Of a stretch of 64,000 nt of DNA, positions 1 through 64,000 are shown one piece after another (the first letter of the stretch is position 1; the number at the start of each line of letters is the position of its first letter). The position numbers were made by a program, and so were the translations under genes. Source of the stretch: Halioglobus sp. (GTDB lineage Bacteria; Pseudomonadota; Gammaproteobacteria; Pseudomonadales; Halieaceae); the NCBI GenBank assembly GCA_002699145.1, contig PABK01000047.1:1-64000 (forward strand). Reading direction: 5' to 3'. Below the pieces are notes generated by a model that saw nothing but the letters and a program-made list of their open reading frames with translations, was not told the DNA's origin and did not search any database.

Positions 1-60
1 GCGGGGGAAGTGTCCCGGGGAGGGAGTCTGCTTTTCGACCGACCGGGACACTTCCCCCGC
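1..60. repeat. Dispersed hairpin element, copy 1 (short-core type)
   Basis: Bases 1-18 and 43-60 are perfect reverse complements (GCGGGGGAAGTGTCCCGG and its complement). They enclose a 24-base loop that starts GGAGGGAGT and ends CGACCGA. The left arm is cut by the window start. The same loop and arm recur at 37955-38032, and the homology continues rightward to about base 112 (GGAGGTTCG..TAGGCCCAAGAACGACCC). It lies just past the tsf terminator. Loop ends are shared with three longer elements elsewhere in the window. No coding function is seen; a mobile or structured-RNA nature is inference. Confidence 0.8.
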
Positions 61-138
61 GGGAGGTTCGATTAGGCCCAAGAACGACCCAGAAAAACCG
101 CCCCCCCGCGGAAGCCTGGGATGACGCCAGGTCAGAAG

Positions 139-168
139 GAAAAAAAACGGGGCCAGTGGCCCCGTTTC
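139..168 (-). terminator. Rho-independent terminator of rpsB-tsf
   Basis: Read on the minus strand, a 10-bp stem (AAACGGGGCC, loop ACT, GGCCCCGTTT) is followed by an uninterrupted run of T. It starts 23 bases after the tsf stop codon, the expected position for the operon's end. Confidence 0.9.
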
Positions 169-190
169 GCTGCTCGTTCCCGTGCGCAGG

Positions 191-1048
191 TCAGCCGTTG
201 AGCTGGGCCGCGACCTCGTCGGCGAAATCGACTTTCTCGACCTCGATGCCCTCACCCACCTCAAAGCGGCTGAAAGCCACGACCTCGGCGCTGGCGGCGG
301 ACACGAGTTTGCCCACGCTGATATCCGGGTCCTTGACGAAGGGCTGCTCCACCAGGCTGTTCTCGGACAGGAACTTCTTGATGCGGCCGCCGATCATCTT
401 CTCGATGATCTCCGGCGGCTTGCCTGAATCCTGCGCCTGGGCGGTGAAGATATCCTTCTCGCGGGCGACGACATCCTCGGGCATGTCCTGGGGAGAGACC
501 ACCTGCGGGTTGACCGCGGCCACGTGCATGGCGACATCCCTGGCCAGGTCCTGGTCGCCACCGGCGAGGCTGACGAGCACGGCGATACGGTTGTTGCCGT
601 GGACGTAGGCGCCGATCACGCCACTGTCGGCGCTGAGCAGTTCCACCCGGCGCACGCCGATATTCTCGCCGATCTTCTGCACCAGCGCCTCGCGCTGCGC
701 TTCAAGGTCGCCTTCCATCAGGGCCGCCACGTCGGTCTGCTTGCCGCTGAACGCCGCCTCGACCACTTTCTCCACGAAGGCGAGGAAGTTTTCGTCGCGG
801 GCGACGAAGTCGGTTTCGCTGTTGATCTCGACCAGCACGCCGTAGCTGCCATCGTCGGCGACGCGCGCGGCGACCACGCCGTCAGCGGCGGTGCGACCGG
901 CTTTCTTCGCTGCTTTCATACCGCTGGACTTGCGCAGTTCCTCGATCGCCTTGTCGACATCGCCGTCGGCCGCCGCGAGCGCTTTCTTGCACTCGAGCAG
1001 GCCCAGGCCGGTGCGCTCGCGAAGTTCTTTTACCAGTGCTGCGGACAT
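191..1048 (-). CDS. tsf: Translation elongation factor Ts
   Basis: This cytoplasmic nucleotide-exchange factor releases GDP from EF-Tu during elongation. The 285-residue product has the usual bacterial length. It opens with the UBA-like N-terminal domain ([17 protein letters not shown], residues 9-25), including the conserved TGLG..ECKKAL segment that contacts EF-Tu. The core ends with the [10 protein letters not shown]-type segment. The start ATG is preceded by a strong purine-rich ribosome site (AGGAGGAGGAA). It lies 111 bases downstream of rpsB in the classic rpsB-tsf order and ends at a clear terminator. A terminator-like hairpin in the rpsB-tsf gap may lower tsf expression relative to rpsB. 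Identity is certain from the conserved sequence and context. Confidence 0.98.
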
Positions 1049-1089
1049 CGTGTTCCTCCTCCTCGGACCCGCCGGGCAGGTCCTGCAAA

Positions 1090-1117
1090 CAAAGACCCCG
1101 GCTGAGGCGCCGGGGGT
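1090..1117 (-). terminator. Attenuator-like hairpin between rpsB and tsf
   Basis: On the minus strand a GC-rich stem (CCCCGGC pairing with GCCGGGG across a short loop) is followed by TCTTTGTTT. It sits in the 111-base rpsB-tsf gap. The T tract is imperfect, so partial termination or an RNA-processing site is more likely than a full stop. Its role is inferred. Confidence 0.45.
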
Positions 1118-1159
1118 ATGATCCTGATTGTTCGGTTGACGGGCGCGCCAACCCGCCGT

Positions 1160-2020
1160 TTATTCGGCGGGAGCCTGCGGCTTGTCGGCCTCGGCAGCGG
1201 CGGGCGCCTCCTCGGTGGCAGGCGCTTCCGCGGCGGCTTCGGGCTCTGCAGCTGCGGGTTCTGCGGCTGCGGCCTCTGCGGCGGGCTGCCCTTCCTCGAC
1301 GAACTCGTCCTTCGTCGCCACCGCTTCACCCGCCTCGAGACGGCCCTGCACGCAGGCGTCGGCGACGGCTGTGACGTACAGCTTGATGGCGCGAATGGCG
1401 TCGTCATTACCGGGAATGACGTAGTCGATGCCGTCCGGATCGCTGTTGGTGTCGACGATGCCGATCACCGGGATGCCCAGCTTGTTCGCCTCGGTGATGG
1501 CGATTCGTTCGTGGTCCACGTCGACCACGAACAGCGCGTCGGGCAGGCCGCCCATGTCCTTGATCCCGCCGATGGAGCGCTCCAGCTTCTCCATATCGCG
1601 GGAGCGCATCAGCGCTTCCTTCTTGGTCAGCTTCTCGAAGGTGCCGTCGGTCTGCTGGGCCTCGAGGTCGCGCAGCCGCTTGATCGAGGCGCGGATGGTC
1701 TTGTAGTTGGTGAGCATACCGCCCAGCCAGCGATGGCTGACGTAGGGCATACCCGCGCGCTCGGCCTGCTCGCGCACGATCTTGCCCGCGGCGCGCTTGG
1801 TGCCGACAAACAGGATCTTGTTCTTGCTGCCGGCCAGGCGCTTGACCAGCGCCAGGGCGTCGTTGAACGCCGGCACGGTGTGCTCGAGGTTGATGATGTG
1901 GATCTTGTTGCGGGCACCGAAGATGTACTGGTCCATCTTGGGATTCCAGTAGCGGGTCTGGTGTCCGAAATGCGCGCCTGCCTGCAGCAGGTCGCGCATG
2001 CTTACTTGCACTTGCGACAT
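1160..2020 (-). CDS. rpsB: 30S ribosomal protein S2, with Ala/Glu/Pro-rich C-terminal extension
   Basis: S2 is a structural protein of the small ribosomal subunit. The product opens [20 protein letters not shown], the family's N-terminal signature, and keeps the second signature around [19 protein letters not shown]. It is 286 residues, whereas E. coli S2 has about 241. The excess is a low-complexity tail from about residue 241, made almost only of Ala, Glu and Pro. Such tails occur in some proteobacterial S2 proteins and are probably disordered. It is the first gene of rpsB-tsf and is preceded by a good sigma70-type promoter and a long leader hairpin, so autoregulation by S2 is plausible. 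Identity is certain; the role of the tail is unknown. Confidence 0.98.
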
Positions 2021-2050
2021 GTTCAGTTACCTTTGTACGGGTTAGTCCTC

Positions 2051-2112
2051 CACGTACCCCCGCTGCCAAACCCTGCTCTCGCGGGGCACCCTGACAGGGG
2101 TTGCGGTACGTG
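2051..2112 (-). promoter_or_regulatory. rpsB 5' leader hairpin, candidate S2 autoregulatory site
   Basis: The transcribed leader folds into a long stem. CACGTACC at one end pairs with GGTACGTG at the other, and inside it AACCCCTG pairs with CAGGGTT around a GC-rich apex. It lies about 30-90 bases before the rpsB start. S2 represses its own mRNA in gammaproteobacteria through a structured leader, which is known biology. That this hairpin is that site is an inference from position and structure. Confidence 0.5.
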
Positions 2113-2176
2113 TGCGTCGTTGGTTTCACTCCCCGGGGCGCCCGCGCAGGCGGTGCTGCCTCGAAAAGAGGCGCGC

Positions 2177-2205
2177 TTTATACCACAGAGGCGGCGCCGG
2201 TTAAA
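2177..2205 (-). promoter_or_regulatory. Sigma70-type promoter of rpsB-tsf
   Basis: On the minus strand TTTAAC (-35) and TATAAA (-10) are separated by exactly 17 bases. The -10 box is followed by a GC-rich discriminator (GCGCGCC), typical of stringently controlled ribosomal promoters. It lies about 155 bases upstream of the rpsB start, leaving room for the structured leader. Confidence 0.65.
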
Positions 2206-2332
2206 GGCCCGCGGCGGACGCGGCGGGCGCCGCATTACTGTTTTTCCCCGCCAATGGGGTAGAATGGCCACCCCGCGGGCACCGGCCTCCCGGTTTTATT
2301 GCGCAATACCCTTAGATTTCAACAGGTTATAG

Positions 2333-3112
2333 ATGGCAGTATCGATCAAGACAGCAGAAGAACTGGAGCGCATGCGGGTGGCGGGGCGCATGACCGCCGA
2401 GGTCCTGGAAATGATAGAACCCCACGTGCAGGTGGGCGTCACCACCGGCGAGCTGGACCGCATCTGCCACGAGTACATTACCGGGACGCTGCAGGCGGTG
2501 CCGGCGCCGCTCAATTATCACGGGTTCCCGAAGTCGATCTGCACCTCCGTGAACGACGTGGTCTGTCACGGCATCCCCTCGGACAGTAAAAAGCTGAAAA
2601 ACGGCGACATCATCAATATCGATGTCACCATCATCAAGGACGGCTACCACGGCGACTCCAGCATCATGGTACAGGTCGGCGAGGCCCCCTCCCACGCGCG
2701 ACGGCTCATCGAGGTCACCCAGGAGTGCCTGTACCGCGCACTCGAGCTGGTGCGCCCGGGGGCGACGCTGGGTGACATCGGCCACACCATCCAGGCCCAC
2801 GCCGAGAAGAACTACTACTCGGTGGTGCGCGAATACTGCGGCCACGGCATCGGCAAGGTGTTCCACGAAGATCCCCAGGTACTGCACTACGGCCGCAAGG
2901 GCAGCGGCATGGTGCTGGAGCCGGGCATGACGTTTACCATCGAGCCGATGATCAACGCCGGGCGCCGGCACACACGACTGAACAAGAAAGACGGCTGGAC
3001 AGTCACCACCCGCGACGGCCGCCTGTCCGCGCAGTGGGAGCACACCCTGGGCGTCACCGAGGACGGCTGCGAGGTATTCACGCGCCGCAGCAACGAGCCG
3101 GCTCTCGCATGA
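2333..3112 (+). CDS. map: Methionine aminopeptidase, type I
   Basis: This enzyme removes the initiator methionine from nascent proteins in the cytoplasm. All five metal ligands of the family are visible: D97 (NIDVTI), D108 (YHGDSS), H171 (CGHGIGKVFHE), E204 (FTIEPM) and E236 (QWEHTL). H79 (VCHGIP) supplies the conserved substrate-site histidine. The 259-residue length is standard for the short type I enzyme. Its last four bases overlap the glnD start (ATGA), indicating translational coupling. The map-glnD pairing opposite rpsB-tsf is conserved across gammaproteobacteria. Confidence 0.98.
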   Translation: MAVSIKTAEELERMRVAGRMTAEVLEMIEPHVQVGVTTGELDRICHEYITGTLQAVPAPLNYHGFPKSICTSVNDVVCHGIPSDSKKLKNGDIINIDVTIIKDGYHGDSSIMVQVGEAPSHARRLIEVTQECLYRALELVRPGATLGDIGHTIQAHAEKNYYSVVREYCGHGIGKVFHEDPQVLHYGRKGSGMVLEPGMTFTIEPMINAGRRHTRLNKKDGWTVTTRDGRLSAQWEHTLGVTEDGCEVFTRRSNEPALA

Positions 3113-5784
3113 GCTCCGCCGCCGCGCCTGCCCTGCCGCCAGCGCTGTTCGACAGGAGCGCATTCGCGGCGGAACTGGCGGCCGGTGACGCCATCGGCGC
3201 CTGCCGCGCAGCCATCAGCCGGGCAATCGACTACCAGCACCGGCAGTTCCGCGAAGGCGCCCAGGCCCACGACCTGATCCGGCAGCGCGCCGCGTTCATC
3301 GACGCATTGCTGGGTATGCTCTGGGACCGCCAGGACTGGGGCGACACGCCCATCGCCCTGGTCGCGGTCGGCGGCTACGGGCGCGGCGAGCTGCACCCGC
3401 ATTCCGACATCGACCTGCTGATCCTGCTGGGCGAGGACTGCCCCGGCAACAATGAGGAACTGGCCGGTTTCCTCACCCTGCTGTGGGATATCGGCCTAAA
3501 CATCGGCCACAGCGTGCGCGATGTCGACGAGTGCGTGAAGCAGGCGCGCGACGACATCACCATCCTCACCAACCTGCTGGAATCGCGTACCCTGCGCGGA
3601 CCGGACTCGCTGCTGCAGGCGGTGCGCGAAGGGACGGCGCCGGACAGGATGTGGTCCAGCCAGGCGTTTTTCCAGGCAAAACTGGAGGAACAGCGCCAGC
3701 GGCACAACAAATTCGCCGACACCGAGTACAACCTGGAACCGAACATCAAGGGCTCGCCGGGAGGGTTGCGCGACCTGCAGCTGATAGGCTGGATCGTCGA
3801 GCGCCATTTCGGCGTCACCTCCATGGAGGACATCAACGAGGCCGACTTTCTCAACCGCGACGAGCTGCAGCTGCTCTACCGCGGCAGGGATTTTCTCTGG
3901 CAGGTGCGCTACGCGCTGCACATGATCAGTGACCGCGAGGAAGACCGGCTGCTGTTCGACCACCAGCGCGAACTCGCCGCCCTGTGGGGCCTGGAAGACG
4001 GCGACAAGCTGGCGGTGGAACAGTTCATGCAGGTCTACTACCGCTGGGCGCTGGCCCTGGGGCAGCTCAACGAGGTGCTTATCCAGTATTTCGACCAGGC
4101 CATCCTGCGCCAGGACCTCGCCGACGACATCCGCGTCATCAACGAACGCTTCCAGGTACGCAACGGTTACATCGAGGCGCGCAGCGACCAGGTCTTCCAG
4201 CAGCACCCCCCCGCGCTGCTGGAGATATTCCTCATCTGCGCCAACAACGAGGACATCAACGGCATCGCCGCACCCACCATCCGCCTGATCGGCGACAGCA
4301 GGCAACTGGTGGACGAGGCGTTCCGCGCGGACGACCGCAACAAACAGACCTTCCTGGATATCCTGCGCAGCCCGCACAAGATGACGCGGCAACTGCGGCG
4401 CATGGCGCGCGTCGGCATTCTCAGCGACTACCTGCCCGAATTCGGCCGCATCGTCGGCCAGATGCAACACGATCTCTTTCACGTCTACACGGTGGACGCG
4501 CACACGCTGGAGGTCATCAAGATAACGCGGCGCTTCATGTACCCGGGCTACGAGGATCGCTTCCCGGTGTCCTGCCGGGTGGCGCGCCGGCTGCGCCGGG
4601 TCGAGCTGCTGTACATCGCGGCTCTGTACCACGACATCGGCAAGGGCCGCGGGGGCGATCACTCCGAGCTCGGCGCGGTGGACGCGGAACAGTTCTGTCG
4701 CCGCCACGGTCTGGACGACAGGGATACCGAGCTGGTGGTATGGCTGGTGCGCAATCACCTGCTGATGTCGGCGGTGTCGCAACGCAAGGACATCTCGGAC
4801 CCGGAGATCATCCAGGACTTCGCCGAACACGTCGGCGACGAGGAGCACCTGGACTACCTGTTCACCCTGACGGTGGCGGACATCAACGCCACCAATCCGA
4901 CCCTGTGGAACGCCTGGCGCGGCAGCCTGTTGCGACAGCTGTACACGGAGACGCGGCGCGCACTGCGCAGGGGCCTGGACAACCCCGTGGAGAAAAGCAC
5001 GGTGGTGGGGCAGACGCGCAAGGCGGCTATCGACATTCTCGAGGGGCGCGGTTTCACCCTGGAGGAGCTGGAAGACCTGTGGCGCGAACGGGACGACGAT
5101 TACTTCGTGCGCGAGCGCCCGGAAGACATCGCCTGGCACACGGAGGCCATCGCCGACCACCACGACCGCGACAAGCCCCTGGTGCTGGTGCGCAACAGCG
5201 CCGAGTCCAGCGTCGCCAATACCACGCAGATATTCATCCACGCGCGCAGCCGCCAGCTGTTCTCGCGCACCTGCGCGGCGCTGGAGGCACTGGACCTGAG
5301 CGTGCACGATGCGCGCATCTACGATGCCAACCACGGCATGAGCCTGGACACGTTCTTCGTGCTGGGCTCGGACGGCGAGCCTATCACCGAGGACGTCGCC
5401 CGCCTGCGGCATATCCGCGAATACCTCTCCGACACACTGGCCGGCGAAACGGGCGAGGCGCGCATCGTGGAGCGGCGCACCCCGCGCCGCGTGAGATCCT
5501 TTTCCATCCCCACCGAGACCACCATGGCCACGGACGAGGCGAGAAACCAGACCGTGCTCGAGGTCTCCACCCCGGACCGGCCCGGCCTGCTGGCGCGCCT
5601 GGGGAGGATCTTCACCGATTTCGACCTGGAACTGCAGGCAGCGAAGATCCAGACCCTGGGTGAGCGTGTGGAAGACGTGTTCTTCCTCACCGACGGCGCG
5701 CAACAGGCGATCCGCGACCCGCAGCTGTGCGAACTCATCCAGCGCCGCATCCGCGAGGAGCTGGACGAGCAGGCCGCCGCCTGA
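3109..5784 (+). CDS. glnD: [Protein-PII] uridylyltransferase / uridylyl-removing enzyme
   Basis: GlnD senses glutamine and adds or removes UMP on PII proteins, controlling nitrogen assimilation. The 891-residue product shows the nucleotidyltransferase motif GGYGRGELHPHSDIDLL at about residues 88-104 (D100 and D102 bind metal). An HD hydrolase motif follows (ALYHDIGKGRGGDHSELG, about residue 505). Two C-terminal ACT domains are visible, the second around VLEVSTPDRPGLLARLGRIF near residue 815. An in-frame ATG lies 75 bases further upstream inside map, but the ATG at 3109 overlaps the map stop in ATGA style and gives the usual N-terminus. All catalytic parts are present, so a bifunctional enzyme is expected. 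Confidence 0.97.
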   Translation: MSSAAAPALPPALFDRSAFAAELAAGDAIGACRAAISRAIDYQHRQFREGAQAHDLIRQRAAFIDALLGMLWDRQDWGDTPIALVAVGGYGRGELHPHSDIDLLILLGEDCPGNNEELAGFLTLLWDIGLNIGHSVRDVDECVKQARDDITILTNLLESRTLRGPDSLLQAVREGTAPDRMWSSQAFFQAKLEEQRQRHNKFADTEYNLEPNIKGSPGGLRDLQLIGWIVERHFGVTSMEDINEADFLNRDELQLLYRGRDFLWQVRYALHMISDREEDRLLFDHQRELAALWGLEDGDKLAVEQFMQVYYRWALALGQLNEVLIQYFDQAILRQDLADDIRVINERFQVRNGYIEARSDQVFQQHPPALLEIFLICANNEDINGIAAPTIRLIGDSRQLVDEAFRADDRNKQTFLDILRSPHKMTRQLRRMARVGILSDYLPEFGRIVGQMQHDLFHVYTVDAHTLEVIKITRRFMYPGYEDRFPVSCRVARRLRRVELLYIAALYHDIGKGRGGDHSELGAVDAEQFCRRHGLDDRDTELVVWLVRNHLLMSAVSQRKDISDPEIIQDFAEHVGDEEHLDYLFTLTVADINATNPTLWNAWRGSLLRQLYTETRRALRRGLDNPVEKSTVVGQTRKAAIDILEGRGFTLEELEDLWRERDDDYFVRERPEDIAWHTEAIADHHDRDKPLVLVRNSAESSVANTTQIFIHARSRQLFSRTCAALEALDLSVHDARIYDANHGMSLDTFFVLGSDGEPITEDVARLRHIREYLSDTLAGETGEARIVERRTPRRVRSFSIPTETTMATDEARNQTVLEVSTPDRPGLLARLGRIFTDFDLELQAAKIQTLGERVEDVFFLTDGAQQAIRDPQLCELIQRRIREELDEQAAA

Positions 5785-5789
5785 GCCGC

Positions 5790-6977
5790 GTGAACCCCCG
5801 CCTGGACAAGCTGCAGCCCTACCCCTTTGCGCGCCTGCAAAGCCTGTTCGACGGCGTGCAGGCGCCGCCGGACAAGACGCCGATCCGCCTCTCCATCGGT
5901 GAACCGCAGCACGCGCCGCCGCCGTTCGTGCTGGACGAGATGGCGAACAGCCTGCCGCGCCTGGCCCAGTACCCCACCACCGCCGGCACGGCGGAGCTGC
6001 GCAGCGCCTGTGCACAGTGGCTGCAGCGACGTTTCCAGCCGGCGCGCGTGGACGCGCAGAGCCAGGTGCTGCCGGTCAACGGCACCCGCGAGGCGCTGTT
6101 CGCCTTCGCCCAGGCGATGGTGGACCCTGCAGCGGATGCGCTGGTGATGAGTCCCAACCCGTTCTACCAGATCTACGAGGGCGCCGCGCTGATGGCCGGC
6201 GCCACCCCGCGCTTCATCAACTGTGAGGCGGACAGCGGCCTGCCGGCCTTCGACCAGGTCAGCGCGGCGGAGTGGGCGCGCTGCCAGTTGCTGTACATCT
6301 GCACCCCCGGCAACCCCACGGGCGCCGTGCTGTCGCTGCAGGCCCTGCAGCAACTGGTCCGCCTGGCGCGCGAGTACGATTTCATCATCGCCAGCGACGA
6401 GTGCTACACGGAAATCTACCCGCACGAGAACGACCCGCCGCCCGGGCTGCTGCAGGCCTGCGCGGCCATGGGCGACGACAGCTACAGCCACTGCGTGGTC
6501 TTCCACAGCCTGTCCAAGCGCTCCAACCTGCCCGGCCTGCGCTCGGGCTTCGTCGCCGGCGACGCCGACGTGCTGGCCGCGTTCCTGCAATACCGCACCT
6601 ACCACGGCTGCGCCATGCCGGGCCATCACCAGGCCGCCAGTATCGCCGCGTGGAGTGACGAGGCACATGTACGCGCCAACCGCGACGCCTACCGGGAGAA
6701 GTTCAGCGCCGTCATCGCGCAACTGGGCGACGCCCTGCCGCTGCAGCCGCCGGCGGCCGGTTTCTACCTGTGGCCGCAAACGCCGGTCAGCGACACGCAG
6801 TTCGCGCGCGACCTCTACGCCAGCGAGAACGTGGTGGTGCTGCCGGGGCGCTACCTGGCCCGCGAGTGCGACGGCCGCAATCCCGGCGCGGACCGCGTGC
6901 GCATGGCGCTGGTCGCCCCGCTGCAGGAGTGCGTCGAGGCCGCCGCGCGCATCGCCGCCTTCCTGGAGCGCGGCTGA
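5790..6977 (+). CDS. dapC: Succinyldiaminopimelate transaminase
   Basis: This PLP aminotransferase is expected to act in the succinylase branch of lysine and meso-diaminopimelate synthesis, making N-succinyl-LL-diaminopimelate. The GTG start at 5790, five bases after the glnD stop, gives 395 residues beginning VNPRLDKLQPYPFARL, typical of proteobacterial DapC. Fold-type I features are visible: a CTPGNPTGAVL loop, an ASDECYTEIYP segment with the PLP-contacting Asp and Tyr, and SLSKRSNLPGLRSGF with the Schiff-base lysine at about K243. It clusters with dapD and dapE and overlaps nth by one base (TGATG). The dap neighbourhood separates it from generic aspartate aminotransferases. Confidence 0.93.
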   Translation: MNPRLDKLQPYPFARLQSLFDGVQAPPDKTPIRLSIGEPQHAPPPFVLDEMANSLPRLAQYPTTAGTAELRSACAQWLQRRFQPARVDAQSQVLPVNGTREALFAFAQAMVDPAADALVMSPNPFYQIYEGAALMAGATPRFINCEADSGLPAFDQVSAAEWARCQLLYICTPGNPTGAVLSLQALQQLVRLAREYDFIIASDECYTEIYPHENDPPPGLLQACAAMGDDSYSHCVVFHSLSKRSNLPGLRSGFVAGDADVLAAFLQYRTYHGCAMPGHHQAASIAAWSDEAHVRANRDAYREKFSAVIAQLGDALPLQPPAAGFYLWPQTPVSDTQFARDLYASENVVVLPGRYLARECDGRNPGADRVRMALVAPLQECVEAAARIAAFLERG

Positions 6978-7630
6978 TGCTCAAGGCCGAACGCGCACTG
7001 TACGTTCTCGAACGGCTACAGGAACTCTACCCGGAACCACCCATTCCACTGCAGCACCGGGACCCGTACACGCTGCTGGTCGCGGTGCTGCTCAGCGCCC
7101 AGTGCACGGACGAGCGCGTCAACCGCGTGACGCCGGCGCTGTTTGAGCGCGCGGACAACCCGGCGGACATGGCGCAGCTGGACGCCGCGGAGATCCAGGC
7201 CATCATCAAACCCTGCGGGCTGTCGCCGCAGAAGGCCAAGGCGATCCGTCGCCTCAGCGAGATACTCATGGAGGAGCACGGCGGTGAAGTGCCTGCGGAC
7301 ATGCTGGCGCTGGAGCGACTGCCCGGCGTCGGCCACAAGACCGCCAGTGTGGTCATGTCCCAGGCCTTCGGCGTACCCGCTTTCCCTGTGGACACCCACA
7401 TTCACCGGCTGGCGCAGCGCTGGGGCCTGAGCTCCGGCAAGAACGTCGCCCAGACCGAGCGCGACCTGAAGCGCCTGTTCCCGCGGGAGTACTGGAATCG
7501 CCTGCACCTGCAGATCATCTACTACGGCCGCGAGTACTGTACGGCGCGCGGTTGCGACGGGCGCGTCTGCGAAATCTGCCGCCGTGTGTACCCGGATCGC
7601 AAGCACCCGAAAAAGACCCGCAAGGCCTGA
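6977..7630 (+). CDS. nth: Endonuclease III (DNA glycosylase/AP lyase), variant Fe-S loop
   Basis: This base-excision repair enzyme removes oxidised pyrimidines and cleaves at the abasic site. The 217-residue product has the helix-hairpin-helix LPGVGHKTA with catalytic lysine K121 and the conserved aspartate D139 in FPVDTHIHRL. The C-terminal cysteines are C188, C193, C198 and C201, so the spacing is C-X4-C-X4-C-X2-C. E. coli Nth uses C-X6-C-X2-C-X5-C. A 4Fe-4S cluster is still plausible with four cysteines, but the loop must be folded differently. The ATG overlaps the dapC stop by one base. Function is well supported; the cluster geometry is unusual. Confidence 0.95.
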   Translation: MLKAERALYVLERLQELYPEPPIPLQHRDPYTLLVAVLLSAQCTDERVNRVTPALFERADNPADMAQLDAAEIQAIIKPCGLSPQKAKAIRRLSEILMEEHGGEVPADMLALERLPGVGHKTASVVMSQAFGVPAFPVDTHIHRLAQRWGLSSGKNVAQTERDLKRLFPREYWNRLHLQIIYYGREYCTARGCDGRVCEICRRVYPDRKHPKKTRKA

Positions 7631-7686
7631 GAAAAACGCCCCGGGATTTGCTATCCTACGCGCCCTTTCACAGGCGGCAAAGCGAC

Positions 7687-8043
7687 GTGACCACGCTCTA
7701 CGGCATCAAGAACTGCGACACGGTAAAAAAGGCGCGCAAGTGGCTGGACGCCCACGGTATCGACTACCACTTCCACGATTTCCGCGAAGACGGCCTGGAA
7801 CGCGGGCAGGTCGCCGCCTGGCTGGACGAACTGGGCTGGGAAGTACTGCTCAACCGGCGCAGCACCAGTTGGAAGGGGCTGGACGAGGCGACGCGCCAGA
7901 ACATGGATGACGCGACCGCGCTGACGGCCATCCTGGCGCAACCGACACTGATCAAGCGCCCGCTGCTGGACACGGGCACCCAGCGCCATACAGGTTTCTC
8001 ACCCGCCGATTACGGCAAGCTTTTCAGCGCTCATACCCTCTAG
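7687..8043 (+). CDS. ArsC/Spx-family reductase-like protein (YffB-type)
   Basis: The 118-residue product begins VTTLYGIKNCDTVKKARKWL, the thioredoxin-fold start of the ArsC/Spx/YffB family, with a single N-terminal cysteine (C10). The IKRPLLDTG segment near residue 100 is the conserved cis-proline region. YffB-type proteins bind glutathione, and no arsenate reductase activity is established for them. The gene between dap genes is typical of Pseudomonas-like genomes, though a link to lysine synthesis is not known. The start is a GTG, and earlier in-frame starts would run through the nth stop region. A true ArsC is encoded elsewhere in the window (34912-35262), so this one is probably not the arsenate reductase. 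Confidence 0.85.
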   Translation: MTTLYGIKNCDTVKKARKWLDAHGIDYHFHDFREDGLERGQVAAWLDELGWEVLLNRRSTSWKGLDEATRQNMDDATALTAILAQPTLIKRPLLDTGTQRHTGFSPADYGKLFSAHTL

Positions 8044-8058
8044 AACCAGGTGAACGAC

Positions 8059-9078
8059 ATGACCGACTCTGCATTTGCCTTCGGGCTTGGTGTAGGCACA
8101 GAAAACAGCAAGGGCGAATGGCTGGAGGTGTTCTTTCCCCAGCCGCTGCTGAACCCCCCGGCCGCGCTGGTCAGCGCCGCGGCGGAGTGCGACTCCGGCG
8201 ACACGCTGTCGGCGAACAAACTAGCGGACCTGGCCACACGCCTCGAGCAAGCGGGCGAGGCGGGGCAGGCGGCGCTGGCACTGCGCCTGGCGGACAGCTC
8301 GCAGCCGGCGGTCGCGGTGCTGCTGCGCGAGGACGCGCCGCCGGCGAACGTGCCCGAGGGCTACCTCAAGCTGCACCTGCTGTCGCACCGCCTGGTGCAG
8401 CCCCACGGCACCAACCTGGACGGCCTGTTCGGCATACTGCCGAATGTCGCCTGGACCAACGAGGGCGCGGTCGATATCGGCGAACTGGCGGAGCGGCAGT
8501 TCGCCGCCCGCCTGCGCGGCGAGGTGCTGGAGGTGAGTTGCGTGGACAAGTTCCCCAAGATGACCAACTACGTGGTCCCCGCGGGCGTGCGCATCGCGCA
8601 CACCGCACGGGTGCGCCTGGGCGCCTATCTCGGCGAGGGCACCACCGTCATGCACGAGGGCTTCGTCAACTTCAACGCCGGCACCGAGGGTCCCGGCATG
8701 ATCGAGGGGCGCATCTCCGCCGGCGTGATGATCGGCGCCGGTTCCGACCTCGGTGGCGGCGCGTCCACCATGGGCACCCTGTCCGGGGGCGGCAAACTCG
8801 TCAACGGCATGGGCGAGGGCTGCCTGGTCGGCGCCAATGGCGGCACGGGCATCCCCCTCGGCGACCGCTGCACCATAGAGGCCGGCCTGTACCTGACCGC
8901 GGGCACCGTCGTCGCCATCCTGGACAGCGAGGGCAACGCGGTGGAAACCGCCAAGGCACGCGAGCTGGCCGGCAGGTCGGACCTGCTGTTCCGGCGCAAC
9001 TCCCGCACCGGGGCGGTGGAATGCCTGACCAACCGCAGCGCCGTGGAGCTCAACGAGGAGCTGCACGCGCACAACTGA
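8059..9078 (+). CDS. dapD: 2,3,4,5-Tetrahydropyridine-2,6-dicarboxylate N-succinyltransferase
   Basis: DapD transfers succinyl from succinyl-CoA to tetrahydrodipicolinate in lysine/DAP synthesis. The 339-residue product is the long proteobacterial form, with the left-handed beta-helix hexapeptide repeats visible from about residue 170 (VRIAHTARVRLGAYLGEGTTV onward, rich in G-x-x-x-x pattern turns). An in-frame GTG lies at 8050. The ATG at 8059 is preferred because AGGTGA sits five to ten bases before it. It follows the ArsC-like gene by 15 bases and precedes dapE by 15 bases, so the three are probably co-transcribed. Confidence 0.95.
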   Translation: MTDSAFAFGLGVGTENSKGEWLEVFFPQPLLNPPAALVSAAAECDSGDTLSANKLADLATRLEQAGEAGQAALALRLADSSQPAVAVLLREDAPPANVPEGYLKLHLLSHRLVQPHGTNLDGLFGILPNVAWTNEGAVDIGELAERQFAARLRGEVLEVSCVDKFPKMTNYVVPAGVRIAHTARVRLGAYLGEGTTVMHEGFVNFNAGTEGPGMIEGRISAGVMIGAGSDLGGGASTMGTLSGGGKLVNGMGEGCLVGANGGTGIPLGDRCTIEAGLYLTAGTVVAILDSEGNAVETAKARELAGRSDLLFRRNSRTGAVECLTNRSAVELNEELHAHN

Positions 9079-9093
9079 GCGCGGGCGACAATC

Positions 9094-10230
9094 GTGGAAA
9101 AAACCCTGGCCCTGTGCTGCGAACTGATCCGCCGGGAATCGGTGACTCCCGAGGACGCCGGCTGCCAGGCGCTGATGATAGAGCACCTGCAGGGGCTGGG
9201 CTTTACCTGCACGGAACTGCCTTTCGCCGAGGTCAGTAATTTCTGGGCACTGCGCGGCACACAGGGGCCGGTGCTCGTCTTCGCCGGCCACACCGATGTG
9301 GTGCCCACGGGCCCCCTCGAGGAGTGGCGCACCCCCCCGTTCGAGCCCACCCTGCGCGACGGCGTACTCTACGGCCGTGGCAGCGCCGACATGAAGGGGT
9401 CGCTGGCGGCCATGCTGGTGGCCTGTGAGGATTTTGTCGCCGCCCACCCTGACCACCCCGGGCGCATCGCCTTTCTCATCACGTCCGACGAGGAGGGACC
9501 GGCGGTCAACGGCACGGTCAAGGTGCTGCAGTACCTGCAGCAACAGGGCGAGAGCATCGACTGGTGCGTGGTCGGGGAACCCTCCAGCTCGCAGGCGCTG
9601 GGGGATGTCATCAAGAACGGCCGGCGCGGTTCGCTCAACGCCACCCTGCGGGTGCGCGGCACCCAGGGCCACGTCGCCTACCCGCACCTGGCGGACAACC
9701 CCATCCACCGCGCCCTGCCCGCCCTGCACGCGCTGGCGAGCGAGACCTGGGACCAGGGCAACGCGTTCTTTCCCGCCACCAGCCTGCAGATATCGAATAT
9801 CCACGCCGGCACGGGCGCGACCAACGTCATCCCCGGCGAGCTGGAGGTCACCTTCAACTTCCGCTACTGCACCGAGGTGACCGACGCGCAGCTACGGCAA
9901 CGCACGGAGGCGATTCTCGAACGCCACGGACTGGACTACCACATCGACTGGCAGCTCAGCGGCCTGCCCTTCCTCACCGACAGCGGCGCGCTGGTCGAGG
10001 CGGCGCGCCGCAGCGTCGAGGCGGTTACCGGGCAGGCGCCGCAGCTGTCCACCGGCGGCGGCACCTCCGACGGGCGCTTCATCGCCACCACCGGCGCCCA
10101 GGTAGTGGAACTGGGGCCCGTCAACGCCACCATCCACAAGACCAACGAGGAAGTGAACGCACAGGACCTGCCGCGCCTCGCGGCGATGTACCGGGGAATT
10201 CTCGAGCGGCTGCTGTTGCCCGGCAGCTAG
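9094..10230 (+). CDS. dapE: Succinyl-diaminopimelate desuccinylase
   Basis: DapE is a di-zinc M20-family amidohydrolase that removes succinate to give LL-diaminopimelate. Metal ligands are visible: H66 in [12 protein letters not shown]99 in GSADMKG and E133/E134 in SDEEGPA. A C-terminal histidine in NATIHKTNE completes the set. The GTG start gives 378 residues, the family length. It is the third dap gene of the block and its stop codon lies in a CTAG shared with the convergent SDR gene. With dapC, dapD and dapA (16852-17733), most of the succinylase route is within the window. Confidence 0.97.
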
Positions 10231-10985
10231 TCCCGCAGGGCGCCCAGTTGCGACTCCAGCGCCGCGCGCGCAAGGGCGCGGTTGTCGGCGCCGGGAACGA
10301 CCAGTACAGGACCTGCTGGCAGCGCCTGCAGACTGGCCTCCACCACCTCGGCCGGCTCCATCCACAACGCCGCGGGAATCGACTCGCGCTCGAAGCCCTG
10401 CTGCTCCATGGCGTCGTGAAACCCGGTGCGGATGAACCCCGGACACAGCGCCTGCACGCGAATACCGCTGTCGCGCAGCTCTTCATGCAACGCCAGGGAG
10501 AAATGGCTGAGAAACGCCTTGGAGGCCCCGTACACGGCGTAGCCCCTGCCCGGCACCAGCGCGCCCAGGGAGCAGACGTTGATAATGGCGCCGCCGCCAA
10601 GTTCGCGCATGAAGGGCACGGCCGCCCGGCACAGGGTCATGGCGGCGTCGGCGTGCAGGGTCAGCATATCGCGCTGGCGGTTTACCGCCATCCGCTCGAA
10701 ATCACCCCAGGTGGAGAAACCGGCGTTATTGACCAGGATGTCCGCGGGGCCCTTCTGCCGCAGCGCCTCCATGACCCGCGCGACCCCCTCGGTACGGGTC
10801 AGGTCGGCGGCCACGCAGTGCACCTCCACCTCGCCAGCCAGTTCCCGGGCCAGCGCGGCCAGCGGTTTGTCGCCGCGCGCGACGGCGATGACCACCTCGC
10901 AACGTGCGGCGAGCTGGCGGCAGAACTCGGCACCAAGGCCGGCGGAAGCGCCCGTCACCAGGGCGGTTTGCTTGTGTTCGGACAT
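10227..10985 (-). CDS. Short-chain dehydrogenase/reductase
   Basis: The 252-residue NAD(P)-dependent oxidoreductase has a classical SDR Rossmann start ([11 protein letters not shown], residues 8-18). It also has the NNAG motif (ILVNNAG), an active-site serine region and [10 protein letters not shown] with the catalytic Tyr and Lys. Composition resembles the DltE/YqjQ-like SDR group often annotated only as SDR. The substrate cannot be read from sequence. It is convergent with dapE, and the two stops share the palindrome CTAG at 10227-10230. No operon partner is evident. Confidence 0.85.
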
Positions 10986-11031
10986 AGTGTCTCCGCGCTA
11001 ATACCGGGTGCGAAGCCAGGCAGCGGGAAGG

Positions 11032-11832
11032 CTAGTCCAGGGCGCGACGCACGTGCACATCATACCGCACCGCCTTGCCGCGAATACAGTGCGAGGGCTG
11101 CAGGCCGCCGAGAGCGGGGCTGCGCGCCGCGCGCTTCACCACCACCCGGGCGACATCCTGCTGCAGGGCCCAGTCGAGCAAGCCCTCGGCATCCGCATTG
11201 TCCTGTTCCCCCAGCAGGCGCTGCAACAGGGCCATTTCCTTTTTTACCGCCGCGCTCTTGTTGCGCTGCGGGAACATCGGGTCGAGCAGTATCACCTCGA
11301 CGCCACACAGGGCCTGCGCGTCGAGCGCGCGGGCGTCACCGGCGTGCAGGCTCATGCGACCCACGGTCTGCAACAGCCAGTCGTCGGTGCTGGCCGCCGC
11401 GCTCTCCAGGCCCGCGCGCAGCAGTTCCAGCACGACCTTGTTGCGCTCACAGAGTCTCACCCGGCAGCCCAGGTCGGCGAGCACGAACGCGTCCCGGCCC
11501 AGCCCCGCCGTGGCGTCGAGCAGGCCCGGCGTGCGCTGGCCGGTGACCCCCACGGCGCGCCCGATCAGTTCGTTGTTGCCGCCGCGCCGGCGGTGCCGCA
11601 TGCCGCCCGCGCCGAAATCCACCCGCAGGGGACCGGGAGCGGGACTGGCCAATTCCTGCAGGGCGATGCAGCGGTCGCGACACACCAGCAGCGCCTGGGC
11701 AGTGTCGTGCGGCGGCTGCGCGCCGGGTGCGAGCAGGGGCAGACCCAGTCGCGCGGCGCAGGCGCGCGCGCGTTCCAGGTCGGCCTCGCCGTGAGGCAGG
11801 ACCGCGAGGTCCAGGGGAGCCGGGGTGCTCAG
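11032..11832 (-). CDS. rsmJ: 16S rRNA (guanine1516-N2)-methyltransferase, probable CTG start
   Basis: RsmJ methylates G1516 of 16S rRNA using S-adenosylmethionine. Family motifs are clear: VDFGAGGMRHRR, LDATAGLGRDAFVLADLGC (SAM site), VILLDPMFPQRNKSAAVKKEM and RVVVKRAA. An in-frame GTG at 11685 would give 217 residues and drop the N-terminal domain. The open frame continues upstream with RsmJ-like sequence (LDLAVLPHGEADLERAR..LGLPLL). No ATG, GTG or TTG is available there. A CTG at 11832 overlaps the stop of the upstream gene (CTGA), giving 266 residues versus about 250 in E. coli. The product is secure; the start is inferred. It is the last gene of the cyclase operon. Confidence 0.9.
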   Translation of the reverse strand: MSTPAPLDLAVLPHGEADLERARACAARLGLPLLAPGAQPPHDTAQALLVCRDRCIALQELASPAPGPLRVDFGAGGMRHRRRGGNNELIGRAVGVTGQRTPGLLDATAGLGRDAFVLADLGCRVRLCERNKVVLELLRAGLESAAASTDDWLLQTVGRMSLHAGDARALDAQALCGVEVILLDPMFPQRNKSAAVKKEMALLQRLLGEQDNADAEGLLDWALQQDVARVVVKRAARSPALGGLQPSHCIRGKAVRYDVHVRRALD

Positions 11833-12728
11833 TGTCCCTCGGTGGCCAGCATGGCCTCGAGGTTGCGGCAGTTTTCCACGATGGCGTCCATGTACAGGTG
11901 ACGCCCGCCGAAGTGCTCCGCAGCGTAGCGATGCACGCCGTCGAACTGTTCGCCCAGGCGCACTTCCATGGTCGTGCGGATGAAGGCCGGGGTCATGCTC
12001 AACAGTTGTTCACGGGAGCGGTAGATCGTCCCCATGTGCGACTGCTCGCCCTGCTCGCCGGCGAGGCCGCCAGCGACAAACTCCTCGTACAGGTACTCCC
12101 GGCACTTCGCGGCATAATCGATGTCGGCCAGTTGCGCGATCAGATCGGCGGTGCCCAGCAAGGTGCCGAGCAGGTACTCCGCACGGCCGTGGACCTCGAT
12201 GCTTTGCGGATCCCTGTCATAGCCGGTGAAGTAGATGATTCGCGTGCAGGTGCCGACGATGTCCTGCAGGCCGACCTCGGGCAGGTAGGACGCGAGAAAG
12301 CGCGCGCCGCGGCTGACGTGCACACGGGTATACGCGGCGCCGTTACTGTGCCGTGTGTCGCGGGTGCGGCGTATATAGCCGGAATCGTGGAACAGGGCCG
12401 TGGCAATGCCGGCCAGGGCGAGTTCGGAGGACAGGCGCACCTCCTGTTCGGGATTGCGCAGGCAGCCATCGAGCAGGCGCCCCATCGCCAGTGTCACGTC
12501 GAGCACGTGCTGCAGGTTGTGGTACTGGATGTCACAGGCGCGAAAGCCGGGGTAATCGCCCTCGTAGAGGCGCTGCAGGTCGCGAAACAAGACCTCCAGC
12601 ACCGCGAAATCAAATGCGCGGAAATGTTCCTGGAGGATCGAGCGCACCGCGCCGCAAACGGCGCTGGCAGAGCTGACGTCCACGGTATTGCTCACGTCCA
12701 TGTGGCCCGCGCGCTGAATCTGGCCCAT
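11829..12728 (-). CDS. HD-domain / class I cyclic-nucleotide phosphodiesterase-like hydrolase
   Basis: The 299-residue cytoplasmic protein carries metal-site motifs in the order seen in class I cyclic nucleotide phosphodiesterases. These are YHNLQHVLDV (H70, N71, H74, D77), ALFHDSGY (H114, D115) and LGTADLIAQL (D195), with HSNG and further His residues between. Class I PDEs use HNxxHxxDV, HD and a later Asp to bind two metals. This suggests hydrolysis of a cyclic nucleotide, but other HD phosphohydrolase substrates remain possible. It starts five bases after the stop of a class III cyclase gene, with GAGGAA before the ATG, and overlaps rsmJ. The pairing supports a cyclase/PDE module. Confidence 0.75.
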   Translation of the reverse strand: MGQIQRAGHMDVSNTVDVSSASAVCGAVRSILQEHFRAFDFAVLEVLFRDLQRLYEGDYPGFRACDIQYHNLQHVLDVTLAMGRLLDGCLRNPEQEVRLSSELALAGIATALFHDSGYIRRTRDTRHSNGAAYTRVHVSRGARFLASYLPEVGLQDIVGTCTRIIYFTGYDRDPQSIEVHGRAEYLLGTLLGTADLIAQLADIDYAAKCREYLYEEFVAGGLAGEQGEQSHMGTIYRSREQLLSMTPAFIRTTMEVRLGEQFDGVHRYAAEHFGGRHLYMDAIVENCRNLEAMLATEGH

Positions 12729-12733
12729 GACCG

Positions 12734-14131
12734 CTATTCCTCGGTAATGGTCTTGTTGCCGCGTTTCTTCAGCAGCGATGACAGGTCGTCGATGAGTTCC
12801 TCGGTACTGGCGCCGGATTGCACCGGGGGCGACGCCGCCTGCTCGGAGCGGCCGGGAAGCCGGGACGGGTCCAGCCCCAGGGTCATCACCTCGCCGGCGA
12901 GATCAATTTCTATCTCCAGGTTGTAGGCGTAGCGCGACAGGCCGTGTTTGTCGACGATGCGGAATCGCCGCGGGCGGGTTTCGCCATCGGCGTCCTCCAT
13001 ATCGGTGAGGTGACAGGACATGGCGTCGATGCCCTTGCTGGACAGCGCGATGCCGCGTACCGCGTCGAGGGCGCGGTTACAGGCGCTGACGAAAGCGGCG
13101 GCCGAGACCGAGGTAATGGACTTCACCGCATTGCCGCCCCAGCCGGCCTGCTGGCAGTGAAACTCGCCGATGAGCACCTGGTGCGCCTGGGCCAGGTCCA
13201 GCATACGCGCCAGCTCTATGGTCACATCGCCGACGATATAGCTGAACACGGAAGGATTGACCCCCTCCGCCTGGTACAGCTCGTAGTGACCACCGATATG
13301 GTAACCGGTGCGGATGACCGGCACGGTATTGCCCCGGGAGGCCGCGCGTGCAACAGCGTTGTCGGCCACTACCAGCAGCATGAAGACAAACAGGTCCTGG
13401 TTGGCGCTGGCGCTCAGGTCGCGGTTCCAGACATAGTAGCCGTCGCCGGTGGTGGTGCGGGCGAAGTTGATCTCGATACCCTTGCCCCACAGCTTGCTGC
13501 AGGCGGAATTGAGGGAATAGGACAGGCTGTTGAGCTGGCTGGCCTGTTCGAACGGCGTATAGAGGGAAAAATCGACGATGTCGAACAACAGCACAGCCCG
13601 GCTGTCGACATAGCTGAGGCCGTAGCGCTTGATCAGTTCCTCGACCGACGCCAGCACCTGCGCCTCTTCGGAAAGCGCCGTATTCAACTTGATAAACGTG
13701 GGGGATACGTCCAGGCGTTCACTGACCGCGAACAACTCGTCGCGGCTCTTGCGCCGCTCGCCGGAGATCAGCTCGCGAATAAACGCCTCGTTGTCGCGGC
13801 TTTCATCGTCGCTGGCGCCACCGGCCGCGGCGCAGTAGTTGCCGAGAAAATAGTGCGGGACAAAAATGACCAGCAGGCCGCGCTCATCGGAACTCCAGCA
13901 CAGGACGATGTTCTGCCCCATGCGCCACTGCTTGCGCAGCGTCTTTTCCAGCGACTTCAGGTTCCCGCGCTGGACAATGCTGATGGCCTCGAGGGAGTCG
14001 CCCCCCTCGTTGACCTGCGCCCGCTCGCCGGATGCGCGCCCGCGCATGCCGCGCGTACCGGGCGCTCTGTCACCGTGCCTGGCATCCCGGGACTCCCCGT
14101 CGGGGGACCCGCCGTCACTGGAATTCGACAT
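12734..14131 (-). CDS. Class III adenylate/guanylate cyclase-domain protein
   Basis: The 465-residue product has a disordered, charged N-terminus (residues 1-45), a region of unknown fold (about 46-175) and a cyclase homology domain. Both metal aspartates of class III cyclases seem present: D184 in LLFDIVDFSLY and D230 in TTTGDGYYVW. The C-terminal VGDVTIELARML matches the segment holding the catalytic Asn/Arg in the family, although the exact Asn is not obvious. A base-selecting lysine before TTGD is absent (ART), so ATP/GTP preference is uncertain. In-frame ATGs exist upstream to 14290, but that one overlaps the divergent gene. 14131 follows GGGAGGAG and a TATAAT at 14189-14194. Confidence 0.75.
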   Translation of the reverse strand: MSNSSDGGSPDGESRDARHGDRAPGTRGMRGRASGERAQVNEGGDSLEAISIVQRGNLKSLEKTLRKQWRMGQNIVLCWSSDERGLLVIFVPHYFLGNYCAAAGGASDDESRDNEAFIRELISGERRKSRDELFAVSERLDVSPTFIKLNTALSEEAQVLASVEELIKRYGLSYVDSRAVLLFDIVDFSLYTPFEQASQLNSLSYSLNSACSKLWGKGIEINFARTTTGDGYYVWNRDLSASANQDLFVFMLLVVADNAVARAASRGNTVPVIRTGYHIGGHYELYQAEGVNPSVFSYIVGDVTIELARMLDLAQAHQVLIGEFHCQQAGWGGNAVKSITSVSAAAFVSACNRALDAVRGIALSSKGIDAMSCHLTDMEDADGETRPRRFRIVDKHGLSRYAYNLEIEIDLAGEVMTLGLDPSRLPGRSEQAASPPVQSGASTEELIDDLSSLLKKRGNKTITEE

Positions 14132-14188
14132 ACCGCCGATCGCTCCTCCCGGCTGCGCCCGGTGGCGTGCTCCACCGCGTCCATTGGC

Positions 14189-14194
14189 ATTATA
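14189..14194 (-). promoter_or_regulatory. -10 box candidate for the cyclase operon
   Basis: A perfect TATAAT on the minus strand lies about 57 bases before the preferred cyclase start at 14131. The correctly spaced -35 position reads TGGTCC, a poor match; a TTGACA is present but 27 bases away. The surrounding ATTATAAT is near-palindromic, so it could also serve the divergent lipoprotein gene. Confidence 0.35.
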
Positions 14195-14278
14195 ATGGCC
14201 ATTGGAGCGCCGGACCATGCCTGTCAACTCCAGGATGCTCATTTTGGGTAAGCCCCACCCGCAGGGAGTGCTGTAATC

Positions 14279-14794
14279 ATGCCGTCGCACATCGTGTCTT
14301 CGTCTTTTTTCCTGTGTCTGTCACTGCTCCTGGCCGCCTGCCAGGGCTACGATATCAAGGTCAATGACCGGGTCGTCTACTCGCCGCCGCCGCTGTTCAC
14401 CGGCTTCGACATCGCCGACCCGGCCCTGCGCGCCTGTGTCGAGCAGGCCATCGTCGACCAGTCTGTCACCGCCCCGGCGGAACTGGTGGACCTGAACTGC
14501 GCCCACGCGGGCATCACCGACCTCGGCGGTCTCTCGGTCTTCACCGGGCTCAGGCGCCTGCGCATGTCCGCCAACGGCATCCGCAACCTGGTCGAGCTGA
14601 ACCGCCTGGACGAGCTGCGCGAGCTGTACCTCGATGACAACCGCATCGTCGACCCGGTGCCGCTATACGGCCTGAGCGCGCTGGACCACCTGGACCTTTC
14701 CGGAAATCCCGACCTGCAATGCCCGCGCGACGCCGCGCTGGCAGGGGTGAAAACCCTGCAACTGCCCAATCACTGCCCCGCTCCGGGCGCCTGA
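14279..14794 (+). CDS. Leucine-rich-repeat lipoprotein
   Basis: The 171-residue product starts with a hydrophobic signal peptide ending in the lipobox LLAAC (lipidated Cys21), so it should be anchored to the inner or outer membrane facing the periplasm. The second half contains at least three short leucine-rich repeats (GLRRLRMSANGIRNL, ELRELYLDDNRIVD, ALDHLDLSGNPDL). A cysteine pair caps the ends (C64-like DLNCAHAG and LQC). Such solenoids usually bind proteins. No partner is visible. It is divergent from the cyclase operon across about 150 bases and stands alone. I cannot assign a specific function. Confidence 0.8.
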   Translation: MPSHIVSSSFFLCLSLLLAACQGYDIKVNDRVVYSPPPLFTGFDIADPALRACVEQAIVDQSVTAPAELVDLNCAHAGITDLGGLSVFTGLRRLRMSANGIRNLVELNRLDELRELYLDDNRIVDPVPLYGLSALDHLDLSGNPDLQCPRDAALAGVKTLQLPNHCPAPGA

Positions 14795-14986
14795 CCCGGC
14801 ACGTGTTCCTGTCCTGCCGCACAGGCGGGCGACTTCGCAAGCGGCCCGCTGTGCCCTGAAGATTCGCAGCCTAGCGCAAAGCCCGGCGCGGCGTCAGGCG
14901 CGCGCGCGGGCGGCGGCCCGGAAACGGGAATGGGGTCACAATTGGGGGAAAAAATGCGCGGCAGGGAGCTCCCGTCGCAGGCCTGC

Positions 14987-15745
14987 TCAGTCGACCTGCA
15001 GCCAGCCGAAACCCTCTGCCTGGCAGGCGAATACCACCCTGTCCAGGGAATCGAGTACGGACAGCAACGCCTCCTCGGCGAGCTCGCGGCGGTTGTTCTT
15101 CTCGCTGACGTGCGCCACCACCAGGTGGGCGAGCGCGGGAGCGTTCAACTGGCGCAGCAGGTCCACCGCCTGCTGGTTGTTCAGGTGCCCCCAGTCCCCG
15201 CCGACGCGCCGCTTCAGATGCGGCGGGTATTCCCCGTGCATCAGCGTTTCCAGGTCGTGGTTGAACTCCAGCATCAGCAGGCGGCAGTCGCGAAAGCTCT
15301 GCACGACATGCGGGGTAACGCTGCCCAGGTCGGTCAGGATGCCCAGGCTTCGCTGGCGCCAGTCGAAACGGAACTGGCAGGGCTCGGCGGCGTCGTGGGG
15401 CACCGCCACCGTCTGCACCGAGAGTTCCCCCAGCGGCAGGGTCTCGCCGCAGTTGAAACACCGGTAGTCGTCGGCGCCGTCCAGCCTGCCGCTGCCCAGG
15501 GTGCCGTGCGTAAGGTATACCGGCAGCTTGTGCTTGCGCGCAAGGCCGGCCACACCACTGGCATGATCGCCGTGTTCATGGGTTACCAGTACAGCGTCGA
15601 GATCGCCGGGCTCGACGCCCAGGCGCGCCATACGCCGGGTGGTTTCGCGCAGGGAAAAGCCACAGTCGACCAGCACCAGGGTGGAGCCGGCGCGCACCAG
15701 GGTGCCGTTGCCGCGGCTGCCGGATCCCAGGGAGGCGATCTGCAT
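14987..15745 (-). CDS. Metallo-beta-lactamase-fold hydrolase (YycJ-like)
   Basis: The 252-residue product begins MQIASLGSGSRGNGTLV, typical of the YycJ/WalJ-like MBL-fold group. The metal-binding motif THEHGDHASG follows near residue 60, then DCGFS and further His residues (VPHDA, LEFNHD, VAHVSEKN). Members include exonuclease-like and phosphodiesterase-like hydrolases; the substrate here is unknown. An earlier ATG at 15799 would add 18 poorly conserved residues. The dapA-bamC-MBL order is the one seen in Pseudomonas, but the purC that usually follows is not next here: 192 gene-free bases precede the LRR lipoprotein. Confidence 0.85.
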   Translation of the reverse strand: MQIASLGSGSRGNGTLVRAGSTLVLVDCGFSLRETTRRMARLGVEPGDLDAVLVTHEHGDHASGVAGLARKHKLPVYLTHGTLGSGRLDGADDYRCFNCGETLPLGELSVQTVAVPHDAAEPCQFRFDWRQRSLGILTDLGSVTPHVVQSFRDCRLLMLEFNHDLETLMHGEYPPHLKRRVGGDWGHLNNQQAVDLLRQLNAPALAHLVVAHVSEKNNRRELAEEALLSVLDSLDRVVFACQAEGFGWLQVD

Positions 15746-15814
15746 CAATGCCTGCCAGCGCCGTGGGCACTGCGGAACCGGGACCCGGGCATCGCGCAAC
15801 CTGCCGCCACGGGC

Positions 15815-16855
15815 CTAGTTGATGTTGCCCTTGATGAGTGACAGCAGGGCCTGCTCCTCGCGTTTTTCCAGGACGCGCGAGGCGTCCTCGGGACGCAGGC
15901 GAATGCTGACCGTCTGCGCGTCCACGACGTCCATGTTCACCAGGAAGCGCACACCGGCGAGCGGGTGTTCCTCCTCACCCCACAACCAGTCGAACCAGCC
16001 CTCTTCCTCGGCGTTCTCAGGGCCCAGGAAGCGCGTGTAATAGACGCCGGCGGAACGGTCGCGGTCGACGATCTCAAACGTGGACTTTTCCAGCCCCCGC
16101 GCCAGCGACGCCCAGGCGCGGTCGAAGGGCAGCCCCAGGTTGATGTAGGTATAGCCCTGCGCGGACTCCTGCAGGGATATCTTGCCGCCGGAACTGATGC
16201 CCTGCTGGGCGACCATGGACACGGGGGTGGAATCCGCGGTATCGGCGAGGTACTGCGCCACGGCACGCAGCATTTCCTGCGCCTGGGCCGGGTCGTCAGA
16301 GGTACGTGGCCAGTTGTCCACATCCCCCGCGCGATTCATCTGCAATACGTGGAGTTCACTGGTGGCACGCTGCACGCCCTGCTCCATGCGAAAGCGAAAG
16401 CGGCTCTCCATGGGTTTGCCCTCAAGCTTGAGCCAGCCGGTGTCGATGGTGCCGGCGCGCGCATCCGCCCGGGCGACCTGCATGCCCGCGGCGGCGAGAA
16501 AACTGCGCACCTGGGGCCACACCTGGCCGGGAGCGAGTTCCACCAGCGCCCAGCTCTGTTCGCCCAGCTTCTGGATACGCACCACCTCGGCACCGGCGCC
16601 TCCCACCAGGGGCGCAGGCCTGGGCACCTCGAACTCACCCGCCAGCACCAGGTCTTCGCGCACCGGCGGCACCACGTAGAGTTCGCGCAGGGCGGCGCTG
16701 TCCTTGTCCCCGGGCACCTTGACCACGGGGGTTTCCGACGCGCGCTTGTAATCCTGGGACTTGTCGCGAAATACGCCGTCGTCGCCGAACAGGAAGCCGC
16801 AGCCGGACAGCAACGGCAGGACACAGAACATCACGGCCAGGGGAGTACGCATCAT
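15815..16855 (-). CDS. bamC: Outer membrane assembly lipoprotein BamC
   Basis: BamC is a lipoprotein subunit of the BAM complex that folds outer-membrane proteins. The 346-residue product has a signal peptide with lipobox LLSGC (Cys19) and the family segment RDKSQDYKRA right after it. In E. coli the equivalent N-terminal loop lies across BamD. Two helix-grip domains fill the rest, and the repeated ALV..QVWPQVRSFL and FDRAWASLARGLE segments are consistent with this. It starts within the dapA stop (ATGA), the conserved dapA-bamC arrangement. The overall sequence is divergent, as usual for BamC; the context makes the assignment firm. Confidence 0.92.
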   Translation of the reverse strand: MMRTPLAVMFCVLPLLSGCGFLFGDDGVFRDKSQDYKRASETPVVKVPGDKDSAALRELYVVPPVREDLVLAGEFEVPRPAPLVGGAGAEVVRIQKLGEQSWALVELAPGQVWPQVRSFLAAAGMQVARADARAGTIDTGWLKLEGKPMESRFRFRMEQGVQRATSELHVLQMNRAGDVDNWPRTSDDPAQAQEMLRAVAQYLADTADSTPVSMVAQQGISSGGKISLQESAQGYTYINLGLPFDRAWASLARGLEKSTFEIVDRDRSAGVYYTRFLGPENAEEEGWFDWLWGEEEHPLAGVRFLVNMDVVDAQTVSIRLRPEDASRVLEKREEQALLSLIKGNIN

Positions 16856-17733
16856 TGCCGCGCCACCCCGGCGGATTCAAGGGCGGCGATGACCGGCGCG
16901 TGAAAACGTTCGTCGAGAACGGTCAGGGGCAGGCGGATGCCCTCGCCGACCAGGCCCTGGTAGTGTAAAGCCCATTTCACGGGTATCGGGTTCGCCTCCA
17001 GGAACAGCGCGTGGTAGAGAGAGACAAGTTGATCGTTGATCTCCGCCGCGGTCTGGCGCTCGCCAGACAGCGCCGCCTCGGCCAGGCGCGCGTTGAGCGC
17101 GGGAGCGACATTGGCGGTGACCGAGATCACCCCCTGCCCGCCCGACAACATCAGCTCCATGGCGGTGGGGTCGTCGCCGGAGTAGATGGCGAAATCGTCG
17201 CCACAGCGCGCCAGCAGGTCCGGCAGGCGCGACAGGTCGCCGGTGGCATCCTTGAGGCCGATAATATTGTCCACCTCTGCCAGGCGCACCACGGTGTCGT
17301 TGTCCATGTCCACCGCCGTGCGTCCGGGCACGTTGTAGAGGATTTGCGGGATGGCCACTTCCTCGGCGACCGTGCGAAAGTGCTCGTAGAGTCCGCGCTG
17401 GGTCGGCCGGTTGTAGTAGGGCGTCACCAGCAGGCAGGCGTCGGCGCCCGCGCCCGCCGCTGACTCGGTCAGCTCGATCGCCTCGCGCGTCGAGTTGGAG
17501 CCCGTGCCGGCAATGACCGGCAGGCGGCCGGCGCAGTGCTTGACGCAGTGGCGAATGACCTCGCAGTGCTCGGGCACGCTCAGGGTGGCACTCTCGCCCG
17601 TGGTGCCCACCGCGCCGATGGCGGCGGTGCCCACCGCGAGGTGCAGGTCCAGTAACCTGTCCAGGCTGTCCCAGTCGACGCTGCCGTCCTCGTGCATGGG
17701 GGTTACCAGGGCGACGATGCTACCGGTGATCAT
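16852..17733 (-). CDS. dapA: 4-Hydroxy-tetrahydrodipicolinate synthase
   Basis: DapA condenses pyruvate with aspartate semialdehyde, the first committed step to lysine and DAP. The 293-residue TIM-barrel protein opens MITGSIVALVTPMHEDGSVD. It has the GTTGESATL substrate loop (about residues 43-51), YNRPTQRGLYEHF with catalytic Tyr and IIGLKDATGDLSRL with the Schiff-base lysine near residue 161. Length and motifs are standard. It heads the dapA-bamC pair with a four-base overlap. Together with dapC, dapD and dapE, the window holds four steps of the pathway in two operons. Confidence 0.97.
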   Translation of the reverse strand: MITGSIVALVTPMHEDGSVDWDSLDRLLDLHLAVGTAAIGAVGTTGESATLSVPEHCEVIRHCVKHCAGRLPVIAGTGSNSTREAIELTESAAGAGADACLLVTPYYNRPTQRGLYEHFRTVAEEVAIPQILYNVPGRTAVDMDNDTVVRLAEVDNIIGLKDATGDLSRLPDLLARCGDDFAIYSGDDPTAMELMLSGGQGVISVTANVAPALNARLAEAALSGERQTAAEINDQLVSLYHALFLEANPIPVKWALHYQGLVGEGIRLPLTVLDERFHAPVIAALESAGVARQ

Positions 17734-17814
17734 GTGTCTACTCCGCGTGCGGGGCGGGTCGCCGCTCCCGGGGCGCCCGCTTGGTTGCGGGGAAGCCCGC
17801 CATTATCCATGACG

Positions 17815-17844
17815 GCGACAGGATGACAACCTGTCCGCTACAAT
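17815..17844 (+). promoter_or_regulatory. Putative promoter of the DUF3806-like gene
   Basis: GCGACA (four of six matches to TTGACA) and TACAAT are separated by 18 bases, and the ATG lies about 48 bases after the -10 box. The gap to the divergent dapA makes a promoter necessary here. The match is moderate. Confidence 0.35.
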
Positions 17845-17891
17845 GGGCTGCCGACGCCAACCGCCGAAAACGACCACCCCGGGGACAACCC

Positions 17892-18389
17892 ATGCCACGC
17901 ATTATCGCACCCTGCCTCGCCCTGCTACTGGCCGTACTCACCGCGGTCGCCGTGGCGCAGGAGCCGCAGGTCGGCGAGCTCTCCAGCCTGGACCGCCAGT
18001 TCATGCAACAACAGCGCGACCTGCTGCAGGAACTGGCCGCACTGCGCCTGGGGCGGCGTTTCAGCGGTGAGCGCGAGCGCGACCTGGCGCTGCTACAGGC
18101 GCTGCTGGACCGCGACATCGTGCGCCCGGACCAGACCCGCGAGCTGCAGGCAATGGGCGTCATCCTCGGCGACCACCTGGCGGCGGACCTCGACCTGCAC
18201 TGGGTGGTGTACGAGGACCAGCTCGGGCGCAGCCGCGCCCTGCGCTACCGGGACAGCGACACCTTCCTCTTCCCGGTAACCATGATCGCGCGCCGGCTCG
18301 AGGGCGGCGCCGAGGCCAGGGTAAACGAGATCTACCGCAAGGCCAGCGACACTGTCGAGCGCCTGCGTCCGGCCCTGCCCTATCGCTGA
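17892..18389 (+). CDS. Secreted DUF3806-like protein
   Basis: The 165-residue product starts with a signal peptide (MPRIIAPCLALLLAVLTAVAVA, cleavage near residue 22), so it is probably periplasmic. The mature part is helical and charged. It contains [32 protein letters not shown], which resembles DUF3806 proteins; that assignment is from memory and moderately sure. Function is unknown. An upstream in-frame ATG (17781) would add 37 residues with no signal character, so 17892 is chosen. It lies between divergent dapA and the lipid-transport operon, 80 bases before the latter. Confidence 0.7.
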   Translation: MPRIIAPCLALLLAVLTAVAVAQEPQVGELSSLDRQFMQQQRDLLQELAALRLGRRFSGERERDLALLQALLDRDIVRPDQTRELQAMGVILGDHLAADLDLHWVVYEDQLGRSRALRYRDSDTFLFPVTMIARRLEGGAEARVNEIYRKASDTVERLRPALPYR

Positions 18390-18412
18390 CTGTCCCGGCC
18401 CCCGCGGGGCTC

Positions 18413-18442
18413 TTGGCATTTCTGCGGCCCAGTGTTTAGACT
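18413..18442 (+). promoter_or_regulatory. Putative promoter of the MCE lipid-transport operon
   Basis: TTGGCA (-35) and TAGACT (-10) are separated by 18 bases, ending 28 bases before the first ATG of the operon at 18470. TTTAGA two bases earlier gives a 16-base alternative. Confidence 0.4.
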
Positions 18443-18469
18443 GTTTACAAACAAGCACAGCGGCAGCCG

Positions 18470-19600
18470 ATGAGCAGCAACACCCCCGACTACGTTCTCG
18501 ACGGTCACGACCGCGAAGAGTCCTCGCTGCGCCTTTCCGGGGACTGGGTCCAGGGGCAGCATCACGGCGACTTCGCCGCGCTGCAGTCCGCCCTGCGCGT
18601 ATCCCACCCCCTGCGCCTGACCGCCGACGGCGCCGGGCTGGGCGCCTGGGATTCCATCCTCATGGCCTTCCTGCTGCAATGCCACAACTACTGTCGCGAG
18701 GCAGGCATCGACTTCCGCACGCGCAATATGCCCGAGGCGGTGGAGCGCCTGCTGGCCGTGGCGACCGCGGTCAGCGCGCACGAGCCGCCGGCGGACGATG
18801 CGCCGCACTGGCTGCACGCGCTGCGGCCCGGCAAGCTGCTGCGCGACCTGGTCGACCGCCTGCGCGAATCGCTGGGCTTTGCCGGTGAGGTGTGCATCGC
18901 ACTGGCGCGGCTGGTCAGCGGGCGCGCCAATACCCGGCGCATCGACTTTCTCACCTTCTGCCACCAGGCCGGGCCGGACGCCTTCGCCATCATCAGCCTG
19001 ACCAGCATCCTGGTGGGCATGATCCTCGCCTATCTCGGCGCCGTACAACTGCAGCAGTTCGGCGCGGAAATCTTCGTCGCCGACCTGGTGGTCATCGGCA
19101 TGCTGCGCGAAATGGGGGTGCTGATGACCGCCGTGGTCATGGCCGGGCGCACCGGCGCGGCCTATGCCGCGCAACTGGGTACCATGCAGACCAACGAGGA
19201 AATCGACGCCATCACCACCATGGGGATATCGCCCATCGAGTTCCTGGTGATCCCGCGCATGCTGGCGCTGGTGGCGATCATGCCGCTGCTGACCGTGTAC
19301 GCCAACCTGCTGGGCATCATCGGCGGCGGCATCGTCGCCGGCGGCATGGGCATTTCACCCGTGGTGTACATCAACCAGGGTCTGGGCGCGATGACGCTGG
19401 CCCACCTCAGCGTGGGGGTACTCAAATCGTTCCTCTTCGCCGCCCTGATCGCGGTGGCCGGTTGCCGCGCCGGCATCAACTCCGGCCGCAGTTCCGCCGC
19501 CGTGGGCCAGGCGGCGACCGACGCCGTCGTCACCGCCATCGTCTACCTGATCGTCGCCGACGCCGCGGTCAACATCATCTTCCAGCAGGTGGGCCTGTGA
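18470..19600 (+). CDS. MlaE-family ABC lipid transporter permease with N-terminal STAS-like domain
   Basis: The 376-residue product joins a soluble N-terminal part (residues 1-120, STAS/MlaB-like: SLRLSGDWVQG, LRLTADGAGLGAWDS) to an integral membrane MlaE permease (about 150-376). Permease hallmarks are GAQLGTMQTNEEIDAITTMG-type cytoplasmic loop residues and several long hydrophobic helices (AIISLTSILVGMILAYLGA, ALVAIMPLLTVYANLLG). In E. coli MlaB and MlaE are separate, so this is a natural fusion. It should form the inner-membrane channel of an MCE system moving phospholipid or other lipid between membranes. It overlaps the ATPase gene by one base (TGATG). Confidence 0.92.
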   Translation: MSSNTPDYVLDGHDREESSLRLSGDWVQGQHHGDFAALQSALRVSHPLRLTADGAGLGAWDSILMAFLLQCHNYCREAGIDFRTRNMPEAVERLLAVATAVSAHEPPADDAPHWLHALRPGKLLRDLVDRLRESLGFAGEVCIALARLVSGRANTRRIDFLTFCHQAGPDAFAIISLTSILVGMILAYLGAVQLQQFGAEIFVADLVVIGMLREMGVLMTAVVMAGRTGAAYAAQLGTMQTNEEIDAITTMGISPIEFLVIPRMLALVAIMPLLTVYANLLGIIGGGIVAGGMGISPVVYINQGLGAMTLAHLSVGVLKSFLFAALIAVAGCRAGINSGRSSAAVGQAATDAVVTAIVYLIVADAAVNIIFQQVGL

Positions 19601-20385
19601 TGGGGCAGGCGCATATCGAGGTGCGCGACCTGACCATGGCCTACGGCTCATTCGTCATCCAGCGCGACCTCAATTTCGACGTCAATCGCGGCGACATCTT
19701 CGTCATCATGGGCGGCAGCGGCTGCGGCAAGAGCACCCTGCTCAAGCACATGCTGGGCCTGATCGAGCCCAGCTGCGGCGACATCGCCTACAACGGGCGG
19801 AATTTTACCCGCGCCAATGCCGCTGAACAGGAAGCCATGCGCCAGCGCTGGGGGATCACCTACCAGAATGGCGGTCTGTTCAGCGCAATGACCCTGGCGG
19901 AGAACGTCTCCCTGCCGCTGCAGCTCTACACCCGCTATGCGCCGGCCGAAATCGCCGACATCGTCGCCTACAAGCTGGCGCTGGTGGGCCTCGACGGCTA
20001 CCAGGGGTACTACCCCTCGGAGATCAGCGGGGGCATGCGCAAACGCGCCGCCCTGGCCCGCGCCATTGCGCTGGACCCGGAGATACTCTTCTTCGATGAA
20101 CCCTCGGCCGGCCTGGACCCGATCAGCTCGCGGCTGCTCGACGAGCTGATCGCGCAACTCAAGGACAGCATCGGCGCCACGGTGGTGATGGTCACGCACG
20201 AACTGCCGAGCATCTTCGCCATCGCCAACAACAGCGTCTACCTGGACAACAACAGCCGCACCATGATCGCCCAGGGCGACCCGGCGCAGCTGCGCGAGCA
20301 CAGCGACCAACCCGTGGTGCGCCAGTTCCTGTCGCGCAGCGCCGCCGCCAGTACAAGCGCCGCCGCCAGTGAGGAGAGCCAATGA
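19600..20385 (+). CDS. MlaF-like ABC transporter ATP-binding protein
   Basis: The 261-residue ATPase powers the adjacent MlaE-like permease. Walker A is GGSGCGKST (about residues 39-47), the signature is ISGGMRKRAALARA and Walker B is ILFFDEPSAGLDP. The MlaF-type SGGM signature, with Met instead of Gln, is typical of lipid-transport ATPases. H-loop and D-loop are present (VMVTHELPS, SAGLDPISS). The ATG sits on the stop codon of the permease gene, and its own stop overlaps the MCE gene start (ATGA). This tight coupling argues for a single complex. Confidence 0.93.
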   Translation: MGQAHIEVRDLTMAYGSFVIQRDLNFDVNRGDIFVIMGGSGCGKSTLLKHMLGLIEPSCGDIAYNGRNFTRANAAEQEAMRQRWGITYQNGGLFSAMTLAENVSLPLQLYTRYAPAEIADIVAYKLALVGLDGYQGYYPSEISGGMRKRAALARAIALDPEILFFDEPSAGLDPISSRLLDELIAQLKDSIGATVVMVTHELPSIFAIANNSVYLDNNSRTMIAQGDPAQLREHSDQPVVRQFLSRSAAASTSAAASEESQ

Positions 20386-21347
20386 GTGAGAAGCCGCATA
20401 CCGTCGCCATCGGGGCCTTTGTCGCCGGCGCGGTACTCATTGCCGTCACCACCCTGCTGTTCGTGCTGGGGTCGGGCTTCGGCACGAAGGAAAAAGTCGT
20501 GATGGTGTTCGACGGTTCCGTCACCGGCCTCAACATCGGCGCGCCGCTGGCGATCCGCGGCGTAAAAGTGGGCCAGGTCACCGATATCGAGCTGATCCTC
20601 GATTCCGACAACCTCGAACTGATCATGCTCGTGGAAGCGGACTTCGACCCGGGCGCCATCCGCCGTCGCGGCGCGGCCAACGACGACCTCACCGAAGAAC
20701 TGCTGAACCGCGGCCTGCGCGCCCAGCTCAACACCCAGAGCCTGCTGACCGGCCTGCTCTATATCCAGCTCGATTTTCACCCGCAGAGCGAACTGGTGCT
20801 GCGCGATATCGATTCACCCTACTTCCAGTTCCCGACGGTGCCGTCCGACCTGGAGCGCATCACGCGCAAGCTGCAGGATATCGATTTCGGCGCGCTGGCC
20901 GAGGATGTCGAGGCCATGGTGGAACAGTTTTACGCGGTGGCCTCCAGCGAGGACGTGCAGGCCCTGCCGCGGCAGGCCACGGCGGCGCTGCAATCGCTGA
21001 CGTCCCTGAGCGAGGAACTGCGTGCGCAGCTGGCCAGCAGCGGGCCGCGACTGGACTCGGTGCTGGACGAGACCGCCGCCACGGTGTCCAGCGCCCACGA
21101 CGAGCTGCCGCGGTTGTCCGAGTTGATCGAGAGCAACCTGCAGACACTGGAAATCGCGACGGACACCTTCCGGCAGGCCATGGGTAACGTCGAGGACCTT
21201 GCCTCCCAGGATTCGGCGACCCTGTACCGGCTGAACAACGCCCTGGCGGAACTGGCCCGGGCCGGGCGCTCACTGCAGGCCCTGGCCAGGACGCTGGAAG
21301 AACAACCCGAGTCCCTGATTCAGGGCAGGAGCCAGAACAAGCGATGA
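20382..21347 (+). CDS. MCE-domain (MlaD-like) lipid-binding protein
   Basis: The 321-residue product has one N-terminal membrane anchor (residues 8-31, VAIGAFVAGAVLIAVTTLLF) followed by an MCE domain (about 38-125). Its VFDGSVTGLNIGAPLAIRGV segment is the family signature. A long periplasmic C-terminal helical region (about 150-310) is rich in Leu/Glu/Ala heptads and suggests a tubular or coiled extension, as in PqiB/YebT rather than the short MlaD. The single MCE domain and position between ATPase and lipoprotein genes support a hexameric ring or tube carrying lipid across the periplasm. It overlaps both neighbours by four bases. Confidence 0.92.
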   Translation: MSEKPHTVAIGAFVAGAVLIAVTTLLFVLGSGFGTKEKVVMVFDGSVTGLNIGAPLAIRGVKVGQVTDIELILDSDNLELIMLVEADFDPGAIRRRGAANDDLTEELLNRGLRAQLNTQSLLTGLLYIQLDFHPQSELVLRDIDSPYFQFPTVPSDLERITRKLQDIDFGALAEDVEAMVEQFYAVASSEDVQALPRQATAALQSLTSLSEELRAQLASSGPRLDSVLDETAATVSSAHDELPRLSELIESNLQTLEIATDTFRQAMGNVEDLASQDSATLYRLNNALAELARAGRSLQALARTLEEQPESLIQGRSQNKR

Positions 21348-21931
21348 ACACGACATACCGGACCTTCGCATGCATCATCTGCTGCTGCGCGCTGCTCACG
21401 GCCTGCGGCAACAGCCCGCCGCACAACTACTACCTGCTGAGCGCGACGCCGGCGCAGGCGGCGCGGGGCGACACGCCGACACTGGGGGTTGGCCCGGTTG
21501 CCGTGCCCGAATACCTGGCCAGGGAAAATCTCGTCCACAACCGGGACGGCAATACACTGCGGGTGTCGGACTCCGACTACTGGGCCGAACCGCTGGCGCA
21601 CGGCATGGCGCGGGTCATGGCGCTGAACCTCGCGGCACTGCTGGACACGCAGGGCGTGCGCCTGTACCCCTGGCACAGCGGCCGCGCGCCTGACTACGGG
21701 TTCAGGATGACGGTGTTGTCAATGGACGCCGACGCGACGCAGGCGAGCCTGGTGGCCGAGTGGCTGCTCTACCGGCCCGCCGACAACAGCGTGGTGGCAC
21801 GCAGGATGGAGCAGTTGCGGCAGCCGTTGCAGGACAACTCCGCCGCGGCCATTGCCGCGGCCTACAGCGAGTTGCTGTTGCAGCTGTCGCGCACGGTGGC
21901 GGCGGACATTCGCGCCGACAGCGGCGACTGA
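21344..21931 (+). CDS. PqiC/YmbA-type ABC transport auxiliary lipoprotein
   Basis: The 195-residue lipoprotein has a signal peptide with lipobox LLTAC (Cys21), then PPHNYYLLSATPAQA, the family's typical start (FYLLS-like). The GVGPVAVPEYLARENLV and YWAEPLAHGMARVMALNLA segments match the ABC-type transport auxiliary (PqiC/YmbA) group. PqiC is an outer-membrane lipoprotein of the Pqi MCE system, so this gene probably supplies the outer-membrane end of the transporter. It overlaps the MCE gene by four bases and ends the operon, 14 bases before a convergent SDR gene. Confidence 0.88.
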   Translation: MNTTYRTFACIICCCALLTACGNSPPHNYYLLSATPAQAARGDTPTLGVGPVAVPEYLARENLVHNRDGNTLRVSDSDYWAEPLAHGMARVMALNLAALLDTQGVRLYPWHSGRAPDYGFRMTVLSMDADATQASLVAEWLLYRPADNSVVARRMEQLRQPLQDNSAAAIAAAYSELLLQLSRTVAADIRADSGD

Positions 21932-21945
21932 GACGCGCCGGGCGC

Positions 21946-22710
21946 TCAGAAATCCTCGGCGCGCAGCATGGCGTCGGAGCCGCCGTCGACGAAAAACACC
22001 GAGCCGCAGACGAAGTCGGCGTCCTCGCTGAGCAGGAAGCGCATGACATTGGCGATCTGCCGCGGCTGCGCGGTGCCGCCCAGCGGGACACTGTCGCCAA
22101 ACGCCCTGATGACCTCGCCCATCTCCTCGTCCTGCAGCACCTGCTCGGTCAGCGGCGTCATGGTAATGCCGGGCGCCACGGCGTTGAGGCGGATGCCGTC
22201 GGCGGCGTAGGCGACGACGTTGCGCCGCATCCAGATGGTGACGGCGCGCTTGGAGCCGGCGTAGGCCGTGTGGCCGTCGCGCTCCTCCAGCGCGGCGCAG
22301 GTCGCGGTCTCGTCCCCGCCCAGGCAACCCTGCACGAAAGGGTCATCCGCCGGCACCATGGGCGCGGAATTGGAGGAGACAAACAGGATGCTGCCGTTTT
22401 TCTTCGCCACCAGGTCGCGCAGGCCCTCGACCGTGGCGATCACCGCGAAGTAGTTGACCTGGGCGATCAATGACAGCGGGCGCGCCACCGGCGGCAGGCC
22501 CGCGCAGGGGATGAAGCCGTCGAGGCCGTCCGCGGCGAGTTCACGCACGCCGTCGACCGCCCGCTGCCGCCCGTCGGCGGTGGACAGGTCGGCGACCACA
22601 TCGCCCTCCTTGATGTCCACCGAGATGACCCGGTGGCCGGCCTGCTCAAGCTGTGATTTCAGTTCCGCGCCGATGCCCGTGGCGCCGCCGGTAATCGCGT
22701 ATACACCCAT
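21946..22710 (-). CDS. Short-chain dehydrogenase, 3-alpha-hydroxysteroid dehydrogenase/carbonyl reductase-like
   Basis: The 254-residue SDR begins MGVYAITGGATGIGAELKSQL and lacks the usual long N-terminus. It has DIKEGDVVADLST for cofactor choice and HTAYAGSKRAVTIWMRRN with catalytic Tyr and Lys. The short start, the SSNSAPMVPADDPFVQ insert and the FVDGGSDAMLR end resemble the Comamonas HsdA-type steroid dehydrogenase/carbonyl reductase group. The substrate is not proven. Nearby acyl-CoA and thiolase-like genes (23.6-26.5 kb) make steroid or related lipid metabolism plausible. Confidence 0.82.
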   Translation of the reverse strand: MGVYAITGGATGIGAELKSQLEQAGHRVISVDIKEGDVVADLSTADGRQRAVDGVRELAADGLDGFIPCAGLPPVARPLSLIAQVNYFAVIATVEGLRDLVAKKNGSILFVSSNSAPMVPADDPFVQGCLGGDETATCAALEERDGHTAYAGSKRAVTIWMRRNVVAYAADGIRLNAVAPGITMTPLTEQVLQDEEMGEVIRAFGDSVPLGGTAQPRQIANVMRFLLSEDADFVCGSVFFVDGGSDAMLRAEDF

Positions 22711-22824
22711 GGTGTTCTCCTGTGTCCCTTGCCCCGTTGCTCAGTGGCCGGCATTGTGTACCGATGCCGGGGGCCGCGCCATGTTGCCAGGGGTCAATTT
22801 CCTGTGCTAATCCAGCCGCTCGGT

Positions 22825-23502
22825 TCAATCGCCCAGCGACACCACCTCGCCGACGGGAGTGAGGCCGGACGGGTCCTTGTTGCGCGCATTGCCGATGGAG
22901 CGCGCCAAGGGAGCCAGGTGCAGCGGAAATTTCAGCCGCGGGCGGAACAGTTCGTCCGCGGCGGCAATCTCCCGGCTGTTGTCCAGCCAGCGCGCGCTCT
23001 CGTCGGGCGTCAGCAGTACCGGCATGCGCCGGTGCCAGGGCTCGAATTCCGGCGCCGCGGCCGTGGTCACCAGGGTGCAGGACAACAGCGGTTGTTCGCC
23101 CCTGTCCCACACGTCCCACAGGGCGGCCACCGCCAGCGCGGCCTGCTGGTTCGTGACCAGCCAGGGCTGCTTCGCCCCGCCCGCGCCGCGCCACTCGATA
23201 AAACTGCTCATCGGCACCACACCGCGCTGGTGGCGAAACGGCGCGCGGAACGCCCGGCTCCTGCCCAGTGTTTCGCTGCGCGCGTTGAACATCGCGTACT
23301 TCTGGTCGACCTGCGGCGCCCAGGCGGGAGTCAACCACCAGCGCGCCTGCCGCAGCAGCGGCCCGTGCTCGCCGTGCACCACCAGCGACACCTGTTCCGT
23401 GGGCGCCACGTTGGCGCGGGACGGCAGGGAGAGGTCTATACCCAGGTCGCGCAACAACGCCTGCAGACCCGGGCTGTCGATGACATTGAAGCGTCCGCAC
23501 AT
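22825..23502 (-). CDS. SRAP-domain protein (HMCES/YedK family)
   Basis: SRAP proteins cap abasic sites in single-stranded DNA through a covalent thiazolidine link made by Cys2 after Met removal. The 225-residue product begins MCGRFNVIDS, so Cys2 is exactly in place. Further conserved parts are NVAPTEQVSLVV (Asn), FNARSET, FIEW (active-site Glu) and FEPWHRRMPVLL (His). A longer frame reaches back to 23616, but a start there would bury Cys2, so 23502 is the functional start. It is monocistronic and divergent from the DUF35 gene. Motifs make the assignment safe. Confidence 0.95.
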   Translation of the reverse strand: MCGRFNVIDSPGLQALLRDLGIDLSLPSRANVAPTEQVSLVVHGEHGPLLRQARWWLTPAWAPQVDQKYAMFNARSETLGRSRAFRAPFRHQRGVVPMSSFIEWRGAGGAKQPWLVTNQQAALAVAALWDVWDRGEQPLLSCTLVTTAAAPEFEPWHRRMPVLLTPDESARWLDNSREIAAADELFRPRLKFPLHLAPLARSIGNARNKDPSGLTPVGEVVSLGD

Positions 23503-23618
23503 GGCCGCACTGTGCCCAACTGCTGCGCCCCTGACAAGCGCGCCGGCACCGGGCGCGCTTGCCTGCTCTCCTGCCCGGGGGTACCCTGTGCCACGTTTTC
23601 TCGCCCCGGAGTTCACCT

Positions 23619-24053
23619 ATGAGCGGCAAACCCCAGAATCCGGCCATCGAGGGCTGGTACACCATGGATGCCAGCCCGCACCTGATCGGCACCCGCTGCA
23701 CCGACTGCGGCACGTACTTCTTCCCGCGGCAGACCCACTACTGCCGCAACCCGCAGTGCAGCAGCACGGAATTCGAGGATGTGCAGTTGAGCCGCACCGG
23801 TCGCATCTGGAGCTATACCAACGCCTGCTACAAGCCGCCGGAGCCCTTCATCGCGCCGGAACCCTTCGAGCCCTTCACCATCGCCGCCGTGGAGCTGGAA
23901 AAAGAGCAGATGGTGGTGCTGGGACAGGTGGTTACCGGGGTCAGCGTGGACGACATCAAGGTGGGGATGCCGGTGGAACTGGTGCTGGAACCCCTGCACG
24001 AGACCGACGAAGACATCAAGATGACCTGGAAATGGCAGCCGCTAGCCGGCTAG
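23619..24053 (+). CDS. Zn-ribbon/OB-fold DUF35 protein, thiolase partner
   Basis: The 144-residue product has a zinc-ribbon (residues about 26-52: TRCTDCGTYFFPRQTHYC with a second cysteine pair) followed by an OB-fold (FTIAAVELEKEQMVVLGQV). DUF35 proteins form complexes with thiolase-fold enzymes, for example ChsH2 with the Ltp2 aldolase in steroid side-chain degradation. The thiolase-like gene starts 33 bases downstream, so the two probably form one complex. The start at 23619 is supported by CGGAG eight bases upstream and by the ribbon position. Confidence 0.88.
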   Translation: MSGKPQNPAIEGWYTMDASPHLIGTRCTDCGTYFFPRQTHYCRNPQCSSTEFEDVQLSRTGRIWSYTNACYKPPEPFIAPEPFEPFTIAAVELEKEQMVVLGQVVTGVSVDDIKVGMPVELVLEPLHETDEDIKMTWKWQPLAG

Positions 24054-24086
24054 GCCGTCGCCGCAACAGCGTGGAGTAAGCAGACA

Positions 24087-25274
24087 ATGTCCAATGAAAT
24101 CGCCATCCTTGGCGCCGGCATGCATCCCTGGGGCAAGTGGGGCCACAATTTCGTGGAGTACGGCGTGGCCGCCGCGCGCGAGGCGCTGGCCGACGCCGGG
24201 GTGCCCTGGCAGGACGTGCGCTTCGTGTCCGGTGGCGCCACCGTGCGCTGCGGCTATCCCGGCTACGTCGCCGGCGCCACCTTCGCCCAGGCGCTGGGCT
24301 GGCAGGGCGCCGAGGTCAACACGTCCTACGCCGCCTGCGCTTCCGGCTCGCAGGCCCTGGCAGCGGCGCGCAACAAGATCAACGCGGGCGAGTGCGACGT
24401 CGCGCTGGTGGTCGGCGCGGACACCACCCCCAAGGGCTTTCTCGCCCCCGCCGGTGGCTACCGGCCGGAAGACCCGGACTGGGTGCGCTTCTACCTGGGC
24501 ATCACCAATCCCACCTACTTCGCGCTCTACGCGCGGCGGCGCATGGACCTGTACGGCGACACCCTGGAAGATTTCGCCGCGGTAAAGGTGAAGAACTCCA
24601 GGATCGGCGCGCACAATCCCCGCGCGCGTTACAAGAAGGTGTTTTCCGCCGAGGACGTGGCGGCCTCCGCCATGGTCGCCGACCCGCTGCGCTTGATGGA
24701 TATCTGCGCCACCTCGGACGGCGGCGCCGCGCTGGTGGTGTCCAGCCTGGAGTACGCGAAAAAAATCGGCAAGGCGAATGCCCCGCGCGTCGCGGCGATT
24801 TCCACCGTCACGCCGACCTTCGCCAGCGGCGTGGTGGAAATGCCCGACATCGCCACCGACTCCGCCGCGGCGGCCGGCGTGGAGGCCATCGCCTACCGCT
24901 CACAAATCCCGCTGAAGGCCTACGAGGAAGCCGGTATCGGCCCCGCGGACGTGGACCTGGCCGAGGTCTACGATCTCTCCACCGCCCTGGAACTGGACTG
25001 GATCGAGGACCTGCAACTGGCGCCGCGCGGCGAGGCGGCGGCGCTGCTGCGCGCCGGCGACACCGCGGTGGGCGGCAAGATTCCGGTCAATGCCTCGGGC
25101 GGCCTGGCCTGCTTCGGCGAGGCCGTGCCGGCGCAGGCGCTGGCCCAGGTCTGCGAACTGACCTGGCAACTGCGCGGCGAGGCGGGCGATCGCCAGGTGC
25201 AGGGCGCGAAGGTCGGTATCACCGCCAACCAGGGCCTGTTCGGCCACGGCAGCTCGGTGATCGTGAAAGCCTGA
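24087..25274 (+). CDS. Thiolase-fold lipid-transfer protein / putative acyl-CoA aldolase (Ltp2-like)
   Basis: The 395-residue product has the thiolase fold with an ACASG motif (C84). The other classical thiolase catalytic groups are missing. The GHP histidine is replaced in NASGGLACFGEAVPA, and the C-terminal cysteine/histidine region reads NQGLFGHGSS. The same losses occur in SCP2/Ltp2-type proteins that work as retro-aldolases with a DUF35 partner. The partner is encoded just upstream. A beta-ketothiolase cannot be excluded, but aldol cleavage or acyl-CoA binding seems likelier. An EVYDLSTALE segment takes the place of the thiolase ExxDxF region. Confidence 0.83.
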   Translation: MSNEIAILGAGMHPWGKWGHNFVEYGVAAAREALADAGVPWQDVRFVSGGATVRCGYPGYVAGATFAQALGWQGAEVNTSYAACASGSQALAAARNKINAGECDVALVVGADTTPKGFLAPAGGYRPEDPDWVRFYLGITNPTYFALYARRRMDLYGDTLEDFAAVKVKNSRIGAHNPRARYKKVFSAEDVAASAMVADPLRLMDICATSDGGAALVVSSLEYAKKIGKANAPRVAAISTVTPTFASGVVEMPDIATDSAAAAGVEAIAYRSQIPLKAYEEAGIGPADVDLAEVYDLSTALELDWIEDLQLAPRGEAAALLRAGDTAVGGKIPVNASGGLACFGEAVPAQALAQVCELTWQLRGEAGDRQVQGAKVGITANQGLFGHGSSVIVKA

Positions 25275-25331
25275 CCACGGGCTGCACGGACCGCGCGTCG
25301 GCCCACCGGCCTGGCCGGCGGGCGCGCCACG

Positions 25332-26024
25332 TCACAGCTCGCGGATGTAGTCGAGCTGGTCGTTGACCATGTACAACCTGTGCCGCGGCCCTTGCGCATC
25401 CAGCGCCTCCGCGTCATAGCCGGCGTCGCCCTGGTAGAGAAAACAGATTCCGTCCTGCACGAAGACCATGCGCGGCGCATACATGATGGCGTCGCGGGCG
25501 CCGATGTGCCGGCGCGCGTGGGCGCAGTCGCGGCAGGCGGCGATGTCGCTGAGACTGACGAAGGTCGGCGGCATCAGGCGCAGGTCGTGCGCCTCGTCGG
25601 CGGACTCCGCCAGTGCCACGGACGGCGCCACCCAGCGATGCCTGGCGATCTCGCCGCCATCGACTACCACCTCCTGCTCATCCTCCAGCAGGGTGAGGAA
25701 GAACCAGGTGGCAAAGCGCCGCTTCGCACCCGCCGGCGTCGTCCAGTGGGACAGCCATACCAGCTGGTCCGCGCTGACCTGCACGCCCGCCTCCTCGCGG
25801 GTCTCGCGGATAGCGGCGTTGACCGCCGCGGCGTAGGGGTCGCGATCGGCGGTGTAGTCGGCCTCGTCCACCTTGCCGCCGGGAAACACCCACATGCCGC
25901 CCATGTGCGTAACCGCCTTGTCGCGCTGTACCAGCAGGGCCTCCAGCCCGTCGCGGCCATCGCGCAACAGCACCACCGTGGCCGAGGGGTGGACAGGCGC
26001 TACGACATCACTGGCCTCAATCAT
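25332..26024 (-). CDS. Nudix hydrolase, NUDT19-like
   Basis: The 230-residue product has a Nudix box split by an insertion. GGKVDEADYTADRDPYAAAV precedes AIRETREEAGV, so the REXXEEXGU catalytic part is intact, while the distance to the Gly is longer than in a standard box. This arrangement occurs in NUDT19-type enzymes, some of which cleave CoA or acyl-CoA. A C-terminal pair of Cys residues (ACRDCAHARRH) is also present. Given the neighbouring acyl-CoA genes, a CoA-derivative pyrophosphatase is a reasonable guess, but not shown. It is convergent with the thiolase gene. Confidence 0.85.
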   Translation of the reverse strand: MIEASDVVAPVHPSATVVLLRDGRDGLEALLVQRDKAVTHMGGMWVFPGGKVDEADYTADRDPYAAAVNAAIRETREEAGVQVSADQLVWLSHWTTPAGAKRRFATWFFLTLLEDEQEVVVDGGEIARHRWVAPSVALAESADEAHDLRLMPPTFVSLSDIAACRDCAHARRHIGARDAIMYAPRMVFVQDGICFLYQGDAGYDAEALDAQGPRHRLYMVNDQLDYIREL

Positions 26025-26046
26025 AATCGCGGCAGCGCGGCGCGGC

Positions 26047-26502
26047 TCAGGGAAAGAAACGGCTGATGGTATCGATGACGCAGGCGGGACGCTCGCTGCC
26101 CTCGATCTCGATGGTCATGCGCACGACGACCTGGACACCGCCCTTGACCTCCTCGGCACTGATCACCTCACCGTGACCGCGGATACGGCTGCCCACCGGG
26201 ACGGCCGCCGGGAAGCGCACTTTCTCGCAGCCATAATTCACACCCATGGAAGTGTTCTCCACCTGCATGATCTGCGGCAGGAACAGGTTCGCCAGGGACA
26301 GTGTCAGGTAGCCGTGGGCGATGGTCGCACCGTAGGGGCCGTCCGCGGCCTTGTCCGGATCGACATGAATCCACTGGTGGTCGCCGGTGGCGTCGGCGAA
26401 CTGGTTGATCCGTTCCTGGTCGATCTGCAGCCAGTCACTGTGCCCCAGGTCCCTGCCCACCGCCTCCAGCAGCGCCGCGGGATTGTCGAAAGTCGTTGCC
26501 AT
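26047..26502 (-). CDS. MaoC-family (R)-specific enoyl-CoA hydratase-like protein
   Basis: The 151-residue hot-dog protein contains QFADATGDHQWIHVD-type residues (FADATGDHQWIHVDP), which carry the hydratase catalytic Asp and His of the MaoC family. IAHGYLTLSL and NYGCEKVRFPAAV are further family segments. It probably hydrates enoyl-CoA esters. It lies 22 bases downstream of the Nudix gene's start side on the same strand and belongs functionally with the DUF35/thiolase pair. Alternatives are other hot-dog hydratases; acyl length is unknown. Confidence 0.9.
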   Translation of the reverse strand: MATTFDNPAALLEAVGRDLGHSDWLQIDQERINQFADATGDHQWIHVDPDKAADGPYGATIAHGYLTLSLANLFLPQIMQVENTSMGVNYGCEKVRFPAAVPVGSRIRGHGEVISAEEVKGGVQVVVRMTIEIEGSERPACVIDTISRFFP

Positions 26503-26585
26503 TACCTGCTCCGGTCATCAGCCTGTTCCGCGCGCAACTATAGCACCCGCGCGGCCCCCACCGCAGTGCCACCGGTTCAAGAATT

Positions 26586-26613
26586 TTGTAAAGCCGGCAA
26601 TGTACGCTATTTT
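26586..26613 (+). promoter_or_regulatory. Putative promoter of the MscS-family gene
   Basis: TTGTAA and TATTTT are separated by 16 bases, 37 bases before the ATG at 26650. A good ribosome site (AAGGAG) lies between them. Local AT content is higher than in the flanks. Confidence 0.4.
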
Positions 26614-26649
26614 TTACCAGACAAGACCTTTCGGTAAGGAGCCGACAGC

Positions 26650-27465
26650 ATGGAAAATCTCGACATAGCGATGCTCATCAACGACTACGCCATACCCTGG
26701 GGCCTGAAGATACTGACGGCCCTGATCATCTTTTACCTCGGGCGCATGGTCGTCAATATCGTGGTCAACGGCGTCAAGCGCCTGCTGCAATCGCGCGGCA
26801 TGGACGAAATCCTGGTGGGCTTCCTGTCCAGCATCCTGCGCTGGGTGCTGCTGCTGTTCGTCGTGGTGGCGGCGCTGAGCCAACTGGGCATAGACACCAC
26901 CTCGCTGGTCGCCCTGCTCGGTGCGGCGGGCCTGGCTATCGGCCTGTCGTTGCAGGGCTCGCTGTCCAACCTGGCTTCCGGGGTGATGTTGATCATCTTC
27001 CGGCCGTTCACCAAGGGGGACTTCGTCGAGGCGGGGGGCGCCACCGGCGTCGTCGACAAGATCAGTATCTTCACCACCACCATGACGACCCCGGACAACA
27101 AGGAAATCATCGTGCCCAACGGCGCCATCCTGGACAACAACATCACCAACTTCTCCGCCCGGGACACACGACGCGTGGATATGGTGTTCGGTATTTCCTA
27201 TGACGACGACCTGCTCAAGGCGAAAAAATTGCTGGAGGAGATCGTCACGGCGGACGAGCGGGTGCTGGACGAGCCGGCGCCGGTCATCGCGCTGAGCGAA
27301 CTGGGCGACTCCAGCGTCAACTTCGTGGTGCGCCCCTGGGTCAAGAGCGCGGATTTCTGGGGTGTGTTCTTCGACACCCAGGAAACCGTCAAACTGCGCT
27401 TCGACGAGGCGGGCATCAGCATTCCCTACCCGCAGATGGACGTTCACATGGACAAAGCCGAGTGA
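26650..27465 (+). CDS. Small-conductance mechanosensitive channel, MscS family
   Basis: The 271-residue inner-membrane protein matches the minimal MscS architecture: three transmembrane helices (about 18-38, 58-80, 85-110) and a cytoplasmic cage. The pore helix GLAIGLSLQGSLSNLASG carries the Gly/Ala pattern of MscS TM3, followed by IIFRPFTKGDFVEAGG. It should release solutes under hypo-osmotic stress. AAGGAG precedes the ATG at good spacing. It is monocistronic and followed by a strong hairpin at 27499-27539. Confidence 0.95.
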   Translation: MENLDIAMLINDYAIPWGLKILTALIIFYLGRMVVNIVVNGVKRLLQSRGMDEILVGFLSSILRWVLLLFVVVAALSQLGIDTTSLVALLGAAGLAIGLSLQGSLSNLASGVMLIIFRPFTKGDFVEAGGATGVVDKISIFTTTMTTPDNKEIIVPNGAILDNNITNFSARDTRRVDMVFGISYDDDLLKAKKLLEEIVTADERVLDEPAPVIALSELGDSSVNFVVRPWVKSADFWGVFFDTQETVKLRFDEAGISIPYPQMDVHMDKAE

Positions 27466-27498
27466 CGCCAGTCGCGATCACTTAGCGGCAGTTCACAA

Positions 27499-27539
27499 CA
27501 TTTAACCCCCGGATCGACACACGCTCCGGGGGTTAAATG
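27499..27539. terminator. Terminator-like perfect hairpin after the MscS gene
   Basis: A perfect 15-bp stem (CATTTAACCCCCGGA with its complement) encloses an 11-base loop and is followed by GCGTTTATT. The T run is weak, but stem strength and position 34 bases after the stop codon fit termination before the RND pump promoter. Confidence 0.65.
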
Positions 27540-27580
27540 CGTTTATTACAAGTATTTCACAGGATGCCCGGGTGTGATTA

Positions 27581-27589
27581 TGGTATAAA
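27581..27589 (+). promoter_or_regulatory. Extended -10 promoter of the RND efflux operon
   Basis: TGGTATAAA fits an extended -10 (TGnTATAAT) element; no good -35 box is seen. Transcription would start near 27596, six bases before an in-frame ATG (27602) that lacks a ribosome site. This favours the GTG at 27674 as the translation start. Confidence 0.45.
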
Positions 27590-27673
27590 TGCCGCCCGTT
27601 AATGCCGATCCATCGCGCGCTCACCCCGTGCGCCACCGATGGTCGCTGCACAGTTCACCAGGTGGTCGTCGAC

Positions 27674-28945
27674 GTGGCATCCCGAACAAAACAACTCGTG
27701 CTGTCCGTCGCCCTTCTCGCCGGTGCGGTGGCGATCGCGACGCTGCTCTACCTCAACCGCCCGCCCACCGAAATTGCCGAGCCGGAGTACAAGCCGATCT
27801 CCATCGACGTGGCGGAAGTGGTCAGGGAAACCCTGCGCATTCCGGTACAGGCCCAGGGCACGGTGAGCCCGCTGCGCGAGTCGTCCCTGCTGTCGGAAGT
27901 GACGGGGCGCGTCATCGAGGTGTCACCCAATTTCAACGTCGGCGGCTTCGTCTCCGCAGACGAAATCCTGTTGCGCATCGACCCGCGCGATTACGAGACC
28001 AACCTGTTGCGCGCACAGGCCGCCGTGGAATCGGCCGAAAGCAACCTGGTGCAGGAAAAGGGCCGTGCCGAGGTCGCCCTGCGCGAGTGGCAGAAGCTCC
28101 CCGCGGGCAGCCAGCGCAGCGACGAGGCGCGCGACCTCTACCTGCGCAAGCCCCAGCTCGAACAGGCAGAAGCGCAGTTGCTCGCCGCCCAGGCCGACCT
28201 GGACACCGCGCGGGACAACCTGGAACGCACCGTGATCCGCGCACCCTACGACGCGCTGATTCGCGCCAAGCACAGCGACCTGGGCCAGTTCGTGGCGCCC
28301 GGCAGCCCGATCGCCGACGTGTTTTCCGTCGCTGTCGCCGAGGTGCGCCTGCCGATTCCCCAGGGGCGGCTGGACTACCTGGAATTGCCGGGCCTGGGCG
28401 ACGCGGGCCAGGGCGCCCCCATAGACCTGTATACCGACGTGGCCGGCGAGGTAAAACACTGGACCGCCCACCTGCAACGCACCGAGGGTGTATTCGACGA
28501 GCGCTCGCGCGTGCTCTACGCGGTGGCGCGCATCGAGGACCCGTACGCGCTACAGCACCCGGGCCGCGAACCGCTGCGCATCGGCAGCTTCGTCAATGCG
28601 AATATACAGGGCCGCGAGATCGAGGACGTGGTCACCCTGCCGCGCCACGTGCTGCGCGCGGGCAACCAGGTCTGGGTGGTCGACGAGGGTATGCAACTGC
28701 GCAATCGCCAGGTCTCGATGCTGCGCACCGGCGGCGACCTGTTGTACGTCGTCAGCGGCCTGGACAACGGCGACCTGGTCTCGCTTACCACACTGGACAG
28801 CTCCTTCGACGGCTCCCGCGTCAGCATTCATTCGCGCACGCCATCCAACCAGCTAAACCGCCGCGAGCAAACACCGGCGCAGGGCGCGGAACTGGGTGAC
28901 GCGACCGCAGCCGTGGATGCCGCTGCTGACGGCGCGGACGGCTGA
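27674..28945 (+). CDS. RND efflux periplasmic adaptor subunit
   Basis: This membrane-fusion protein links the RND pump encoded next to an outer-membrane channel. From the GTG at 27674 (AGGTGG eight bases upstream) it has 423 residues. It has an N-terminal anchor (KQLVLSVALLAGAVAIATLL), a lipoyl-type half (PVQAQGTVSPLRESSLLSEV), a coiled-coil hairpin (about 95-165, rich in Ala/Glu/Leu) and beta-barrel and membrane-proximal domains. An ATG at 27602 would add 24 residues but lacks a ribosome site. Its stop overlaps the pump start by one base (TGATG). No outer-membrane TolC gene is nearby. Confidence 0.9.
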   Translation: MASRTKQLVLSVALLAGAVAIATLLYLNRPPTEIAEPEYKPISIDVAEVVRETLRIPVQAQGTVSPLRESSLLSEVTGRVIEVSPNFNVGGFVSADEILLRIDPRDYETNLLRAQAAVESAESNLVQEKGRAEVALREWQKLPAGSQRSDEARDLYLRKPQLEQAEAQLLAAQADLDTARDNLERTVIRAPYDALIRAKHSDLGQFVAPGSPIADVFSVAVAEVRLPIPQGRLDYLELPGLGDAGQGAPIDLYTDVAGEVKHWTAHLQRTEGVFDERSRVLYAVARIEDPYALQHPGREPLRIGSFVNANIQGREIEDVVTLPRHVLRAGNQVWVVDEGMQLRNRQVSMLRTGGDLLYVVSGLDNGDLVSLTTLDSSFDGSRVSIHSRTPSNQLNRREQTPAQGAELGDATAAVDAAADGADG

Positions 28946-31900
28946 TGCAAACATCCACCCCGCGCAAGGGTATCATCGCCTGGTTCGCCCACAACCCGGT
29001 GGCGGCCAACCTGTTGATGCTCATCATCATGGCCGTCGGCCTGGGGTCGGCGTTCACCATCCAGCGCGCCATGTTCCCCGCCTTCGACTTCGAACTGATC
29101 TGGGTGCAGGCCACCTACCCCGGCGCCGCGCCGGAGGAAGTCGAACAGGGGATCGTGCTGAAGATCGAGGAGGCGATCAACGACCTGGAGGGCATCAAGC
29201 GCGTGGAATCGGACTCCTTCGAGTCCAATGCCACCATGATCATCCAGCCGCTGGACGGCACGGACGTCAACAAGCTCCTCGACGACGTGCAGAACCGCGT
29301 GGACGCCATCCAGTACTGGCCGGAGGCGGCGGAAAAGCCCGTCATTTCGCAGCCCGAAGTGCTGTTCCCGGCGCTGACGGTACAGGTATCGGGCAACATC
29401 GGCGAACGCAGCATGAAGGCGCTGGCCGAGAGTGTGCGCCGCGACCTGCTCACCTACCCCGAGGTGTCCGCCGCGGAAGTCATCGGCGCGCGCGACTACG
29501 AGATCGCCGTCGAAATCTCCGAGGAACTGCTGCGCGAATACCACCTGACCCTGGGGGACGTGGCCGACACCATCGCGGCCTCCTCACTGGACCTGCCCGC
29601 GGGCTCGGTGCGCACTGACAACGGCGAGATCATGCTGCGCACCACCGGCCAGGCCTATGTGCAGCAGGATTTTGAAAAGATCGTCCTGCGCACCTGGCCG
29701 GACGGCACGCGCCTGCTGCTCGGCGATATCGCCACGGTCAACGACGGCTTTGAAGAGGGCGCCGGCTTCGCGCTGTTCAACGGGGCCTACTCCCTGGGCA
29801 TCAACGTCTACGCCATGGGCACGCAGGACATCATCGAGACCGCCGATGCCGCCAAGGCCTACGTGGCGCAGAAACGCGCGCAACTGCCGGACGGCGTCGA
29901 GCTCGATATCTGGTCCGACTCCACCTACTACCTGTCCGGCCGACTGCAGATGATGATGCAGAACCTGGCCATGGGCGCACTGCTGGTTTTCATCATCCTG
30001 GCGCTGTTCCTGGAGATCAAGCTGGCGTTCTGGGTGATGCTGGGCATACCCGTGTGCTTCCTCGGCGCCATGGCCATGATCAATACCCCCTATATCCACG
30101 CCAGCCTGAACATGATCAGCATCTTCGGTTTCATCCTGGTGCTGGGTATCGTGGTGGACGACGCCATCATCATGGGCGAGAGCGCCTATACCGAGACCGA
30201 GGCCCACGGGCACCACATCGACAACGTGGTAAAGGGTGTCTACCGCGTGGCCACCCCGGCGACCTTCGGCGTGCTGACCACCATCGTCGCCTTCGCCCCG
30301 ACCCTGTTCGTGGACGGCATGTTCGGCGCCTTCCCGGAGGCCTGTGGCTGGGTGGTCATCCTATGCCTGGTATTCTCGCTGGTCGAGTCGAAGTGGATCC
30401 TGCCGGCCCACCTGGCGCACAGCAAGCCGACGCGCAATCGCCTGCTGCTGCAGATCGACCACGTACAGGAAGCCGTGAACCGCGGGCTGAAACACTTCGT
30501 GGAGAACCGCTACCGGCCTTTCATGCTGCGCTGTATCGAGAACCGCTACACCACCCTGGCCTTTTTCCTGGCGCTGCTGATCCTGTGCTCGGGCCTGCTG
30601 CTGGGCGGCGTGGTACGCACGGTGCTGTCGCCCGAACTGCCCGGGGAATTCCTGCAGGTGGAGATGCGCATGGCCCAGGGGACGCCGGAAGAGCGCACGC
30701 TGGAGGCGATCACCGAGGTTGCCCGGGCCTTCGAGACCATGGAGGACAAGTATCGTCACGAGTCCGGCGGCGGGGAAAAACTGTTGCAACACATGGCGGT
30801 GTATGGGTTCGAGCGCATCAACGGCAGCATCTTCGTCGAGCTGACCAAGGAGACCGAACGCAGTCTCAATTCGGACCAGATTGCCGAGCGCTGGCGCCGC
30901 GAGGTGGGGCATGTGCACGGCGCCGAGGTGTTCTCCATCACCAACGTCGACGGTCCCTCCTTCGGCCCGGCGGTCGCCTTCGACCTGATGCACAGCGACG
31001 ACCAGCAGCTGCGCGCGGCGGCCGCGGAACTGGAGGAGAAACTGCGCCATTACGACGGCCTCTACGACTTCCGCAACGGCGCCTCCGACACCGCCGACGA
31101 AATCCACTTCGACATCCTGCCAGAGGCCGAGGGCCTGGGCCTGACCCGCTTCGATCTGGCCACCCAGGTACGCCACGCCTACTACGGCGCCGAGGCGCAG
31201 CGGGTGCAGCGCGGCATCGACGAGATCAAGGTAATGGTGCGCTACCCGCGCGCCGACAGGGAAAATGTCGACAGCCTGAACAACATGTACATCCGCACAC
31301 CGCAGGGCGACGAGATACCCATGGAAACCGTGGCGAGCCTGGATGTTCGCCAGGGTCTTCTCAAAGCCACGCGCATCGATTTCCAGCGCGCCGCCGAGGT
31401 CACCAGCGAGGCGAACACGCGTATCGTACAGCCGTCGAAAGTCATCGCCGAGGTGGAGAAGAACGTCATGCCCGAGCTGATTAAAAAGTACCCCGGGCTG
31501 AGCTATGCCGTGTCGGGCAGCGCGGACGAGGAGCGCAAGACCGCGAATTCGATGATGGTCGGTTTCTGCCTGGCGCTGTTCGGCATCTACGCGCTGCTGG
31601 CGATTCCCACCCGCTCCTACCTGCAGCCGCTGATTATAATGGGCGTCATTCCCTTCGGTATGATCGGCGCCATTTTCGGCCACTGGGTCACCGGCTTCCC
31701 GATGAGCATGATGTCACTGATGGGGGTGATCGCCCTGAGCGGCGTGGTGGTCAACGACAGCCTGATCCTGGTCGACTACGTCAACAAGGCGGTGGCCGCG
31801 GGCAGCGAGCGTATCAGCGCCGTGGTGGAAGGCGGCACGCGCCGATTCCGCGCCATCCTGTTGACCTCGCTGACCACGTTCTTCGGCCTGGTGCCGATGC

Positions 31901-32085
31901 TGATGGAAGACTCCCTGCAGGCCCAGGAAATGATTCCCATGGCCATCTCACTGGCCTACGGCATCGTCTTCGCCACGGTCATCACGCTGCTGCTCATCCC
32001 CAGCCTGTACATGATCATCGAGGATTTCAGACTGTGGCGCGCGCAGCGCGGTGAACGCGGCGACCTGGCCGTCAGCCACGGCTGA
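28945..32085 (+). CDS. RND efflux pump inner-membrane permease
   Basis: The 1046-residue protein is a full-length AcrB-type pump (hydrophobe/amphiphile efflux or related). TM1 begins near residue 16 (NPVAANLLMLIIMAVGLGSA). Proton-relay residues are visible in TM4 (FGFILVLGIVVDDAIIMGES, two Asp). Further helices in the second half (MSLMGVIALSGVVVNDSLILVDY, TSLTTFFGLVPML) and two periplasmic porter lobes complete the fold. The family contains multidrug and lipid-like exporters, so the substrate is not predictable. It forms a two-gene operon with the adaptor and meets sppA tail to tail, with two bases between stops. Confidence 0.95.
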   Translation: MQTSTPRKGIIAWFAHNPVAANLLMLIIMAVGLGSAFTIQRAMFPAFDFELIWVQATYPGAAPEEVEQGIVLKIEEAINDLEGIKRVESDSFESNATMIIQPLDGTDVNKLLDDVQNRVDAIQYWPEAAEKPVISQPEVLFPALTVQVSGNIGERSMKALAESVRRDLLTYPEVSAAEVIGARDYEIAVEISEELLREYHLTLGDVADTIAASSLDLPAGSVRTDNGEIMLRTTGQAYVQQDFEKIVLRTWPDGTRLLLGDIATVNDGFEEGAGFALFNGAYSLGINVYAMGTQDIIETADAAKAYVAQKRAQLPDGVELDIWSDSTYYLSGRLQMMMQNLAMGALLVFIILALFLEIKLAFWVMLGIPVCFLGAMAMINTPYIHASLNMISIFGFILVLGIVVDDAIIMGESAYTETEAHGHHIDNVVKGVYRVATPATFGVLTTIVAFAPTLFVDGMFGAFPEACGWVVILCLVFSLVESKWILPAHLAHSKPTRNRLLLQIDHVQEAVNRGLKHFVENRYRPFMLRCIENRYTTLAFFLALLILCSGLLLGGVVRTVLSPELPGEFLQVEMRMAQGTPEERTLEAITEVARAFETMEDKYRHESGGGEKLLQHMAVYGFERINGSIFVELTKETERSLNSDQIAERWRREVGHVHGAEVFSITNVDGPSFGPAVAFDLMHSDDQQLRAAAAELEEKLRHYDGLYDFRNGASDTADEIHFDILPEAEGLGLTRFDLATQVRHAYYGAEAQRVQRGIDEIKVMVRYPRADRENVDSLNNMYIRTPQGDEIPMETVASLDVRQGLLKATRIDFQRAAEVTSEANTRIVQPSKVIAEVEKNVMPELIKKYPGLSYAVSGSADEERKTANSMMVGFCLALFGIYALLAIPTRSYLQPLIIMGVIPFGMIGAIFGHWVTGFPMSMMSLMGVIALSGVVVNDSLILVDYVNKAVAAGSERISAVVEGGTRRFRAILLTSLTTFFGLVPMLMEDSLQAQEMIPMAISLAYGIVFATVITLLLIPSLYMIIEDFRLWRAQRGERGDLAVSHG

Positions 32086-32087
32086 AC

Positions 32088-33935
32088 TCAGCGCACCGGC
32101 GCGCAGGCCAGGCAACGCAGGTAGAGGTGGCGCGGGTCCTGTAGCAGATCCAGTTCCTGCGCGGCCGCCCGCAACGGCGCCAGTACGTCCTGCAGTACGC
32201 CGCCAACGGCGGACTGGCGTGCCACACCCAGCACGCCGACACGGTTCGCCAGCGCCTGCATGACCTGGTCGCGCGGCGACAGGGGCAACTCCACGTAATC
32301 GACCTCGTAGTCTTCCAGCTGCGCCAGTGCGGCCGCCGAGGCGACGGCCTCCTCAAGGCTGCCCACCCTGTCCACCAGGCCCGCCCCCAGCGCGTCCGTG
32401 GCGCTCCACACCCGCCCCTGGGCCACCGGGTCGACCTCTTCCGGGCGCATCTGCCGACCCTGCGCAACGACGTCGAGAAAACTGCGGTAGGCGAACTCGA
32501 TACCGCTGTTCAGCGCCTCCACCAACTCCGGGTCTATCGGACGGTCGGCGCGCAACGCGCCGGCCAGGTCCGTGGTGCCCACACCATCAGTGTAGATGCC
32601 GACGCGGGCGAGCAAATCCTCGAAGGTCGGAAAGGCGGCGAAGACGCCGATACTGCCGGTAATGGTGGTCGGGGTGGCCCAGATCTCATCGGCCTGCGCG
32701 GCGATGTAGTAACCGCCAGAGGCGGCCACCGCGCCCATGGAAACCACCACGGGAATACCCTGCTGTTGCGCGTAGAGCACTTGCTGGCGGATCACCTCCG
32801 AGGCAAACATGCTGCCGCCGCCGCTGTTGACGCGCAGTACGATGGCCCGTACGCCCTCCTCCTCGGCGGTGCTGCGCAACAGCCAGGCGAGCGAGTCGCC
32901 ACCGATGGTGCCCGGAGGCTGGTCCCCCGGCAGGATATTGCCCTCGGCGGTGATCACGGCCACGCGCTCGCCGTCCGGAGTGGACAGGGGGCCGGGACGC
33001 TTGCGCATGGCGTAGCGTTCGAAAACCACCGCCTCGTACAGGCCGTCCTCGTTCTCTGCGCCGACCAGTTCGACCAGGTGTGCGTTCGCCTCGTGCCGGC
33101 TCATCAGCGTATCCACCAGCCCGGCCTGCAGCGCCAGGCCGGCGGTGTCGCCACCCTGGCCGCGCAGGCGCGCGGGGAAATTGTTCACGTAGTCGTTCAC
33201 CGCGCCCGGCGCCAACTCGCGGGCCGCCTCGACCGTGGCGGTGTACTGGTCCCACAACTGTCCCAGCCAGCGACTGGTAACCTCTTTTTCACCGGGCGAC
33301 ATGTCGTCGCGAATAAATGGCTCCACCACCGACTTGTGTTCACCGGCGCGGAATATGTGCATGTTGACCGAGAGCTTTTCCAGGGCCTCGCGGAAATAGT
33401 TGCGGTAGCTGCTGTAGCCCTCCAGGGCCACGCCGCCCATGGGATGAACGATGATCTCGTCCGCCTGGCTGGCGAGCAGGTACTGGTCCTGGGTGAAGTA
33501 GTCGCCCACCGCGACAATCGGCTTGCCGCTGGCGCGAAACCCGTCCAGGGCGCGGGAGATTTCCTGGGTGCGGCTGATCCCGACATAGCCCAGCGCGTCC
33601 AGCTCCATGACCAGCGCGGTGATCGCCGGGTCCTCGGCGGCGATTTCGATGGCGTCGATGACATCGCGCAGCAGCACCTCGTGGGTCGCAGCCGTGGGCG
33701 GGCTGACCAGCGCTTCCAGGGGGTCGACGGCGGACCTCTGGTCGACCACCGTACCGCTCATATTCAGCAGCAGCGCCGCGCGCTCCGGTAGCGGCTCCAC
33801 CGCGCCGCCCACGTAGACGAAGTAGATGATGGCCAGCATGGCCAGGAACAGCAGGTTGGACAGGGCCAGGCGCAGGCGCGTGATACCGTTCCACAGGGCC
33901 CTGAAAAAGCGCCTGGCCAGGGATTCGTCGCTCAT
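32088..33935 (-). CDS. sppA: Signal peptide peptidase SppA, 67K type
   Basis: SppA degrades cleaved signal peptides in the inner membrane using a Ser/Lys dyad. The 615-residue product is the long duplicated form. It has an N-terminal transmembrane segment (about 20-42), the first half with catalytic lysine K201 in GEHKSVVEPF, and the second half with nucleophile S406 in GAVAASGGYYIAAQADE. This mirrors K209/S409 of the E. coli enzyme. It sits one base from the DUF2069 gene stop upstream, so the two and wrbA/arsC are probably in one minus-strand operon. Confidence 0.95.
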   Translation of the reverse strand: MSDESLARRFFRALWNGITRLRLALSNLLFLAMLAIIYFVYVGGAVEPLPERAALLLNMSGTVVDQRSAVDPLEALVSPPTAATHEVLLRDVIDAIEIAAEDPAITALVMELDALGYVGISRTQEISRALDGFRASGKPIVAVGDYFTQDQYLLASQADEIIVHPMGGVALEGYSSYRNYFREALEKLSVNMHIFRAGEHKSVVEPFIRDDMSPGEKEVTSRWLGQLWDQYTATVEAARELAPGAVNDYVNNFPARLRGQGGDTAGLALQAGLVDTLMSRHEANAHLVELVGAENEDGLYEAVVFERYAMRKRPGPLSTPDGERVAVITAEGNILPGDQPPGTIGGDSLAWLLRSTAEEEGVRAIVLRVNSGGGSMFASEVIRQQVLYAQQQGIPVVVSMGAVAASGGYYIAAQADEIWATPTTITGSIGVFAAFPTFEDLLARVGIYTDGVGTTDLAGALRADRPIDPELVEALNSGIEFAYRSFLDVVAQGRQMRPEEVDPVAQGRVWSATDALGAGLVDRVGSLEEAVASAAALAQLEDYEVDYVELPLSPRDQVMQALANRVGVLGVARQSAVGGVLQDVLAPLRAAAQELDLLQDPRHLYLRCLACAPVR

Positions 33936-35262
<1,327 letters not shown>

Positions 35263-35357
35263 GGCGGATTTCCTGCGTGGTGAAACCGCCGCAGGGTAGC
35301 GTAAATCCCCGCAGGCGAAAACCGCCACGACGCTGCCGCCGACGGACGCAATCGTGC

Positions 35358-35363
35358 CATAAT
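35358..35363 (+). promoter_or_regulatory. -10 candidate for the YihY gene, possible leaderless start
   Basis: CATAAT ends seven bases before the ATG at 35370, so a transcript would begin at or next to the start codon. No ribosome-binding sequence is seen upstream of that ATG. A leaderless mRNA is an inference. Confidence 0.3.
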
Positions 35364-35369
35364 CGCCCG

Positions 35370-36599
35370 ATGACACCGATCCCGCACCTACTGCGCGAGG
35401 GCTGGCACCGCCTCGACTACCTGATCTCGCGCTATACAGTCGATCGCTGCTCGGAAAACGCGGCGGCGCTGACCTACATGAGCCTGTTCGCCCTGGTGCC
35501 CCTGCTCACCGTACTGTACACCATGGCCTCGGCAATCCCCGCCTTCCAGGGGGCGGAAGCGCAGGTGCAGCAGATCCTGTTCACGCACCTGGTGCCCGAA
35601 ACCAGCTCCGACATCCAGGAATACCTGAACACGTTTTCCCGGCAGGCGAAAAACCTCACGGGACCAGGTATCGCTTTTGTGCTGATCACCGCGGTGCTGA
35701 TGCTGCGCAACATCGAGAAGGCATTCAACCTCATCTGGCGCGCGCGCCAGAACCGCAGCCCGGTGTCCAGCTTCCTCCTGTACTGGGCGGTACTGACCCT
35801 GGCGCCAATCACCATCGGCCTGGCCCTGGGGCTGAGCACCTATTTCACCGCGTTCGCGGACGCACTGGATCGCTTCGACGTGGTCGGCGCGCGCGCCCTG
35901 CTGGTACAGTTCGCGCCGGTGGTGCTGAGCACCCTCGGTTTCACCCTGGTCTACGTCGCCGTCCCCAACTGCCGCGTGCCGTTCAAGCACGCCGTCGTCG
36001 GCGGTTTCCTCGCCGCCCTCGCCTTCCACGTGCTGCGCGGCCTGTTCACCGCGCTGGTGGTGCGCTCGAGCATCTCGTCGATCTACGGGGCGTTCGCGGC
36101 GGTGCCGCTGTTCGTCTTCTGGATCTACCTGTGCTGGAACATCGTGCTGATGGGCGGCATCCTCATCCACAGCCTGTCCGCCTACCAGAGCAACCAGCAG
36201 GCCAGCCGGCCGAATGTGCTCAAGGCGCTGGACATACTCTACCTGTTCTGGCAGAAACAGCAGCTCGGCCGCTACGTGCGCGAGAAGGAAATGCTGGTGA
36301 ACAAACACACGGTGATACGCGGTCTGGACAGCGAGACCTGGGCAAAGCTGCGCGACACCCTGCTGGCGCACAAGGTCATCACGCAGAACGACAAGGGCCA
36401 CTACCTGTTGAGCCGGGACCTGCACGGCATTCCCTTCTGGCAACTCAAGGAATGGGTGGGCGACGAGCGCCCGCTGGAGCGCACCGACGTCGCCACGGGC
36501 CTGGACTGGCAGCAGCGCGCCCACCGCCTGTTGCAGGAGCAGCGGCGCTCCCAGCGCGAAATCCTCGACCTCAGCCTGGCGGAGCTGTTCGACTCATGA
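35370..36599 (+). CDS. YihY/BrkB family inner-membrane protein
   Basis: The 409-residue protein has about six transmembrane helices in its first 280 residues (AALTYMSLFALVPLLTVLYT, GIAFVLITAVLMLRNIE, LLYWAVLTLAPITIGLAL, and others). This part has the conserved AAALTYMSLFALVPLL start and YGAFAAVPLFVFWIYLCW of the YihY/BrkB family. A cytoplasmic C-terminal region of about 130 residues carries a helix-turn-helix-like part (LLAHKVITQNDKGHYLLSRDL). The function of the family is not settled. Its stop overlaps the start of the thioredoxin-like lipoprotein gene. Confidence 0.9.
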   Translation: MTPIPHLLREGWHRLDYLISRYTVDRCSENAAALTYMSLFALVPLLTVLYTMASAIPAFQGAEAQVQQILFTHLVPETSSDIQEYLNTFSRQAKNLTGPGIAFVLITAVLMLRNIEKAFNLIWRARQNRSPVSSFLLYWAVLTLAPITIGLALGLSTYFTAFADALDRFDVVGARALLVQFAPVVLSTLGFTLVYVAVPNCRVPFKHAVVGGFLAALAFHVLRGLFTALVVRSSISSIYGAFAAVPLFVFWIYLCWNIVLMGGILIHSLSAYQSNQQASRPNVLKALDILYLFWQKQQLGRYVREKEMLVNKHTVIRGLDSETWAKLRDTLLAHKVITQNDKGHYLLSRDLHGIPFWQLKEWVGDERPLERTDVATGLDWQQRAHRLLQEQRRSQREILDLSLAELFDS

Positions 36600-37030
36600 T
36601 GCGCGCCGCGCTGCCGCTATTGCTCGCATCGCTGTTGCTGGCCTGCGGCCAGGGCAGCGAGCCGTCCTCCCCCGCCAGTCTCGCCGCACACCGCGGGCAG
36701 TGGGTCGCCATCAACTACTGGGCGCCCTGGTGCAAACCGTGTATCGAGGAGATTCCCGAACTCAATGCGCTGCACAACGGTCGCGCCGACGTCACCGTGC
36801 TGGGGGTCAATTTTGACGGCACCAGCGGGGCGGAGCTGGCCGAGCAGGAGCGCACACTGGGAGTGGGCTTTCCCACCCTCGCGCAGGACCCGGCGGCGGA
36901 ACTGGGCGTGCCGCGGCCCGTTGTCCTGCCGACCACGTTGCTGGTCGACCCGGACGGCGTGGTCGTCGACAAGCTGGTGGGACCACAGACACTGGAGTCG
37001 CTGGAGGCGGCGATCGACGCGGGGCGGTAA
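36596..37030 (+). CDS. Thioredoxin-like (TlpA/DsbE-type) lipoprotein
   Basis: The 144-residue product has a signal peptide with lipobox LLLAC (Cys17) and then a thioredoxin fold with the redox motif WCKPC (C46, C49). VLPTTLLVDPDG holds the cis-proline. As a lipoprotein it works on the outer face of the inner membrane or in the periplasm, probably reducing disulfides; cytochrome c maturation or redox repair are options. It overlaps the YihY stop (CATGATG gives two in-frame starts). The repeat-rich gap begins directly after its stop codon. Confidence 0.9.
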   Translation: MMRAALPLLLASLLLACGQGSEPSSPASLAAHRGQWVAINYWAPWCKPCIEEIPELNALHNGRADVTVLGVNFDGTSGAELAEQERTLGVGFPTLAQDPAAELGVPRPVVLPTTLLVDPDGVVVDKLVGPQTLESLEAAIDAGR

Positions 37031-37035
37031 GCTGC

Positions 37036-37130
37036 GCCTGGTTCTCTGGCCCGGGGCGCTCACGCTTGCCTGGGGCAGTTCTCTGGCCCGGGGCGCCGTT
37101 TGCCTGGGGCAGTTCTCTGGCCCGGGGCGG
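37036..37130. repeat. Three direct repeats of 32-34 bases
   Basis: GTTCTCTGGCCCGGGGCG, within GCCTGGGGCAGTTCTCTGG, recurs three times, starting near 37036, 37068 and 37102. The first copy is shortened (GCCTGG only). The last merges into the hairpin at 37124-37186. No coding potential is seen. Confidence 0.85.
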
Positions 37131-37186
37131 AAACGCTTTCTGGCCTCGGAAGGCTGAGATACTCGGCCTGAAAGCGTTTCCACCCC
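37124..37186. repeat. Long hairpin with GGAAACGCTTTC arms
   Basis: GGGGCGGAAACGCTTTC (37124-37140) pairs with GAAAGCGTTTCCACCCC (37170-37186), 16 of 17 positions. The loop has about 29 bases. It lacks the GAGGGAGT core of the other elements. It may end the TlpA-like transcript, but no T run follows. Confidence 0.7.
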
Positions 37187-37255
37187 GTGCCTGGAAGCAC
37201 CGTGCTTTCGTTGGAGATGTCTGCAGGGTTCGTTCGCTGGGCTGCGGCCGCGCGC

Positions 37256-37384
37256 TGGGAAAAAGCGGCGCTGCACACTACTGGCGGCCCTCCGGGCTGC
37301 CCTCGGTCGGTCGCGAGCCGCGTGGGGATGCGTCTCGCTCCACTCCCTCGGCGCCAGCGAAGTGTTCCGCGCCGCTTTTTCCCA
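37256..37384 (-). repeat. Dispersed hairpin element A (long core, reversed)
   Basis: Outer arms TGGGAAAAAGCGGCGC (37256-37271) and its exact complement (37369-37384) are followed inside by imperfectly paired ACACT..CTGGCG. The core at 37299-37352, read on the minus strand, is GCCGAGGGAGTGGAGCGAG, then AC, a 15-base spacer and GGCTCGCGACCGACCGAGG. The core matches elements B and C closely, while the arms match neither. Confidence 0.85.
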
Positions 37385-37494
37385 CCCCGCAGCCTCTGGT
37401 GGAGGGGCTGGTGGGGCTTATGGGGGTCTGCGGGTGAGCTTCGTGTTTACCTTGTCCTGGTGTGTTGCGGGGGGAGGTCGTGAACTATGCTTTC

Positions 37495-37589
37495 CTGGAC
37501 TGCTGGACTGCTGGACTGCTGGACTGCTGGACTGCTGGACTGCTGGACTGCTGGACTGCTGGACTGCTGGACTGCTGGACTGCTGGACT
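37495..37589. repeat. Octanucleotide tandem array, unit CTGGACTG
   Basis: The 8-base unit repeats without error for 95 bases, about 11.9 copies. An 8-base period is not a multiple of three, so it shifts frame each unit. It lies outside any gene, so classic phase variation of a coding frame is not supported. It should be prone to length change by slippage. Confidence 0.95.
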
Positions 37590-37628
37590 TCCCGACCGCG
37601 TTATTTCGCAGCAGCACGCTTACCTGAA

Positions 37629-37728
37629 GGCCACCCCGACCCCCGCTGAATTCTCGAAGCACCACTCCACCCACATACCGGCCACACCGACTCCCACTGA
37701 ATTCTCGAACGACCACTCCACCCACAAC
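37629..37728. repeat. 49-base tandem duplication
   Basis: Two adjacent copies (37629-37677 and 37680-37728) share GGCCAC.CCGAC.CCC.CTGAA, TTCTCGAA and ACCACTCCACCCACA, with a handful of substitutions and a period of 51 bases. No function is seen. Confidence 0.8.
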
Positions 37729-37764
37729 CAACCACACCTGCCGCTTCCCGCTGCAAGGCGGGCG

Positions 37765-37891
37765 GGGGGCTGTGGCGGGGCTCGCAAACCAGCCGCCGAG
37801 GGAGTGGAGCGAGACGCGGCTCCATGCGGCTCGCGACCGACCGAGGGCACCGCGGAGCGGCGAGCTGGTAAGAGCCCCGCCACAGTCCCCC
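37765..37891 (+). repeat. Dispersed hairpin element B (long core)
   Basis: GGGGGCTGTGGCGGGGCTC (37765-37783) pairs with 37872-37891 apart from one bulged base, and the pairing continues inward imperfectly (ACCAGC/AGCTGGT, GCC/GGC). The core at 37795-37850 begins GCCGAGGGAGTGGAGCGAGA and ends GGCTCGCGACCGACCGAGGG. An inner small stem (GCGAG with CTCGC) is possible in the core. Arms are unrelated to those of A, C or D. Confidence 0.85.
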
Positions 37892-37954
37892 GACCGCCGG
37901 TGGCGTAGCCGCCACACCCCGCAGATGTTGGATAGTGGCGTCGAAACGACAGGA

Positions 37955-38032
37955 GAACCTCCCGCGGGGGAAGTGTACCGGGGAGGGAGTCTGCTTTTCG
38001 ACCGACCGGGACACTTCCCCCGCGGGAGGTTC
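37955..38032 (+). repeat. Dispersed hairpin element D (short core, copy 2 of the type at base 1)
   Basis: The arms are 27 bases (37955-37981 and 38006-38032) with one mismatch, starting GAACCTCCCGCGGGGG. The 24-base loop (37982-38005) is identical to that at bases 19-42. The downstream homology with copy 1 runs on for about 50 bases. The loop ends (GAGGGAGT and GACCGACCG across the arm) are shared with the long-core elements. Confidence 0.85.
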
Positions 38033-38101
38033 GGTAAGGCCCAAGAACGACCCCAAAAAACCGCCCCTCGTGGAAGGTTCGGTTAGGCCCAAGAACGTCC
38101 C
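38025..38101 (+). repeat. Two copies of a 30-base repeat also present near base 62
   Basis: GGAGGTTCGGTAAGGCCCAA..AACGACCCC (38025-38054) and GGAAGGTTCGGTTAGGCCCA..GAACGTCCC (38072-38101) are near-identical. A third copy lies at about 62-91 beside hairpin copy 1. The repeat therefore travels with the short-core element. Confidence 0.75.
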
Positions 38102-38141
38102 AGCGGAAGAAACCGATCCCGCACAGTTCCCCGCCAAGGAC

Positions 38142-38170
38142 AAAAAAAACGCCGGCACAGGGCCGGCGTC
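38142..38170 (-). terminator. Rho-independent terminator of the pnt operon
   Basis: On the minus strand ACGCCGGC pairs with GCCGGCGT over a five-base loop, followed by eight T residues. It begins about 20 bases after the pntB stop codon. Confidence 0.9.
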
Positions 38171-38190
38171 TGTGTGTCGATAGTGCGGAA

Positions 38191-39543
38191 TCAGCCGCTG
38201 AACTCGCGCACCAGGCCGCCGATGGACTCTTTCGCGTCGCCGAACAACATGCGCGTATTCTCCTTGTAGAACAGCGGGTTCTCGATGCCGGCAAAGCCCG
38301 ACGCCATGGAGCGCTTGAGCACGAACACCGTGCGCGCGCTGTCCACGTTGATCACCGGCATGCCGTAGATCGGCGAGGATTCCACCTCGCGCGCGGCCGG
38401 GTTGACCACGTCGTTGGCGCCGATGACGATGGCCACGTCCACGGTTTCCATGCGCGGGTTGATGTCGTCCATCTCCAGCAACTGGTCGTAGGGCACGTCC
38501 GCTTCCGCCAGCAGCACGTTCATGTGCCCCGGCATCCGGCCCGCCACCGGGTGAATGCCGAAGTTCACTTCCGCGCCGTTCGCTTCCATCAGCTCCGTCA
38601 GTTCCTTCACCACGTGCTGCGCCTGGGCCACGGCCATGCCGTAACCCGGGATGATGGCGACGCTGCTGGCCGCTTCCAGCACGTAGTAGGCGTCCTCGAC
38701 GGAGATCGGCTTGATCTCGCCCTCCACCTCGGTGGCCTCCGTCTTGCCCGAGCCGAAGCCGGAGAACAGTACATTGGTGAGGGAGCGGTTCATGGCCTTG
38801 CACATGATCTGCGTAAGGATGATGCCCGCGGAGCCGACCAGGGAGCCGGCGACGATGAGGATGTTGTTGTCCACCGCGAAGCCCGCGGCACAGGCCGCCA
38901 GGCCGGAGTAGGAGTTGAGCAGGGAAATCACCACCGGCATGTCGGCGCCGCCGATGGGGATGACCGCCATGATGCCGAACACCAGCGACAGGCCGATGAC
39001 CAGGTACAGCCACAGGGTGTTGTCCGGGTTGATGCAGAACATCACCGCGCTGGCCAGGATGCCGGCGACGATCGCGCCGTTGACCAGCTGCTGCGCACTG
39101 AACAGCACCGGGGCGGAAGTGATTTTCTCGCTCAGTTTGCCGTAGGCCACCAATGAGCCGGTGAACGTCAGGCCGCCGATGAGGATGGACAGCACGATGG
39201 TCACCAGGGTGAAGGTGGACGACCCCGGCGCCAGCGCGGCGGCGCCGACCAGCAGGCTGGCCATGCCGCCGAAGCCGTTGAACAGCGCCACCATTTCCGG
39301 CATGGAGGTCATCTGCACCATGCGCGCGGCGGCCGCGCCGATGGCGCCGCCCAGGGCGAAGCCGATCAGGATCCAGGTGTAGTCGATACCCTGTGACAGC
39401 AGCGCCGCGACAACCGCGACCAGCATGCCCAGGGAGGAGATGAAGTTGCCGCGGCGTGCCGTGGCGGGAGAGCCGAGCTGCTTGAGGCCGAAGATGAACA
39501 GTACGGCGGCAGCGACATAGGCAAATTGAATAGCGTTATCCAT
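38191..39543 (-). CDS. pntB: NAD(P)+ transhydrogenase subunit beta
   Basis: PntB is the membrane and NADP-binding subunit of the proton-translocating transhydrogenase, which makes NADPH from NADH using the proton gradient. The 450-residue product has eight or so transmembrane helices in residues 1-270 and a cytoplasmic domain III. The latter has GYGMAVAQAQHVVKEL (NADP site), HPVAGRMPGHMNVLLAEA, DDINPRMETVDVAIVIGAND and KRSMASGFAGIENPLFY. Length is standard. It follows pntA part 2 by six bases and ends at a good terminator. Confidence 0.97.
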   Translation of the reverse strand: MDNAIQFAYVAAAVLFIFGLKQLGSPATARRGNFISSLGMLVAVVAALLSQGIDYTWILIGFALGGAIGAAAARMVQMTSMPEMVALFNGFGGMASLLVGAAALAPGSSTFTLVTIVLSILIGGLTFTGSLVAYGKLSEKITSAPVLFSAQQLVNGAIVAGILASAVMFCINPDNTLWLYLVIGLSLVFGIMAVIPIGGADMPVVISLLNSYSGLAACAAGFAVDNNILIVAGSLVGSAGIILTQIMCKAMNRSLTNVLFSGFGSGKTEATEVEGEIKPISVEDAYYVLEAASSVAIIPGYGMAVAQAQHVVKELTELMEANGAEVNFGIHPVAGRMPGHMNVLLAEADVPYDQLLEMDDINPRMETVDVAIVIGANDVVNPAAREVESSPIYGMPVINVDSARTVFVLKRSMASGFAGIENPLFYKENTRMLFGDAKESIGGLVREFSG

Positions 39544-39549
39544 GGCGCC

Positions 39550-39855
39550 TTAGCCCTCCTTCTTCTTGAACATGGCGAGCATGCGGTCGGTCACCAGGTA
39601 ACCGCCCACCACGTTGATCGAGGCCAGCGCCACCGCGCCGACGGCCAGCCACTTGGACAGGTCGGGGTCGCCGCTGCCCACCAGGCTGACCGCGCCGACC
39701 AGGGTGATGCCGGAGATCGCGTTGGCGCCGCTCATCAGCGGTGTGTGCAAGGTGGCCGGCACCTTGTTGATCAGTTCGAAGCCCAGGAAGATGGACAGAA
39801 CCAGGATGAAGGTGAGGAAAACCTCTGACGGTACTTGGTACAGTTCGGTGATCAT
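39550..39855 (-). CDS. pntAB: NAD(P)+ transhydrogenase subunit alpha part 2 (membrane part)
   Basis: The 101-residue product consists of three to four transmembrane helices (VFLTFILVLSIFLGFELI, HTPLMSGANAISGITLVGAV, LAVGAVALASINVVGGYLV). This is equivalent to the C-terminal membrane domain of E. coli PntA. Here alpha is split in two genes, as in Rhodospirillum and many alphaproteobacteria. The start at 39855 lies two bases after the preceding stop. An earlier ATG (39927) would sit inside pntAA. All three genes are tightly packed in one operon. Confidence 0.95.
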   Translation of the reverse strand: MITELYQVPSEVFLTFILVLSIFLGFELINKVPATLHTPLMSGANAISGITLVGAVSLVGSGDPDLSKWLAVGAVALASINVVGGYLVTDRMLAMFKKKEG

Positions 39856-39857
39856 TT

Positions 39858-41000
<1,143 letters not shown>

Positions 41001-41288
41001 GCGTTAGGTACTCCCTAAACCATTGTGTTCTTTTGATGCCGGCGGTGCTTGCCGGAGGGTCAGCGACGGGCCTCCAGGGCCCCGCTGGGGCTGCCCGGAC
41101 GCAAGGCAGCCGCCGAGGTTAGCACAGGCGACAGCGCGCGGGAATAATGGCCGGTATTCAGCCGCTGAATCCGCAACCCCCCTTCCCGGAGCCCAAAAGC
41201 GGGGCCGGCGCGGGTCGGGGCGTGCCAATGTAAGGAATCTGGCGGCAGATACAAGGGCGCTGCAGCCCAAAAAACTAGACCGTGCTGC

Positions 41289-43562
41289 TCAAACCCGGGG
41301 CCACTCGCGGTATTCCCACCAGGGCGGCAGCAGGTCGCGGTACTCGCGCCGCCCGTAGCGCGGGTCGACCAGCAGCGCGCTGCCCTGGTCGGTGGGGCTG
41401 CGCACCACCCGGCCCAGGGCCTGGTCCACCTTCTGCATGCCGGGGTAGAGGAAGGTGAACTCGAAGCCCCGGCCGGTCTCGCCTTCGTACCAGGCCTGCA
41501 GCTCCCGGGTGTCGCGGTTGACCTGGGGCATGCCCACCCCGACCACCACCACGCTGGCCAGCTGCTCACCGGGCAGGTCTATGCCCTCGCCGAAAATACC
41601 GCCGAGAATGCAGAACGCCGCCACGTCGCGGCGCGTGGCGAGCAGTTGCAGCAGTTCGGCGCGCCGCGCCTCGCCCTCCTCGCGCGCCTGCAGCCACAGG
41701 GCGCGGTCGGCGAGCGGCGGCAGCAGGTCCGTGCAGTCCTGCAAGTAGCGATAGGAGGGGAAGTAAATAATGCAATTGCCCGGCGTGTCCTGCAGCCAGC
41801 GCTGCAACAGGTCCGCCAGGTCCGGCAGGGTGTGCTCGCGGCGGGCGAAGCGGGTGTCCAGCCCGGTGGCCAGTGATACCTGCAGCTGTCGTGCGGCGAA
41901 GGGCGACTCCGTGCGCAGGCACACCGTGTCCTGTCCCAGTCCGAGGCCGCGCCGCGTCCACGCCAGGGGCGACAGTGTCGCGGAAAAGGCGATCACCGCG
42001 TGGGCGCGCTCCTGGCGCTGCGCCAGCAGGCGCGCGGGGTCCAGGCAGTTGAGGCTGACCACCAGGCTTTGGGGGCCGGCGCCGCGCTGCAGTTGGCAGC
42101 GATATTCCGGGCCCCATTCCTGTGCCACGCGCAGGAACTGCAGGATATCGAAGTACAGCTGCAGCAGGTCGGGGTCGCGTGGCAGCAGGGTCGGGTCCCG
42201 ACCGAGCTGCTCCGCGGTGAGCGCGGCGAAGTCCGCCAGGGCGTGCAGCAGGCCCTGGGGCAACTCCGGGCTGCTGTGGAAGTCCGCCTCGTCCCAGTCC
42301 TGCTTCTGCAGCGCCAGCAGGCGCCGGTTGATCCTCGTCAGCGCCGCCGCAAGCGGCGGCGGGGCGTTGCGCCTGGCCTGCAGCAGCGCGCGTTTGCCCA
42401 GGCGCGCGCTGTACAGCTTGCGCGCCCGCCCCGGCAGGTTGTGCGCCTCGTCGAGCAGCACGCTGCTGCGCCGCCCGTCGCCGTCGCCCGGCAGCGACGC
42501 CCCCAGGCTGTACACGTAGTGCAGGTCGGCGATGACCGTATCCACCCAGGGCAGCAGGTCGCGCGCCAGTTCGTAGGGGCAGACCTCGAACTGCTGCGCC
42601 AGCGCCTCCAGCTCCGCGCGGCGCAGGGCCGGACGCTGCAATGCCGCCTCCAGGGCCGCGGGCAGGCGCTCGTAGTAGCCGCGCGCGTAGGGGCAGTCCT
42701 CGCCGTGACAGGCGCGCCCTGGCGACAGGCAGATGGAATCTTTCGCCGTCAGGCTCAGCGCCGTGCCGCAGTAGCCGGCGCGGCGAAACTGCGCCAGGGT
42801 GTCCTCCGCCGCGCGCCGCCCGACCGTGCGCGCGGTGACGAACAGCACGCGCTCGTGTACGCCGGTGCCCAGGGCCTTGAGGGCGGGGTACAACACGGCG
42901 GCGGTCTTGCCGATGCCGGTGGGCGCCTCCACCAGCAACTGCCCGCCCTGGTGCACGCACTTGTAGGCCAGCTCGGCGATATTGCGCTGGCCGCGACGGA
43001 AGTCGCCCAGGGGAAAGTCCAGCCGCGCCAGGCTGTCGTCGCGCGCCTGGCGCAGCGCGGCCAGCCGCTGCAGCCAGGCGCTGAAACGCTGCAGGCTGTG
43101 CTGCAGAAACTGCGCCAGCTCGGCGCTGTCGTAGTCGCGTTCCAGGCAGTGTTCGCTGTCGGTGTCGATGTTCAGCCAGGTGACGCGCACGCGCAGCGCC
43201 CCGACACCTTCCTGCTGCGCGATGATCGCCGCGTACAGCGTACCCTGGGCCAGGTGCAGGTCGGCGACCGCCGCGGGGATCGCATCGGCGGGCACGCGGC
43301 AGGTCTTGATCTCCTCCACCAGGCCGGCGTCCGGGTCGTAGCCGTCGGCGCGGCCGCGCAACAACAGGCGCACACCGTCCGCCTCGTGCCGGTACTGCAG
43401 CGGGTACTCGCTGCGATAGCTGTCCGCGCGCCGCGCGTACAGCCGCTGGTGGCCGGCGATCCCCTCCGCACTGCTCGGGGAAGGGCTGAAACGGTGGTCG
43501 ATGTCGCCGCCGCGGTGGCAGAAGCGCGCCAGGTCCGTGACCGCCACGGTGAATTCAGTCAT
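41289..43562 (-). CDS. XPD/DinG-family helicase with N-terminal PD-(D/E)XK nuclease domain
   Basis: The 757-residue product fuses a nuclease-like N-terminus (about 1-170) with an Fe-S superfamily 2 helicase. In the first part D73 (GRADGYD) and E84/K86 (LVEEIKT) form the D..ExK motif of PD-(D/E)XK nucleases. The helicase has Walker A APTGIGKT (to residue 220), DEAH at 371-374 and cysteines C278, C285, C290 and C328 for a 4Fe-4S cluster. The C-terminal motifs include GIFGEGIDLPGEQL and QALGRVVRSPTDQG. It begins inside the end of the FAN1 gene (8-base overlap). Together they suggest repair of DNA crosslinks or other structured damage. Confidence 0.92.
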   Translation of the reverse strand: MTEFTVAVTDLARFCHRGGDIDHRFSPSPSSAEGIAGHQRLYARRADSYRSEYPLQYRHEADGVRLLLRGRADGYDPDAGLVEEIKTCRVPADAIPAAVADLHLAQGTLYAAIIAQQEGVGALRVRVTWLNIDTDSEHCLERDYDSAELAQFLQHSLQRFSAWLQRLAALRQARDDSLARLDFPLGDFRRGQRNIAELAYKCVHQGGQLLVEAPTGIGKTAAVLYPALKALGTGVHERVLFVTARTVGRRAAEDTLAQFRRAGYCGTALSLTAKDSICLSPGRACHGEDCPYARGYYERLPAALEAALQRPALRRAELEALAQQFEVCPYELARDLLPWVDTVIADLHYVYSLGASLPGDGDGRRSSVLLDEAHNLPGRARKLYSARLGKRALLQARRNAPPPLAAALTRINRRLLALQKQDWDEADFHSSPELPQGLLHALADFAALTAEQLGRDPTLLPRDPDLLQLYFDILQFLRVAQEWGPEYRCQLQRGAGPQSLVVSLNCLDPARLLAQRQERAHAVIAFSATLSPLAWTRRGLGLGQDTVCLRTESPFAARQLQVSLATGLDTRFARREHTLPDLADLLQRWLQDTPGNCIIYFPSYRYLQDCTDLLPPLADRALWLQAREEGEARRAELLQLLATRRDVAAFCILGGIFGEGIDLPGEQLASVVVVGVGMPQVNRDTRELQAWYEGETGRGFEFTFLYPGMQKVDQALGRVVRSPTDQGSALLVDPRYGRREYRDLLPPWWEYREWPRV

Positions 43563-45228
43563 CGGCCCAGTCTACACGGGCGACCCGCGCCGGGATGCCC
43601 TGGTCGGCGAAATAGCGCAGCCAGCGTTTCTGGTTGTCCTGCAGCGTATCGCCGGGACTTTTTACCTCGATCAGGCAGTACTGGCCGGGGGCGTCGCCCA
43701 GGGCGAGCAGGTCGGGGAAGCCGCGGCGGTTTTCCCGCGGGTCGAACAACAGGCGCTCGAACACGGCCAGCAGGTGGGGCATGGGAATGCTGCGCGCGGC
43801 CGCCGCGACGAGGTCGCGGCTGATGTAGCGCCAGTCGACCCAGTGACACAGGCAGGGATGGTAGCGGTCGTAGGCCGCGGTCAGCAGCGCGGCCGCGTCG
43901 GCGCCGTGCAGTCGTTGCAGGCGGCGCCCGATGGCCGCCGCCCGGCGCTGGCGAAACTCTCTCTCGTACAGGTCGGTCGGGCCACCCTGGTAGGCGTGGT
44001 GGAACACTCCGGGCACGGGCATGAAGATCTCCTCCCAGAACGCCAGCCCGAACAGGCTGTTCATGAGGCGGTTCTCCACGTAGTGCACCTGCCGCCATTC
44101 TCCCTGCAGGGATTGCGCGGCGAGCAGTTCCACCGGCTGTGGCCCCGCCGGGAGCCGCAGGCGCATCTCGTCGAAGCGGTCCCGGCTGCGCGGAGCGGGT
44201 TGTTCGCCCAGCTTGCGCTGCACCCGGGGCAGGATGCGCCGCGCCGCCTCCTGCTCCGCCTCGCACCAGGGCTGCGCGAGGATGGCCTCGCACTGCTCGC
44301 GCGCCGCGCGCCACTGGCCGCGCTTCTCCAGGATGCGCGTGTGCCGTTCGCGCGCCGGGTGGCGTTCGCTGCGCGCGTACAGTGCGGCGGCCAGCTCGAA
44401 CTCGCCCTGTCGCTCCAGGTCGCGGGCGAGGCGGTTGCACAGGCGGTGATAGCGGCTGTCGCTGGACGCGTGGCGTACCTCCAGCGCCGCCACCTCGCGC
44501 GCCAGTGCGGCCAGGTCGGCGGGCGTGCCCTGCTCCAGGTGCTGGTAATAGGTATCCGCCAGTTCGGCGCAGGCCAGGTATTCCTCCAGCGCCTGGCGGC
44601 TGCCGAACAGCCGCTGTTCGCGCTGCAACGGGTAGGGGTAGTAGGCGGTGATGCCCAGGTCTTCGAGCACAAACTCGGTCAGCCCCTGGCGGCGGTTGCC
44701 AAAGAACAGCAGTTGCAGCAGCGCGATGACATCCCCGTGGGCCGGGGCGACGATACGCGCCGGTTCCAGGGACGAGGCGTGGCGCGCCAGCTCTGTTGCC
44801 GTGCACTGCAGGTCGGCGATCTCCTGCAGCAGCCTCGCCTTGCTCGTCACCCGTCGCCCGGCGAGCTGCGCCGAGAAAGCGCGCTCCAGTTCCGCACGGG
44901 TAAACAGCTGCCCGAGTGCGGCGCTGTCCAGGGCGGCGGCCTCCTCGACCAGCCCGGCGCCGAGCAGGGCGTCCAGGGCGTTTGTCACCGCGCCGATCTC
45001 AGGGTAGTGCAGCCGGCTCTCGCGGAACCAGGGCCCGGTGCGCGAGACGAGGCGGATATACAGGCACTGGGCGTCGAAGGACTGTTCCTGGAAACAGTCC
45101 AGCACCGCCTGCTCCCGCGCCGTGAGTATATCCCCGTAGCGCCGCTGCACGGTATCGAACAGCCGCAGGAAGTTATCCCGGTAGTAATGAGGAGAGAGTT
45201 CGACGGCGTCGCGGTCAGCCTGGGCCAT
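43555..45228 (-). CDS. FAN1-type VRR-NUC structure-specific nuclease
   Basis: The 557-residue product is close in length to the Pseudomonas FAN1 homologue (about 559). The C-terminal VRR-NUC domain contains RRGFPDLLALGD and CLIEVKSPGDTLQDNQKRWL, the PD..ExK-type catalytic segment with Asp, Glu and Lys. The N-terminal half has helical (SAP- and TPR-like) content consistent with FAN1. The enzyme cleaves 5' flaps and can unhook interstrand crosslinks. The ATG at 45228 is preferred because upstream residues are unlike the family. The helicase gene follows with an 8-base overlap. Confidence 0.93.
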   Translation of the reverse strand: MAQADRDAVELSPHYYRDNFLRLFDTVQRRYGDILTAREQAVLDCFQEQSFDAQCLYIRLVSRTGPWFRESRLHYPEIGAVTNALDALLGAGLVEEAAALDSAALGQLFTRAELERAFSAQLAGRRVTSKARLLQEIADLQCTATELARHASSLEPARIVAPAHGDVIALLQLLFFGNRRQGLTEFVLEDLGITAYYPYPLQREQRLFGSRQALEEYLACAELADTYYQHLEQGTPADLAALAREVAALEVRHASSDSRYHRLCNRLARDLERQGEFELAAALYARSERHPARERHTRILEKRGQWRAAREQCEAILAQPWCEAEQEAARRILPRVQRKLGEQPAPRSRDRFDEMRLRLPAGPQPVELLAAQSLQGEWRQVHYVENRLMNSLFGLAFWEEIFMPVPGVFHHAYQGGPTDLYEREFRQRRAAAIGRRLQRLHGADAAALLTAAYDRYHPCLCHWVDWRYISRDLVAAAARSIPMPHLLAVFERLLFDPRENRRGFPDLLALGDAPGQYCLIEVKSPGDTLQDNQKRWLRYFADQGIPARVARVDWADD

Positions 45229-45389
45229 GTCTGCGCCCGATTCCTGCAGGTTATGGAATCCTACGCGAAAGGGCGCGGCGATGTTACACAGGGCTTGCGC
45301 ACATGTCGGCTTTTCAGCCCGGTTACCTGTACCCGGGAGTGCAATTGAGGCATTCTGGCCTCCTGACGCCAACGGGGCACCCTCTACCA

Positions 45390-46859
45390 ATGAACGCCGA
45401 GCAAACGTCACCCCCGGAGCTGACGCCGCTACTCGCCCTCACACCCATTGTTTTCCTGGTCGTCCTGCTGGCCTGTTCCGTCTACCTGTTTGGCGCGGAT
45501 TCCTCTTACGGCGCCAACCAGATCGCGTTGATCCTGGCCGCCTGCGTCGCCGCCCTGGTGGGGCGCCGGGCGGGTGTCTCCTGGCAGGAAGCCCAGGAGG
45601 GTATGGTCGAGGGCATCGGCGTGGGCCTGGTCCCGGTCCTCATCCTGTTGTCGGTGGGCATGCTCATCGGCACCTGGATACTCTGCGGCACCGTGCCGGC
45701 GATGATCTACTACGGTGTGCAGGTGCTGGAACCCTCCATTTTCTACGCCGCCAGTACCGCTATCTGTGCAATCGTCGCCATCAGCATCGGCAGTTCCTGG
45801 ACCGTGGCCGGCACCCTGGGCATCGGACTCATGGGGATCGCCGGCAGCTTCGAGCTGTCCCCTGCGGTCACCGCGGGCGCCATCATCTCCGGCGCCTACT
45901 TCGGCGACAAGCTCTCGCCGATGTCCGATACCACCAACCTGGCGGCGGCGGCGACCGGCGTGGACCTGTTCGACCACATCCGCCACATGCTGTGGACCAC
46001 CGTGCCGGCGATCAGCCTGGCGCTGTTGATCTTCCTGTTTATCGGCAGCGCCGATGCGCAGACCCCGCGGGAGATCGACGAACTGCAGCGCGCGCTGGCG
46101 GCGCAGTTCGCTATCGGCCCGCACCTGCTGCTGCCCCTGCTGCTCATGCTCGCCCTGGTGTACAAGCGCTTCCCGGCCTATCCCGCGGTGGTCATCAGCG
46201 CCCTGACCGGGGCGCTGTTCGCCCTGCTGTTCCAGGGCGATGTCGTGGTCGCGCTGGCCGGTGGCGTCGGCGACGGCTCCCGCGGTGTCGCCCTGTTGCG
46301 CGGTGTGTGGATGAGCCTGTTCGACGGCTACGTCTCCGCCAGCGGCAACGCCTTCCTCGACGCGCTGCTGAGCAAGGGCGGTATGAGCAGCATGCTCAAC
46401 ACGGTCTGGCTGATCCTGTGCGCGCTGGGCTTCGGCGGCGTGCTGGAACGCACGGGCATCCTTGGTTACCTGCTGCAACTGGCGCTGCGCGGAGTGAGCG
46501 GCGCGGGTTCGCTGGTGACCGCCACGGTGGCCACCTGCGTGGGCACCAATGTGCTGGCCGCGGACCAGTTCATCGCCGTGGCGCTGCCGGGCCGCATGTA
46601 TCGCGACGAGTACGCGCGGCGTGGACTGTCTCCCCTGAACCTGTCGCGCACCCTGGAAGACTCGGCCACGCTCACCTCGGCGTTGATCCCCTGGAACACC
46701 TGCGGCGCCTACATGTCGGCAACGCTGGGGGTGGCGACGTTCGCCTACGCGCCCTACGCTTTTTTCAACCTGCTCTGCCCACTGCTCGCCATCGCCTATG
46801 GCTATGCCAATATCGCCCTCAAGCCCTTGCCGGCGGGACAGGCGGGGAGCGTCGCGTGA
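45390..46859 (+). CDS. Na+/H+ antiporter, NhaC family
   Basis: The 489-residue protein has about 11-12 transmembrane helices. NhaC features include the GAYFGDKLSPMSDTTNLAAA segment (about residues 170-190) and SATLTSALIPWNTCGAYMS, where charged and polar residues in helices carry ions. It exchanges sodium for protons, or possibly malate/lactate-type variants in this family. The start at 45390 gives a polar N-terminus before the first helix; an earlier ATG (45303) would add unrelated residues. Its stop overlaps the thioesterase start (GTGA). Confidence 0.92.
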   Translation: MNAEQTSPPELTPLLALTPIVFLVVLLACSVYLFGADSSYGANQIALILAACVAALVGRRAGVSWQEAQEGMVEGIGVGLVPVLILLSVGMLIGTWILCGTVPAMIYYGVQVLEPSIFYAASTAICAIVAISIGSSWTVAGTLGIGLMGIAGSFELSPAVTAGAIISGAYFGDKLSPMSDTTNLAAAATGVDLFDHIRHMLWTTVPAISLALLIFLFIGSADAQTPREIDELQRALAAQFAIGPHLLLPLLLMLALVYKRFPAYPAVVISALTGALFALLFQGDVVVALAGGVGDGSRGVALLRGVWMSLFDGYVSASGNAFLDALLSKGGMSSMLNTVWLILCALGFGGVLERTGILGYLLQLALRGVSGAGSLVTATVATCVGTNVLAADQFIAVALPGRMYRDEYARRGLSPLNLSRTLEDSATLTSALIPWNTCGAYMSATLGVATFAYAPYAFFNLLCPLLAIAYGYANIALKPLPAGQAGSVA

Positions 46860-47326
46860 GTGCGTTGCAAGACCTGTGGGACCACCCTTCGCCCCACGTG
46901 CTGCGCACGCGGGTCGCGGCCGCCGATATCGACGGCCTGCAGCACACCAACAACACGGTCTACGTGAAATGGTGCGAGCAGGTGGCCTGGGCCCACTCCG
47001 TCTCCCTGGGGCTGGACCTGGAGGTCTATCGCAGGCTGGACCGGGCCATGGTGATCACGCGCAGTGAATTCGACTACCTGCAGGCCTCGCGCGAGGGGGA
47101 CGAGATCGTCGCCGGCACCTGGATCGTCGACTGGGACGGCCGGGTGACCATGCAGCGGCGCTTCCAGGTGATTCGCGTCGGGGACGGCGCCACACTGCTG
47201 CGCGCCGCCATGCGCTTCGCCTGCGTCGAGCTGAGCAGCGGCCGGCCGCGGCGGCTGCCGGCGGAATTCGTCGACGGCTACGGTCCCGCGGTGCTGGGCC
47301 AGGCGCGCTCGAAAACGGGGGCCTGA
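46856..47326 (+). CDS. Acyl-CoA thioesterase, 4HBT hot-dog family
   Basis: The 156-residue product starts at a GTG overlapping the antiporter stop. It contains RVAAADIDGLQHTNNTVYVKWCEQVAW, in which the 4HBT/YbgC-type catalytic Asp and the HxNN..Y..W segment are evident. VITRSEFDYLQASREGDEI follows as the second strand. It hydrolyses acyl-CoA thioesters; chain preference is not readable. Pairing with an Na+/H+ antiporter has no clear metabolic logic and may only reflect operon packing. Confidence 0.88.
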   Translation: MSALQDLWDHPSPHVLRTRVAAADIDGLQHTNNTVYVKWCEQVAWAHSVSLGLDLEVYRRLDRAMVITRSEFDYLQASREGDEIVAGTWIVDWDGRVTMQRRFQVIRVGDGATLLRAAMRFACVELSSGRPRRLPAEFVDGYGPAVLGQARSKTGA

Positions 47327-47416
47327 CGGCCCGGCGCCGCGCCCCGCGCTCTTGCCCCAAGCGCCCTTTTCATGCGCCGGATCAATGGCGTTTGCGCGCG
47401 GACCGTCCACACTGTG

Positions 47417-47422
47417 TAAAAT
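47417..47422 (+). promoter_or_regulatory. -10 candidate for the hemerythrin gene
   Basis: TAAAAT follows GTG and has TTGCGC 19 bases upstream, giving a loosely spaced promoter. The expected start leaves about 25 bases to the ATG with AAGGAG in between. Confidence 0.35.
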
Positions 47423-47455
47423 TGGGGGTCGTGTCCCCGCCAAGGAGTATTGACC

Positions 47456-48694
47456 ATGTCCGCAACCGCTGATTCGGGCAAGATCGCTGGCGCTGCAGGC
47501 AAAAAGCGCAGTGTGAGCGAGCAGAAGACCGCCGCGAAGACCGCCGCGAAGACCGCCGCGAAGAGTGCCGCAAAAAGTGCCGCGCGCAAGGCCGCGGCGA
47601 AAAAACCGGCCGCGCGCGGTAGCAAGGCAAAGACAAAGGCAAAGACAAAGGCAAAGGAAAAGGCGAAAACACAGTCAAAGGCAAAACCCAGGCGCAAAGC
47701 CAGGCCGGTGAGCAGCGCCGCGGCGGGCAGCGGCGGCGCGGCGTCGGGCCTCTCCGACGCGGGCTACAGCGACCGCAGCGCCTGGGAAAAGCGGCGCCAG
47801 GCGGCACCGCAGGCCAGCGCCCAGCCGTTGATGAAGGCCCTGCGCGCCGAGCATCGGCACATGGCCTCGGTCATGCAGCTCTTTTCCTCCCAGCTGGACG
47901 CCATCGAGGCGGGTGAGCTGGTCGACACGCACGTGCTCTACGAGATCATGGATTACATGGTGACCTGGCCGGATCGCTTCCACCATCCGCGCGAAGACCT
48001 CATCTATGCGCGCGTGGCGGAGGTCAATCCCGCGGCCGCCGACGAGGTCGATACGCTGCAGCGCGACCACGACCAGACGGCGAAGAACGGCAGGCGCATG
48101 TTGCGAGACATCGAGCGCTGGCGCGCGGGGGCGCTGTCTGGCCCGGCCCTGATCAGGGCGGGCAGGGAGTATATAGAGCACATCCATGATCACATGAACG
48201 TGGAGGAAAAACTCGTCTTCCCGCATATCGAGGAGACGCTGACGCTGCAGGACTGGCGCGAGCTGGCCGAGGACGACCAGCTCGCGGCGGTGGCCGACGC
48301 GGTTTTCGGCCCCAGGGTGCAGCGCGAGTTCCGCAACCTGTCGCGCAAATTGCGCCGCGGCCTGCGCCGGCAGGTGGAGCAGGGGGTGATGATCGAGTGG
48401 ATCGACATCGAGGCGGTCATGGAATCCTACGAGGTCGTCTCCATGGGCCTGGAGTCGGCGCGCGACAGCGCCGGCGAACACCTGCGCGACGCCCTGCGCG
48501 ATTCGCGCGATATCCTCTTCGATTCGCCCTTGCTGGCGCCCTGGCGCGTGGCGGCGAACAACACCCGCCTCACCTTCAGCCTGCTCGGCGACGTGCTGGA
48601 TATTTCCAGGGATATGGTGGAAGACCTGGGCCGGGTCAACCAGGAACGGCTCGACCGGGTGCGTCTGGTACAGCGGGACTCGCGTCAGCGCTGA
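47456..48694 (+). CDS. Hemerythrin-domain protein with histone-like Lys/Ala-rich N-terminus
   Basis: The 412-residue product has two unlike parts. Residues about 15-85 are almost only Lys, Ala and Thr in short repeats (TAAKTAAK, SAAKSAAR, KAKTKAKTKAK), resembling AlgP and H1-type DNA-binding tails. Residues about 120-260 form a hemerythrin domain with EHRHMASVM, RFHHPREDLIY, RDHDQT and HIHDHMNVEEKLVFPHIEE, giving the His/Glu set for a di-iron site. An N-terminal nucleic-acid-binding role with a C-terminal oxygen or iron sensor is inference. AAGGAG lies eight bases before the ATG. Its 3' end overlaps the convergent ABC exporter gene by 59 bases. Confidence 0.85.
   Translation: MSATADSGKIAGAAGKKRSVSEQKTAAKTAAKTAAKSAAKSAARKAAAKKPAARGSKAKTKAKTKAKEKAKTQSKAKPRRKARPVSSAAAGSGGAASGLSDAGYSDRSAWEKRRQAAPQASAQPLMKALRAEHRHMASVMQLFSSQLDAIEAGELVDTHVLYEIMDYMVTWPDRFHHPREDLIYARVAEVNPAAADEVDTLQRDHDQTAKNGRRMLRDIERWRAGALSGPALIRAGREYIEHIHDHMNVEEKLVFPHIEETLTLQDWRELAEDDQLAAVADAVFGPRVQREFRNLSRKLRRGLRRQVEQGVMIEWIDIEAVMESYEVVSMGLESARDSAGEHLRDALRDSRDILFDSPLLAPWRVAANNTRLTFSLLGDVLDISRDMVEDLGRVNQERLDRVRLVQRDSRQR
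47527..47562 (+). repeat. 12-base tandem repeat inside the hemerythrin gene
   Basis: GACCGCCGCGAA occurs three times in a row, encoding Thr-Ala-Ala-Lys units. Being in multiples of three it changes protein length without breaking the frame, as in algP-like genes. Confidence 0.85.
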
Positions 48695-50453
48695 CGTCCT
48701 CCTCGCGAAACTGCAGCCGCGCCAGGCGCGCGTAAAGCTCACAATCGCGCAGCAGCTCCCGGTGGGTGCCGGTGGCGATTACCCGTCCCTGGTCCAGCAC
48801 CGCGATATTGTCCGCATGCAGGATGGTGGACAGTCGGTGGGCGATGATGACCGTCGTGCGCCCCTGCATCAACTCCTGCAGGGCCAGTTGTACCTGGTGC
48901 TCGCTCTCCGTGTCCAGGGCGCTGGTCGCCTCGTCCAGCAGGAGAATTTTCGGGTCGTTGAGTATCGCCCGCGCCAGGGCGATGCGTTGGCGCTGTCCGC
49001 CCGACAGGCGCACGCCCTGGTCGCCGAGGTGGCTCTGGTAGCCCTGCGGCAGGGCGCTGATGAAGTCGTGGGCGTGGGCCGCGCGCGCCGCCGCCTCGAT
49101 CTCGGCGTCGCTGGCGTCGAGTTTGCCGTAGGCGATGTTGTAGCGCACGTCACCGGTGAACAGGGCCGGCTGCTGCGGCACCAGGGCGATGTTGTCGCGC
49201 AACTGGCGCAGGCCCATGGCGCGGATATCCCGCCCGTCCAGCAGCACCTGGCCCTGTTGCGGGTCGTAGAAGTGCAGCAGCAGTTCGAACACGGTGGACT
49301 TGCCCGCGCCCGAGCGCCCTACCAGCGCCAGGCTGCGCCCCGCCGGGATATGCAGGTTGAAGTCGCGCAGCGCCGCCTGTTGCGGGCGCGCCGGGTAGGC
49401 GAAGGTCACCTGCTGCATGCGCAGTTCCGGCCTGGCCCCTGTGCTTGCCGGGCGTTGTTCGCCCGGGTCGGCGATCGCACTGGGGGTGTTGATCAGTTCC
49501 ACCAGCCTGTCCGCCGCCCCGGCGGCGCGCAGCAGGTCGCCCCACACCTCGGAGATCGTGGCGAAGCCCATGCCCACCATCATGGCGTAGAACACGAAGG
49601 CGCCGAGTTCGCCGCCGCTCATGCGCCCGCTGATGACGTCCTGGCCGCCCTCCCACAGCATGCCGGACATGCCGACGAAGAGCAGCAGGATCGCCGCGCA
49701 GATCAGCAGCGAGCGCTGGCGGATGCGCCGCCGCGCGATGGCGAAGGCCTGCTCCACCTCGCGGTTGAAAGACTGTACCTCGAAGGGCTCGCGGGTGTAG
49801 CTCTGCACCACGCGGATGTGCTGGATGACCTCGCCGGCATAGCTGCCCACGCTGGCGATACTCTCCTGGCTGGCGTTGGACAGGGTGCGCACGCGGCGGC
49901 CGAATACCAGGATGGGCAGCAGGATCAGCGGCACGCCCACGGCGATGATTAGGCTCAGTTTCAGGTTGGTGATAAACATCATCACCAGTGCGCCGGAGGT
50001 GGTCAGGCTGCTGCGCAGGGCCATGCTGAAGGACGAGCCGATAATGGTCTGCAGCAAGGTGGTGTCGGCGGTCAGCCGCGACATGATCTCGCCGCTGCGA
50101 TTGATTTCGAAGTAGCCGGGGTTGAGCCGCACCAGGTTGGCGAACACCGCCTTGCGGATATCGGCGCTGACCCGTTCGCCCAGCCAGGACACGAGGTAGA
50201 AGCGCACGAAGGTGCCCACCGCGATGGCCGCGGCGATGATGATCATGAATTCGATGGCCGCGCGCAGGTCGGCGGTGGTGCCGCCGCCGAAGCCCTGGTC
50301 GATCAATACCTGCAGCCCGCGGCCCACCGACAGGGTGGCGGCGGCGGTGAACAACAGCGCACAGCTTGCCCCGAACAGGCGCAGTTTGTAGTCGAGCAGG
50401 TAGCCCAGGACGGGGCGCAGGGAGCCCAGCCCGCGCTTGCGGGAGGAGGACAT
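48636..50453 (-). CDS. ABC exporter, fused membrane and ATPase domains (MsbA-like)
   Basis: The 605-residue half-transporter has six transmembrane helices in residues 10-310 (first helix LRLFGASCALLFTAAATL) and a C-terminal ATPase. The latter shows LVGRSGAGKST (Walker A), RLSGGQRQRIALARA (signature) and ILLLDEATSALD (Walker B), and should work as a homodimer. Extended MsbA-like family membership is clear, but lipid A transport is not shown. The ATG at 50453 shares one base with the tatC stop, linking it to the ubi-his-tat operon. Its 3' end overlaps the convergent hemerythrin gene. Confidence 0.9.
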   Translation of the reverse strand: MSSSRKRGLGSLRPVLGYLLDYKLRLFGASCALLFTAAATLSVGRGLQVLIDQGFGGGTTADLRAAIEFMIIIAAAIAVGTFVRFYLVSWLGERVSADIRKAVFANLVRLNPGYFEINRSGEIMSRLTADTTLLQTIIGSSFSMALRSSLTTSGALVMMFITNLKLSLIIAVGVPLILLPILVFGRRVRTLSNASQESIASVGSYAGEVIQHIRVVQSYTREPFEVQSFNREVEQAFAIARRRIRQRSLLICAAILLLFVGMSGMLWEGGQDVISGRMSGGELGAFVFYAMMVGMGFATISEVWGDLLRAAGAADRLVELINTPSAIADPGEQRPASTGARPELRMQQVTFAYPARPQQAALRDFNLHIPAGRSLALVGRSGAGKSTVFELLLHFYDPQQGQVLLDGRDIRAMGLRQLRDNIALVPQQPALFTGDVRYNIAYGKLDASDAEIEAAARAAHAHDFISALPQGYQSHLGDQGVRLSGGQRQRIALARAILNDPKILLLDEATSALDTESEHQVQLALQELMQGRTTVIIAHRLSTILHADNIAVLDQGRVIATGTHRELLRDCELYARLARLQFREEDVSADASPAVPDAPGRAVPG

Positions 50454-51187
50454 CAGGCGTCCCGGCGCATGAACTTGCCGCAGTACACGCCGACTTCGAA
50501 CAGCAGCCACATGGGCAGCGCCAGCAGGGACTGTGATATGACGTCGGGCGGCGTGAGCAGCATGCCGAAGACGAAGCAGCCGACGATGATATAGGGGCGT
50601 TTTTTCGCCAGTGCCTCGGGCGTGGTGATACCCGCCCAGATCAGCAGCATCGCGGCGATGGGAATCTCGAAGGCGATGCCGAAGGCGAAGAACAGCTTGA
50701 GCACGAAATTCAGGTAGCTGTTGATGTCGGTCATGATGGTGATGTCCTCGGGACCGACGCTGGTGAAAAAGGCGAAAATCAGCGGGAACACCACGAAGTA
50801 GGCGAAGGCCGCGCCGGCGTAGAACAGCAGCACGCTGGACACCAGCAGGGGTATCGCCAGGCGCTTCTCGTTGCGGTACATGCCCGGGGCGATGAAACTC
50901 CAGACCTGGTAGAGCACGTAGGGCATGGCCAGGAACGCCGCCGTCACCATGGCGAGCTTGAACGGCGTGAAAAACGGCGAGGCCACCTCGGTGGCGATCA
51001 TGCTGGCCCCTTCCGGCAGCAGCGCACGCAGCGGCCTGGAGACCGCGGCGTAGATGTCGTTGGCGAAGGGGAACAGGACGATGAAAAACAGCAGCACCGC
51101 GAGCACCGCGCGCAGGATCTTCTCGCGCAGTTCGGTCAGGTGGGCGACCAGCGGCATGGGCTGGTCGTTGGACTCCGGCTCGCTCAT
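50453..51187 (-). CDS. tatC: Sec-independent protein translocase subunit TatC
   Basis: TatC is the multi-spanning receptor for twin-arginine signal peptides. The 244-residue product has the conserved MPLVAHLTELREKILRAV N-terminal segment, SFIAPGMYRNEKR and PYVLYQVWSF, and six transmembrane helices. E10-like LTELR, which binds the RR motif, is intact. It overlaps tatB by four bases and the ABC gene by one base. All three Tat components are present. Confidence 0.97.
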   Translation of the reverse strand: MSEPESNDQPMPLVAHLTELREKILRAVLAVLLFFIVLFPFANDIYAAVSRPLRALLPEGASMIATEVASPFFTPFKLAMVTAAFLAMPYVLYQVWSFIAPGMYRNEKRLAIPLLVSSVLLFYAGAAFAYFVVFPLIFAFFTSVGPEDITIMTDINSYLNFVLKLFFAFGIAFEIPIAAMLLIWAGITTPEALAKKRPYIIVGCFVFGMLLTPPDVISQSLLALPMWLLFEVGVYCGKFMRRDA

Positions 51188-51516
51188 TCGGGTTTTTTCT
51201 CTGCGGGCCGGGCGTCGGCCGCGCCGTCTTCCTGCTCTTGCGGGCGGTCTGTTACGTCCCCGGCCAGGCTGCTGACGCCACGCCCGAGGGCCTGGGTCTC
51301 GTCTTTCAGTTGTTCCCCCGCCTCGCGCAGCTCACGCATGACCGCATCGTTGTGCAACTCCTGCTGCACCTCGCGTTTGATATCGTTGAAACCGCGGCGC
51401 AGGCGATTGACGTAGGCGCTGACGGTGCGGATGGTGCCGGGCAGCCGCTCGGGACCGATCACCACCAGTGCGACCACCCCGATGATGACGAGTTCGGCGA
51501 ATCCGATGTCGAACAT
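51184..51516 (-). CDS. tatB: Sec-independent protein translocase subunit TatB
   Basis: The 110-residue product begins MFDIGFAELVIIGVVALVVIGP, the TatB signature helix with a glutamate at position 8 and a Gly-Pro hinge (GPERLPGTIR). An amphipathic helix and an acidic tail follow. It forms the TatBC receptor with TatC, which starts within its last four bases. It follows tatA by six bases. Confidence 0.95.
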   Translation of the reverse strand: MFDIGFAELVIIGVVALVVIGPERLPGTIRTVSAYVNRLRRGFNDIKREVQQELHNDAVMRELREAGEQLKDETQALGRGVSSLAGDVTDRPQEQEDGAADARPAEKKPE

Positions 51517-51522
51517 CGGGGC

Positions 51523-51747
51523 TTACTTGTCTTTGGCCTCGTCGGCCGCGCTGTCCGCCTGTTCCGCTTGTTCGGCGGTGTCGCGATTGGCCACTGTGTC
51601 GCCGTCGTCGGACATGCTCTTGCGGAAACCCTTCACCGCGCTGCCCAGGTCCGAACCCAGCGTACGCAGGCGCTTGGTGCCGAACAGCATGATGACGATG
51701 GCCAGTATGATCAACAACTGCCAGATACTGATTCCACCAATTCCCAT
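51523..51747 (-). CDS. tatA: Sec-independent protein translocase subunit TatA
   Basis: The 74-residue product has a short transmembrane helix ([19 protein letters not shown]) and the FGTKRLR hinge, then an amphipathic helix ([16 protein letters not shown]). It forms the Tat pore. The tail is acidic and Ala-rich. It is the first tat gene, 38 bases after hisE, in the order tatA-tatB-tatC. Confidence 0.95.
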
Positions 51748-51785
51748 AACCTTCTCCCTCTACCTCTGTGCTGTTCGCGTGCGGT

Positions 51786-52121
51786 TCAGCCGCCCTCGTT
51801 GCGGGATGCCTTCTCTTCCAGCCCCGACACGCCGAACCGTTGGGCCAGGCAATCGAGCACCTCGCTGACGTCCACGTCCAGGTGCGACAGCATGACCATG
51901 CTGTGAAACCACAGGTCCGCGACCTCGCCGACCAGCGCCTCGCGCTCACCGCCGTTGCCGGCGTCCTTTGCCGCCAGCAATACCTCGGTGGCCTCCTCGC
52001 CGACCTTTTCGAGAATCTTGTTCAGCCCCCTGTGGTGCAGGCTGGCGACATAGGATTGCTCCGGGTCCGCCTGCCGGCGCTGCTCGATCGTGGCAGCCAG
52101 TTGTTGCAGTACATCGCTCAC
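51786..52121 (-). CDS. hisE: Phosphoribosyl-ATP pyrophosphatase
   Basis: HisE removes pyrophosphate from phosphoribosyl-ATP in histidine synthesis. The 111-residue MazG-like protein shows [19 protein letters not shown] and [17 protein letters not shown], with the metal-binding Glu and Asp residues. E. coli carries this as part of HisIE; here it is separate from HisI, with a four-base overlap. It sits in the ubi-his-tat operon, a Pseudomonas-like arrangement. Confidence 0.96.
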
Positions 52122-52519
52122 GCGCTATCCCCGTAGATATCCTCGGGCTTTTTCACCACGTCCTCGGTGATCCGCCAGCCGCCGTCGTCCATGAGCCGGT
52201 AAAAGCAGTGACGGCGCCCGGTGTGGCAGGCGATGCCGCCGACCTGCTCCACTTTCATCAATACGGTGTCGGCGTCGCAGTCCAGGCGCAGTTCCTTCAG
52301 CTTCTGCACGTGGCCGGATTCCTCGCCCTTGCGCCACAGCGCCTGGCGCGACCGCGACCAGTAGATCGCCCGGCCCTCGGCAATGGTCAGCGCCAGCGCC
52401 TCACTGTTCATCCAGGCGAGCATGAGCACTTCCCCGCTCTGCCAGTCCTGGGCAATCGCGGGAACCAGCCCCTGTTCGTTCCAGTGTATGTCGCGCAGCA
52501 ATGCGCTCGGCTCGGTCAT
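52118..52519 (-). CDS. hisI: Phosphoribosyl-AMP cyclohydrolase
   Basis: HisI opens the adenine ring of phosphoribosyl-AMP. The 133-residue zinc enzyme has [38 protein letters not shown] and [25 protein letters not shown] carries the cysteine and histidine metal ligands. It overlaps hisE by four bases and lies 55 bases downstream of ubiB. Confidence 0.97.
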
Positions 52520-52574
52520 GATCTCGGTCCCGGTGAGTGCGCATTATGGCACATCCGGGCAGGGGCACCTACGT

Positions 52575-54215
52575 TCAGCTGTCGCGCGGCCACAGCAGGG
52601 CCAGCCCCAGGCCGCCGAGCAGCCAGCTCAGCGCGGGTACCTGCGCCAGTTGCTGCCAGCCCCCGGGCAGCGCGGTGATGACCGCCGCGGCGCAGGCGAT
52701 GACGGCCAGTATCCGGCGGCGACCGCGCGCGCGCTCCCGTCGGCGGGCCTGGGCATCCAGCAGTCTTGTCGCCGGCCGTTCGACACGCGCCGCCGGCACG
52801 CGCGACTGCTGCAGGTTCTCCAGCACCACCTCCGGCAGCTGCGGCAACTGCTCCAGCAGCGAGGGCGCATGGCGCTGCAGGCGCTTGATCACCGCCTGTG
52901 GCGAGTAGCGCTCGGCCACCCATTTTTCCAGGAAGGGTTGCGCGGTGTCCCACAGGTTCAGCTCCGGGTAGAGCTGCCGCCCCAGGCCCTCGATGTTGAG
53001 CAGGGTCTTCTGCAGCAGCACCAGGGAGGGCTGCACCTCCATGTCGAAGCGCGCCGCGGTCTGGAACAGGTAGACCAGCAGCTGGCCGAAGGAGATCTCG
53101 CTGATCGGGCGTTCGAACACCGGCTCGCATACCGCGCGCATCGCCGCCTCGAAATCCTGTACCCGGGTGTGCGCGGGCACCCAGCCGCACTCCACGTGCA
53201 ACTGCGCCACCTCGTGGTAGTCCTGGCGGAACACGCCCAGCAGGTTGCGCGCCAGGTAGTACTGGTCGGCCTCGGACAGGCTGCCGACGATGGCGCAGTC
53301 CACGGCGATGTAGGTGGGATCGGCGGGGTCGGAGGCGTCGACGAAGATGTTGCCGGGGTGCATGTCCGCGTGGAAAAAATTGTCGCGGAAGACCTGGGTG
53401 AAGAAGATCTCCACGCCGCGCTCGCCCAGCAGTTTCAGGTCCGTGCCGCGGGCGCGCAGCGTCTCCAGGTCGGTGACCGGGATGCCGGAGATGCGCTCCA
53501 TGGTGAGCACGTTGCGGCAGCTGTAATCCCAGAACACCTCGGGCACGTACACCAGCTTGCTGTCGGCGAAGTTGCGCCGCAACTGGCTGGCGTTGGCCGC
53601 CTCCCGGCCCAGGTCCAGCTCGTCGAGAATGACCAGCTCGTAGTCCGCCACCACCTCCACCGGGCGCAGGCGGCGTCCCTGGGGCAGGTAGCGCGCGACC
53701 AGCCGCGCCAGGGTGTACAGCAGCGCCAGGTCCTGGCGGATGACCGGCTCGATATCCGGTCGCAGCACCTTGACCACGACTTCGCGGCCGTCGTGCAGGG
53801 TCGCCGTGTGCACCTGGGCGACCGAGGCGGAAGCCAGTGGCGCGGGTTCGAAGGCGGCGAACAGCTCGGACACCGGCTTGCCCAGCGCCTTCTCGATGAT
53901 CGCCACCGACTGTTGCTGCGCAAAGGGCGGGACCTCGTCCTGCAGCCGCGCCAGCTCATCCGCCACGTCCGCCGGCAGCAGGTCGCGGCGCGTCGACAGC
54001 ATCTGCCCGAACTTGATAAAGACCGGCCCCAGTTCCTCCAGCGCGCGCCGCAGGCGCACCGCGCGCGGCAGGTCCGGGGCCGCGCGCAGGCGCCAGGGCA
54101 GCAGCGCCAGCGCGCCGCGCTGCGCCGTGGACAGGCGCTCGCGGTCGATGAACTCGTCCAGCCGGTAGCGACCGACCACGCGCAGTATCTTCAGCAGCCG
54201 CCCCGGGCGTGACAT
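52575..54215 (-). CDS. ubiB: Ubiquinone biosynthesis regulatory ATPase UbiB
   Basis: UbiB is a membrane-attached atypical kinase-like ATPase needed for ubiquinone synthesis. The 546-residue product contains the KxGQ motif region ([16 protein letters not shown]), ASVAQVH (Ala-rich loop) and [10 protein letters not shown] (catalytic Asp-like and DPGN-type motif). C-terminal hydrophobic segments near the end ([31 protein letters not shown]) anchor it. It lies between ubiJ (3-base gap) and hisI. Confidence 0.96.
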
Positions 54216-54218
54216 CGC

Positions 54219-54860
54219 CTAGCCCCGCAGCTTGTCGAGTTGCCGGCGCAGGCGCTCGACGCGCAGCTGCAGGCGGTCGACGCGGTGGCCGAGTTCGCGC
54301 ACGTCGCCGTAGAAGTCCTCGACCTCGAGGCGCGGCGGGCTCAGGCGCGCCTCCTCGTGGATGAACTCCTCCAGTTGCCGCGCCAGGCTGTCGGCGGCCT
54401 GGCGCCCCCAGGAGAATGCGCCGCGCAGCACCTGCGCCAGCTGGTGCCCGGCGACGTCGCCCAGCGTGGACACCAGCGGCGCCTCCCAGTCGATGTCCAG
54501 GGAAGACAGTACTTTTTGCAGCTCGATCAGCGGCGCGCTGTCGCCCTCCAGCTCCAGGTTGCCGTTGATCAGTGTCGCCGCCGGGTCGCCGGAGGTGGCC
54601 AGGGCGGTAAAATCGCCGGCCTGCCCGCGGATGCTGGTGGTCACCGGTCCCTCGTGCACGCCGCTCAGGCGGATGCCGCGGGCGCCCGGGTGCAGATAGA
54701 TGTCCGCCGCCGGCGCGCTGCAGTGCAGGGCGAAAACCTGCCCGTCGAAGGGCGCCAGCTCCGCGCCGCCCTGCGGCGTCAGCGCCAGCGCGCGGTTGAT
54801 GGCGGCCTCCAGCGCGGCCAGCGCCGCGGTGTGCAGGGTCGGGTCCAGCGGCGCCGACAT
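54219..54860 (-). CDS. ubiJ: Ubiquinone biosynthesis accessory protein UbiJ
   Basis: The 213-residue product has an N-terminal SCP2-like lipid-binding domain (about 15-120) that holds ubiquinone intermediates and a C-terminal coiled coil (LGHRVDRLQLRVERLRRQLDKL). It belongs to the Ubi metabolon with UbiE and UbiB. It starts one base after the ubiE stop and ends three bases before ubiB, the usual ubiE-ubiJ-ubiB order. Confidence 0.94.
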   Translation of the reverse strand: MSAPLDPTLHTAALAALEAAINRALALTPQGGAELAPFDGQVFALHCSAPAADIYLHPGARGIRLSGVHEGPVTTSIRGQAGDFTALATSGDPAATLINGNLELEGDSAPLIELQKVLSSLDIDWEAPLVSTLGDVAGHQLAQVLRGAFSWGRQAADSLARQLEEFIHEEARLSPPRLEVEDFYGDVRELGHRVDRLQLRVERLRRQLDKLRG

Positions 54861-54861
54861 G

Positions 54862-55611
54862 TCAGGCCTTGATGCCCTTGTGCAGGGCGACGATACCGCC
54901 GGTCATGTCGTGGTAGCTGCACTCGACGAAGCCCGCGTCTTCCATCATTTCCTTCAGCGTGTCCTGGTCCGGGTGCATGCGGATGGATTCCGCCAGGTAC
55001 TGGTAGCTGTCGCTGTCGCCGGCGACCACGCGGCCGATGCGCGGAATCACGTTGAAGGAGTAGGCGTCGTAGAGGCGGCTGAGCAGCTCGTTGCGCGGTT
55101 TGGAGAACTCCAGCACCAGCAGGCGGCCGCCGGGTTTGAGCACGCGCAGCATCGAGCGCAGCGCCAGCGCCTTGTCGGTGACGTTGCGCAGGCCGAAGGC
55201 GATGGTGATGCAGTCGAAGCTGTCGTTGGGAAAGGGCAGGTACTGGGCGTCGGCCTGCACGAACTCGATATTGGCGATGCGCCCGGTGTCGAGCAGCTTG
55301 TCGCGGCCGACCTGCAGCATCGACGCGTTGATGTCGGCCAGCACCACCCGGCCCTCGGGCCCGACCAGGCCGGCGAACTGCGCCGCCAGGTCGCCGGTGC
55401 CGCCGGCGATGTCGAGCACCGCCTGCCCGGGACGCACCGCGCTCAACTCGATGGTGAAGCGTTTCCACAGGCGGTGCACGCCGCCGGACATGAGGTCGTT
55501 CATCAGGTCGTAGCGCGCCGCCACGGAGTGAAAGACTTCCGCGACCAGGCCCGCCTTGGCGTCCTTGTCGACACTGCGGTAACCGAAGTGGGTGCTGTCC
55601 TCGTCGCTCAT
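54862..55611 (-). CDS. ubiE: Ubiquinone/menaquinone biosynthesis C-methyltransferase
   Basis: UbiE methylates the quinone ring using S-adenosylmethionine. The 249-residue product has [20 protein letters not shown] (family start), [16 protein letters not shown] (SAM motif I), [20 protein letters not shown] and LVLEFSKP. The start at 55611 is supported by the family N-terminus and a TATAAT 32 bases upstream. A longer frame extends into the hairpin element but is not coding. It is the first gene of the ubi-his-tat operon. Confidence 0.97.
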
Positions 55612-55642
55612 GGGCCTGTATGTCCGCGTGGTCAGGGGGCGC

Positions 55643-55648
55643 ATTATA
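55643..55648 (-). promoter_or_regulatory. -10 box of the ubiE-ubiJ-ubiB-his-tat operon
   Basis: A perfect TATAAT on the minus strand lies 32 bases before the ubiE start. The position 17 bases further upstream reads GGAATC, a weak -35 box. Confidence 0.55.
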
Positions 55649-55718
55649 GCCCGAATCCCCGGTGCGATTCCCTTGCCTGCGGGGGAAGGGCTTGTCGTTT
55701 GGTCAGAAAACAGCCAGA

Positions 55719-55858
55719 GGGTCCGTGCTGTGCGGGCCCCTTGCGGACGCTTTGGGCCGCGCCGAGGGAGTGGAGCGAGACCGCAGGGCTCGCGACCGAC
55801 CGAGGGCAGCCCGGAGGGCCGCGGGTCGCGGAGCAAGGGGCCTGCACAGCACGGACCC
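55719..55858 (+). repeat. Dispersed hairpin element C (long core)
   Basis: GGGTCCGTGCTGTGC plus GGGCCCCTTGC (55719-55744) pairs with 55833-55858 at all but one of 26 positions. The core at 55761-55810 reads GCCGAGGGAGTGGAGCGAGA, then a short spacer and GGCTCGCGACCGACCGAGGG, nearly identical to elements A and B. The arms are unrelated to theirs. A third copy of the right-arm end occurs at 55934-55947. Confidence 0.87.
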
Positions 55859-56016
55859 GGCAGTCCATGCCCTCCACGAAGACCGGCATCGAGTAACCGG
55901 GAACAACCCAGCGGGCCTGAGAAAGCAGATAGTCACAGCACGGACCCAGTGGTCCGCGCCTCCCGCGCCCGGACCACACGCCGAGCGGGGAATGAAGTCG
56001 AAAGCCGGAGGGTGGC

Positions 56017-56406
56017 TCAGTCGCCGAGCTTGAGCACCTGCACGTCCGGGTCGCGCGAGGCGCCGGCCTCGGCGAGGCGATCGAGGTAGCGCTGCCAGCG
56101 CGCGTCGTACTCCGTGCACAGGGTGTACAGGTAGTCCCAGGAGTACAGGCCGGTATCGTGGCCGTCGTCGAACACCAGCTGTAGCGCGTAGTTGCCCACC
56201 GGCTTGATGGCGCTGATGCCCACGCCCGCCTTGCCCGTCTGCAGCACCTCCTGGCCCGGCCCGTGGCCCAGCACTTCCGCGGAAGGCGAGTACACGCGCA
56301 GGTACTCGCAGGACAGGCGGTAGCGCTCGGCGTCGCCGTAACTCAGCTCCAGTTCGCGCGAGCGCGTGTGCAGGGCGACGTCGGTGGGGGTATGGCGGGA
56401 GGCCAT
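56017..56406 (-). CDS. DUF971 protein (gamma-butyrobetaine hydroxylase-like N-terminal domain)
   Basis: The 129-residue product matches the stand-alone DUF971 family: VALHTRSRELELSYGDAERYRLSCEYLRVYSPSAEV, then LVFDDGHDTGLYSWDYLYTL. The same fold forms the N-terminal domain of gamma-butyrobetaine hydroxylase and also occurs in Fe-S related proteins. No function is established. The ATG shares its A with the hslU stop (TGATG), and the hslVU-DUF971 order is conserved in Pseudomonas. Confidence 0.88.
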   Translation of the reverse strand: MASRHTPTDVALHTRSRELELSYGDAERYRLSCEYLRVYSPSAEVLGHGPGQEVLQTGKAGVGISAIKPVGNYALQLVFDDGHDTGLYSWDYLYTLCTEYDARWQRYLDRLAEAGASRDPDVQVLKLGD

Positions 56407-57728
56407 CAGAGTATGAAGCGCGACAGGTCCTCGTCCGCGCTCAGCTCCTGCAGTTGCCTGTCGACGTAGTCCGCGTCCACCAGCAGGGCGTCGCCGCCCA
56501 GGCCGCGGTCGGCGGCGTCGAAGGACGGTTCCTCCAGCAGGCGCTCCATCACCGTGTGCAGGCGCCGCGCGCCGATGTTCTCGGTTTTCTCGTTCACCTG
56601 CCAGGCGATCTCCGCGATGCGCCGCAGGCCGTCCTCGCTGAACTGCACCTGCAGGCCCTCGGTGGCCAGCAGCGCCTGGTACTGCTCCGTGAGCGAGGCG
56701 TTCGGCTCGGTGAGGATGCGCTCGAAATCTTGCGGCGTCAGCGCGTCCAGTTCGACGCGGATGGGCAGGCGGCCCTGCAGTTCCGGGATCAGGTCCGAGG
56801 GTTTGGCCAGGTGGAAGGCGCCCGAGGCGATAAACAGGATATGGTCGGTCTTGATCGTGCCGTACTTGGTGCTCACCGTGGAGCCCTCGATCAGCGGCAG
56901 CAGGTCGCGCTGCACACCCTCGCGCGACACGTCGGCGCCGGATCCCTCGGAGCGCTTGGCGACCTTGTCCAGTTCGTCGATGAACACGATGCCGTTCTGC
57001 TCCGCCGCGGAAACCGCTTGCTGCTTCAACTCGTCCTCGTTGACCATCTTCGCCGCTTCCTCGTCGGTCAGCGCCTCGAAGGCCGCGCGCACGGTCATTT
57101 TCTGCGTCTTGTGCTGCTGCCGCGACAAGTTGGAGAACATGCTCTGCAACTGGCTCGTCATCTCCTCCATGCCCGGCGGCGCCATGATTTCCATGCCCAC
57201 CGAGGGCGCGGCCACCTCGACCTCGATGTCCTTGTCGTCCAGTTCGCCCTCGCGCAGTTTCTTGCGCAGCAGTTGCCGGGTATTGGCGCCGCTGCTGCCG
57301 GCGTCGTCGCGGGCCGGCGGCAACAGGATGTCGAGGATGCGCTCCTCGGCGGCCTCCTCGGCGCGAAAGCGCACGCGCGTCATCTCCTGCTCGCGGTACA
57401 TCTTGATCGCCACGTCGGCGAGATCGCGGATGATTGATTCCACGTCGCGCCCGACGTAGCCCACCTCGGTGAACTTGGTCGCCTCGACCTTGACGAAGGG
57501 CGCGTTGGCCAGGCGCGCCAGGCGCCGGGCGATTTCGGTCTTGCCCACGCCGGTGGGCCCGATCATGAGGATGTTCTTCGGCGTGATCTCGGCGCGCAGC
57601 TCCTCGGCCAGCTGCATACGGCGCCAGCGGTTGCGCAGCGCGATGGCGACGGCGCGCTTGGCCTCGTCCTGGCCGATGATGTGCTTGTCGAGCTCCGAGA
57701 CGATTTCCCGGGGAGTCATGTTGGACAT
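56406..57728 (-). CDS. hslU: HslU, ATPase subunit of the HslVU protease
   Basis: HslU is the AAA+ unfoldase that feeds proteins into HslV. The 440-residue product shows [30 protein letters not shown], Walker [16 protein letters not shown] and Walker [12 protein letters not shown]. The middle I-domain (about 110-230) and the C-terminal tail ending LSRFIL, which activates HslV, are all present. It overlaps hslV by one base. Confidence 0.97.
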
Positions 57729-58267
57729 CAGAAATCCAGTTGTTCGATGGTGCGGTTGTGGTTGGTGTAGATGCAGATGTCGGCGGCGATTTCCAGGCCC
57801 TTTTCGACCACGCTGCGCGCGTCCAGCTCGGTGTTGTCCAGCAGGGCGCGCGCCGCGGACTGGGCGAATGGCCCGCCGGAGCCGATGGCGATGAGGTTGT
57901 CTTCCGGCTCGATGACATCGCCGTTGCCGGTGATGACCAGGGAGGTTTCCTTGTCCGCCACCGCCAGCAGCGCCTCGAGCCGGCGCAGGGCGCGCTCCGT
58001 ACGCCAGGCCTTGGCCAGCTCCACCGCGGCGCGCACCAGGTGCCCCTGGTGTTTGTCCAGTTGCGCCTCGAACAGCTCGAACAGGGTAAACGCGTCAGCG
58101 GTGCCGCCGGCGAAGCCGGCCAGGACCTGGTCGCGGTGCAGCCTGCGCACCTTGCGCGCATTGCCTTTCATCACCGTATTACCCATGGACACCTGGCCGT
58201 CGCCGCCGATCACCACGCTGTTGCCGCGGCGGACGGAGAGGATGGTGGTGCCTCGGTACTGATCCAT
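57728..58267 (-). CDS. hslV: HslV, peptidase subunit of the HslVU protease
   Basis: HslV is a proteasome-beta-like Ntn hydrolase. The 179-residue product begins [15 protein letters not shown]. Removal of six residues would expose the catalytic Thr7 of TTILSVRR, the normal arrangement in pseudomonads. [20 protein letters not shown] is the family core. A heat-shock promoter lies upstream (58309-58336) with AGGAGA before the ATG. It starts the hslV-hslU-DUF971 operon. Confidence 0.97.
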
Positions 58268-58308
58268 GTGCTGTCTCCTGTGCGGGGGAAGTCACCCCCA
58301 ATGGGTGG

Positions 58309-58336
58309 ATATGGGGCGGCCGCCGCGGGAATCAAG
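58309..58336 (-). promoter_or_regulatory. Sigma32 heat-shock promoter of hslVU
   Basis: On the minus strand CTTGATT is followed after 13 bases by CCCCATAT. The sigma32 consensus is CTTGAAA, 13-15 bases, CCCCATNT, so the -10 box is perfect and the -35 has two mismatches. It lies 42 bases before the hslV ATG. It fits the known heat-shock control of hslVU. Confidence 0.85.
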
Positions 58337-58351
58337 CCCGCCGTCGACAAA

Positions 58352-58915
58352 TCAGGGTGCGTTGCGTTTCAGCAGCAGGGTGTCGATGCCCTGGGCGGCG
58401 GTCAGGCCGCGCGCGCGTTTCATCGCGTCCAGGCTGTCAAAGGGCCCCAGGTAGACGCGGAACAGGCGGCCGTTGTCGCCGCTGGTCTCGCTGATGCTGG
58501 GGGCGAGCCCCAGCAGCAGCAGTTCCGCCCGGCGCCGGTCCGCGTCGTCGCGCTGGCGGAAGGCGCCGGCCTGTAGCACGTACACCTGCGCCTGGCCCTG
58601 GGCCGGCGGCGGCTTGCCCAGTTCGCGCGCCGGCTCGACCTCGCGCGGTTGCACCTCCACCTCGATGGTCTGTTCCGGCAGCAGGGTGTAGAAATCGAAG
58701 CGCGGCTTGGGCGCCGGCGCCTCGGCCTGCTCCTCGGCCGGCGGCGGCGTGTCCGCCGGGCGCGGCAGCATGCCCAGGTAGAGCAGGAAGCTGGCGAACA
58801 GCCCGGTGAGCACGCCGGCGCCGTACAGGCGCCAGCCGCGCCCGGAGGAGTGGCCGCGCGTGGAGGAGCGGCGTTTCGCCCCGGAGCTGCGTCCCCTGGC
58901 GTTGTTGCGCGCCAC
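58352..58915 (-). CDS. SPOR-domain membrane protein (FtsN-like)
   Basis: The 187-residue bitopic protein has a short basic cytoplasmic N-terminus (RGRSSGAKRRSSTRG), one transmembrane helix (about 31-50, GAGVLTGLFASFLLYLGML) and a Pro/Glu-rich linker. The C-terminal SPOR domain (about 108-187, VYVLQAGAFRQRDDADRRRAEL) binds denuded peptidoglycan at division sites. FtsN-like function is plausible, but the essential FtsN helices are not clear. It lies three bases after argS, as in Pseudomonas. Confidence 0.88.
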   Translation of the reverse strand: MARNNARGRSSGAKRRSSTRGHSSGRGWRLYGAGVLTGLFASFLLYLGMLPRPADTPPPAEEQAEAPAPKPRFDFYTLLPEQTIEVEVQPREVEPARELGKPPPAQGQAQVYVLQAGAFRQRDDADRRRAELLLLGLAPSISETSGDNGRLFRVYLGPFDSLDAMKRARGLTAAQGIDTLLLKRNAP

Positions 58916-58918
58916 CGC

Positions 58919-60604
58919 CTACATCTCCGTCGGGGCGGACACGCCCAGCAGGTCGAGGCCGTTGCGGATGACCTGGCCGACCGCCTCGCTCAGCGCCAGG
59001 CGCGCGCCGCGCACGGCCGCGTCGTCCACCAGCATCTTGTGGGCGTTGTACCAGGTGTGGAAATCCCCCGCCAGCTCGCGCAGGTAAGTCGCCACGCTGT
59101 GCGGCTCGCAGTTCTTCGCGGCCGCGGCGACGACTTCCGGGTACTGGTCCAGGCGGCGCAGGATGGCCTTTTCGTGGTCCTCCTGCAGCGCCGGCAGGTG
59201 CTCCAGCGCCGCCTGCGCGTCCCAGCTGCCGCCCTGCTCGGCCAGCTTGCGCCGCACGCTGCACACGCGGGCGTGGGCGTACTGGATGTAGTACACCGGG
59301 TTGTCGTTGCTGCGCGACAGCGCCAGGTCGATGTCGAAGGTGAGTTGCGAGCTGGGCGCGCGCGCCGCGAGGAAGTAGCGGGTCGCGTCGCGGCCGACCT
59401 CGTCGATCAGGTCGCGCAGGGTGACGTAGCTGCCGGCGCGCTTGGACAGCTTTACCTCCTGTCCGTCGCGCATCACCGTCACCATCTGGTGCAGCACATA
59501 GTCCGGCCAGCCCTCGGGAATACCCTCGTCCAGGGCCTGCAGCCCGGCGCGCACGCGCGTCACCGTGCTGTGGTGATCCGCGCCCTGTTCGTTGATGACG
59601 CGCTCGAAGCCGCGCTGCCACTTGTCCAGGTGGTAGGCCACGTCGGGCAGGAAATAGGTGTAACCGCCATCGCGTTTGCGCATGACGCGGTCCTTGTCGT
59701 CGCCGAAATCAGTGGTGCGCAGCCACAGGGCGCCGTCCTTCTCGTAGCAGTGGCCGTTGTCCTGCAGGCGCTGTACGGCCGCGTCCACCGCGCCCCGGTC
59801 GTACAGTGAGGACTCGAGGAAGAAGACGTCGAAGTGCACGGCGAAGGCCTGCAGGTCCAGGTCCTGTTCGCGGCGCAGGTAGGCCACCGCGAACTCGCGG
59901 ATGGCCGCGAGGTCCTCCGCGTCGCCGCTGGCGGTGACATGGCGGTCCTGGGCGTCCACGGTGTCCGCGCGCAGGAAGGCGTCCGCCAGTTCGCAAATGT
60001 AATCGCCGCGGTAGCCGTCCTCGGGCCAGCCCGCGTCGCCCGGGCCCAGGCCCTTGCAGCGCGCCTGCACCGACAGGGCCAGGTTGTCGATCTGCGCCCC
60101 GGCGTCGTTGTAGTAGAACTCGCTCGACACGTCCCAGCCGGTGGCGGCGAGCAGCCGGCAGAGGCTGTCGCCCACCGCCGCGCCGCGGCCGTGGCCGACG
60201 TGCAGCGGGCCGGTGGGGTTGGCGGAGACGAACTCCACCTGCACCCTGCGCCCGCGACCCTCGTCGCTGCGGCCGAAGGCCTCGCCCTGCTCCAGGATGC
60301 GCGCCACCACGGCCTGGGCGCTGGCGCCGCTGAGGAAGAAGTTGATGAAGCCGGGCCCGGCGATCTCGGTGCGCTCCACCTGCGGATCCGCCGGCAGTGC
60401 CGCGCAGATCTGCGCGGCGAGCTCGCGCGGGTTGCGCCCCGCGCCCTTGGCCAGGGTCAGCGCGATATTGCTGGCCAGGTCGCCATGACTCTCGTCCCGG
60501 GTGCGGTCGATCTGCACGCGCCACTGCAGGCCGGCGGGCAGTTCGCCGCCGGACACCAGTGATTCCAGTGCCGTGTCGATAAGCCGGGTGATGTGTTCCT
60601 TCAT
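58919..60604 (-). CDS. argS: Arginyl-tRNA synthetase
   Basis: The class I synthetase charges tRNA-Arg. The 561-residue product shows [24 protein letters not shown] (HIGH-type motif HVGHGRG), [19 protein letters not shown] (KMSK-like region) and the C-terminal DALR anticodon domain. Note that argS-type enzymes often lack a canonical KMSK lysine, as here. It sits between priA and the SPOR gene, with three bases before the latter. Confidence 0.97.
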
Positions 60605-60712
60605 GTCCAGGGGGCTACCTGCTGTTGATGGTGACTGCGCTCGGGCCGCGCCCGCCGCGCGACGGGGGCGTATTATCCTTGACGGCGCGCGCCATGGCCA
60701 GTTGCCGCGCGC

Positions 60713-62908
60713 TCAGAACAGGTCCTGCGGGTCGATATCGATGCTCCATTTCAGGCCGCGCGGCGCCGCCTGCGCCTCCGCGGCGCTCACCAGCCGGTGT
60801 GCCGCGGCCTGGGCGGCGCGCCGGTGTGGCGCGTAGAGCAGCAACTGGGAGCGAAACTTGCCGGCGCGGCGCTGCATGGGTGAAGGCAGCGGACCGATCA
60901 GCGTGGTCCCGGCGGGCGCCGCCGCCTCGACGGCGCCGCGCAGGGCGACGAGAAACGCCTCGGCGGCTGCGCCGTCGGCGCAGTCGCTGCGCACGACCAG
61001 CAGCTGGCCACAGGGCGGCAGTCCGTTGGCCTGCCTGGCGCGCAGCAATTCCCTGGCCTGTGTGTGGTAGTCGCTGTCGACCAGCGCCTGCAGCAGCGGG
61101 TGGTCCGGGTAGTGGGTCTGTATCAGTACCCGTCCCGGTGTGCCGGCGCGGCCGGCGCGCCCGCTCACCTGGGTCAGCAATTGCGCCATGCGCTCCTCGC
61201 CGCGAAAATCCGCGCTGAACAACATGGCGTCGGCGTCGACCACCGCCACCAGCGCGACCGCGGGGAAATGATGCCCCTTGGCCAGCATTTGCGTGCCGAG
61301 CAGGATGCAGGGCTCGCCGCGGTTGATCTCCTCCACCAGCGTGGCCATGCTGTCGCGCCCCTGCATCGAGTCGCTGTCCACGCGGAACACCGGGTGTCGC
61401 GGAAAGCGCTGGCGCAGGGCGCCCTCGACCTGCTCCGTGCCCAGCCCCGTGGTCGCCAGCTGCGGACTGTGGCAGTGGCTGCAGGTGGTGGGCAGGGGCC
61501 TGACCGCGCCACAGTGGTGGCAGCGCAGTTCGCCGCGGCGCCGGTGCACGGTAAGCCGCGCGTCGCAGGACTCACACCCCGCGACCCAGCCGCAGTCGTG
61601 ACACTGCAGCGTCGGCGCATAGCCGCGCCGGTTGAGGAACAGCAGGGCCTGGCGGCCGGCGCCCAGGCATTCGCCCAGGGCGTCGACCAGGCCGGTGGAC
61701 AGTCCGCCGTGCAGCGCGCTGGCGCGCACATCCATGATCTGCACCTGTGGCAGCGCTGCACTCGCCGCGCGGCGGGTCAGGGCGTGGTGCTCGTAGCGGC
61801 CGGTCTCGGTGTTGTGCACGCTCTCCAGGGACGGCGTCGCGCTGCCCAGCAGCGCCGGGCAGCCCAGTAGCTGCGCGCGCTTGACGGCCACGTCCCGGGC
61901 CGAGTAGCGGAACCCGTCCTGCTGTTTGTAGGAGGCGTCGTGTTCCTCGTCGACAATGATCAGGCCGGGTGCCGCCAGCGGCGCGAACACCGCCGAGCGG
62001 GTGCCGATAACGATGTGCGCGCTGCCGTCCCGGGCCGCCTCCCATGCGCGGTAGCGCTGCGCTTCACCGAGGCCGGAGTGCAGTACCTCGATACGCGCCT
62101 CGAAGCGTTCGCGGAAACGCCCCAGGGTCTGCGCCGTGAGGCCGATCTCCGGGATCAGCACCAGGGCCTGCCTGCCGCGGGCCAGGCAGTCCGCGATAAG
62201 CTGCAGGTAGACCTCGGTCTTGCCGCTGCCGGTGACGCCCTCGAGCAGGTGGCAGCTGAAACCCTCGCGCCGTTGCAGCAGGCGCTCCAGCACGTCAGCC
62301 TGTTCGCCGTTCAGCGCCAGCCCCTGGCGGCTGCGCGCCGGCGCGGCCGCGGCCGGCAGCGTGCATTTTTCCGCCAGCTCCTTGTCGCGCAGGGCGCGCA
62401 GCACGCCGGTGCTGATACCCTCGGCCTGCAGCGCCGCGACGTTGCGCGCGTCCGCCTGCAGCAGGGCCAGCGCCCGCGCCTGTTGCGGCGAGCGCTGCAG
62501 GGCGCCGGCCGGCAGCCCGCGCCCCCGGGCCGTCAGGCGCCAGCCGGGTTCGCCCAGGCGCTGGTGGGCATGCCCCTGGCGCAGGCGCCTGGGGAACAGC
62601 GCGCTGTACACCTCCCCCGGGGGGTGGTGGTAGTAGGCCGCCGCCCAGTCGGCCAGTTCGGGCAGGTGGGGATCCAGCAGCGGCGCCGGGTCCAGCAGTT
62701 CCAGGGCGGCGCGCAGGCTGTCCGCCGGCGTGTCGGTGTGCGCCAGTACCGCGGTCAGGTAGCCGGTGACCACGCGCTTGCCGAAGGGCACCCGCAGACG
62801 CTGGCCGGGGCGCAGGGAGGCGATCTGCGCGGGGTCCAGGTCCGCCGGGGGCAGGTAGTCGAACAGGCGGCGCAGGGGCGAGGGGATTGCCAGGCGAAGT
62901 ATGGACAT
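60713..62908 (-). CDS. priA: Primosomal protein N' (PriA) helicase
   Basis: PriA restarts stalled replication forks. The 731-residue product (E. coli 732) has an N-terminal DNA-binding domain starting [20 protein letters not shown]. Helicase parts are [20 protein letters not shown] (Walker A) and [20 protein letters not shown], with zinc-binding cysteines in [16 protein letters not shown] and [18 protein letters not shown]. The start at 62908 follows the family N-terminus. It is divergent from rpmE. Confidence 0.97.
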
Positions 62909-63004
62909 TACGCCCCTTATGCGGTGAATGGCGGTGGCCCGTCGGGGGCTTTCCGGGCGCGACAGCGGCCGCGACGGGGCATTGTAACAAAAGGCGGCGG
63001 GCCC

Positions 63005-63032
63005 TTGCGTATGGCGGCGCTTCTGGTAAGAT
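63005..63032 (+). promoter_or_regulatory. Putative promoter of rpmE
   Basis: TTGCGT (-35) and TAAGAT (-10) are separated by 16 bases. The -10 box is followed by a GC-rich discriminator, fitting a ribosomal gene. The rpmE start is about 120 bases downstream. Confidence 0.5.
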
Positions 63033-63151
63033 GCGCGGCTCTTTTCAGGGCCCCCGGTGGATTTTTGATCAGCCGCCGGTGGCAGGACTCCGCACGGCGC
63101 GGTGCCCGGCACGGACCGGGTGGCGGCGCCCAGCAACGGGAGATCACGATC

Positions 63152-63367
63152 ATGAAAGCGGATACGCATCCGAAGTACGAAACGGTGACGGCCACCTGTA
63201 GTTGTGGCAACACCATCCAGACTCGCTCCACCCTGTGCGAGGATTTCCACATCGACGTGTGCTCCCAGTGCCACCCGTTCTTCACCGGCAAGCAGAAGAT
63301 CGTCGACAGCGGCGGCCGCGTCGACCGCTTCAAGAAGCGTTTCGGCAACCGCGGCTCTTCACGCTAG
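63152..63367 (+). CDS. rpmE: 50S ribosomal protein L31 (zinc-binding type)
   Basis: The 71-residue product begins [20 protein letters not shown]. It carries four cysteines in the C-X-C ... C-X2-C pattern (C16, C18, C37, C40) of the zinc-containing C+ L31 form. [12 protein letters not shown] is the conserved C-terminal end. GGGAGA lies before the ATG. A terminator follows 40 bases after the stop. Zinc-limited replacement by a C- paralogue is common; none is in this window. Confidence 0.97.
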
Positions 63368-63406
63368 CACACACGCTCCTTGCCCCGGGCAGGATCGCGA
63401 CCACAG

Positions 63407-63435
63407 AAACGCCAGCGTACCGCTGGCGTTTTTTG
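63407..63435 (+). terminator. Rho-independent terminator of rpmE
   Basis: AACGCCAGCG and CGCTGGCGTT form a perfect 10-bp stem with a TAC loop, followed by six T in a row and then GTTTG. It lies 40 bases past the rpmE stop. Confidence 0.92.
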
Positions 63436-63547
63436 TTTGCCCCGGCGGCGACCGGATAGCGGTGATATTCCATCTTGTTCCCGCGACCCCTTTTCTATAT
63501 GCTCGGTGACCCTTTTTTCCGGCGCGCCCTTGCGCTGAGGCAGTTCG

Positions 63548-64000
63548 ATGGCCAAAGATTTAAGAGAGCAGGCCCTCGCCTATCACGCCCAACCGCAGCC
63601 GGGCAAGATCAGCGTTGAGCTGACCAAGCCCGCGCAGACCCAGTGGGACCTCGCCCTGGCCTACAGCCCGGGCGTGGCCGAGCCCTGCCGTGAGATCGCC
63701 GCCGACCGTGACGCGGCGTACGACTACACCGGCAAGGCCAACCTTGTCGGGGTGATCAGCAACGGCACGGCCGTGCTCGGCCTGGGCAATCTCGGCGCCC
63801 TGGCGAGCAAGCCGGTGATGGAAGGCAAGGCCCTGCTGTTCAAGCGCTTTGCCGGCATCAACGCCATCGATGTGGAAGTCAGCGTCGAGGATGCCGACAC
63901 CTTTATCGAAACCGTGGCGAACATCGCCGACACCTTCGGTGGCATCAACCTCGAGGATATCAAGGCGCCGGAGTGCTTCGAGATCGAGGCGGCCCTGGTG
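63548..64000 (+). CDS. maeB: NADP-dependent malic enzyme, N-terminal part (cut by window end)
   Basis: The visible 151 residues run open to the end of the window. They begin [20 protein letters not shown], then [20 protein letters not shown] (malic enzyme signature region), [19 protein letters not shown] and [20 protein letters not shown]. This is the malate/NAD(P)-binding N-terminal domain of the MaeB type, which in full also has a C-terminal phosphotransacetylase-like domain. It converts malate to pyruvate and CO2. GAGG lies before the ATG. Whether the fused C-terminal domain is present cannot be seen. Confidence 0.95.

Follow-up and report, generated by a model that had tools for sequence, protein, structure and literature searches.

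A 64,000-nt window of a Halioglobus genome carries members of a family of hairpin repeats that is real, strongly covarying, and apparently undescribed so far. The members share a folded core whose pairs covary, are present in multiple copies, fall into subfamilies, occur in inverted pairs, and are spread patchily across two bacterial classes, and one of the sites occupied in this genome is empty at the orthologous position in relatives. The family is REPIN-like in its behavior but is not a REPIN. In the likeliest reading, to which we give about an even chance, these are non-autonomous, REPIN-like interspersed repeats whose core a trans-acting protein would recognize in its folded, single-stranded form. 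We infer that the fold would be recognized as single-stranded DNA, that copies would spread by a transposition-like copying process, and that the enzyme responsible would be supplied in trans.

A first-pass annotation had placed five independent, dispersed hairpins in the window, A, B, C, D, and copy 1. All five lie at those coordinates (Table 1), but their independence did not hold up: A, B, and D belong to a single composite repeat, stretches of which recur elsewhere in the genome. Copy 1 is likewise not a separate element but a truncated copy of D, its positions 1–69 corresponding to bases 10–78 of D at 99% identity at the point where the window opens with the contig's first base. The core common to A, B, and C is ~66–73 nt long, and only a reduced core is present in D and copy 1. 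Hairpin E recurs in other contigs of the same genome, with copies in loci L019 and L020. The left end of the composite also holds 34-bp tandem units (GTTCTCTGGCCCGGGGCG...) at 37041–37129, and the 8-bp array CTGGACTG of the spacer, perfect in the window, is much shorter in the versions at L018 and L021. The linker motif is reversed in genome G012 and has a related form, GTAGTGGATAGTG, in G101, as judged by eye.

Table 1. Hairpins and associated repeats in the window (positions counted from its first base)
Feature	Position	Strand	Description
Copy 1 (another D, truncated at the contig start)	1..69	+	C6:1-69, 99%
Composite repeat	37040..38102		~1.06 kb; tandem units, hairpin E, A (-), spacer, B (+), linker, D (+), tail; stretches recur in own genome
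Hairpin E, left end of composite	37119..37191		arms GGAAACGCTTTCTGGCC / GGCCTGAAAGCGTTTCC; palindrome, 74% match to own reverse
Hairpin A	37256..37384	-	core 37283-37355 by covariance model; near-identical copies in own genome
A-B spacer	37385..37764		8-bp array CTGGACTG x11.9 at 37495-37589; 51-bp repeat x2.2 at 37629-37738
Hairpin B	37765..37891	+	core 37792-37864 by covariance model; copies at C12 (94%) and C49 (91%)
Linker motif between B and D	37927..37937	+	GTTGGATAGTG
Hairpin D	37955..38032	+	reduced core GAGGGAGTC..TCGACCGAC within 25-bp arms; copies in own genome
Hairpin C, single-hairpin subfamily	55719..55858	+	core 55758-55823 by covariance model; five further copies, compensating arms

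When the whole genome (5.2 Mb in 61 contigs) was searched, hairpin A returned 38 matches, the best 20 of which are 97–100% identical over the parts present. At least 14 of the 38 reach to within two bases of a contig end, which suggests why the assembly breaks there. Hairpin D returned 13 matches at 96–100% and 8 at 82–86%. Stretches of the composite are found on contigs C56 (corresponding to 37040–37336, 95%), C49 (37559–38102, 88%), and C12 (37690–38095, 88%); no single other copy in this genome spans its full length in one contig match, and copies read side by side show that A (-), the array-bearing spacer, B (+), the linker, and D (+) recur together. An apparent chimera of the A and B hairpins, possibly a misassembly, lies at a contig end (L023 1–110, the start of G000:C33). 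Specifically for the core, a covariance model found 24 matches in this genome, 42 in G012, and 34 in G023. The arms had been described as unrelated to one another. That is true between A, B, C, and D but not within subfamilies, where they can be nearly identical, as in the best A matches.

The core folds into a helix in which 2-bp pairs separate three tandem GA/GA steps; to this are added a variable hairpin (P2) and a side hairpin (P3) with a GGA loop. From the outer stem inward, the left strand of the helix, CC-GA-GG-GA-GuG-GA-GCGAG, faces the right strand, CTCGC-GA-CC-GA-CC-GA-GG, and the apex carries the variable hairpin over an A-G mismatch; the side hairpin is CCCC-GGA-GGGG. In a first alignment of 20 distinct cores from four genomes, scored against a structure written by hand with thermodynamic folds as a guide, 93.0% of cells are paired and both sides have changed in 39 cells, compared with 13.0 after shuffling; slid versions of the structure collapse. 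Further pair types in that alignment do not exceed the shuffled level (13 vs. 12.6, with 279 of 500 shuffles as high). A larger alignment comprises 91 matches (84 distinct) from 61 hand-chosen sources; as it was fitted to the covariance model, its counts lean toward the modeled structure, and as its rows are related copies, its cells are not independent events. Read with those limits, 90.6% of its 1815 cells are paired, with 281 both-side changes against 67.4 in shuffled alignments, double changes in 20 of 22 pairs against 13.5, 61 further pair types against 46.5, and a covariation score of 0.399 against 0.131, slid controls on the same alignment giving 0.03–0.09. The conserved core with compensating stems reported by the first-pass annotation is upheld by the covariance model, by the covariation counts, and by homologs in another class.

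The non-Watson–Crick elements of the core are also retained. GA/GA is kept at the three sites in 75, 58, and 51 of the 84 distinct copies, the A-G mismatch above P2 in 83, and the GGA loop of P3 in 74. At the middle site, both strands have switched jointly to GC/AA in 11 of the 84 copies, while half-changed forms number two (GC/GA) and one (GA/AA) and the one-sided AA/GA is found in seven; the 11 GC/AA copies may be related, in which case fewer independent events underlie them. The third site is looser, with GG/TA in six copies, GC/AA in five, and pairs such as TT/AG in three.

The arms enclosing the core are strongly complementary. Hairpin A scores 21.5, and B and C account for the values 22.0 and 23.5, without assignment of one to the other; the 99% point of shuffled sequences is 11 and their maximum 12.5. 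Scores of at least 14, above that shuffled maximum, were obtained for 27 of 47 non-redundant elements with enough flanking sequence, and 16 of the remaining 20 are Chitinibacteraceae copies with short outer stems only. The C subfamily is the most informative on compensation. Among its six copies in this genome the arms have diverged strongly around a nearly identical core, and all 148 lettered cells are nevertheless paired, and in 19 of the 26 pairs both partners have changed, a count reached by none of 500 shuffles; the structure columns of the C- and D-type arm alignments were written after the window's own pairing had been seen. The D arms compensate more weakly (97.0% of 200 cells paired; 7 of 25 pairs double-changed). 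Variable stems that compensate, as originally annotated, are supported by the C subfamily. The same annotation had regarded arms conserved in sequence as an argument against such a family; these occur in part, among the A and D copies, and the C subfamily does the opposite, its arms changing and compensating. By manual count, an A directly precedes the 5′ foot of the hairpin in 26 of 37 arm-bearing elements and a G directly follows the 3′ foot in 28; with these bases the GA pattern would continue past the arms. GATGC lies 5′ of the foot in 7 of the 37, against 0.024 per random 20-mer in an unseeded control, which is suggestive only.

Imperfect cells may carry information on what kind of strand is folded. 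Read on the core strand, those in the arms are G-U in 22 cases and A-C in 10 (p 0.05); all five wobble cells of the C arms are G-U and none A-C, and by manual count the D arms have three of each. Within the core, G-U and A-C number 50 and 36. These counts bear on a mutational origin of the arms, in which template switching within a quasi-palindrome would copy one arm onto the other and complementarity would reflect mutation, not selection. Such a process could produce C arms that are fully complementary despite heavy divergence, and the arm sequence of the window's C recurs nearby, 8 of its 11-mers being found in its own flanks. However, it leaves the conserved core and the joint non-Watson–Crick changes unexplained, changes outside Watson–Crick pairs being hard to explain by palindrome-copying mutation, and an excess of G-U over A-C in the arms is unexpected if the two strands are equivalent. 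We consider template switching improbable. Copying of arms from local flanks in particular was rejected, the extra local copy being seen in only one of six C copies; one off-diagonal comparison shared four 11-mers, a hint of background.

Genomic placement was assessed at 130 cores flanked on either side by genes that a heuristic method had called. All copies had been annotated as intergenic; at 107 of the 130 no ORF runs through the core, and at the other 23, the window's C (in L066) included, an ORF does run through, which we take to be spurious. With such placements excluded and the same heuristic gene caller, the neighboring genes are convergent in 32 and divergent in 10 of 73 cases in a first set, for which 71 Chitinibacteraceae and 30 gammaproteobacterial loci were the source, and convergent in 13 and divergent in 8 of 34 cases in a second set. 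An excess of convergent neighbors speaks for the main rival reading, in which the family is an RNA motif that functions in the 3′ regions of mRNAs. The element would be cotranscribed with neighboring genes, its folded core, a GA-rich helix plus the GGA-loop hairpin, would protect or terminate transcripts or bind a protein, and copies would spread because they are neutral or useful to the carrier. Structured RNAs frequently contain tandem GA steps and GGA loops, and the core carries both; the G-U excess in the arms, which extends to every wobble cell of the C arms, points the same way. In DNA too, however, G-T is more stable than A-C, which weakens that excess as an argument; moreover, G-U and A-C are closer in number within the core and equal in the D arms, and the inverted pairs leave one core misoriented for any single transcript. 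We hold an RNA function of this kind to be unlikely, though far from negligible. The first-pass annotation had offered a structured RNA or a hairpin-recognized mobile element; its structural reading is supported, and the molecule that matters may be either RNA or single-stranded DNA.

The site occupied by C could be compared across relatives. Eight relatives with a short gap there (G016, G015, G002, G004, G010, G017, G001, and G007) were read; none has a core at the orthologous site, where the gap is ~100–270 bp as against ~415 bp. In G014 the site holds a 1.1-kb stretch that seemingly contains a gene, and in G012 it is represented by two contigs, each ending in a core-bearing element of that genome's own subfamily, so that G012 apparently has a core pair of its own there. 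The empty site fits an insertion of C without proving it, and deletion or divergence may also account for it. Other long palindromes with different loops were seen by eye at this position in G016 (L297) and G002 (L299), and the gap may collect palindromic elements. With regard to the target-site duplication expected of a MITE of a DDE transposon, direct repeats flanking the 37 arm-bearing elements are near the null of an unseeded control, the one example of 6 bp being at L095.

The core is patchy in its distribution and present in both Gammaproteobacteria and Betaproteobacteria (Chitinibacteraceae). It was detected in 16 of 100 genomes of the family sample (probably Halieaceae), 11 of 293 order genomes, and 2 of 398 phylum genomes, the source genome being counted in each; for these samples of more than 40 genomes stricter filters applied, by which weak matches are lost. 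A scan of named genomes, for which loci were fetched by a pattern fixed in the 3′ half of the core alone, yielded at least 101 stretches. At least 71 of these are from Chitinibacteraceae (Silvimonas, Formivibrio, Chitinolyticbacter, Deefgea, Chitinibacter, Andreprevotia, and Chitiniphilus), and at least 30 are gammaproteobacterial, including Mangrovimicrobium sediminis (Halieaceae in NCBI), Seongchinamella unica, a Haliea MAG, and other MAGs.

Inverted intergenic doublets, a hallmark of REP and REPIN elements, are a recurrent arrangement. By manual count among the matches listed, 28 of the 34 core matches in G023 form 14 minus/plus pairs spaced 186–692 bp start to start, and an inverted pair is found in at least 12 of the 16 family carriers. 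The core pairs of G101 and G067 are, by eye, bordered by related linker motifs and further hairpins. In the Chitinibacteraceae a single core was detected at 59 of 71 sampled loci, where weaker partners may be missed. Silvimonas contributes 32 copies in 29 loci, and its unit, as judged by eye, consists of a hexanucleotide array, the core, a pyrimidine-rich hairpin, and two small hairpins with compensating variants, ending near TAACA. At L174 a repeat, CGTCATTCCCGCGGAGGCGGGAATCCAG, lies between two inverted cores (5563–5590) and may resemble dRS3 or a CGTC-tagged repeat. The second hairpin adjoining the core, at L174 5790–5832 and other Chitinibacteraceae loci (TTTCTTT..CTTTCTTTG..CAAAGAAAG), has a pyrimidine–pyrimidine–purine layout like that of an intrastrand triplex. 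A triplex reading of this hairpin was considered but gained no clear support: of 80 cores, 17 lack the tract, and the 19 distinct triples divide into 8 that better fit a mirror repeat, 8 that better fit a direct repeat, and 3 that are tied; the eight mirror-fitting triples are asymmetric tracts, and the asymmetric tract of L256 favors the direct repeat. The pyrimidine–pyrimidine–purine layout is the likeness to the TM_ECO intrastrand triplex motifs, which in the available text of PMC4666352 are a G/C-rich purine motif, whereas the Chitinibacteraceae tract, which belongs to a composite, is rich in T and C.

The annotation had offered no named family that fits, and Rfam searches agree. At the gathering threshold, Rfam 15 returned for the whole window only the t44 RNA (RF00127; 2041–2134, minus strand, 58.3 bits against a threshold of 44). 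Permissive scans of 36900–38300 and of L174 5500–6100 gave no family at its gathering score, C being covered by the gathering scan. The top subthreshold matches are microRNA models, to D (mir-5316, 28.9 bits where 70 are needed, E 0.00059) and also to E. The elements resemble Rfam families in size and in being structured and covarying but lie below every gathering score. Among phages and plasmids, B is unmatched at E 1e-5, and viral contigs hold no exact match to the core pattern. The available text of PMC3116915, PMC6006769, PMC3733652, PMC12306157, and PMC4666352 contains no description of the core, and a search of the accessible open-access literature by names and sequence strings found no description of the family among the matches listed; one 13-mer string recurs in Bifidobacterium papers.

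The closest comparison is with REPINs and BIMEs, the REP doublets moved by RAYT (TnpAREP). As far as the available text of PMC3116915 and PMC6006769 goes, these are likewise intergenic and multicopy, form inverted doublets around a spacer, and have compensating hairpins, all of which would suit a place for the present repeats among the known REP/REPIN superfamilies, whose transposases are the RAYTs. In contrast to a REP of 21–65 nt (per the part of PMC6006769 available), however, the unit here is ~130 bp, with a large branched core bearing GA/GA steps, and it shows neither the GT[AG]G foot tag nor an adjoining RAYT. Specifically, 4 of 37 elements have GT[AG]G no more than 6 nt from the hairpin foot, where ~2 are expected (null 0.059 per 12-mer, unseeded), and the CGTC tag is at the 5′ foot of none of the 37. 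The GTAG- and CGTC-tagged repeats are, in the available text of PMC3733652, superfamilies of palindromic repeats that often form dimers in opposite orientation, as here, but their tags are not enriched in our elements and the core is absent from the descriptions in that text. A dedicated transposase is reportedly absent for the CGTC-tagged repeats (PMC3733652, same text).

A search for a mobilizing enzyme identified none. PF01797 proteins are encoded in 15 of 23 core-bearing genomes. Within the family sample, RAYT-type (PF01797) genes are more common in carriers: 11 of the 16 genomes with a core and 22 of the 84 without one have such a gene (Fisher p 0.0024), as do all six in which 10 or more cores were counted (Fisher p 0.0009, in a grouping made after the data had been seen), both p values being uncorrected for phylogeny or genome size. 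PF01797 gave no hit in five of the 16 carriers. The 20 PF01797 loci searched, with flanks of up to 1.5 kb and some of them cut by contig ends, contain no core match (E up to 10), and on these loci RAYT was rejected as a cis-linked mobilizer. One BLAST match between the PF01797 loci and an L043 flank lies away from the L043 cores, and in G012 a PF01797 gene and a core pair share a contig at a distance of ~8 kb. RAYT-type proteins picked by a motif heuristic were compared by eye for 17 loci from carriers of the core and 18 from non-carriers, one of which gave nothing; those of carriers are apparently of more than one type, and the single PF01797 protein of the source genome looks unlike those of G012, G101, or G067. 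Because no core lies within ~1.5 kb of PF01797 genes, five carriers are without a hit, and the carriers' proteins are seemingly of more than one type, we call the family REPIN-like and not REPIN. With neither tag enriched and no core beside RAYT genes, outright membership in the REP/REPIN superfamilies seems to us very improbable, even with RAYT commoner in carriers. Among 1425 ORFs in the fetched loci, the top 25 clusters of which were judged by eye from their first residues, no recurrent neighbor gene was recognizable as a mobilizer, and no autonomous element was recognized among the genes of those loci.

Collectively, these observations are consistent with a model in which non-autonomous repeats are mobilized in trans. 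A trans-acting protein would read the conserved core, with its three GA/GA steps, P2, and P3 with its GGA loop, in the form of a folded single strand. In this proposal the arms would need only to pair and would therefore drift with compensating changes, and the inverted arrangement of core pairs around a spacer would allow either strand to present one correctly oriented core. A broader reading, which is possible but which we regard as doubtful, is that the repeats represent a so far undescribed superfamily of mobile single-strand structures common to Gamma- and Betaproteobacteria, the identity of which would reside in a three-dimensional core of alternating tandem GA steps and a GGA-loop hairpin read by a candidate enzyme, with arms that may be any palindrome.

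If the core is what a mobilizing enzyme or an RNA-binding protein reads, the family would add one more class of interspersed palindromic repeat to those tagged by GTAG and CGTC, and the structure recognized would be far more intricate than theirs. Furthermore, if the core is such a recognition structure, these genomes hold a natural experiment: each may contain dozens of copies in which the core stays constant and the stems vary freely, and comparing them reveals which bases are important.
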